Of a stretch of 29,586 nucleotides of DNA, positions 1-29,586 are shown piece by piece. The DNA comes from a virus: the IMG/VR virus record IMGVR_UViG_3300037104_000021, positions 1 to 29,586 of that record, one strand, 5' to 3'. The position numbers were made by a program, and so were the translations under genes. Under the pieces are notes generated by a model. The model worked only from the letters and a program-made list of their open reading frames with translations. It ran no database searches and was not told where the DNA came from. Every line of letters starts with the position of its first letter. The stretch's first letter is position 1.

Positions 1-1
1 T

Positions 2-145
2 CTAGCAATTTTCGTGCCAAGTCAAAAAACTATGTATCTCATGGCTGGTGGTACGTACCTGCAGCAATCTAATATCCCGCCAAAAATAGAAGCCGCATTA
101 AACAAAAAGTTAGATGAATATCTAAAGAAGAGTAAGCATGAGTAA
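2..145 (+). CDS. 3' end of an unidentified gene (partial)
   Basis: An open frame enters from the left edge and codes for 47 residues ending in a Lys/Glu-rich helix-like tail (KKLDEYLKKSKHE) before a TAA. No start is visible, so the gene begins outside the window. The stop overlaps the start of the next gene at 138 by 8 bases, the tight packing seen throughout this early block, which supports it being real. I do not recognise the family from this fragment. By position it is probably an early or replication gene. Confidence 0.55.
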   Translation, partial: LAIFVPSQKTMYLMAGGTYLQQSNIPPKIEAALNKKLDEYLKKSKHE

Positions 146-371
146 CAGTGAGCCATCGACACAGGAGAGAAGAGTGGTAGTTTCAGCATTCACGGAAGCA
201 GAAGTAAAGCATCAAGCAAGTGTGTGGATAAAGCAGGGGTATTACGAACAAGGCCCAGTGTGTATCGAACGTGTAAATTTCCAAGAGAAAACTACACGTG
301 TATCACGCGTTGTGTATCTGCAGTTAATGGTGAAAGATGCAGAGCCACGGGTGAATCATGAAGATAATTGA
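138..371 (+). CDS. Small protein with a DUF1737-like core
   Basis: A 77-residue soluble protein of unknown function. Its middle (VWIKQGYYEQGPV, then YLQLMVKDAE) has the layout of DUF1737-type phage proteins: a helix ending in an 'I..GW/GY' turn, a strand, then a Y.Q.MVK strand. The same pattern appears in the gene at 6029-6199 and in the broken gene at 358-622, so this looks like one of three diverged paralogues. It overlaps the upstream gene by 8 bases and the downstream ORF by 14. An AAGAG-like ribosome site precedes the ATG. The similarity was judged by eye and the role is unknown. Confidence 0.65.
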   Translation: MSNSEPSTQERRVVVSAFTEAEVKHQASVWIKQGYYEQGPVCIERVNFQEKTTRVSRVVYLQLMVKDAEPRVNHEDN

Positions 372-622
372 GTATTCGACGGTAGCATCTAACTGCAATA
401 TAAAGCATGACAAAGCAGTTAATCCCCGTATAAAAGACGGCTGGCAACTTAGTTAGCGATCTAGGCTGGCTACTGCAACCAATGGTTAAGTACGCAGACA
501 AATGTAATCACCAGTATCGGGTAGAGCGCAGAGAAGGTTCTATGATAGGTGATTTAGTAGGGCCATGTGTTATTTGCGGGCTACCCCAAAATACTATTGA
601 CAACACCAGCACTAACGATTAA
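358..622 (+). pseudogene. DUF1737-like gene split by a +1 frame change
   Basis: Two abutting open frames look like halves of one protein. The first (358-456, 32 aa) reads MKIIEYSTVAS...VNPRIKDGWQLS and stops at TAG. The second frame is open from about 433 and has its own ATG at 482 (482-622, 46 aa), reading ...SDLGWLLQPMVKYADKC, with a later CVIC pair. Joined across CTT-(A)-GTTAGC near 448-452, the product aligns well with the intact gene at 6029-6199 (EIIEY, VNEYISKGWQ, YYQAMVKY). One base is extra relative to a continuous frame. It could be a mutation, a sequencing error, or a +1 recoding site. Alternatively, the two pieces are made as separate small proteins. The C-terminal part adds a possible zinc site (C, H, CxxC). 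Confidence 0.5.
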
Positions 623-625
623 TCT
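597..625 (+). promoter_or_regulatory. Possible sigma-70 promoter before the ssDNA-binding protein gene
   Basis: A perfect TTGACA (597-602) is followed after 17 bases by TAATCT (620-625), which matches the -10 consensus at only three of six positions. It would start transcription near 632, ahead of the ATG at 655 and of the GGAG ribosome site at about 643. The -35 overlaps the end of the preceding ORF. The weak -10 makes this tentative. Confidence 0.3.
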
Positions 626-654
626 AGCAACTCAATAACAATGGAGCAAGTAAT

Positions 655-1485
655 ATGGCTAATGCAAATAGAGAAGAAATAGTTACTCCTGTAGGACGAT
701 TAGTCCAGGGATCAGTCTACACAGCAAGCACCAAAGATGGCGAAGGTAAACCGCTAGTTTATAAATCCGGCGATAATGTTGGTCAACCCCGTAAGAATTA
801 CTACATGGCTTTAGCTGTTCCTAAAGGTGCGGAAGCGCATTGGTCTGCTACACCTTGGGGAGCAAAGATTGTAGCTGTAGCCCGTAAAGCTTTCAGTGAA
901 GCACAAATTGCATTACCCAGCTTCGCATGGAAAATTACAGACGGTGATTCTTTAATACCGAATGGCAAAGGAACAGTCCCAGCTAAGTGTGAAGGCTTTG
1001 CGGGCTGTTGGATTATTAAATTCAGTGGTAGTCATGCGCCTACATTACTCAAGCTAAATTCTCTTGGTAAGACAGAACCATTCTTAACAGAGAATGCAAT
1101 CATGCCAGGGATGTACGTACAGATTTCCGGTAACGTGGTTGATAATGAATCGCAGCAAAAGCCTGGTGTCCACATTAATCATGGTATGGTTTGCTACCGT
1201 GCGCATGGTGACTTGATATTCACAGGTGTAGATCCTGATTCTGTTGGCTTTGGTGAAGCGCCACTACCTGCTGGTGTCACTGTCGTACCAACTAACTCGG
1301 CGTTCCCTGCTACACCTACTCCTGTACCACCTCCGCACACAGCTATTCTTGCGCCGCCGCCACCGCCTGCGCCCGTTGCACCACAACGTGTAATGACGCA
1401 ACGTGCTACCGCTTCGTATCAAGAATACGTGAACTTAGGCTGGACAGATCTTCAACTCGTACAACAAGGATATATGCAACCATGA
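655..1485 (+). CDS. ssDNA-binding protein, Enc34/DUF2815 type
   Basis: A 276-residue protein resembling the Enterobacter phage Enc34 single-stranded DNA-binding protein family (formerly DUF2815), which coats ssDNA during replication. The first ~195 residues form the OB-fold-like core, with landmarks PRKNYYMALAVPKG, CWIIKFSG and VQISGNVVDNE. A proline-rich linker (about 215-245) follows, then a short conserved-looking tail (ASYQEYVNLGWTDLQLVQQGY), an arrangement typical of SSBs whose C-terminus contacts partner proteins. GGAG lies about 9 bases before the ATG. The stop overlaps the next start as ATGA. It sits three small genes upstream of the DNA polymerase, consistent with a replication module. 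Confidence 0.85.
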   Translation: MANANREEIVTPVGRLVQGSVYTASTKDGEGKPLVYKSGDNVGQPRKNYYMALAVPKGAEAHWSATPWGAKIVAVARKAFSEAQIALPSFAWKITDGDSLIPNGKGTVPAKCEGFAGCWIIKFSGSHAPTLLKLNSLGKTEPFLTENAIMPGMYVQISGNVVDNESQQKPGVHINHGMVCYRAHGDLIFTGVDPDSVGFGEAPLPAGVTVVPTNSAFPATPTPVPPPHTAILAPPPPPAPVAPQRVMTQRATASYQEYVNLGWTDLQLVQQGYMQP

Positions 1486-1892
1486 TTATTAACGCTGAAA
1501 AATTACGTGAATTGTTACATGAAATAAAAGATATTCTTGGCCACATAATTAATGCTACTGAGGAACATGTGGAAAAGACTGCTGCTAAAATTGAAGCTGT
1601 GTTTGAAGATGCCCCGCCTGTGGCTGGTACGGTTGTGACTGCTACCTCTGCTGTGGATTCTGCGGAGAGTGCGGGAGCCTGTGCTTCTGTGAATAGTTCA
1701 ACGGAGGATGCCCACGCAGACACAACGGACACTGCTACACCTGCAACTGCCGATACGGTTGTGACTGCTAGCTCAACGGAGGATGCCCCTGCGACTATTG
1801 CTACCGATACTGGGGACGTGACTACTGCACCTGCTGCGACTACTGCATCGGTGACTGCACCTGCATCTAACCCCACGGAGCCAACAGCATAA
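1482..1892 (+). CDS. Hypothetical protein: amphipathic helix plus Ala/Thr/Asp low-complexity tail
   Basis: A 136-residue protein of unknown function. Residues 1-45 are predicted helical and charged (EKLRELLHEIKDILGHI, then EEHVEKTAAKIEAVFED). The remainder is almost entirely Ala, Thr, Val, Ser, Asp and Pro, with no aromatic residues, and is probably disordered and acidic. The tail is built from repeated DNA segments: two copies of a 17-mer and two of a 16-mer between 1628 and 1788. It starts within the ATGA overlapping the SSB stop, so it is translationally coupled. The acidic disordered tail could be a partner-binding or DNA-mimicking segment, but nothing in the sequence proves that. Confidence 0.7.
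   Translation: MIINAEKLRELLHEIKDILGHIINATEEHVEKTAAKIEAVFEDAPPVAGTVVTATSAVDSAESAGACASVNSSTEDAHADTTDTATPATADTVVTASSTEDAPATIATDTGDVTTAPAATTASVTAPASNPTEPTA
1628..1788 (+). repeat. Internal direct repeats in the low-complexity gene
   Basis: TACGGTTGTGACTGCTA occurs at 1628-1644 and 1754-1770, and TCAACGGAGGATGCCC at 1698-1713 and 1773-1788. The copies are in the same reading frame and encode T-V-V-T-A and S-T-E-D-A repeats, suggesting the tail grew by partial duplication. Confidence 0.8.
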
Positions 1893-2068
1893 TGGTCGAT
1901 GTTAATAATCGAGTACTCGTACGGTTCAAAGGTGAACCGTACTTCGGTACAGTTAAACAAATTAAATTTGGGCTTGCTTATGTGGATTTCGATGGCAAGC
2001 GAAAGAATGATTGGATAGAACTACGTAGATTGGAGAGACACAATGCTATTCGAGATACAGATAAATGA
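1892..2068 (+). CDS. Small Tudor/SH3-like barrel protein
   Basis: A 58-residue ORF starting at the ATG of a TAATG overlap with the preceding stop. The sequence (VLVRFKGEPYFGTVKQI, GLAYVDFDGK, DWIELRRLER) has the alternating strand pattern of a Tudor, agenet or SH3-like barrel: V.VrF.g..Y.G.V..I, then v.FDg, then W.. L..L. Such barrels in phages usually mediate protein or nucleic-acid contacts. A CGGAG ribosome site lies about 11 bases upstream. The fold is an inference from pattern and the role is unknown. Confidence 0.6.
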   Translation: MVDVNNRVLVRFKGEPYFGTVKQIKFGLAYVDFDGKRKNDWIELRRLERHNAIRDTDK

Positions 2069-2192
2069 TGAAGTACAAGTAGAAGCTGACAACAAGACTA
2101 ACGCGTTTAAGCATTATCTCAATATCCACCCTGACAAGAAAATAACGTTGGTTTACCACGGATGCACCCATGATACCAAGACCACCAGATGA
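2043..2192 (+). CDS. Hypothetical 49-aa protein
   Basis: A short ORF (MLFEIQINDEVQVEAD... HYLNIHPDKKITLVYHG) with a good GGAGA ribosome site about 7 bases before the ATG. It overlaps the Tudor-like gene upstream by 26 bases and the polymerase start by 23 bases. The beta-rich start and 'KKITLVYHG' end look like a folded small domain rather than noise. I do not recognise it. Confidence 0.5.
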   Translation: MLFEIQINDEVQVEADNKTNAFKHYLNIHPDKKITLVYHGCTHDTKTTR

Positions 2193-5100
2193 TTTACGTG
2201 TTGGCGACACTCTTATCGCTGGACTCAGTGTGGCCACAGTACTTCCTGATATCGACTTTGAAACACGTTCACCTGCAGGTCATGTCTGGGATGGACAAAC
2301 GTTCGTCCCGCCACATGGGGCAAACGCCAAGGGGCTACGTGTTGTAGGTACTTCTGTTTATAGTGAGCATCCAGGTTGTGAAGTACTCTGCATGGCTTAT
2401 GATTTAAAAGACGGGTTCGGTTCACGTACTTGGAAACCAGGTGAACCAGCCCCCTTAGATTTATTTATACATTTACAGGGAGGAGGTTTAATTGAAGCTT
2501 GGAACTCGGCTTTTGAATTCTATATATGGAACAATGTCTGTGTGCGTCGTTATAACTTTCCTCCTCTTGCGATTCATAGCCTTAGGTGCGCTGCAGCTAA
2601 ATCGCGGGCTTTTTCTCTTCCTTCGTCACTTGAGGAAGCTGGACGCGTACTTAATATCAAAAATAAAAAACTAGCTGCTGACGGTAAGCGTTTAATCAAA
2701 CGATACTGCGAGCCACATAAACCAACTAAAGCTAACGCTGGTGTGTGGAATGAGCTACGTGATAACCCTTCAGATACTGTACTTATGCAGCAGTACAACC
2801 TTGTGGATATCAAAGCTGAGGCTGAGTTATCAGGCCAGATACCAGATCTGTCGCCTACCGAGTTAGAGTTCTGGTTGGCTGACCAAGCTATAAATCGTCG
2901 TGGTGTGCGTATGGATCGTAAGGCCATAGAGAATTGCATCGCTATCGTAGAACAAGCTTATGAGAAATACAATTCTGAAATACCTGCTCTCACTAATGGC
3001 GCGGTAACTGCAGTATCGCAACTAGCTCGCATTACTAAATGGATGAATAGCTATGGCGTATTCAGCAAGTCGTTAGATGAGGCACATATCGATGGATTAC
3101 TTAAGACGTTGTTGCCTCCACAGGTTCATCGAGTATTACAGATACGCCAACTCATAGGGTCCGCAGCAGTTAAGAAACTGTACGCTATGATTAACAGGCT
3201 TTCTGCTGACGGACGTATGCGGGATCTATTTGTTTACCACACAGCACGCACTGGTCGTGCAGGTGGGGAAGGCGTACAACCGCAGAACCTACCGAACAAC
3301 GCTTGGATGAGAGCATGGGAGTGCGCAACTTGTGGTAAACATTCTGCCGTAGAGGTATGTTTCTGGTGCGGGGGACTTAACACTAAAGAAATAGAATGGA
3401 ATACTTTAGCGATTGAGAACGCGTTAAGTATCATAGCGACACGTAACTTATCTTGCGTGGAGATGTACTTCGGTGAAGCGATAGCCACAGTATCAGGTTG
3501 CTTACGTGGGATGTTTATATCTGCGGAAGGTAAAGACTTCGTTAGCTCTGATTATTCATCTATTGAAGGGATATGCTTAGCGGTACTTGCAGGTGAAGAG
3601 TGGCGTATAGAAGAGTTCAACGGCGCAGGAAAGATATACGAACGTTCTGCCAGTTTGATTAGTGGGGTGCCTCTACAAGAAATCCTACAATTTAGAAAAG
3701 AAACAGGGAAACATCACGACCTGAGAAAGCTAGGAAAAGTAGCGGAGTTGGCTTGTCTCGCCAGTGATACGCAAGTCTTGACGTCAAGAGGTTACGTGCG
3801 TATAACAGACGTTACTAAATCGGATAAAGTATGGGATGGGGTAGAATGGGTGCATCACAAGGGCGTCATAAGCAAGGGGTTAAGACATACAATAGTGATG
3901 GACGGAGTAACATTAACCCCAAACCACCCCGTGAGTATAGGTTTAAAGTGGAGGACGGCAGAGGAAATCGTTTCGCAAATAAGTACCCTGAACCTAGCCC
4001 TGGAGATCGGTTCGGAGAATTTACCTTTATTAATGCCAATGCCCGTACAAAAAAAGGCGATAAACTGGCGAACTGTCAATGCTCCTGTGGCAACTTCTCG
4101 ACTCCGTACCTCGGAAATTTACGAACCGGAAGGTCTACACGTTGTAAATCTTGCGCAAAAAATAAGTATAGAATGCCAGGCGCTGAAAGAAAGAAAGGGT
4201 ATTCTAAGTACTCACGTATCATTCCTGAATTTGCGTTGCGTAGGAGATTATTTTCTAGGCTTAGTAGTGCGATTAGCAGATGTCATCGTAAAACGAATGT
4301 CAGCTATTATAACTATGGTGCTAGAGGCATTAGTGTTTGTGAAGAATGGAGAAATCCAGATAGGACTGAATTCCTTAAGCATGCTATCACCCTCAAGGGT
4401 TGGGATAACCCATTACTCGACATGGATAGAATCGACGGAGAAAAAGGATATCAGCCAGGTAATATCCGCTTCGTCAGTAGATCAGAAAACATGCTTAATA
4501 GAAGAGCAATACCCGACATGCAAAAACGAATTGACCAACTTGAAGAATGTCTACGACATTGTAAATGCGGGCCCAAGGAATCGCTTCACGATAAAAACAA
4601 CTAGTGGGCATATGCTCGTGCATAATTCAGGTTATGGCGGTTGGCTCGGATCATGGTTAAATTTTAAAGCTGACGAATTTCTTACGGAAGAACAGATTAT
4701 TTCCTCAGTTAAAGCATGGCGTAACGCATCCCCCATGATTGTTAAACTATGGAAGGAAACAGAAACTTGCGCGCATATGGCTGTATTACATCCTAACCAA
4801 GAATTTGCGTACCGTACAATCTCGTATATACGCCGTGGCGATGTCCTATATTGCCGCCTACCTTCGGGCAGACATCTTACCTATCACCGTCCACAGATAG
4901 CTCCTAGCTCGCGTAGGCCAGGAACGATGGAGTTATCTTTTGAGGGCTGGAACTCAGACGGAACAAAAGGCCCTATTGGTTGGACTCGTATGACCACATA
5001 TGGGGCCCGTTTGGTTGAGAATGTCGTACAAGCAGTAGCCCGCGACATACTCGCCCACGCTATCGTCCAACTAGAGAAGCGTGGATACCCTGTCGTATTG

Positions 5101-5250
5101 CATGTGCACGATGAAATTGTTTGTGAAATTCCTGAAGGTTGGGGAAGTGTAGCAGAATTGGAATCCATTATGACCACACTACCATCATGGGCGGCAGATT
5201 GGCCGATACGCGCAGCGGGTGGGTGGCGAGCTAAGAGGTATCAGAAATGA
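2170..5250 (+). CDS. Family A DNA polymerase with 3'-5' exonuclease, interrupted by an intein
   Basis: The 1026-residue precursor is the phage replicative polymerase. The N-terminal proofreading domain is intact: Exo I D29-F-E31, Exo II WNSAFE (111-116), Exo III Y209..D213. There is no 5'-3' exonuclease domain. The polymerase domain shows the thumb-to-palm HTARTGRAGGEGVQPQNLPN segment (357-376), motif A DYSSIE (461-466), motif B K523..., and motif C HVHDE (978-982). A CxxC...CxxC zinc-knuckle-like insert lies at 385-400. Motif B is split by an intein (residues 529-819); removal joins KVAELA to SGYGG, rebuilding the O-helix, and leaves a 735-residue polymerase. A weak GGAT ribosome site precedes ATG 2170. 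Activity should depend on splicing. Confidence 0.93.
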   Translation: MIPRPPDDLRVGDTLIAGLSVATVLPDIDFETRSPAGHVWDGQTFVPPHGANAKGLRVVGTSVYSEHPGCEVLCMAYDLKDGFGSRTWKPGEPAPLDLFIHLQGGGLIEAWNSAFEFYIWNNVCVRRYNFPPLAIHSLRCAAAKSRAFSLPSSLEEAGRVLNIKNKKLAADGKRLIKRYCEPHKPTKANAGVWNELRDNPSDTVLMQQYNLVDIKAEAELSGQIPDLSPTELEFWLADQAINRRGVRMDRKAIENCIAIVEQAYEKYNSEIPALTNGAVTAVSQLARITKWMNSYGVFSKSLDEAHIDGLLKTLLPPQVHRVLQIRQLIGSAAVKKLYAMINRLSADGRMRDLFVYHTARTGRAGGEGVQPQNLPNNAWMRAWECATCGKHSAVEVCFWCGGLNTKEIEWNTLAIENALSIIATRNLSCVEMYFGEAIATVSGCLRGMFISAEGKDFVSSDYSSIEGICLAVLAGEEWRIEEFNGAGKIYERSASLISGVPLQEILQFRKETGKHHDLRKLGKVAELACLASDTQVLTSRGYVRITDVTKSDKVWDGVEWVHHKGVISKGLRHTIVMDGVTLTPNHPVSIGLKWRTAEEIVSQISTLNLALEIGSENLPLLMPMPVQKKAINWRTVNAPVATSRLRTSEIYEPEGLHVVNLAQKISIECQALKERKGILSTHVSFLNLRCVGDYFLGLVVRLADVIVKRMSAIITMVLEALVFVKNGEIQIGLNSLSMLSPSRVGITHYSTWIESTEKKDISQVISASSVDQKTCLIEEQYPTCKNELTNLKNVYDIVNAGPRNRFTIKTTSGHMLVHNSGYGGWLGSWLNFKADEFLTEEQIISSVKAWRNASPMIVKLWKETETCAHMAVLHPNQEFAYRTISYIRRGDVLYCRLPSGRHLTYHRPQIAPSSRRPGTMELSFEGWNSDGTKGPIGWTRMTTYGARLVENVVQAVARDILAHAIVQLEKRGYPVVLHVHDEIVCEIPEGWGSVAELESIMTTLPSWAADWPIRAAGGWRAKRYQK
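3831..4604 (+). CDS. Homing endonuclease encoded in an alternative frame inside the intein
   Basis: A 257-residue ORF lying wholly within the intein but in the -1 frame relative to the polymerase. Residues 58-110 form a zinc-binding module common in phage homing endonucleases (GDRFGEFTFI, then Cys82/84/86 and Cys105/108). Residues 138-225 match the HNH or EDxHD (Vsr-related) nuclease family: YYNYGARGISVCEEW, LLDMDRIDGEKGYQPG, NIRFVSRSENMLNRR. I cannot decide between those two folds by eye. The first ~39 residues lack recognisable homology and overlie intein blocks A-B. A GTG at 3948, just after block B, would give a 218-residue protein filling only the classical endonuclease slot. Other starts are ATG 3831 and 3846, with weak G-rich ribosome sites. 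The TAG falls 22 bases before the intein end. The product would cut intein-free polymerase genes. Confidence 0.85.
   Translation: MGWGRMGASQGRHKQGVKTYNSDGRSNINPKPPREYRFKVEDGRGNRFANKYPEPSPGDRFGEFTFINANARTKKGDKLANCQCSCGNFSTPYLGNLRTGRSTRCKSCAKNKYRMPGAERKKGYSKYSRIIPEFALRRRLFSRLSSAISRCHRKTNVSYYNYGARGISVCEEWRNPDRTEFLKHAITLKGWDNPLLDMDRIDGEKGYQPGNIRFVSRSENMLNRRAIPDMQKRIDQLEECLRHCKCGPKESLHDKNN
4050..4056 (+). promoter_or_regulatory. A_AAA_AAG slippery heptamer in phase for -1 frameshifting into the endonuclease
   Basis: Within the intein the polymerase frame reads CAA AAA AAG GCG, giving the heptamer A_AAA_AAG at 4050-4056 with AAA and AAG as zero-frame codons. This is the classic bacterial -1 slippage sequence. 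A -1 slip continues as GGC GAT AAA, exactly the endonuclease frame (residue 76 onward), and keeps all its Cys residues and the nuclease domain. I saw no clear upstream stimulatory Shine-Dalgarno and did not establish a downstream structure. The endonuclease motif GDRFGEFTF lies before the slip, which argues that internal initiation is at least an alternative. Confidence 0.35.
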
Positions 5251-5468
5251 TGGATGAAGCAGGAGAAAGAAAACATCACTATACGCGTGGACATGATGAC
5301 GGTAAGTTATTCGCCGTATCAAAATGTAAAGAAAAACTATACGGAATTATCCATACTTATCGACAACAATCGCCAGAGCATCAGTACCGCATGCGTGAGG
5401 GGATACTTGGTTTAGAGTGGGCGCTAGCATTAACACAAGAAGTAGAAGCGGAGTTTCGGAAACTATGA
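5247..5468 (+). CDS. Hypothetical 73-aa protein
   Basis: Starts at the ATGA overlapping the polymerase stop (a second ATG follows at once), so it is probably translationally coupled. The protein is charged and helical (GKLFAVSKCKEKLYGIIHTY, YRMREGILGLEWALAL) with a His-rich start (KHHYTRGHDDG). There is no membrane segment and no recognised domain. It is the first of a string of tiny genes downstream of the polymerase. Function unknown. Confidence 0.65.
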   Translation: MMDEAGERKHHYTRGHDDGKLFAVSKCKEKLYGIIHTYRQQSPEHQYRMREGILGLEWALALTQEVEAEFRKL

Positions 5469-5555
5469 ATGGGTGGGCGGCTTTTACGTCAATTAAATAG
5501 ACGTATGAAAGAATTACGCGAAATCGAATGGCAATACAAGGAACTCCACAAATGA
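5469..5555 (+). CDS. Possible 28-aa basic peptide
   Basis: An ORF beginning directly after the previous stop and ending in an ATGA overlap with the next gene. It encodes a basic, helix-prone peptide (GGRLLRQLNRRMKELREIEW). The perfect fit between its neighbours is the main support, since the length alone proves nothing. A second in-frame ATG lies at 5505. Confidence 0.4.
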   Translation: MGGRLLRQLNRRMKELREIEWQYKELHK

Positions 5556-5713
5556 CTGAAAAAGCAGGCTGTTGGTGCATAGGAAGCAGAAAGCCCCCAG
5601 AATTATCTATACACATGCAGGATAAACCCAGTTGGTTTCATCGCACAATGATGAAATTATGCTTAGGTATATATTGGTTAGATCAAAAAGAATTTAAGAG
5701 GATCTGCAAATGA
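5552..5713 (+). CDS. Hypothetical 53-aa Cys-containing protein
   Basis: Starts at the ATGA overlap at 5552, in preference to an in-frame ATG at 5528 that would extend back into the preceding small ORF. The protein begins MTEKAGCWCIGSRKPP and ends with an aromatic helix (LGIYWLDQKEFKRICK). The CxC and the terminal Cys could bind metal, but there is no clear family. It overlaps the next start by four bases. Confidence 0.55.
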   Translation: MTEKAGCWCIGSRKPPELSIHMQDKPSWFHRTMMKLCLGIYWLDQKEFKRICK

Positions 5714-5856
5714 CCAAAAACGAAAGAAGAATTCTAAAATCGTTAGTGATACTGGTTAACGAACTTGTCTATCTTGCGCAATGCAAAGGCGCGTCATTCG
5801 ATCATATATTGAAAAATCCAGATATAGCCGAAGAATATAAGGATTTACTTAAATAA
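5710..5856 (+). CDS. Hypothetical 48-aa helical protein
   Basis: A 48-codon ORF in ATGA overlap with the previous gene. The sequence (ERRILKSLVILVNELVYLAQCKG, then ILKNPDIAEEYKDLLK) predicts two helices. The first is rather hydrophobic but broken by charge, so a soluble helical hairpin is more likely than a membrane protein. Family not recognised. Confidence 0.55.
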   Translation: MTKNERRILKSLVILVNELVYLAQCKGASFDHILKNPDIAEEYKDLLK

Positions 5857-5873
5857 CCAACAGCGAGAGCGAT

Positions 5874-6044
5874 ATGCCAATAACATATACACACCCTATT
5901 TTCGGATCAGGTTATGAAATTATTGAACGACAAAAAGATGGTTGGTGTTCACTAAAAAAAGTTAATGAAAGCAGTGTTTCATATTGCGGCGAATATGAAG
6001 AATTTTTATTAGAAGACAAGGAACAACAATGCCGCCAGAAATAA
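5874..6044 (+). CDS. Hypothetical 56-aa protein
   Basis: ATG 5874 is preceded by GCGAGAGCG, an acceptable GAG-type ribosome site. The product (YTHPIFGSGYEIIERQKDGW, VSYCGEYEEFLLEDKE) has a beta-hairpin-like start and an acidic end. It overlaps the DUF1737-like gene by 16 bases. No family recognised. Confidence 0.5.
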   Translation: MPITYTHPIFGSGYEIIERQKDGWCSLKKVNESSVSYCGEYEEFLLEDKEQQCRQK

Positions 6045-6199
6045 TTGAATATGAAATACTATATTGGAAGTCACATATAGATCTTCGCAGAACAGTTAAT
6101 GAATATATTTCCAAAGGTTGGCAACCTTTCAGCGGAATAACTTACGATACATATAATTATTACCAAGCCATGGTCAAATACAAGCTATTGACCCCTTGA
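6029..6199 (+). CDS. DUF1737-like small protein
   Basis: A 56-residue protein with a clear DUF1737 pattern: EIIEYEILYW, L..TVNEYISKGWQPFSGI, YYQAMVKYKLL. DUF1737 proteins are small, of unknown function, and common in phages and bacteria. It is the intact relative of the split gene at 358-622 and of 138-371. The start at ATG 6029 follows a GGAAC stretch. It is the last gene before a 40-base gap containing a candidate promoter. Confidence 0.75.
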   Translation: MPPEIIEYEILYWKSHIDLRRTVNEYISKGWQPFSGITYDTYNYYQAMVKYKLLTP

Positions 6200-6216
6200 A
6201 TAGATAGTGCTACTAT
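6188..6216 (+). promoter_or_regulatory. Candidate sigma-70 promoter with extended -10
   Basis: TTGACC (6188-6193) and TACTAT (6211-6216) are separated by 17 bases, and TGC directly before the -10 supplies an extended -10 TGn. It ends in the only sizeable gap of the small-gene cluster, just upstream of the GAGGAG ribosome site (from 6226) and ATG 6240. It would drive the block 6240-8225. Confidence 0.5.
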
Positions 6217-6239
6217 AAGCACTAATGAGGAGATTGAAG

Positions 6240-6599
6240 ATGACGAAATTTGATCTAGCTAAAGCTATAGCAGGTAAGCCTGTAAAAACCAAAGATGGAA
6301 GAACTCTGTCGGAGTTACATTTATTTTCATCGGGTATAAAACGCCCTGTTGTTGGACTAGTAGAGGGTGACGATATCCTAACCGAGTATACTAGAGAAGG
6401 AAAATATTGGTTAGATGGTATTGAATCTAGTTACGACTTGAGTATGGATGTTAAAGTAAAAACATATTGGGCTAATCTATATAATGACGATCAAGGCTTA
6501 GAATTAAGCGGGATATATTTTTCTGAAGAAGAAGCTACCAACTCAAAGACACATCCAGAACGATACATTAAAACTATATCTTTCGAGGTAGAACAGTGA
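6240..6599 (+). CDS. Hypothetical 119-aa protein
   Basis: ATG 6240 is preferred over an in-frame ATG at 6225 because the strong GAGGAG site (6226 onward) lies between them at proper spacing. The protein (FDLAKAIAGKPVKTKDGRTL, ELHLFSSGIKRPVVGLVEG, GKYWLDGIESSYDLSMDV) is beta-rich. It resembles the small phage proteins with a 'G.PV.tRdGr.v..l' start that describe a folded barrel of unknown function. It sits directly downstream of the candidate promoter and overlaps the next gene in a GTGA. Confidence 0.7.
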   Translation: MTKFDLAKAIAGKPVKTKDGRTLSELHLFSSGIKRPVVGLVEGDDILTEYTREGKYWLDGIESSYDLSMDVKVKTYWANLYNDDQGLELSGIYFSEEEATNSKTHPERYIKTISFEVEQ

Positions 6600-6943
6600 A
6601 TAAGTACACATGCACTAATTGTCCAGAATCATTTGACACCGTAGCAGAATTAACGCGACATGAATGTAAAAGGAGATATACTTTTGTAGTTCAACAAGAC
6701 CCAGGGTTTGCAGATACGATAAATCCACAGCATTATAAATCTTTAGGTGCGCGTTGTGCATGCGGTAAACCTATCCAGTGTATCGATGTTACTAGGCATA
6801 TGAATTTTAATATAGGCAATGTGGTTAAATACTTATGGCGTGCAGATCACAAAGGCGACAGGCAAGAACAATTGAAAAAAGCACATTGGTATCTTAGAGA
6901 TGAGATTCGTAAACAAGAACCGGAGTTCGATGCGAATGAATGA
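6596..6943 (+). CDS. DUF3310 protein with an N-terminal zinc finger
   Basis: A 115-residue protein starting with GTG in a GTGA overlap. Residues 6-24 form a Cys2-His-Cys finger (C6..C9, H22, C24: CTNCPESFDTVAELTRHEC). Residues ~42-108 are a DUF3310 domain: INPQHYKSLG, IQCIDVTRHMNFNIGNVVKYLWRADHKG, LKKAHWYLRDEI. DUF3310 is a helical phage domain, proposed to be nucleotide kinase-like in some annotations but of unproven function. An extra CAC pair (about residues 54-56) interrupts its start. The zinc-finger fusion suggests nucleic-acid or protein targeting. Confidence 0.8.
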   Translation: MNKYTCTNCPESFDTVAELTRHECKRRYTFVVQQDPGFADTINPQHYKSLGARCACGKPIQCIDVTRHMNFNIGNVVKYLWRADHKGDRQEQLKKAHWYLRDEIRKQEPEFDANE

Positions 6944-7109
6944 TATGCGCGCGTTAATAGCAAGAATGATATACGTGGTTATCGGATGTTTTGTATTAGT
7001 ATGTAGTTCTCATGGGATATTCGCTACTCAAAGCATATTAATACAGACCTTGTGCACCATAACGTTAACTTACGGTGTCGCAGCAATAGCTTTAGGATTC
7101 ATACCATGA
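6936..7109 (+). CDS. Small membrane protein
   Basis: A 57-residue product with two predicted membrane helices (MIYVVIGCFVLVCSSHGIFA and LIQTLCTITLTYGVAAIAL). In-frame starts exist at 6930, 6936 and 6945; I chose 6936 because the CGGAG site ends about 10 bases before it. The gene overlaps the DUF3310 gene and is linked by ATGA to a second membrane protein. Possible roles include superinfection exclusion or host-membrane interference, but nothing in the sequence decides this. Confidence 0.6.
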   Translation: MNDMRALIARMIYVVIGCFVLVCSSHGIFATQSILIQTLCTITLTYGVAAIALGFIP

Positions 7110-7294
7110 TCGATATTAAAATACGCGTAACATGTTTATTGCTATCTATATTATTCATATTATCAAGCGGTACTCTTCTTATGGAGTTATCACCACACAC
7201 TTGGTACAACCGTTTCATACGTAATCTAATAGTTTTGATATTAGCTATGCTTGCGCTATTTTGTTTTCAGGCAGGTTTATACGATGGTGGATAG
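7106..7294 (+). CDS. Small membrane protein
   Basis: A 62-residue protein beginning at the ATGA overlap, with two hydrophobic helices (VTCLLLSILFILSSGTLL and LIVLILAMLALFCFQAGL) separated by a polar HTWYNRFIRN loop. It pairs with the preceding two-helix protein, so the two may form a complex. It lies far from the lysis cassette, so a holin role is less likely. Function unknown. Confidence 0.6.
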   Translation: MIDIKIRVTCLLLSILFILSSGTLLMELSPHTWYNRFIRNLIVLILAMLALFCFQAGLYDGG

Positions 7295-7595
7295 AGAGGA
7301 CGTAATATTTAAAATAGCTATTGATGTGGGTAGTAAATATATGCAATCGAGATGGGCGCATGTTAATAACATAATACGTTCAGAATTGCCGAATGCAACT
7401 ATTAATGAAGGCATGTCCACACAATTTAATTGTGCTATTCAAGATATGGCTAGGGTCATTGTAGCATTACAAGAGTACGCTATTGACCATAATATGGAGT
7501 GTATTACAGTAGAAGAATATCTTGGTGTTTTAGTAGAGTCATTACGGATTAATATTACTAATATTAACGAAGATAAACGACAAACTATGAATTGA
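7284..7595 (+). CDS. Hypothetical 103-aa protein
   Basis: ATG 7284 is chosen because it follows CAGGCAGG at normal spacing and overlaps the membrane-protein gene by 11 bases. An upstream in-frame ATG (7251) would extend deep into that gene. The protein is soluble and helical (EDVIFKIAIDVGSKYMQ, WAHVNNIIRSEL, NCAIQDMARVIVALQEYAI, VEEYLGVLVESLRI) with no recognisable motif. Function unknown. Confidence 0.65.
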   Translation: MVDREDVIFKIAIDVGSKYMQSRWAHVNNIIRSELPNATINEGMSTQFNCAIQDMARVIVALQEYAIDHNMECITVEEYLGVLVESLRINITNINEDKRQTMN

Positions 7596-7605
7596 GGGTC
7601 TTAGC

Positions 7606-7809
7606 ATGGAAGCATGGACACATTACTTCACGTTTTATCGTACACATAAACACTGTGGACATTGGGTAGAAATAACGGCTACATCAAATAAGAAAGCGCA
7701 ACGTAAGATGGAAGAAATATACGGCTCCTGGGACAAGCACTACAGTGGCTACAGTAGACATATGCTAAGCGAACCAAAAGGCTGCTTGGCGAGACATGAG
7801 GTTGAATGA
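7606..7809 (+). CDS. Hypothetical 67-aa His/Cys-containing protein
   Basis: A GAGGG ribosome site precedes ATG 7606. The protein (WTHYFTFYRTHKHCGHWVEITATS, then KKAQRKMEEIYGSWDKHYSGY) starts with a beta-hairpin carrying HKHCGH, which could bind a metal, followed by a helix resembling the ubiquitous 'A..kM.e.yG..W' phage motif. It ends in ATGA overlap with the next gene. Family not assigned. Confidence 0.6.
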   Translation: MEAWTHYFTFYRTHKHCGHWVEITATSNKKAQRKMEEIYGSWDKHYSGYSRHMLSEPKGCLARHEVE

Positions 7810-8225
7810 TGGAACTCGCACCGGAAATTACGACAGAAATAGATGTTATGTTTACAGCATTGGAAAATGCAAAAGACAGCTTGAGTGATAAGATTAATGG
7901 AATTTTAACAGAATTCACTGATACAGCTTTAGAGAATTTTCACTATAGCATAGAGAATAATGAGCGTTGGAATTTAAACCAATGGGTTAAACAAGCAGTC
8001 AAAGATACTGTTAACGGGCTACTATCTGGTGATACCAAGTATCTTAAGTACACTGCGATAATATCCGAATATAGCTGGGATCAACTACAAGCTATACGCA
8101 TCGCGTGTTGGAACGCAGCAGGTGGTGAGATGGCTAATAGCCTCGTGTCTGCTTTACAAAAAGAGAATGAAGAACTTAAGAAAACGCTACAACAAGAACG
8201 TGACTATAATCGTGCGAGATATTAA
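7806..8225 (+). CDS. Hypothetical 139-aa protein, C-terminal coiled coil
   Basis: The last rightward gene. It starts at ATGATGG in overlap with the previous stop. Residues 1-60 are helical and acidic (ENAKDSLSDKINGILTEF). The middle contains RWNLNQWVKQAVKDTVNGLL and YSWDQLQAIRIACWNAAGGE. The end (ALQKENEELKKTLQQERDY) is a short coiled coil. The stop codon overlaps that of the opposing outer-spanin gene, so the two operons abut with no spacer. I do not recognise the family. Confidence 0.65.
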   Translation: MMELAPEITTEIDVMFTALENAKDSLSDKINGILTEFTDTALENFHYSIENNERWNLNQWVKQAVKDTVNGLLSGDTKYLKYTAIISEYSWDQLQAIRIACWNAAGGEMANSLVSALQKENEELKKTLQQERDYNRARY

Positions 8226-8458
8226 CCGCTACTTAACTGCTTTCTCACAATGGAATTCCACCCGCTGAGTTCCATCCGGTCGTACCAGCAAGCTTTGACT
8301 ACTTGATCCGGTCTTGACGATGTGGTGAGCTTCTGCATAACCAGGATGGGGTCTGCTGGAAGCATGATACGCGGACACTGGTACGCTATAGGAATAGGTT
8401 TCGAGGCACAAGTAGATAGACATAAGCTTAGCACCAGTATTGCAATATATCTCGTCAT
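8222..8458 (-). CDS. Outer-membrane spanin subunit (Rz1-like lipoprotein)
   Basis: A 78-residue lipoprotein. Starting from ATG 8458, in ATGA overlap with the inner spanin, the protein begins MTRYIAILVLSLCLSTCASKP: a short basic start, a hydrophobic signal and a lipobox-like LSTC (Thr at -1 is unusual but tolerated). The mature part has the Pro-containing start of Rz1 proteins (PIPIAYQCPRIMLPADP). Anchored in the outer membrane, it would bind the inner spanin across the periplasm and fuse the membranes in the last lysis step. A longer in-frame start at 8485 would spoil the signal peptide. Its stop meets the end of the rightward operon. Confidence 0.75.
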   Translation of the reverse strand: MTRYIAILVLSLCLSTCASKPIPIAYQCPRIMLPADPILVMQKLTTSSRPDQVVKACWYDRMELSGWNSIVRKQLSSG

Positions 8459-8742
8459 AAAGTATGCGCTTGCTGAATTAGCCATTTAATACTCTCTTCG
8501 CAATTACTAGATACTTTAGTACGCAGTATTCCTTGCGTTTTATCCTGTAACTGTCGCATTTGAGTTTGTGCAGATTCATACGCGAGCTTAGTATCCTCTG
8601 CTTGCCTTTCGGAATCAATCTTAAGCATGCCTATTTGTTGTTGATACATGTGGATATCGGCATCGAGTTCGTGGGCGTGCTGGTATTGGATAATTGTTAC
8701 GAATAATAGAAACCCTACGATTACGGGCATTACATAATTCAT
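8455..8742 (-). CDS. Inner-membrane spanin subunit (Rz-like)
   Basis: A 95-residue protein with one N-terminal membrane anchor (MPVIVGFLLFVTIIQY) and a long periplasmic coiled coil (LDADIHMYQQQIGMLKIDSE, DTKLAYESAQTQMRQLQ). It ends in the CEESIKWLIQQA motif typical of phage Rz-like proteins (C..A/S-I-x-W-L). It starts in ATGA overlap with the holin and ends in ATGA overlap with the lipoprotein spanin, the usual Rz/Rz1 arrangement. With its partner it disrupts the outer membrane after peptidoglycan cleavage. Confidence 0.8.
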   Translation of the reverse strand: MNYVMPVIVGFLLFVTIIQYQHAHELDADIHMYQQQIGMLKIDSERQAEDTKLAYESAQTQMRQLQDKTQGILRTKVSSNCEESIKWLIQQAHTL

Positions 8743-8984
8743 TCGGATGCCTTAGGTTCTGTTTCTTTTTTAGCCATGATTCCAACACCAGACCCTGCAA
8801 CGATTGCAGCAAAACCAGTGCCAAACGCAGTGTAATTAAATTGATGCGCAATTACAAAATCCGATATACACAAGCCGATATACGCTATGACCGCAAAATG
8901 GGTATATAACCGGATACAGTCATAGCTTTCACCATCGACACCTGTGGAGATATCTTTCAATAATTTTTTAAATAGTGTCCACAT
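8739..8984 (-). CDS. Holin
   Basis: An 81-residue membrane protein between endolysin and spanin genes. Residues 1-25 are a polar helix ending in DGESYDCIR, followed by two membrane helices (HFAVIAYIGLCISDFVIA and FGTGFAAIVAGSGVGIM) and a charged tail (AKKETEPKASE). This matches the phage holins with a 'VDGESYD..R' motif and 'A.GTG.A...aG.G' second helix. It would form inner-membrane pores that release the endolysin. A GGGGTAA site lies before the ATG. Confidence 0.75.
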   Translation of the reverse strand: MWTLFKKLLKDISTGVDGESYDCIRLYTHFAVIAYIGLCISDFVIAHQFNYTAFGTGFAAIVAGSGVGIMAKKETEPKASE

Positions 8985-8987
8985 AAT

Positions 8988-9479
8988 TTACCCCAATGCC
9001 CTATTGCACCAACCTTCAAGAAATTTTACTTGATCAGGTTGTACTTTCACCCTATATAAATAAAATAATGCGCCTTCAATCCTGAATCTGTCAAGTAGCC
9101 AAGGTTCATGTACGCCGTTAGCTGCAGTAAGTGTACTAACTCCTAGTAACCCATCTTCTATAACATTTCCACCGCAATGATTAATAGCACGCTGAATGCA
9201 ACGAACCGCGCTATATGGATTTTCATTTATAAGAAATGACATTAATTTATTTGCTATGTCCTGAGAATCAAGACGATCTAACCCGTAATGTATCCAGTAG
9301 TTCGCGTTGTACCAATAGCACGCATCTTCAAATGATAGGTTAGCCACATCAACTTCAGGGTGCATAACTTGTGATATACCATATCGCGTAAGGCCACCAG
9401 CATCACCGGGGGTATTCGTTAACTGAGATCCCTCAAGCGGGATTAGCAACGGTTGGAACCCACTGAATAGTGCTGGCAT
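8988..9479 (-). CDS. Endolysin, GH108 N-acetylmuramidase
   Basis: A 163-residue peptidoglycan hydrolase. The N-terminus carries the GH108 signature with catalytic Glu16 (IPLEGSQLTNTPGDAGGLTRYGIS). A helical middle (SFEDACYWYNANYW, DSQDIANKLMSFLINENP) leads to a PG_binding_3-like C-terminus (AVRCIQRAINHCGGNVIEDGLLGVSTLTAAN). The catalytic segment reads EGS where EGG is usual. No signal peptide or anchor is seen, so release through the holin is expected. An AGGAG site precedes the ATG. Confidence 0.87.
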   Translation of the reverse strand: MPALFSGFQPLLIPLEGSQLTNTPGDAGGLTRYGISQVMHPEVDVANLSFEDACYWYNANYWIHYGLDRLDSQDIANKLMSFLINENPYSAVRCIQRAINHCGGNVIEDGLLGVSTLTAANGVHEPWLLDRFRIEGALFYLYRVKVQPDQVKFLEGWCNRALG

Positions 9480-9488
9480 ACGTAACTC

Positions 9489-10331
9489 CTAGAATTTAAT
9501 GCAACGTAGCACGACCATGGATGGCTGGGTAATATTAAATGGTACTGCTGCTATTGCTGGCGTAATTCCTGTTTCTCCCAAGCCATTAGGCGCTAAATTA
9601 AATACCGCGCAGCCTCCTGACCCGCCTGTTCCTGTTGGGATAGAGTGAAAATGCTGCACTAACTCAGTTTCTTGCATTAAGTGGGTTTCTTCACCGCCAG
9701 TGCTCCCTACCGTAGTTCCCTGTAGTCCTGAATATATATTTTCAGGAGAGCCACCAGAACCCACTGTGCCCATACGTGCAGAAGGAGGCACACTAAAATT
9801 CGCACCTGAACCCCCGTATAGATAGCCAATCGCGGCAAATAATGCCGGGTATGTGGCCACAAGGTGAGACGTACCATCACAAGCAAGGTACCCTGCCGGA
9901 ACTGTCGTGCTAGCAAGTTCAAGATAACTACCTGCTGGTGTTGCAGCTAATTGGACCCAATTAGCTGTCGTGCCGGGAGTATCAGTGTTAGCGGCAGTAG
10001 CCGATTGATAAACAACACCCATGTAATAAACTAACGCGTTAATAGGGTATGGGAAATTACCCGTATATAGTGGCGGGGAATCGGTGCTCGGTCCAATCCA
10101 AGTAAATACCCCCTGTGACTGTATCTGTAATATAGCGCCAGTAATATCATTAAATAAACCATTCATTTGCGCTCTGCTAATAGGTATCGCGGAGGGGTTA
10201 CTAGCAAGCGGAAGTTGATAGTCGATTGGATAGCCTTGATTATAACTGACAGATCCATTAATTTGAGTTGCGTCAGGAGTTGTAGCTATGTTTCCTGACG
10301 TTGCAAACGGGTAGTAAAAAAACTTAGCCAT
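9489..10331 (-). CDS. Tail fibre protein with tail-collar domain
   Basis: A 280-residue fibre or tip protein. The N-terminus (FFYYPFATSGNIATTPDATQINGSVSYNQGY, IPISRAQMNGLFNDITGAI) matches the baseplate-attachment start common in short myophage fibres. A carbohydrate-binding-like turn follows (NALVYYMGVVYQSATAANTDTPG). Residues ~133-200 are the phage tail collar domain (PAGYLACDG, YPALFAAIGYLYGG, FSVPP). The C-terminal region ends in a hydrophobic strand. It is the only fibre-like gene in the window, so it is a candidate receptor-binding protein. No separate fibre chaperone is seen. AGGAGA precedes the ATG. Confidence 0.85.
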   Translation of the reverse strand: MAKFFYYPFATSGNIATTPDATQINGSVSYNQGYPIDYQLPLASNPSAIPISRAQMNGLFNDITGAILQIQSQGVFTWIGPSTDSPPLYTGNFPYPINALVYYMGVVYQSATAANTDTPGTTANWVQLAATPAGSYLELASTTVPAGYLACDGTSHLVATYPALFAAIGYLYGGSGANFSVPPSARMGTVGSGGSPENIYSGLQGTTVGSTGGEETHLMQETELVQHFHSIPTGTGGSGGCAVFNLAPNGLGETGITPAIAAVPFNITQPSMVVLRCIKF

Positions 10332-10342
10332 GAAGCATTCTC

Positions 10343-11269
10343 CTAGAAATTAACGTAACCAGAACCGTCCCAATATTGAGCAAGTACTTCTACCCCTGCA
10401 GGATCAGGTAAAACACTTGCTTCTCGTATAGCGATCTGTAATTGCTTTGATAAATAGAAATTGAATTGATATGTGATAGTCATATTCAAGCCATCCAACA
10501 CCCACGCTGTAGGCAGTCCGAAAGACAATGTTTCCACACTGCTTACTGTTGCTGGCGCTGTTAATGTGATACTCGTCGCGCTATTGATAGTTAATATCGT
10601 ACTGTTAGTTCCTACGCCCGTACCATTAACACCCATGCCAACTCGTAAATCGGCAGTACTTGATATCCCTGTTACTATCGGAGAGCCATTAGAAAGAGTA
10701 CCCGCTAATATAATCGGATCAGCTACTGGCGTATCTGGAATAAATGCACCTAATCTAACAGAATCAGTCATTAACCAATTTAAATTATAATTAGTCTGTG
10801 GTATCCCACCGTATGAGATACATTTCAGATATTTCATGCGTAATAAGAATCGTTGCTCTTCTACTGTAAGTGTTATGGAATCAGCAGATGCGCTGAAATT
10901 AGCGCCTGTTGATCCATCGCTGCCACCAAAGTTCCAATATGTGTTAATTAAATCAGGGTACGCTATGTAATCATTAAAGCCCCATATTTCAGTATTATCA
11001 ATCTCAGGACCAAGATTAATATACAACGGCGTGTCTAATATTATTGACCACACGCATAAACCAAATTGATTTGCGGTAGTAAGATTAAACACATTCCGAA
11101 CCCAGCCAATCCAGAATCTCTCATCCCAGCTATTATAGAAATTATTTTTAGTCTGCACTAATGTGGCTAAAGCAACAGTATTAGTATATTGCCACAGAAG
11201 AGCACCTATTATGGGACTTGGATTGCCTTGATAGAATTGCTGTATCGTATAAGGCGGTCGAGTATTCAT
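10343..11269 (-). CDS. Baseplate wedge protein, DUF2612-like, with inserted beta module
   Basis: A 308-residue protein starting in ATGA overlap with the baseplate J-like gene. Residues ~55-80 (VRNVFNLTTANQFGLCVWSIILD) and the C-terminal PDPAGVEVLAQYW segment match the DUF2612-like tail protein I position of Pam3/E217-type baseplates, where it links the wedge to the fibre. Residues ~188-251 contain an extra module (VGMGVNGTG...STILTINSATSITLTAPATV) also found in the sheath and baseplate J-like proteins, and apparently inserted into this one. The gene lies between wedge and fibre genes as expected. Confidence 0.75.
   Translation of the reverse strand: MNTRPPYTIQQFYQGNPSPIIGALLWQYTNTVALATLVQTKNNFYNSWDERFWIGWVRNVFNLTTANQFGLCVWSIILDTPLYINLGPEIDNTEIWGFNDYIAYPDLINTYWNFGGSDGSTGANFSASADSITLTVEEQRFLLRMKYLKCISYGGIPQTNYNLNWLMTDSVRLGAFIPDTPVADPIILAGTLSNGSPIVTGISSTADLRVGMGVNGTGVGTNSTILTINSATSITLTAPATVSSVETLSFGLPTAWVLDGLNMTITYQFNFYLSKQLQIAIREASVLPDPAGVEVLAQYWDGSGYVNF
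10517..10708 (-). repeat. Shared beta-sandwich-like module (one copy)
   Basis: Encodes a ~64-residue unit with the pattern V.GMxVxGTGv....I.tI.s.tsItLt..at, the same type as three copies in the baseplate J-like protein and one in the sheath. Probably an Ig-like surface or trimer-stabilising domain; fold inferred. Confidence 0.55.
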
Positions 11270-13149
11270 GATAATACTACCGTGACGCTATTTAGTTCTA
11301 TAGTGGCTTGCTGGAATACGGATATCGGTATTGACGAATTAGAAAATGCTATCGTTGGTATTCTTGATATCTGAACATTTGTTATAAACACGCTTGGTAA
11401 TTCATTCCCGATAGCTGCGGCAATATTGAAAACTGATACTTCTGTGCCAATCTGTAAACCTGGGTCTTGATCGATAGTTCCAGCGGCGTAATCCACTACT
11501 GCTTGTTTTATAAGGCCAACAGTATTTTGTAAACTAGAATTTATGCTAGCATTAACCTGTACTGCAATTGGGACAATGCTTGGGTTATCAAATAGGACAT
11601 TGATGACCTGATTACTATATGGATCTGTTACAGCGATATCCTGCGGTATTCCTGCAGATATCGTAAGAGTTTCAGTTACCGAACCTGAACCAGTAACAGG
11701 CGCACTTATCTCTATCCCTAAGGTCCCACTATCTAGCACTGATACAATTGTCGCCCCTGCGGGAATATTAGCGCCAACTACGGTACTGCCAACACCCATC
11801 TGAGGCTGAATATCTGAATAGTGCGTACTGGCACCGAAAGTAAGAGTAGTTCCAGATTGATTAGAAACAGCGGGCTCGCTTACTGTTATGGCCGAGCTAC
11901 TAACAATAGATGCAACCGTAGTGCCCGATGCTAAACCAGTCCCACTTACTGTTTGACCTACAAATAATTCAGCCGTACCAGTGGAAAGCGAAGTAACATT
12001 ATATGTGGCAATAGCAGTATTACCAGTCTGAGTGGTTACGCCAATCGTGGCTAGTCCTGTAATAAATGGGCTACCTCCAAATGTTATCGTAACACCACTT
12101 CCTGCAGCCGTAGCAAAATTATTTATCGCAACACTATTTGAGGATAGAATAGCTATAATCACACTATTAGCTGGTATTCCTGTGCCAGTTACTGTTTGGC
12201 CTACAAATAAACCAGTAGTGCTAACAGAAAGAGATGTTAAATTCGCGCTACCTACCACGGTAGTAGCTGTCTGCGTGGTTACACCTATGATAGTTCCTAT
12301 GCCGATATAACCAGTGGCATTGTTATACGCGCACCCACCTGATTTTTTATTATTAAGCGCCAATGCTACAACATTAGGATCGCCACCAGCTTCACATACA
12401 TAAATCGAATTACCGACCATCGGCACACCAGCGATTGTAGTAGGGGTAGAAGATATATTCTGTTGGAAAAATACATCGGTAACATTAGGGACTAAATATA
12501 TGCTAGATATAATAGCTTGTGTTAATGAATTACCTTGTGCTGCAAGAGTTACATTCCTAAGCGTTCTAGCAGCAGCATCGGATTGTGTCACTGTACCAAC
12601 GGATGCTTGAATACCTGGATTATCTACCGTTTCCCAACCAAGAATATTCGTCACAATAATACTAATAGCATGTTCAGCCACAACAAGTGGGCCTGCTACT
12701 ACTGCAGCAACTGTAACACTAGCTGTCCCTGGCGAACCTGCAGCAAGTGTTACAGCGTATGTTGTTTGGTACATGTTACCGAGATCATCCTGCACGAGTG
12801 ACCCTGCAGGGATCAATGTTCCTGGTACACCTGTTAAATTACCTGGAACCAGCGTGTAGTTAGACGATGTACGATAAGAACCCATCAATGCCATAGTAGC
12901 ATCGAGAAATACGCCACCTGCATAATTAGGGTTTATCTGATTGGCCACAGTAGCATTTAATTGAAGCATTCTACTACGTGCTAATGTCTCAGCATTAGCT
13001 AATACTCCTTGGGGAGTACTGCCTGAGAATATCAAACCGTCACCGAATGCAGCGGTATATTCGCTTTCTACTTGCGCTTGTAGGTTGGCGGTATTAGAAG
13101 TGATAACACCCGTGGAATCAGTGTACGTATAGAATCCTGAACTAGCCAT
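11266..13149 (-). CDS. Baseplate J-like (gp47) wedge protein with three inserted beta modules
   Basis: A 627-residue wedge protein. ATG 13149 (MASSGFYTYTDSTGV) is chosen because AGAGGAC sits ~10 bases upstream and the N-terminus is the conserved baseplate J start. An in-frame start at 13185 would only extend into the preceding gene. Residues 1-290 and 500-627 are the conserved J fold (FGDGLIFSGSTPQGVLANAE, SDAAARTLRNVTLAAQGNSL, PVTDVFF-like PNVTDVFF, DNPSIVPIAVQVNASI). Residues ~290-500 hold three related ~60-residue modules with G-T-G-I-P motifs. Without them the length is close to typical gp47-like proteins. It forms the baseplate ring with the gp25-like protein, whose gene overlaps it by 8 bases. 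Confidence 0.85.
   Translation of the reverse strand: MASSGFYTYTDSTGVITSNTANLQAQVESEYTAAFGDGLIFSGSTPQGVLANAETLARSRMLQLNATVANQINPNYAGGVFLDATMALMGSYRTSSNYTLVPGNLTGVPGTLIPAGSLVQDDLGNMYQTTYAVTLAAGSPGTASVTVAAVVAGPLVVAEHAISIIVTNILGWETVDNPGIQASVGTVTQSDAAARTLRNVTLAAQGNSLTQAIISSIYLVPNVTDVFFQQNISSTPTTIAGVPMVGNSIYVCEAGGDPNVVALALNNKKSGGCAYNNATGYIGIGTIIGVTTQTATTVVGSANLTSLSVSTTGLFVGQTVTGTGIPANSVIIAILSSNSVAINNFATAAGSGVTITFGGSPFITGLATIGVTTQTGNTAIATYNVTSLSTGTAELFVGQTVSGTGLASGTTVASIVSSSAITVSEPAVSNQSGTTLTFGASTHYSDIQPQMGVGSTVVGANIPAGATIVSVLDSGTLGIEISAPVTGSGSVTETLTISAGIPQDIAVTDPYSNQVINVLFDNPSIVPIAVQVNASINSSLQNTVGLIKQAVVDYAAGTIDQDPGLQIGTEVSVFNIAAAIGNELPSVFITNVQISRIPTIAFSNSSIPISVFQQATIELNSVTVVLS
11650..12282 (-). 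repeat. Three tandem beta-module repeats inside the baseplate J-like gene
   Basis: Copies at residues ~300-357, 379-438 and 441-497 share LFVGQTV.GTG.....I..I.SS.SV/AI......G..lTFG. The first two also share DNA, e.g. ACTGTTTG[A/G]CCTACAAATAA on the plus strand near 11948 and 12190, indicating recent duplication. Confidence 0.7.
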
Positions 13150-13564
13150 TAAAAATGTCCTCTGAGGCAATATCACCAGCGCCAAATATAGTATCGATTG
13201 TAGCAGAATAACTCACTGCATTGGTAGTGACTGTCGTATTAGGGATGACCACATTGCCTACACTAGTGACTAATCTTGATATGGCTGTTACACCAGGAAT
13301 AGCAAGCCATGCGGAGCGTAATGCGCCCTCGAATAGCCCCATGTTAGGAACACCAACCCATACCGCAGTAAGATACGGAATACCTAAGTCGGTGTTTAAA
13401 ACCATCTCACCTAGTAAAGTCAATGCTGCTTGTTGGCATGCTTGTAATACTGCTTGTTGATCTGTGACAATAGCCATGCTACCTGTAGAATCTATGTACA
13501 AGTCATGCGTTACTGGATCAACAGCAAAAGTAGAAACACTTGGCAAAATCGATTGTGATATCAT
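13142..13564 (-). CDS. Baseplate wedge protein, gp25/gpW-like
   Basis: A 140-residue protein with the gp25-like lysozyme-fold baseplate pattern: an N-terminal DPVTHDLYIDSTGSMAIVTDQQAVLQACQ, followed by LLGEMVLNTDLGIPYLTAVW and a helix entering a beta-rich end (AWLAIPGVTAISRL). gp25-type proteins clamp wedge subunits to the sheath initiator. It begins in ATGA overlap with the spike gene and ends in overlap with the baseplate J-like gene, the usual order. Confidence 0.8.
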   Translation of the reverse strand: MISQSILPSVSTFAVDPVTHDLYIDSTGSMAIVTDQQAVLQACQQAALTLLGEMVLNTDLGIPYLTAVWVGVPNMGLFEGALRSAWLAIPGVTAISRLVTSVGNVVIPNTTVTTNAVSYSATIDTIFGAGDIASEDIFNG

Positions 13565-14283
13565 GTTGGCGAGAATGTCCCTGAAGCAACCCCATTTCCA
13601 TTAACCTGTAATTGCGTGGTTAACGTCCCATTACCGCATGTGAATTTTTCTGTTACTACAAGACTTCCTGTCAAAGTCAGTGTACCACCAGAACCATCTG
13701 GACCTGTCATATTACCTGTCAGTGTTAAACCGCCATTAATCGTCACTGTAGGGCTTGTTATGCTCACCCCTAGTGTTGGTGATATCGATATCCTAATCAT
13801 GCCATCAAGCGTGGATATGACAGCGGCATCATGGTCTATGATATTAACCACCAATGCTTTAAAATTATTCGGCGTGAATTTAGCATCCGAAAAAGACCAT
13901 TTTCGCAATGTGTTCGGCTTGGTTACTTCAAGCGTCTGAAGGAATAAACTTATATCTCTATCACATGCTTCTATCCACCCCATATCACCTGCAACTAGCG
14001 GGAAGCTTATTACCACACCCCCACCACCATCCATTTGTACCGGAACAGATGCTACTTGAGAGCGAGATACCACGCTGCCATCAGTAGTCACCATAGGAAT
14101 CAGTATTTGTATTTGCGCTAGGTTGGTTGCTCTATCATAAGACACTATTGACGCAGGGAGCCTATTATCTAAGCCTTGAATTATCTTATCGATAGCGAAA
14201 TTAAAAGACCCAAGTAGGGTTCCTTTATTAGCATAATCAAGTGCTAAACTTGGCTGATTGCCTATGCTTTCTTCAGTTATCAT
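13561..14283 (-). CDS. Baseplate spike protein (gp138/gpV-like)
   Basis: A 240-residue central spike. Residues ~38-130 resemble the gp138-type N-terminal OB-fold (LPASIVSYDRATNLAQIQILI, VPVQMDGGGGVVISFPLVAGDMGWIEACDRD). The rest is a glycine- and threonine-rich beta-helix (ITSPTVTINGGLTLTGNM, GTLTLTGSLVV) ending without a clear HxH iron-binding tip. The spike trimer should plug the tube and pierce the outer membrane. It follows the hub gene in ATGA overlap, with an AGGAG ribosome site. Confidence 0.8.
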   Translation of the reverse strand: MITEESIGNQPSLALDYANKGTLLGSFNFAIDKIIQGLDNRLPASIVSYDRATNLAQIQILIPMVTTDGSVVSRSQVASVPVQMDGGGGVVISFPLVAGDMGWIEACDRDISLFLQTLEVTKPNTLRKWSFSDAKFTPNNFKALVVNIIDHDAAVISTLDGMIRISISPTLGVSITSPTVTINGGLTLTGNMTGPDGSGGTLTLTGSLVVTEKFTCGNGTLTTQLQVNGNGVASGTFSPT

Positions 14284-15158
14284 ACTGCTCCTGTATCCGT
14301 AATAGCCTCACCTGGATTAATCACACGAGCTGCTTCCGCAATATAATAGAAAGGAGTGTCTCTACTTGCTAAATCATACCCTAGTTTGTATATCACATAA
14401 TACCCATTGAACGCTGGGTATCGTTGGCTTATGATTTGCAAACCACCGCCAATCGTAGTTTTATTATCAATTAAAAACGTAACTTTAACACCTTGTTCTG
14501 TCCATTCAGGTACTCCAATCATTCCAGTAGCTTCACTTACTACACGCAAAGTACCAGTCAATGGGACTGTGGAGCCTTTAAAAGTTAGGATATTCGTTCT
14601 GCCTTGGGTAAGAAAACCAGTAGCAAACCCAAAACTATTTATGTACTTTAACTCCCCAATCGCATTTCCACTAAAAGCATAGTTCCCGATATTAGGGATA
14701 TTAGTAACTTGTATTCGAGTACTTGCATTTAATCGATTTGCTAGTGTTTGGATAGCAGTATTCGCGCCGACATTCCCACTATACCCCACACTGTAGTTGG
14801 TGTTTTGAAATGACGCACCAGAAAGGCATCTAAACGTAATCCCGATATCTGGCGGTTGTGAAGCATTGGATACTAATATAGTCCCTTTGTATATTAGTGT
14901 TGTCCCATATGATTTTCTTCCCGCCAATATGGTTAGATTTTTAACTTCTCGATTTGTTGTATAGGGGGACGTAATCGTAAGAATGTAGTCTTGTGTAGCC
15001 CTATCTAAATTATAAATCGTAATTTCACCAGTATCAGATATGGGATTAGCAAATAACATACCTTGAGCACGGATAGTAAGGTCCCCATAAAACCTGTGGA
15101 CATCAGCACCTACTTCTATTTCTATTTCTAATAGGCGAGGATCAAGTTCATTCACCAC
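14280..15158 (-). CDS. Baseplate hub protein (E217 gp41/GPD-like)
   Basis: A 292-residue hub that joins tube to spike. The start is GTG (15158, or the adjacent GTG at 15155, which is better spaced from AGGAG). Features include EIEIEVGADVHRFYGDLTIRAQG, an IYNLDRATQDYIL turn, the central VEI-like CLSGASFQNTNY segment and GDL-like ISQRYPAFNGYYVIYKLGYDLASRDTPFYYIAEA at the C-terminus, matching the hub proteins of Pam3/E217-type baseplates. It overlaps its plug-gene neighbour by 11 bases and the spike gene by four. Confidence 0.8.
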   Translation of the reverse strand: MVNELDPRLLEIEIEVGADVHRFYGDLTIRAQGMLFANPISDTGEITIYNLDRATQDYILTITSPYTTNREVKNLTILAGRKSYGTTLIYKGTILVSNASQPPDIGITFRCLSGASFQNTNYSVGYSGNVGANTAIQTLANRLNASTRIQVTNIPNIGNYAFSGNAIGELKYINSFGFATGFLTQGRTNILTFKGSTVPLTGTLRVVSEATGMIGVPEWTEQGVKVTFLIDNKTTIGGGLQIISQRYPAFNGYYVIYKLGYDLASRDTPFYYIAEAARVINPGEAITDTGAV

Positions 15159-15492
15159 CTAGCTCCTGTAATAAATCGTCCGAGCCGATTGCTGCAGCAC
15201 TTAATTCTGCTTGCGTAAAATAAAGTAGAAATTGAGTCGCGCCGAATTGTTCGTAATATGGAAGTTCATCGTTATACGTGCTGATAAAGAAATTACCGTT
15301 TTCTAAATAGCTATACGGAATGAAGGGAGATCCTGCTACTAGTCTTTGGCTAGATAATATGGCCACAGAATTAATACTAAGATCACAGCACATTACATTC
15401 CCCGCAAGAAATATGCGAATATCGTATCGTGTGGCATTTAATACCGTAGTAAATGACTGATCAGGTATTGATGCTAAATTAAGTTGTCTCAT
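15148..15492 (-). CDS. Baseplate plug protein, Pam3 gp18-like
   Basis: A 114-residue beta-rich protein resembling the cyanophage Pam3 gp18 plug family: NLASIPDQSFTTVLNATRYDIRIFLAGNVMCCDLSINSVAIL, then GSPFIPYSYLENGNFFIS and a tail with QFLLYFTQAEL. In Pam3-type baseplates this protein sits at the hub centre and seals the tube. The position between Dit-like and hub genes agrees. A TAGGATAG site precedes the ATG. Confidence 0.75.
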   Translation of the reverse strand: MRQLNLASIPDQSFTTVLNATRYDIRIFLAGNVMCCDLSINSVAILSSQRLVAGSPFIPYSYLENGNFFISTYNDELPYYEQFGATQFLLYFTQAELSAAAIGSDDLLQELGGE

Positions 15493-15506
15493 TATCTATC
15501 CTATGA

Positions 15507-16094
15507 TTAATGCTTCACTATGCCCCATTCAGCCAATTTCGCCTGTCCGTCTACCGTTTGAGCACCTGTTGGTGCACGATCTCCTATTTGCCCTCTAGCT
15601 TGAGAAGGAGAATTATTAGGGCTTAATGGCGCGGTAACAGTCCCACCCGCAGGTTTCAATGGTGTAGAGTTAGATACTGTTGGAGTAGTGGCAATCAATA
15701 CTTGTTTCATTTTTAGAGATAAAATAATCGCGTCATATTGATCAGCATCTTCGGTATGTGGTATGGCTTGAATTAACTGATTGGTAAAAGTACCCGCACG
15801 GCATTGGACAGTTAATAACGTCGCATTTGTGTAAAAACCCACTATCTGCTTGTACACATCTTTATAATCTAAGGAAGATAACACCGTGGATAATTCAATT
15901 TCAATCGGTAATAGTATTCTATGATCTGTTATCGTAGCGCCAGATTCAACAGGATGCTCCATTGGGCGCGATTCAGGTTTAATTTCTACTTTAAGAAATC
16001 TAGCTGCTGGGAAAACTTCATTGCCTGCTTGATCAGATACAAGTACTGTCTTACCACCGAATAAAGGTATTAATGACTGTAGGATATTAGGCAT
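15507..16094 (-). CDS. Dit-like baseplate/tail protein
   Basis: A 195-residue protein whose first ~115 residues fit the Dit-like N-terminal domain of myophage baseplates: ARFLKVEIKPESRPMEHPVESGATITDHRILLPIEIEL, then YKQIVGFYTNATLLTVQCRAGTF and YDAIILSLKMKQVLIA. The C-terminal 70 residues are Pro/Ser/Thr/Gly-rich and probably flexible, with a final KLAEWGIVKH. It starts in a one-base TAATG overlap with the tape measure stop. It should form the ring between tube and hub. Confidence 0.75.
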   Translation of the reverse strand: MPNILQSLIPLFGGKTVLVSDQAGNEVFPAARFLKVEIKPESRPMEHPVESGATITDHRILLPIEIELSTVLSSLDYKDVYKQIVGFYTNATLLTVQCRAGTFTNQLIQAIPHTEDADQYDAIILSLKMKQVLIATTPTVSNSTPLKPAGGTVTAPLSPNNSPSQARGQIGDRAPTGAQTVDGQAKLAEWGIVKH

Positions 16095-17374
16095 TATGCT
16101 ATCCTCGAATCATTGTAATATTGCAGTAGGTTATCTATCTCAAGGCGTACTGCTCCAACTGCCTCAGTAGCGAAAGTATGTGAGTCAGTTACATTAGCGC
16201 CATTGAGAACAATATCGCCCACATGTACTGTAAAATCAGTTTTAACTGCTGGATTAGCACCAGCCCCTGCTGCTAGTCCATAATGCTGTTGATCATATGG
16301 AGTCGAGTATGGTTTTAAACTCAAAGAGTTGCTAGAATTCTCTTTATCTAAATATCGAAATGAGTTTTTTAAAAAATCTAAAATCGTATGCTTAGCCCCT
16401 GCTTGTAAAGGACCAGCAGAAAAAGTAGTCGGTAAATCTGTCCTCTCTAAAGCATGAGTCAAAATTTTAAGTGCTTTAGTTATTGTAGGGATAAATACGT
16501 TCTCTACTTTAGTTATACTTAAGTCAATATCCTTATTAAATAGATTCCATGCAGTATGCAATGCAAGAACCTCATCTTTTGAAGAATCAATAGCCCCAGC
16601 TTGTTTTTCTAATTGATTGATGCTTTCTAAAATATTAGGCGTAGCAAATAGCGTATTGATCTCGCCAGCAGAAAATCCGAAACTCTCTAAGAAATTTCTA
16701 CCAGTCCCAGCATTAAGTTTCTCAAAGTCTATTCCTATCTGAGCTAAATAATCATGATACTCTTTAAGAGGAAGTCCTGATTTTTGATAACCCCTACGTA
16801 GATTATCTAATGTGGATATGTAGTCATTTACATCGCCGCCAGTTTCTTTCGTAGCTTGCCCATAGGCGTATACTTCTTTAACAGGTAGTTGAAAATTACG
16901 AGAAGCTTGTGCTAAATCTAAATTAGTAGAGGCCACATCTTTAAATCGTTCGGTGGCTTTAACCACATTAAATGCACCTAGAGCTACATTAGCAAAATCC
17001 TTAGCTAAATTTTTAACTGACCTAGCCGCTTCGTCAGCACCTTTCTTAGTAGCTTTTACAGCTTTATCTGCTTTCTCTTGCTCACGCCGTGCTTTATCGG
17101 AGGCAAGAGCTGAATTAAGCGCATTAGCCGCTTCGTCTGCAGCGACTACCCATGCAGCAATGCCTTGACCAATATTTTCAGTCAAAGCTTCCGTAGTAGT
17201 GAGGGTCTTATTTGTAGTATCAAGCGCGGTGTTTGTAGCATTAGTAGCTGTGGTTATCGCTTTAATATTAGCGGCAGCTTCCTGTGAAAGTTGCTCTGCT
17301 TCTTTTTTCTTTTTCTTTAAATCATCAGTATTACCCTTAAAGAATACAGTGATAGTGTCTAAAATTTTACCCAC
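16094..17374 (-). CDS. Tape measure protein (short)
   Basis: A 426-residue tail length ruler. It has a Lys-rich start (DDLKKKKKEAEQLSQEAA), a Thr/Ala-rich helix, long coiled coils to about residue 150, and a TMP-like NFQLPVKEVYAYGQATKETGGDVNDYISTL segment. The C-terminal end is globular. The start codon is GTG, 8 bases after GGGGG. By the usual ~1.5 angstrom per residue the tail would be near 60 nm, shorter than many myophages. It lies directly after the chaperone pair, as in most tailed phages. No strong membrane segment is evident. Confidence 0.8.
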   Translation of the reverse strand: MGKILDTITVFFKGNTDDLKKKKKEAEQLSQEAAANIKAITTATNATNTALDTTNKTLTTTEALTENIGQGIAAWVVAADEAANALNSALASDKARREQEKADKAVKATKKGADEAARSVKNLAKDFANVALGAFNVVKATERFKDVASTNLDLAQASRNFQLPVKEVYAYGQATKETGGDVNDYISTLDNLRRGYQKSGLPLKEYHDYLAQIGIDFEKLNAGTGRNFLESFGFSAGEINTLFATPNILESINQLEKQAGAIDSSKDEVLALHTAWNLFNKDIDLSITKVENVFIPTITKALKILTHALERTDLPTTFSAGPLQAGAKHTILDFLKNSFRYLDKENSSNSLSLKPYSTPYDQQHYGLAAGAGANPAVKTDFTVHVGDIVLNGANVTDSHTFATEAVGAVRLEIDNLLQYYNDSRIA

Positions 17375-17379
17375 AGAAA

Positions 17380-17631
17380 CTACCCCCTTTTTCTCTTCTG
17401 AGCTGCATGCTCATGTGCCAACCACTGATTATGCCTGCGTACTTGTATCACCTCCAACATTATATATAAATCTTCTAATGTGTAGATTGTTCTGAGTTCG
17501 TTGAGGGTGGCGAGCTTCGAGTCGATGACGCAAGCGATACGTCCGTCAACATTTTTGCAATCTTCGCTGGGAGCATCTGAATAACGCTTTCGAAGAAAGT
17601 CAAGAGGTTCCCAGCGATCCCAAAAAGTTGG
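17380..17631 (-). CDS. Frameshift extension of the tail chaperone (T part of GT)
   Basis: In the -1 frame relative to the chaperone, an open stretch runs from just after a TAG at 17634-17632 to a TAG at 17382-17380. It reads FWDRWEPLDFLRKRYSD... and then ELRTIYTLEDLYIMLEVIQVRRHNQWLAHEHAAQKRKR, a pattern typical of the T part of phage tail chaperones (L.DlY...E...). It has no good start codon of its own. Fusion to about the first 98 residues of G would give a GT protein of ~180 residues. The slip site is not certain: CTT TTT GGG near 17627-17619 and GCA AAA ATG further on are candidates, and neither is a textbook heptamer. Confidence 0.65.
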   Translation of the reverse strand, partial: PTFWDRWEPLDFLRKRYSDAPSEDCKNVDGRIACVIDSKLATLNELRTIYTLEDLYIMLEVIQVRRHNQWLAHEHAAQKRKRG

Positions 17632-17918
17632 CTATGTTGCCGTACCTCCTCAAGAACTTTGAGATACGTTTTATAATCCACGCAATGGTTATCAATTAAC
17701 TCGCGTGAATTCAATTGTAGATCCGGTAAATCCTTACGCCGTATTGAAGCATATGCCATTGTCTTAAGCATCATCTCTTCAACTACTGCAAAATCCCCAG
17801 CTTTAGGGATTGCATTGCCTGCGCTACGCATCATAACTTCCACTGCTACTGTGGCAGGCAACTTGTGGATAACGAATGTTTTTCCATCAATCTGTATCTC
17901 TTTTGGGGCTATTTGCAT
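17475..17918 (-). CDS. Tail assembly chaperone (G-like)
   Basis: A 147-residue protein between tube and tape measure genes. It has a beta start (PKEIQIDGKTFVIHKLPATVAVEVMMR), a helical core (KAGDFAVVEEMMLKTMAYASIRR, YKTYLKVLEEVRQHSQLFGIAGNLLTFFESVI) and a Ser/Thr-rich tail of about 20 residues that looks like non-homologous read-out. This fits the G protein of the G/GT chaperone pair, which wraps the tape measure during tail assembly. A -1 frame continues past it (17380-17631). Confidence 0.75.
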   Translation of the reverse strand: MQIAPKEIQIDGKTFVIHKLPATVAVEVMMRSAGNAIPKAGDFAVVEEMMLKTMAYASIRRKDLPDLQLNSRELIDNHCVDYKTYLKVLEEVRQHSQLFGIAGNLLTFFESVIQMLPAKIAKMLTDVSLASSTRSSPPSTNSEQSTH

Positions 17919-17929
17919 CTTCTGTTACC

Positions 17930-18373
17930 TTAGATCGCGTATGGCGATTCAAATATAAAACCATAGCTTTTCGTTTTCATTCGGCCACTACTCTGCACGC
18001 CATTGAACGGAGGGCCGCTAACAATAATACCATTTGTAAAAGCACCAATATTATTATTGCCTTGTACAACGCCCATTTGAATGATGTCTCTCGCTCCAAC
18101 TTTATTAACACCTACACGGTTAGCTTGAAATATTACCGCTAATTGTAAGTCGGTTGGGCTATCTGGAATACATGAAATAGTACAAGGTATTTTAGACCCT
18201 TTACTCCACACGATTAAATCACCATTAACCCCTGTCTCACCGTCTGCGATATCCACATCGGGGAATGACAATGGGTCTTGGTCATCAGGCCAATTAGTTA
18301 GCAAGATACCTACTGGAAAAGTATTAGAGCATATCAACGATATTGTAAGACCGTACCCTGAAATATTAAACAT
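17930..18373 (-). CDS. Tail tube protein
   Basis: A 147-residue, beta-rich protein directly downstream of the sheath gene, the usual tube position. Landmarks are ISLICSNTFPVGILLTNWPDDQDPLSFPDVDIADGETGVNGDLIVW and a C-terminal half with RDIIQMGVVQGNNNIGAFTNG and KTKSYGFIFE. The DxD-rich loop with a following 'DLIV' strand is seen in tube proteins of the PB1/Bcep781-type myophages. The exact family (DUF3277-like) is not certain. The tube surrounds the tape measure and carries DNA. Confidence 0.7.
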   Translation of the reverse strand: MFNISGYGLTISLICSNTFPVGILLTNWPDDQDPLSFPDVDIADGETGVNGDLIVWSKGSKIPCTISCIPDSPTDLQLAVIFQANRVGVNKVGARDIIQMGVVQGNNNIGAFTNGIIVSGPPFNGVQSSGRMKTKSYGFIFESPYAI

Positions 18374-18383
18374 TTGATGCTCC

Positions 18384-20183
18384 TTATACTAAATCATCAG
18401 TACCTTGAACAAAGCGAATCACGTCGTTTTTGCTATACACAAGTGTATAATTCGCTTGATATTCGCCAGGGTATGTAATGCTTGGTGTGATTGTCCACAC
18501 AAGATAGAAACCCGCGTTCTGCACTTGGGTATATGCAAGATTGTTTCCTGTTACGAAAGTAATATTGTTTATCTGTAACGCTGTTAAAGGCTTTCCTACA
18601 CTAATAGTCCCATTAAGCAATGCTTGCTGAATAACAGATTGTGAGATAGCTGTTAACTGCGTTATTCCTTGCGTATTAGCAGGAACATAGCTTTGTGACA
18701 ATAACAGATTCATGATCTGCGCTGTCATTGCTGATTTCAGCCATTGTTCATTCGCATATACGCCACTATCGGTAGGATCTGTCGCGCCACCTTGTAATTT
18801 CCCACGCTGGTAAAATGCTATTTGTTGTCCTGCATTTTGAGTTAAACCAATGTAGTTTATATTGTACCCATCATACCTATTCGCTAATGCGTCACTCGCT
18901 ACTAATGCACGAAGCGAAGGAAATTGCTGAAACATGTAATTCTGTACTGAATTAATAGCACCAGGATTGTAATTCGTAGCTGCTTCAATAACACCATCAC
19001 ATTGCTCTGGATATTGACTAGCAAAAGTAACGGGGGCAAAATAATCAGTTAACGTCATACATACCCCGCCGATACCTGCTAACGCAGTATACCATGAGGA
19101 TGCGTTCCCTGAAGTAACTGGAACAAGAAATTTGAATTGTACGTTAGGAACAAGTGCGGCGTTCCAGTTAGCTGCTGCAGTATATTGTACAAGAGTCAGT
19201 CCAGCATTCGTATTAATCCCTGTATAGCAGAAACCAAAAGTACCAAAGTTATTATTGGCATTCATGGCATTAGTTAAGGTCTGCGGGATTGTTTCTACCG
19301 CAGAACCTTGTGACCAAATAGCCCCAGGAGTATATATCCCACCAGCAGTGCTAGCCTGTGGTAACCAACCAATCATTGTGGATATATCATTTGATACACC
19401 TGGTTGTACTGCAATAGCTTCCGGTCCAGCTACACCGCCAATCAATGTAAAATTATTATTAGCATACGTTATTTCTGCAGCCGTCCAATCTGCAGCAGCA
19501 TCTGCTGCTACAATTGCTGCAAGTAATATGTTGAGTACAGAATCTGCCGAAGTAAAGGTAAACGCTACTGATCCGTTATGCGTGGAATTCGCACTCATAG
19601 TGACTTGTGTGCCGCTATCAATTGATAAAATTGTCGTAGCGCCAGGAACACCTGTTCCTGCTACAGTCATCCCAACTGCTAGTACTGAAGTGTTAGATAA
19701 TCCTGTAATAACAGGACTTGGTTCACCAGATACAGTACCTGTTTGAACAATAGGCCCAGGAGCAGAAAGCGTCGTAGCTGTAGAAAAATCAAGACCTGTC
19801 AGGGCATGTGTTTCAGCACCGATAGTCAAACCTATAGAACCATCCGTAATTGCCGTCCATGCAGATAGAGAAGTATTAGCGCCATACCCAAAAATAATTC
19901 CAGGTACTGCGGTTTCAACCCAACGAGTGAATTGAATCATATACGGTGTGGTGTTATTTTTACTTACCCAACCAAAATAGTTAGTGCTCGCTCTGTAATA
20001 CTCTTCTGAAGTAGTGCCGAAATATTGCCCTACTTCTGCAGCACTTGTAAAAGTGATATAGCTTTGCGTAGGAACTAAAGGATTCACAGTAAATAAGTTC
20101 ATAATGAGCTGGCGGGTAGCCACAATGGGTGTACCCAATACCGCTGAATTAATTGAAACGTAACGAGAAATGTTTATGGTCAT
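18384..20183 (-). CDS. Tail sheath protein, DUF3383 family, with inserted beta module
   Basis: A 599-residue contractile sheath. The N-terminus (ISRYVSINSAVLGTPIVATRQLIMNLFT, YITFTSAAEVGQYFGTTSEEYYRASTNYFGWVSKN) is typical of DUF3383. The middle retains NFTLIGGVAG and WLPQASTAGGIYTPG. The C-terminus (FYLVWTITPSITYPGEYQANYTLVY) provides the strands that weave neighbouring subunits. Residues ~144-211 are a module of the kind repeated in the baseplate proteins, placed in a surface loop region. Contraction drives the tube into the host. Confidence 0.87.
   Translation of the reverse strand: MTINISRYVSINSAVLGTPIVATRQLIMNLFTVNPLVPTQSYITFTSAAEVGQYFGTTSEEYYRASTNYFGWVSKNNTTPYMIQFTRWVETAVPGIIFGYGANTSLSAWTAITDGSIGLTIGAETHALTGLDFSTATTLSAPGPIVQTGTVSGEPSPVITGLSNTSVLAVGMTVAGTGVPGATTILSIDSGTQVTMSANSTHNGSVAFTFTSADSVLNILLAAIVAADAAADWTAAEITYANNNFTLIGGVAGPEAIAVQPGVSNDISTMIGWLPQASTAGGIYTPGAIWSQGSAVETIPQTLTNAMNANNNFGTFGFCYTGINTNAGLTLVQYTAAANWNAALVPNVQFKFLVPVTSGNASSWYTALAGIGGVCMTLTDYFAPVTFASQYPEQCDGVIEAATNYNPGAINSVQNYMFQQFPSLRALVASDALANRYDGYNINYIGLTQNAGQQIAFYQRGKLQGGATDPTDSGVYANEQWLKSAMTAQIMNLLLSQSYVPANTQGITQLTAISQSVIQQALLNGTISVGKPLTALQINNITFVTGNNLAYTQVQNAGFYLVWTITPSITYPGEYQANYTLVYSKNDVIRFVQGTDDLV
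19551..19754 (-). repeat. Shared beta-sandwich-like module in the sheath
   Basis: Encodes residues ~144-211 of the sheath: VITGLSNTSVLAVGMTVAGTG, then TTILSIDSGTQVTMSANST. It matches the module in the baseplate J-like and wedge proteins. Hundreds of copies would decorate the tail surface. Confidence 0.6.
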
Positions 20184-20200
20184 ACCTTCAAAACTCCTTA

Positions 20201-20740
20201 TTATTCACGGTATATTCCAGATTCAAAATATGATACCACTGGAATTGTGCTAATTCTAGTCTGTAGGTGCGTCAGAATAAAATCAAAAGTCGGTGTAGCC
20301 TGAAACTGATCACGATCATTTTGGAAATAGGGATTCGTTATCTCAGAGATTCTGAGTAACCCTACGTCCTGTGCCATTAGTGTAACTCGTGTTGCTTCAG
20401 ATTGCATGATGCTAGCTACTTCATTCGCTAGATCTGCAGCGGTGTATCCTGTTGGCGCTAGCGGATTCTGCGTTACAAGGGTTGATACTTGAAATGTAGT
20501 CTCATGCCATTGGGGTTCATGGTTCTCTTCCTGCATGCTATTCGAATTCCACTTAGCGAATGTCATCCCCCATCCGTACCTGTGGTCATATATCTTCTGG
20601 AAATACACTGCTGGGCCACTGAATACACCCTGTTGCGTAGGTTGGTCCATCTGAGAAACCACTACACCAGTAAACCCGTCAGCGATAAGACCAGCATTAA
20701 TAATAGGCAAAAATAATTGAATGAGTTGGTTATCCGTCAT
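20201..20740 (-). CDS. Neck/tail terminator-like protein
   Basis: A 179-residue protein. ATG 20740 (MTDNQLIQLFLPIINAGLIADGF) is chosen because GAGGAGGG lies just upstream, though the frame is open back to 20812. The start helix, the VSQMDQPTQQGVFSGPAVYFQKIYDHRYGWG strand pair, HETTFQVSTLVTQNP and the final PTFDFILTHLQTR fit the phage neck terminator (gp12-like) proteins that cap the tail tube before joining to the head. It lies immediately upstream of the sheath. It overlaps the preceding gene by 11 bases. Confidence 0.7.
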   Translation of the reverse strand: MTDNQLIQLFLPIINAGLIADGFTGVVVSQMDQPTQQGVFSGPAVYFQKIYDHRYGWGMTFAKWNSNSMQEENHEPQWHETTFQVSTLVTQNPLAPTGYTAADLANEVASIMQSEATRVTLMAQDVGLLRISEITNPYFQNDRDQFQATPTFDFILTHLQTRISTIPVVSYFESGIYRE

Positions 20741-21203
20741 TCGGCCTACCCTCCTCATTATCATCCGGCAAGAAATTTGAGTTGCTGAAATTCTCAGGTT
20801 GGCTAAGGGCAATAGTATCTGTATATCCGCTATCTAATCCGATATCCACAGATAATATCTGTAACCAGCCGTCGATATGATACCATTTTGTATTACTTTG
20901 AATTTGATATCGTCTGCCTTGAAACCCTAATTGATCCGCAGATACGTCTCTATTTAAATCAATGAAATTCCTAGATATAAAGAAATACGCGTATGACTTA
21001 GCGAAATCTAACCCAAGATGCACAAACTTACGACGCTCCACAGGTTGGAAGCTACCTCGGACTATAACACCTGGTAAGAATCCACTAACCCGTTGTCCTA
21101 TGTCATTGAGCGTATTACTGTTGGCTTGATAATAATGCAAGTCGTCACGGAAAATCGCTCTAAAAGCCATGTTCAATACATTAGCACCTGGTATCCGCAT
21201 CAT
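20730..21203 (-). CDS. Head-tail connector/collar protein (putative)
   Basis: A 157-residue protein between a gp10-like gene and the neck terminator. It begins with PGANVLNMAFRAIFRDDLHYYQANSNTLNDIGQRVSGFLPGVIVRGSFQPV. The rest is beta-rich (FVHLGLDFAKSYAYFFISRNFID, GFQGRRYQIQSNTKWYHIDGWLQILSVDIG), which is the pattern of collar or head-closure proteins in the Bcep781/PB1-like connector region. A GAGGTGAT site precedes the ATG, and the start overlaps the upstream stop. The structural role comes mostly from position. Confidence 0.6.
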   Translation of the reverse strand: MMRIPGANVLNMAFRAIFRDDLHYYQANSNTLNDIGQRVSGFLPGVIVRGSFQPVERRKFVHLGLDFAKSYAYFFISRNFIDLNRDVSADQLGFQGRRYQIQSNTKWYHIDGWLQILSVDIGLDSGYTDTIALSQPENFSNSNFLPDDNEEGRPNDG

Positions 21204-21739
21204 GTGGATATCACCTCATTCGTCAGGCTATTCAACATATGGCCTGTATCTAACAAAGGTGTAGTTCCACGGGATATACCACCGCCTGCACGTCTAATGC
21301 TGTTCTCTAAACGTTTCCTAAGTGTTAACGGCGCTAATGGCGGCGCTACTCGTGATCGTATCGTAGTACGCACGTTAGTAACGGCTGTTGCCGTAACACC
21401 TTCCAGAACAGCACTGAAAGCTATTTTAGTATCTAAAACTAATTCACCACCACGCATTATGTCATTAAGCCAGTTACGTGATTCTCGTGAAATAGTATTA
21501 CGTAAAAATGGGCGTGCAGGAACTAACGCAGCATTCCCTTGAGGAGTAGTTGTAATATAGCCAAATTCATTTAATAGTGCCGTAGTCGCAATTTGCTGCG
21601 TTGCACCAGTTTCAGGATTAGTGTGGATATCAGCGCCTGTCCAGCCGATTTTACCCACAAGGGAGCCGCCCGCTATAAGCGCGTCTAATCCATCATTAGT
21701 GGCTTGGTTCTTAGTAACCGTAACGTCCATATGGACCAT
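21200..21739 (-). CDS. Tail completion/neck protein, HK97 gp10-like
   Basis: A 179-residue protein with the gp10-type hallmarks: a substrate-like loop ending in VGWxG-like KIGWTGADIH, TALLNEFGYITTTPQGNAALVPARPFLRNTISRESRNW, a helix, then PPLAPLTLRKRLENSIRR and LLDTGHMLNSLTNEV at the end. Such proteins occur in tail completion or neck complexes. Two in-frame ATGs (21739 and 21730) compete; a GGGGG site is too close to the first and about right for the second. It overlaps the DUF4054 gene. Confidence 0.75.
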   Translation of the reverse strand: MVHMDVTVTKNQATNDGLDALIAGGSLVGKIGWTGADIHTNPETGATQQIATTALLNEFGYITTTPQGNAALVPARPFLRNTISRESRNWLNDIMRGGELVLDTKIAFSAVLEGVTATAVTNVRTTIRSRVAPPLAPLTLRKRLENSIRRAGGGISRGTTPLLDTGHMLNSLTNEVIST

Positions 21740-22169
21740 AACCCCCAGTGTTAAAAGCAGCTAGTACAGGAGGGCCACCATAATACATGCCCCCCACTGC
21801 TTTACCTTGTAAGAGAGCTAAAACTTGCTGGCCGTACACAGTAGTTCCTAGCCAAAATTGCCATTGGTTGGGAAGCGGAGGCGGTTCTAATTTAACATCA
21901 ACTTTGTCAACTGTGGCTTCTGTTATTATGCCAGGGACTTCACCTGATTTCCCGATGTTGTGCACCTGCAATAAATGCGCAGTCATGAGGTTCAAGCAAT
22001 GCTGGCGTGCCTTATTACGCAACCAGCCCCAGTTTTGATCACTCACATAGAAAGTAGCCCAGGTCCAATACATATTAAGCATCGTATCAGGGTACGGATT
22101 AGGGTTCCCGAACTCAGGAAACGCCTGCCTAAAATACGCGATATTCAAGACAAGCGTTGATGGGAGCAT
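21711..22169 (-). CDS. Head-tail adaptor, DUF4054
   Basis: A 152-residue adaptor: FRQAFPEFGNPNPYPDTMLNMYWTWATFYV at the start, RNKARQHCLNLMTAHLLQVH in the middle, then VDKVDVKLEPPPLPNQWQFWLGTTVYGQQVLALL and a Gly/Tyr-rich tail (YYGGPPVLAAFNTGGYGPYGRYGY). The order of these motifs is that of DUF4054, the gp6-like head-completion protein in myophages. It lies between capsid and neck genes. Confidence 0.82.
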   Translation of the reverse strand: MLPSTLVLNIAYFRQAFPEFGNPNPYPDTMLNMYWTWATFYVSDQNWGWLRNKARQHCLNLMTAHLLQVHNIGKSGEVPGIITEATVDKVDVKLEPPPLPNQWQFWLGTTVYGQQVLALLQGKAVGGMYYGGPPVLAAFNTGGYGPYGRYGY

Positions 22170-22172
22170 AGT

Positions 22173-22568
22173 TTATACCTGTGGATTCATTACAGGGACC
22201 GCTTCTCTCAAGTACTCTTTATCCTTGGGAGTAATCGGAGCTGATCCGTCTTTCTTTTGCATCCCCTCAGAAACTACTTTCTCGATGGGCTTATTAGATT
22301 TTTCTACTTTCAAAAACCCAGCTTTCATGTGCTTAATAAAAGCCGGAACCGTCATTAAAAATTCTAAATCTTGATCCGATACTTTAGTCACTGCACCTAA
22401 TGGGGTAGCAAAAGTAATCGTGGTTTTACTATCCCTAAGAGGTGCGACATTAGCTTTACCATAAATTAGTACTTTCTTTTCGATCTTATGGGCGTGCGCA
22501 GTAGCAGGAGAAGGGATGTATGTCCCGTAAAATGCGCTGCATGATGATGTTGAATAAACAAATGGCAT
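22173..22568 (-). CDS. Hypothetical structural-block protein
   Basis: A 131-residue protein directly after the capsid gene and separated from it by a hairpin. It starts with Ser/Tyr/Pro-rich VYSTSSCSAFYGTYIPSPA, then a beta segment (KKVLIYGKANVAPLRDSKTTITFAT), a helical region (DLEFLMTVPAFIKHMKAGFLKVEKS) and a charged end. A similar gene of unknown role occupies this position in related phages. AAGGAAA precedes the ATG. Probably a minor head or head-tail protein, inferred from position only. Confidence 0.6.
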   Translation of the reverse strand: MPFVYSTSSCSAFYGTYIPSPATAHAHKIEKKVLIYGKANVAPLRDSKTTITFATPLGAVTKVSDQDLEFLMTVPAFIKHMKAGFLKVEKSNKPIEKVVSEGMQKKDGSAPITPKDKEYLREAVPVMNPQV

Positions 22569-22586
22569 AAATTTCCTTAAAAGTTA

Positions 22587-22609
22587 AGCTGGGCTTGAAC
22601 CACCCAGCT
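22587..22609 (-). terminator. Hairpin in the gap after the major capsid gene
   Basis: AGCTGGG (22587-22593) and CCCAGCT (22603-22609) form a perfect 7-bp stem with a 9-base loop in the 56-base gap between the capsid stop (leftward reading) and the next gene. On the minus strand it is followed by TAACTTTT, a weak U-tract. It may be a leaky terminator or an mRNA-protecting stem that raises capsid expression relative to the genes after it. The rest of the gap contains only the ribosome site. Confidence 0.5.
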
Positions 22610-22624
22610 AATATGATCAATAAC

Positions 22625-23773
22625 TTAGCAGTTGTAGTATCTCACAACGGCCCACGGTCTTTTCACCATGATACCAGCAGTAGCATTACTATAATCTTCT
22701 ACATAACCCTTCGCTTGTTGCTCAACACCCAATACTAAAAATTTAGCTGGTACGTTTTGCAACATCGTTCGGGTGTCATCAGTACTATCATCATTTACTT
22801 CTTCAGCATAGAGATAGAACACGTTATCGGACATATACGCATTATTCAACTGAGGAGCGTTAACCACGCGGATATTAGGATAAGCTTGTTTCAACCAGTC
22901 ACTAACCGAGATACCGAAGTCAGTTACTGTGGACAACAAGTCTACGCAATCCGTAGGTAAAGCAAGCGTTAGCTTTAACTTACCTGGATCGATAACACCT
23001 TGTGATTGTGTACGTAATTGGACGATAGCAGTACGGATATCCTTAGTAATTTCCAAGAAAGTTTTGACTGACCATGTGTAACCAGCTACCCCAGTGGCTA
23101 CTTCCACATATGCAGGCAAACCAGGATCATTCAAGAAACCATAAGTGTTATTGTCGCCATTATTAAAACCGTAGAAACCAACGTAGTTACGGATGATCTC
23201 TAAGTTTAACGCTGCAGCCATACGTTTAATCCCAGCATTATCCACACGCATGCGTGCTGATTCTGCAGTTTCTAAACGACCAACGTGCATCCCTTCCTCA
23301 AAACGCACAACGTTACGTGTGTTGAAGTTGGTGTTCCAGCTAGACATAGGAATATTAGTTTGGTCCCCATAAGGTTGCGGAGTACCAATACGTTCCAAAA
23401 TGCCTTGGACGATTTCGTAATCTTCCCATGACCCACTTGTAGTAATACCAGTAAATTCATCGATATTGCGTACGCCGGTCATAACATATACAAACCCAGG
23501 TAGCCAGTTTTGTAGAAACTGAATAGGTGTCTGAATGCTAGGCGTTGTAACTAACGGTGTGATCACACTATCCATTGTGTAAGTAGCATCGTTGAATTTA
23601 CGGTAGTAGGCAGAGTTACACATCTTCTCTACCATTTCCTCATCCATCCCGATACCAATTGCAGTCAACCGTAATACATCACGGAATGACTTTGGGTTAA
23701 ACTTTTCTTTCTCCAAAGGACGCACATCGCGTGGCCCAATGTGAGAATGTATAACTGATTGTCTAGCTCTCAT
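22625..23773 (-). CDS. Major capsid protein, DUF2184 family
   Basis: A 382-residue HK97-fold shell protein of the DUF2184 type. The N-arm carries PLEKEKFNPKSFRDVLRLTAIGIGMDEEMVEKMCN. The P/A-domain segments are LQNWLPGFVYVMTGVRNIDEFTGITTSGSWEDYEIVQGILERIG, RFEEGMHVGRLETAESARMRVDNAGIKRMAAALNLEIIRNYVGFYG, then LKLTLALPTDCVDLLSTV and the C-terminal MVKRPWAVVRYYNC. No large N-terminal scaffold is fused to it, consistent with the separate protease/scaffold gene upstream. A strong AAGGAGAG site precedes the ATG. Confidence 0.9.
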   Translation of the reverse strand: MRARQSVIHSHIGPRDVRPLEKEKFNPKSFRDVLRLTAIGIGMDEEMVEKMCNSAYYRKFNDATYTMDSVITPLVTTPSIQTPIQFLQNWLPGFVYVMTGVRNIDEFTGITTSGSWEDYEIVQGILERIGTPQPYGDQTNIPMSSWNTNFNTRNVVRFEEGMHVGRLETAESARMRVDNAGIKRMAAALNLEIIRNYVGFYGFNNGDNNTYGFLNDPGLPAYVEVATGVAGYTWSVKTFLEITKDIRTAIVQLRTQSQGVIDPGKLKLTLALPTDCVDLLSTVTDFGISVSDWLKQAYPNIRVVNAPQLNNAYMSDNVFYLYAEEVNDDSTDDTRTMLQNVPAKFLVLGVEQQAKGYVEDYSNATAGIMVKRPWAVVRYYNC

Positions 23774-23783
23774 ATTTCTCTCC

Positions 23784-24317
23784 TTAGACCGCTGTGCCGA
23801 CGATTAATGGGGTGATGCTGATAACTGCCAAGTATTGACCAGCAACCGCGACACCTGTGTCAAAGTAATCGACTTGAGCATTAGCAAAAGTTTTTCCACT
23901 TGGTAATGCTGTGGTTGGGCTAATAGATTCGATAGCACCTGTAACATTATCATACACAACGATATCACCAACGTTAGCGGTATTAGGTAGTAATACCCAC
24001 AAAGTACCTTCTGTGATGAATTCACCTTGTGTAAAGTTAGGTAATACCAAGCTTGGGTTAAGTGTGTTACCACCAGCGCCTTGCAATGCGTAAACTTTAG
24101 GATTGAATAAGAACCCAGCAAAACCGAGGTTTCCGCTACCATTACCCGCTTGAGCAAAGCCAGGGGACAGTACGGTAAAGCACGTAGACCCAATAATGTT
24201 ATATGCTGCGCTAGCGGAATCAATCGTTAAAGACTGAGCACGCATAGGATAATTGGTGTACGGTTCGCCAGGAACGCCCGAACCTGTGTACAAAGATACG
24301 ACTGTTTGAAACGCCAT
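23784..24317 (-). CDS. Capsid decoration/cement protein (putative)
   Basis: A 177-residue, glycine- and threonine-rich beta protein between the scaffold and capsid genes, the usual place of a decoration or structural cement protein. Recognisable parts are VSLYTGSGVPGEPYTNYPMRAQSLTIDS, GFAGFLFNPKVYALQG, FTQGEFITEGTLWVLLPNTANVGDIVVYDNVTG and YLAVISITPLIV. It resembles the gp24-like cement proteins of related myophages. A GGGGGC site precedes the ATG. Confidence 0.7.
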   Translation of the reverse strand: MAFQTVVSLYTGSGVPGEPYTNYPMRAQSLTIDSASAAYNIIGSTCFTVLSPGFAQAGNGSGNLGFAGFLFNPKVYALQGAGGNTLNPSLVLPNFTQGEFITEGTLWVLLPNTANVGDIVVYDNVTGAIESISPTTALPSGKTFANAQVDYFDTGVAVAGQYLAVISITPLIVGTAV

Positions 24318-24319
24318 GA

Positions 24320-25690
24320 TTATTTGCCCCCTATGTAAGCTGAAATTTCATCACTCGACGGAGCAGCGTCCATCGAAATAACATTACTCACTGAAGGACG
24401 ATAAGCAGCGAGGAACCCTTCTAAGAATCCGCTCTCGTTACCATCTTGGCAAACAACGCCACGATCTTTCAGTTTTTTAATAGCATATTGCTGCACTTCA
24501 TCAAGAGTTTTTTCTTTGTGGTCAAAAACCCCGATTACTGGCGCAAGACGCTTAGCCAAGTCATTTTTACGAGAAATACGGTCTAATAACAGCTTTTCAG
24601 CGTTATTTTGGAAGTTATCAAACTTCGCATTCAATGCTTTAATTTGAGCGTCCATAGCAATAGCCGTATCCATACCGTGCTTTTTGTCTTTTGTTTTATC
24701 GCCGTCTTTCTTTTCGTCGTCTTTATCTTCGCTTTCTTCCATCTTGTCCTTGGCTTCTTCTTTCTCTTTGTCCGATACCTCGGCACGATTTACGAAATCA
24801 GCGCGGTTTACATCTTCCGCTTCTTTCTCTTTCTTATCTTTAGCTTCTAACTTTTCCTTAAGATCCATGTTCTCTTTTTTCAAAGCATCCATAGATTCCT
24901 TATCGTACTTGTCCTCACCTTCGGGGCGGCTGGCACTTGGCATTTTTAACTCCTTTCCGTCTAAAGTAATTGTAAAATTATTATGACTATCGAGTACTGC
25001 TACATCCGGCCCACTTCGCCCCTGCTCCACTAAAGCAACGTGATTTCCGCGAATCTGTCTTTGAACTGCATCATAGTGAGTATTATCAAAAACCCCACTA
25101 GATTTTTCGTATTCGCACCTATATCCTATACTAAGTTCCTTTTTACCGTCTTGTATTTTTTTAGCCATTTTCTCAGAAAACACTTTAATATTTGCTTTAA
25201 GATAGCCGTCTTTAAAAAATACATTCTCACCAATAACACCATGAACACCTTTTTTCTCTGCTGGTGTTAAACCATCGTCAGCAGAACCTAACATAGCATG
25301 TTCATCGGTCCAAGGGAGTAATCTAAAGGATTCAATACATGCGGGATCAGCTAGTTCTTCTGCTGGTCTAAACACATTGTAAATTCCTTTAGCATCAAAA
25401 CCCATTTCACCAGAAGGGTCTATGTTCGCACCGAGATACTGAAATACACCTACTTTACTAATCGGATTATCTATAATCTCAATCCAGCCATTTGTGTCAT
25501 ATTCTCTGTGCGAAGCATCGGGCATTAATCGAGTAATACCACGGCTACCTTCTCCTGCATCGCTAGACTTACGCCGTTCACTATAAGCAATAGCTGCGGC
25601 TTGCGCATTAGACATATCAGGGTGCGCATGTTTCTCTATCTCTATATTTTTAGAAAGCGCAGCTTTTGATTTTCCCTGAACTAAAGGCAT
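24320..25690 (-). CDS. Prohead protease (DUF2213) fused to a scaffold-like coiled coil
   Basis: I use ATG 25690 ([19 protein letters not shown]), the usual start of such proteins, with GGATGTGGGT upstream; an in-frame ATG at 25702 adds four residues. The product is 456 residues. The N-terminal ~40 residues are a small KS...NI..E motif. Residues ~45-230 are the DUF2213 protease, with candidate catalytic Ser in [11 protein letters not shown] (~187) and His in GNHVALVE (~217). A highly charged Lys/Glu/Asp region (~255-345) is probably a long helix or scaffold core, followed by a helical C-terminus ending [12 protein letters not shown]. Cleaving its own scaffold during prohead maturation is the expected role. 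Confidence 0.82.
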
Positions 25691-25705
25691 ACCCACATCC
25701 ATTGA

Positions 25706-25924
25706 TCATAATATACCCCTATCGTACTCCAAATATTTTATAGCTGCACGTAAAATTTCTACACTATCCTTTAAGTGCCCTATACCCACATTACATGCTT
25801 GGCACAACAACCCCCGTATTTTTCCAGTCTTGTGACAATGATCTACTGCTAATCTCCTAATCAATCCGCCTGTTTTAGATACTACTGTGGCTACCTCAAT
25901 TCGGCTACAGGTTTCACCACACAC
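25706..25924 (-). CDS. Endonuclease VII-like HNH protein, probably truncated
   Basis: A 72-residue ORF with the recombination endonuclease VII pattern: LAVDHCHKTGKIRGLLCQACNVGIGHLKDSVEILRAAIKYLE. DHCH and the CQAC pair are conserved. The expected N-terminal CxxC pair is altered to CGETC. It starts with GTG and has no good ribosome site, and overlaps the MuF-like gene by 34 bases. It may be a small free-standing homing endonuclease or a degraded one. It is the only non-structural gene seen within the head block. Confidence 0.65.
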   Translation of the reverse strand: MCGETCSRIEVATVVSKTGGLIRRLAVDHCHKTGKIRGLLCQACNVGIGHLKDSVEILRAAIKYLEYDRGIL

Positions 25925-26691
25925 TTGCAGTTGATAGGTGATCCAGGGAACTCTCCCCCTGGCGGCTTATCAAACCTATAGATTTTACCATCGCGCCTAA
26001 TATGGTACTCGCGTGGTTCTTTACTTCTATAAGTGTACACCCACTGAAACTTTTTAACACCCTGGTCGAGCATTTTTTGTATTGCGATACTCTGTATGGC
26101 TTTATGCACCTGGTCGGATGCTATCGCACGCGCACGTCGTTCTGATACATCACCATGCTTGACTATTTTAGCCTGCAAGTCAGTTTCCACACCTGTGGAT
26201 ATTGCCTGCATTATCGTACTAGTAATCTGTGTAAAATATTGCTGGGGTATCGATTTAATAAGGGATACATTTTCAGCCACAATAGCTTCTGCTTTCATAA
26301 CCCCTATTTTGGATAGTGGTGTTACATTCAGCATATTGCCGGTCATTTCATACAAGCTAGATCGTACGGCGGTTGTCGCGTATCGCTCACTATTGGCGAA
26401 CATCGTCATGGCTAGTTTCTTTGCAGAGCCATTAAACATTAACTGAAATTTGAGTAGCAAAGCAGCTAAAGCTAGTTTTGCTTTAAAGGACTTACTTTTG
26501 TCTTGTTTTGCATCGAAAGTGAGTATTTTAACCTGAATATCTGCAGGATCTCTGCAAAAAAGAATAGATAATTCTTTTTCCGTATCTTTTCGCATTTGTA
26601 GTACGATTTGCTCTAAAGCACTTTCGTACTTTGTACGGATGGCCACATTATTGCGTATTGCTGTACCTTGTTTAGTAGTCCTGTTTATCAT
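25891..26691 (-). CDS. Minor head protein, SPP1 gp7/Mu F-like
   Basis: A 266-residue head morphogenesis protein packed with the portal. It has a helical N-terminus (SFKAKLALAALLLKFQLMF) and the diagnostic C-terminal segment: RRARAIASDQVHKAIQSIAIQKMLDQG, FQWVYTYRSKEPREYHIRRDGKIYRFDKPPGGEFPGSPINCKCVVKPV. This is typical for the PF04233 family. The start overlaps the portal end by 20 bases. It precedes the protease/scaffold gene as in related myophages. Confidence 0.85.
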   Translation of the reverse strand: MINRTTKQGTAIRNNVAIRTKYESALEQIVLQMRKDTEKELSILFCRDPADIQVKILTFDAKQDKSKSFKAKLALAALLLKFQLMFNGSAKKLAMTMFANSERYATTAVRSSLYEMTGNMLNVTPLSKIGVMKAEAIVAENVSLIKSIPQQYFTQITSTIMQAISTGVETDLQAKIVKHGDVSERRARAIASDQVHKAIQSIAIQKMLDQGVKKFQWVYTYRSKEPREYHIRRDGKIYRFDKPPGGEFPGSPINCKCVVKPVAELR

Positions 26692-28243
26692 CTGGCACTT
26701 CTTCCGGTTCTTCTTCTAAATCTTTCTGTGGGTTCGGTGCACCTTCTTCTAACCCGCTATACCCGCTTTCAGGATCAACGATTAGTCGCGTACGTACTTC
26801 ATCTGCATCGATAGCACCGACCTCAACAAGTATTTTATCTTCTTCGGCTTTCAGTTTATTTACTTTCGCCTGTTCTTCAGCAGTCATAGAGTCTAATTCA
26901 GCCCATGCTACCGTAGTATCAAATGGCGCAATACCAAACTGTGGGCATATCTCGGAACGAATAAGTAATTGATGGTGGCGCTCTATCATCTGAGTTAAGT
27001 TGTGTGTTTGTATACTTTCTAGTTCTTCATGATACGACGCTTCTTCATAGCTGCCCGTACTTTCAAAACCTTTAGGGCTTGTACCAAGTAATTTAATAGC
27101 TGGAACATTAGCGGCACTCGCTACTAATTGATATTGCTGCATTGTTACTGTATCCACATCAGCCAGCGTGGTGTCGTGCTGGGAGTATGTTTCTTCTAAT
27201 CCTACAGTTTTAATACCAAAGTTATTCAGGTTATTAGTAAACTGCTGCATGCGGTGTTCAAACCCAGGTTCACAAGCATCGCCTGGTTCTTCGGCTAAAG
27301 CTTGCGATACGTCTAGATTAATCACAGAAGTACGCTTTGTGAGTAATAACATAGGCGCTTCATTCGCGCATCGTTCTGCTGCGTATACGCGTGAGAATAT
27401 CTTTTGTGTAATCGGTATTCCCCCGTAAAAGTACGTAGGTTTTAGGATATCTACTACTTCCTCGGTACGGAACACTGATAAATGCGTATAGTGAACCTTC
27501 AGAGAATTGATAATCCACCAAGTCGGTTCGTAGAAATTAATAGACGCAGGATCACCTGCTGCTGCATCGTCTAGCTGGAATGTCATCCAATATGGGTCAA
27601 TCTGAGATATGCCCCGATAAGTATGTGGCTTAATGGCATCTATATTAAATGGGTTTTCATAGTATTCTTTTCGTGCGTCCATGCTTTCAAACGCTATATC
27701 GTACATAGCAATACGGATACCGAATACTCTACCAAGCTGCACGAACTGTACTAAATTGTGGTTAAGTCTATACTCTACGTCCAGTTTCTTCATAGCGTCC
27801 AGTACTTCAGAATCCACGTCACTACCGTCGTTAACTGTGATTTCATATCCGTTTCGGATTGCATCTTGCGCTGGGATCAAACAACATTTTGATACTAACC
27901 AATGCTGGGAAAGTACGGCGCATAACTGATAACCAATAAATGCTTGATTAGAAAAGTACTGTAGTTGTAGCGCGGGCATTATCCCGTTGTACGTATTGTA
28001 CGAAAACCCGTTTAATTGCGAGTCCATGGCCACAACACTGTCCATTGCCATGCCTGGTGTAGCCGTGGGTTTGCGTAGTGTCATGGGTTGCTGAATATTA
28101 GCAGAGACTAATTGCTCATATAATCGACTATGGCGCATAGTACCCGTCGGCGGGGTATATCTAGCACGACGAGTACTTGCAGCTTTTGGTGCTTCACTTG
28201 CAGCTTTCCTACTAGTCAATCTCTTGAGCAGCTCTTTTAGCAC
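26672..28243 (-). CDS. Portal protein (DUF1073-type)
   Basis: A 523-residue portal beginning at GTG 28243, in 32-base overlap with the terminase end. Landmarks are the Ala/Arg-rich start, SYNTYNGIMPALQLQYFSNQAFIGYQLCAVLSQHWLVSKCCLIPAQDAIRNGYEI, the long central KFLKLGR-like VQLGRVFGIRIAMYDI, HYTHLSVFRTEEVVDILKPTYFYGGIPITQKIFSRVYAAERCANEAPMLLLTK, PAIKLLGTSPKGFESTGSYEEASY and a helical, acidic C-terminus (PQKDLEEEPEEVPDD). It forms the dodecameric DNA gate and binds the terminase. Confidence 0.87.
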   Translation of the reverse strand: MLKELLKRLTSRKAASEAPKAASTRRARYTPPTGTMRHSRLYEQLVSANIQQPMTLRKPTATPGMAMDSVVAMDSQLNGFSYNTYNGIMPALQLQYFSNQAFIGYQLCAVLSQHWLVSKCCLIPAQDAIRNGYEITVNDGSDVDSEVLDAMKKLDVEYRLNHNLVQFVQLGRVFGIRIAMYDIAFESMDARKEYYENPFNIDAIKPHTYRGISQIDPYWMTFQLDDAAAGDPASINFYEPTWWIINSLKVHYTHLSVFRTEEVVDILKPTYFYGGIPITQKIFSRVYAAERCANEAPMLLLTKRTSVINLDVSQALAEEPGDACEPGFEHRMQQFTNNLNNFGIKTVGLEETYSQHDTTLADVDTVTMQQYQLVASAANVPAIKLLGTSPKGFESTGSYEEASYHEELESIQTHNLTQMIERHHQLLIRSEICPQFGIAPFDTTVAWAELDSMTAEEQAKVNKLKAEEDKILVEVGAIDADEVRTRLIVDPESGYSGLEEGAPNPQKDLEEEPEEVPDDKQDY

Positions 28244-29586
28244 TGAAAAATCCTGTAGGTATTTTCTGTTTGGCGAATAACATCATAGCTGTATCCGCAA
28301 GATTAGGGCTTGCCATGCCGTCAGGGGTTTTATCAATAATGATTTTACCTACGTCATTCTGTGAAAATGTAGGCTGTGATAATTCCGTGACTAATTTATG
28401 AAGCATAGTCAGACTTCGCGGCAATGAGATTATACTATCTTTATCGTATGGAAGTTTCAAGACTACTGCACGAAAAGTATTCAAAAACCTACGTCGCAAC
28501 TCGAACCAGCTTTGTGCTTTGTAGTTTTTAAAATAATCTTCGTTTGTTCGGCCTAGATCGTCAGCCCCCTTAAATACAGGTTTTTCAGGGTCAATTACTG
28601 CGCCAGAACCTCTAAACGGACGAAACCGTATTTTACGCTTTCCTTGCTTTAATCGTTTTTCGTTTATTACTCTAGCGTCACCCTTAGCAAGCGCACCTAA
28701 TCCGTCGGCATCGTAGCAAGATTCAGAGTAACCAAGCATCTCGCATAACTCAAATGCTTTTTCCATAGAGTAAAAAGTATCGCTGTCTTTGCCAGACCAT
28801 TCTTCTATGTACTCTAGTAACACACCGTATCGGCCACCAAAGCACATCTTATCCTTACCTGCATCCGCAATATCTAGCGCAGCAGTACGCGCACCCGTAG
28901 GTTTTATATCGAGGGTAATGTGGGCATCAATCGAAGCTTGTACCCATGCGGAGGGTATTAATACACCTTCCATACTCGCGCTATAGTCTAGGTCTAATTC
29001 CTGGGCTATAACCACAGGGTCATCTATTTGTGCGCATTTTCTATCGTACCAAGCTTGGTCTTTGCGTGGATCTTCAGACCAGTGCATGCTGAATACGCTT
29101 ATTTTACCTGAGTGTCGTTTGCGGCCAAACGGGTTGCCCATCCCTCGCGGCGTAGAAATATCGATACGGCAATTAGTGGTGTTACTGAGGGATTCTTCCA
29201 CAAGCTGCGGTCGTGGCAACCATGCCGCTTCGTCAACGACATAAATCGATACTCTATCTCCTCGCCCGATCCCATCACCCGACTCACCACTGATAAAGGC
29301 TTGTGTGTCTGGGAATTGTATCCGCATAAACGGCGCGTCACGTAATGTCCAACCTCTTCTAAACTCTACGGGTAAGAGAGATAAAAACATTCTACCTTTC
29401 GGCAAAATAGCTTTTAAATCCCCTAATTTATCAACATACTCTTGCTTACGGGAGCCGAATCCCATGCTAAACCCATCGTGAAATAGCGCCATTGTGCATG
29501 CGAATGCAATCGTAAGCCAACTCATACCCATTTCACGGGATTTATCTGCCAGGCCAGGCTCTCTACTCTTCCATCGATCCAGCATC
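28212..29586 (-). CDS. terL: Terminase large subunit (5' end outside the window)
   Basis: At least 457 residues. The frame enters from the right edge, so the N-terminus is missing and the Met near 29585 need not be the start. The ATPase centre shows a Walker A-like KSREMGMSW, GFGSRKQEYVDKLGD, and Walker B VSIYVVDEAAW with its catalytic Glu. STPRGMGNPFG is the coupling motif (motif III). The C-terminal nuclease has AALDIADAGKDKMCFG, CYDADGLGALAKGDARV and DTAMML, supplying the metal-binding Asp residues. It packages DNA into proheads through the portal encoded next. A small terminase subunit would lie further right. Confidence 0.9.
   Translation of the reverse strand, partial: MLDRWKSREPGLADKSREMGMSWLTIAFACTMALFHDGFSMGFGSRKQEYVDKLGDLKAILPKGRMFLSLLPVEFRRGWTLRDAPFMRIQFPDTQAFISGESGDGIGRGDRVSIYVVDEAAWLPRPQLVEESLSNTTNCRIDISTPRGMGNPFGRKRHSGKISVFSMHWSEDPRKDQAWYDRKCAQIDDPVVIAQELDLDYSASMEGVLIPSAWVQASIDAHITLDIKPTGARTAALDIADAGKDKMCFGGRYGVLLEYIEEWSGKDSDTFYSMEKAFELCEMLGYSESCYDADGLGALAKGDARVINEKRLKQGKRKIRFRPFRGSGAVIDPEKPVFKGADDLGRTNEDYFKNYKAQSWFELRRRFLNTFRAVVLKLPYDKDSIISLPRSLTMLHKLVTELSQPTFSQNDVGKIIIDKTPDGMASPNLADTAMMLFAKQKIPTGFFSAKRAAQEID

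Follow-up and report, generated by a model that had tools for sequence, protein, structure and literature searches.

Overlapping reading frames for a polymerase intein and a putative homing endonuclease in phage DNA

A virus record of 29,586 bases (IMGVR_UViG_3300037104_000021), which in its full length is referred to here as the window, has a DNA polymerase gene in which two long reading frames pass through the same stretch of DNA. One of these continues the polymerase through an intein, while the other, in the -1 frame, resembles a phage homing endonuclease. The question raised by this locus is whether both frames encode proteins, how the two products would be made, and whether such an arrangement, termed dual-coded here, is an accident of a single sequence or an intein architecture in its own right.

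The polymerase frame lies at positions 2170-5250 on the plus strand, as do the extein, intein and nuclease features of the window described below, and is a single open frame of 1026 amino acids for a family A DNA polymerase precursor with an in-frame intein, with profile matches to phrog_17 (7e-76) and Pfam DNA_pol_A (1.5e-11). Its full-length polymerase relatives, at approximately 40% identity, are found in Vibrio phage 97.13 and Pseudomonas phage MR14. Upstream of the polymerase there is a low-complexity ORF (1482-1892) rich in Ala, Thr, Val and acidic residues. The N-extein (2170-3753) aligns with three intein-free relatives (L001-L003) to residue 528 and ends in GKVAELA, and the C-extein (4627-5250) begins with SGYGG and corresponds to the polymerase palm, matching the DNA polymerase profiles phrog_10285 and phrog_7766. 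Between them is the intein of 291 amino acids (3754-4626; polymerase residues 529-819), its first residues being CLASDTQVL and its last SGHMLVHN. It bears the signature of a class 1 intein, namely a nucleophile at position 1 (Cys1), the TxxH motif in block B, a terminal His290-Asn291 pair and Ser at the +1 position. As the initial annotation had stated, the polymerase frame is unbroken through the intein, and both frames are open over the whole insertion without any edit to the sequence.

Intein blocks A, B, F and G had also been recognised at the outset, and they are borne out by an alignment of 55 inteins in which C1, T6, T55, H58, D268, R277, F278 and N291 are invariant and H290 is present in 54. 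Profile searches, which had been proposed for both translations, gave for the N-terminal part of the intein a match to TIGR01445 (intein_Nterm) at 1e-3, which is under the curated cutoff, and a profile built from the 55 related inteins matched the Mtu RecA mini-intein structures (2e-4). With AlphaFold2 the two ends of the intein are predicted to form the Hint splicing fold, comprising an N-terminal half with blocks A to B (residues 1-92; 3754-4029; pLDDT 94-98, with 97-98 over residues 1-90) and a C-terminal half with blocks F and G (residues 262-291; 4537-4626; pLDDT 90-98, mostly 94-98), in which YDIVNAGPRNRF and SGHMLVHN are located. All 33 Foldseek matches of the intein model were to inteins or Hint relatives (best E-value 1.3e-3). 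The middle of the intein frame (4030-4536) is predicted to be a disordered linker (pLDDT mostly 41-50). An in-frame endonuclease domain, as in a canonical full-length intein, was not found in the window, the middle having no predicted fold and the nuclease being in the -1 frame. A nuclease hidden in the intein frame itself was rejected, as this middle is disordered and no Pfam family beyond Hint is supported there. The intein frame does also match the phrog_93 'endonuclease' profile, which probably reflects dual-coded inteins within that profile.

It may be asked whether the insertion is in fact a non-working intein that is merely retained in the polymerase, with the hidden HNH gene being all that matters. 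Insertions of this kind exist in ShiLan and Pacc40, which have out-of-frame HNH genes but no splicing motifs (PMC11855218), and the Pacc40 nuclease is a distant homolog of that in the window (E-value 3e-6). In the window, however, the splicing motifs are complete, the splicing residues are all invariant or nearly so across the 55 inteins, the ends are modelled as Hint, the insertion splits the conserved polymerase motif GKVAELA/SGYGG, and the phase of substitutions described below points to amino-acid constraint on the intein ends; a dead intein is considered very unlikely. HNH genes are also frequent in phage introns, and an intron of group I or group II that encloses an endonuclease gene might be mistaken for an intein. 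Yet a search of Rfam over 3400-5000 gave no match even at an E-value of 1, while the frame stays open through the insert and intein blocks are encoded at both of its ends, which leaves an intron with next to no probability.

The -1 frame of the intein DNA has an ORF of 257 amino acids (3831-4604), in which a zinc module and nuclease motifs had been noted initially. The ORF matches the profiles of phrog_374 HNH endonuclease (1e-38) and phrog_2081 (4e-22), and it is because of the former match that the nuclease is assigned as HNH. The putative homing endonuclease gene is placed at 3846-4604, 252 amino acids from ATG 3846 to the stop codon TAG (4602-4604), and is dual-coded with the intein along its entire length. 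Its stop, previously described as lying inside block F, falls instead between blocks F and G. The zinc-site cysteines (CxC ... CxxC; 4080-4154) are C45, C47, C66 and C69, as counted from position 3948, and are invariant in 59 aligned nucleases. The same holds for Y123, R126, D160, R161, Y168, N172, N181 and R186, and the catalytic region (4299-4505) reads NYGARGI ... DMDRID ... GYQPGNIRFV ... ENMLNRR, with invariant residues. A model of the nuclease (residues from 3948 onward; pLDDT 89.8) shows strands at 158-161 and 173-176 followed by a helix at 178-183, and its region 79-186 aligns weakly with the HNH enzyme PacI (Z 5.1 over 88 residues). With the whole model, Foldseek gave no match against the PDB with an E-value below 0.001, although this lack of a strong match is not evidence against the fold. 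The canonical first His, the general base, was not found in the 59 sequences, its expected position next to the invariant Asp being taken by the invariant Arg161. PacI, too, is not known to have a canonical His base. The -1-frame product is a putative zinc-containing HNH-type endonuclease.

Related loci were collected by a polymerase-led search, by tblastn in phages and by nuclease-led searches of viral contigs and genomes, and were classed with HMMs of the intein N block, the intein C block and the nuclease. After removal of duplicates there were 179 loci, with 81 dual-coded at -1 like the window, 94 dual-coded at +1 and four interrupted. A broken polymerase frame in homologs had been named as a finding that would speak against dual coding; 175 of the 179 loci are uninterrupted. 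None of the 175 distinct dual-coded inteins has an intein-frame stop across the nuclease, while stops in the third, unused frame total 2272 across the loci, in none of which this frame is open. The two registers are mutually exclusive, one nuclease group being always at -1 and the other always at +1. In the splicing-domain tree they are separated by one change, a result as low as this occurring in none of 500 shuffles (support 87, few columns), which is consistent with each register having arisen once. The precursors match the polymerase profile in 174 of the 179 cases; the remaining five include two that are family A polymerases by Pfam (L017, L026) and one SNF2-like helicase (L098). The latter has a dual-coded intein of the -1 register within its gene (2467-5016). 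Some polymerases have two dual-coded inteins, with one per register in L006. A contig of Taishania pollutisoli (Bacteroidota; L123) has a polymerase intein 97% identical to Salmonella and Escherichia phage copies, and looks like assembly contamination. Judged from these sequences, dual coding is a stable, widespread and conserved intein architecture in two fixed registers, a possibility that the initial annotation had raised for the window.

Since GC-rich DNA often has one ORF within another by chance alone, the out-of-frame nuclease could be a relic or a chance overlap, with the intein frame open by luck. Synonymous codons were permuted within each nuclease and the stops counted in the intein frame. 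Averaged over the nucleases, such permutation gives 4.9 intein-frame stops. For the window nuclease none of 1000 permutations left the intein frame open; over this nuclease 4.3 intein-frame stops are expected and 0 observed, with 34 in the third frame. When log10 P is summed over 45 representatives of less than 60% identity, a value of about -111 is obtained, which is limited by the floor of the test and includes the one interrupted case. The earlier judgement that the host frame is unlikely to have stayed open by chance is in agreement with these figures. Against luck there is also the complete lack of intein-frame stops in the 175 cases above, and the nuclease frame has a coding pattern of substitutions, with pairwise identity exceeding that of the extein, so that a relic or chance overlap can hardly be entertained.

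Selection was measured on related pairs, 10 from the -1 class and six from the +1 class, because the window itself is without a close relative. At the start of the intein, substitutions at intein codon positions 1, 2 and 3 number 14, 4 and 39. For the -1 class the counts within the core of the nuclease are 131, 478 and 222 (nuclease positions 2, 3 and 1), and after the nuclease stop 29, 18 and 94. The +1 class mirrors the phase of the nuclease core with 418, 184 and 142. The codon phase of substitutions therefore flips at the nuclease boundaries, the changes falling at position 3 of the nuclease in the middle and at position 3 of the intein at both ends. This comparison of both frames across homologs, suggested at the outset, indicates that the selected frame is the nuclease in the middle and the intein at both ends. 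Amino-acid identity in 14 close pairs is 84% for the nuclease, 72% for the N-extein and lowest, at 65%, for the middle of the intein frame. From these identities and the phase together, the intein middle is constrained mainly against stops; as protein, it is a by-product of the nuclease frame.

The endonuclease occupies the usual intein slot out of frame, as had been proposed, but the start then suggested, GTG 3948, is disfavoured. Stops in the nuclease frame of the -1 class are numerous up to intein nt 90 and almost absent thereafter, with three observed against 87 expected over nt 93-195 (78 sequences) and none against 64 over nt 120-195. An ATG, GTG or TTG is present at nt 92 in 76 of the 81 -1-class members, spelled by conserved Glu-Trp codons of the intein (GA[A TG]G), which in the window gives ATG 3846. 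Because of the stop-depletion from nt 93 and the start codon at nt 92, ATG 3846 is the most likely start. The codon-phase shift is visible only from about nt 180-210, and some members may start near the equivalent of 3948. A Jerseyvirus copy (L038, 2943-2960) has a nuclease-frame stop just before the conserved ATG and retains that ATG, a possible further hint to the start site. A weak Shine-Dalgarno-like stretch, TGGGATGGG (3832-3840; about -6.9 kcal/mol, spacing 5), precedes ATG 3846, but it is not independent evidence, since it is dictated by the conserved intein codons VWDGVEW. Many members of the +1 class have a Shine-Dalgarno site approximately 8 nt before an ATG at intein nt 145 (AAGGAGGT in the strongest), with the site spelled by intein Lys-Glu-Val codons and the ATG by Tyr-Gly codons.

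These features suggest that the nuclease is translated separately, by internal initiation at 3846. Programmed ribosomal frameshifting would instead give it as a fusion of polymerase-N, intein-N and nuclease. Two slippery heptamers, CCCAAAC (3918) and TTTAAAG (3942), lie in frame in the window just ahead of the nuclease core, and -1 is the classic direction for such a shift. However, an in-frame heptamer is found there in only 13 of the 81 -1-class members and at scattered positions, the stop-free nuclease frame with its start codon begins upstream of the heptamers, and in the +1 class, where Shine-Dalgarno/ATG pairs are good, the shift would have to be the opposite one. Frameshifting is considered unlikely, and internal initiation is retained as the preferred route.

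That the intein is an insertion is apparent from its absence in L001-L003 and, for the Jerseyvirus-type intein, from the phage records found with a Jerseyvirus polymerase query: the 897-nt intein is present in only 163 of 432, the other 269 being without a match. Between Kagunavirus and Jerseyvirus polymerases the extein is mostly 42-82% identical and the intein 83-100%, with short tracts of 88-92% identity closely flanking the intein. This patchy distribution and contrast in identity are as would be left by homing with co-conversion, and point to homing.

The initial annotation had linked the arrangement to split inteins, and this is supported by four fractured polymerase A genes (L095, L199, L214 and L218) in which a nuclease of the same family separates two polymerase fragments, the first with an N-intein at its end and the second, the C-fragment, with a C-intein at its start and an ATG of its own. 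Two of the four have well-supported dual-coded sisters in the nuclease tree, L199 grouping with L155 (95/80) and L218 with L190 (95/90), whereas L095 is a long branch of unsure placement. In the window, split halves on separate polypeptides were not found, 2170-5250 being one open frame. From the nesting, the change would seem to run from dual-coded to split. In L095 (2-3393) the split intein breaks the polymerase at an RTGR site, the two halves being separated by an HNH-type nuclease ORF, and the C-fragment additionally carries a dual-coded intein. The split inteins of L199, L214 and L218 lie around 3200-4450, and in L214 and L218 translational coupling is suggested by an overlap of the C-fragment ATG with the stop codon of the nuclease. 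In L042 (609-5001) a split intein likewise divides the polymerase A gene, but the nuclease ORF between its halves (1853-2755) is a different one, GIY-YIG-like as named by eye, and there is a dual-coded intein as well, at 3283. In Salmonella phage SS3e (L139, 357-3457) the region is annotated as three genes, polymerase, HNH endonuclease and polymerase, which may reflect either a genuine split or a frameshift introduced by sequencing. In L203 (1414-4018) an intein-free polymerase is followed immediately by a free-standing nuclease of this family, the nearest relative of which in the nuclease tree is dual-coded (99/98). Reduced forms are also present, with a nuclease remnant inside a shrunken intein in L087 and L122, and a mini-intein of 132 residues in L125.

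The reading favoured here, with a probability of roughly 0.86, is a mobile intein with a homing endonuclease overprinted on its linker, giving a spliced polymerase, a separate -1-frame nuclease and homing. The polymerase frame would be translated as a precursor, in which the intein ends would fold as Hint across the disordered linker of approximately 170 residues and splice the polymerase. Ribosomes starting within the intein would translate the -1 frame to give the separate zinc/HNH-type endonuclease, as the selection on that frame suggests, and going by the distribution of the element, this enzyme would cut intein-free polymerase alleles, with repair copying the intein in. A nuclease gene that keeps its own start and stop cannot be in frame, and out of frame its retention within the intein would depend on a host frame free of stops; if the open host frame were lost, the gene could persist in the form of a split intein whose halves flank the nuclease gene. 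A single stretch of DNA would serve a pair of proteins whose demands on it are opposed, and the switch in codon phase reveals the selected frame by region. Dual-coded inteins would offer a natural route to split inteins, which are tools of protein engineering, and the overlap is directly testable in cultured phages.

Among known systems, the fractured genes reportedly described by Dassa in 2009 (NAR 37:2560) have a free-standing endonuclease between split-intein halves, the layout also of L095, L199, L214 and L218. They differ in that their enzyme is described in the initial annotation as Vsr-related, whereas the window nuclease is a phrog_374 HNH, and also in that the host frame of the window is continuous, so that cis-splicing is possible. 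Canonical full-length inteins have an in-frame LAGLIDADG or HNH domain. With these the window has in common a mobile intein with a nuclease located after block B and before F/G, but this nuclease is read in another frame from a start and to a stop of its own, and should therefore not form one polypeptide with the intein. The polymerase intein of Jerseyviruses, as in phage Ent1 gp37 (HE775250), is an element of the same -1 class; it is annotated there as 'encoding splicing domains', with no endonuclease annotated in the overlapping frame, and dual coding explains this annotation of a common phage polymerase intein. The nearest published element, the ShiLan domain, is an out-of-frame HNH gene in an insertion of phage methylases with no intein splicing domain or motifs (Arsenault, Gosselin and Gogarten, 2025; PMC11855218). 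ShiLan and Pacc40 resemble the window in the overprinted HNH gene, the host frame kept open and the mobile distribution; They differ in sitting in methylases, while the window nuclease is enclosed by complete splicing blocks. Full-text searches for prior art gave only the ShiLan work and a genome note reporting an out-of-frame HNH. A 2025 preprint by the ShiLan authors (10.1101/2025.01.02.630785) concerns actinobacteriophage inteins of 'non-canonical architecture' and may hold similar cases. A review of 2020 sorted inteins only as full-length, mini and split (PMC7765530). On balance we lean towards regarding dual-coded inteins as a fourth natural architecture beside these three, one with two fixed registers, spread in phage DNA polymerases and acting as a hub for the repeated origin of split inteins, since the only way for an intein to harbour a nuclease gene that has start and stop codons of its own is in a different frame.
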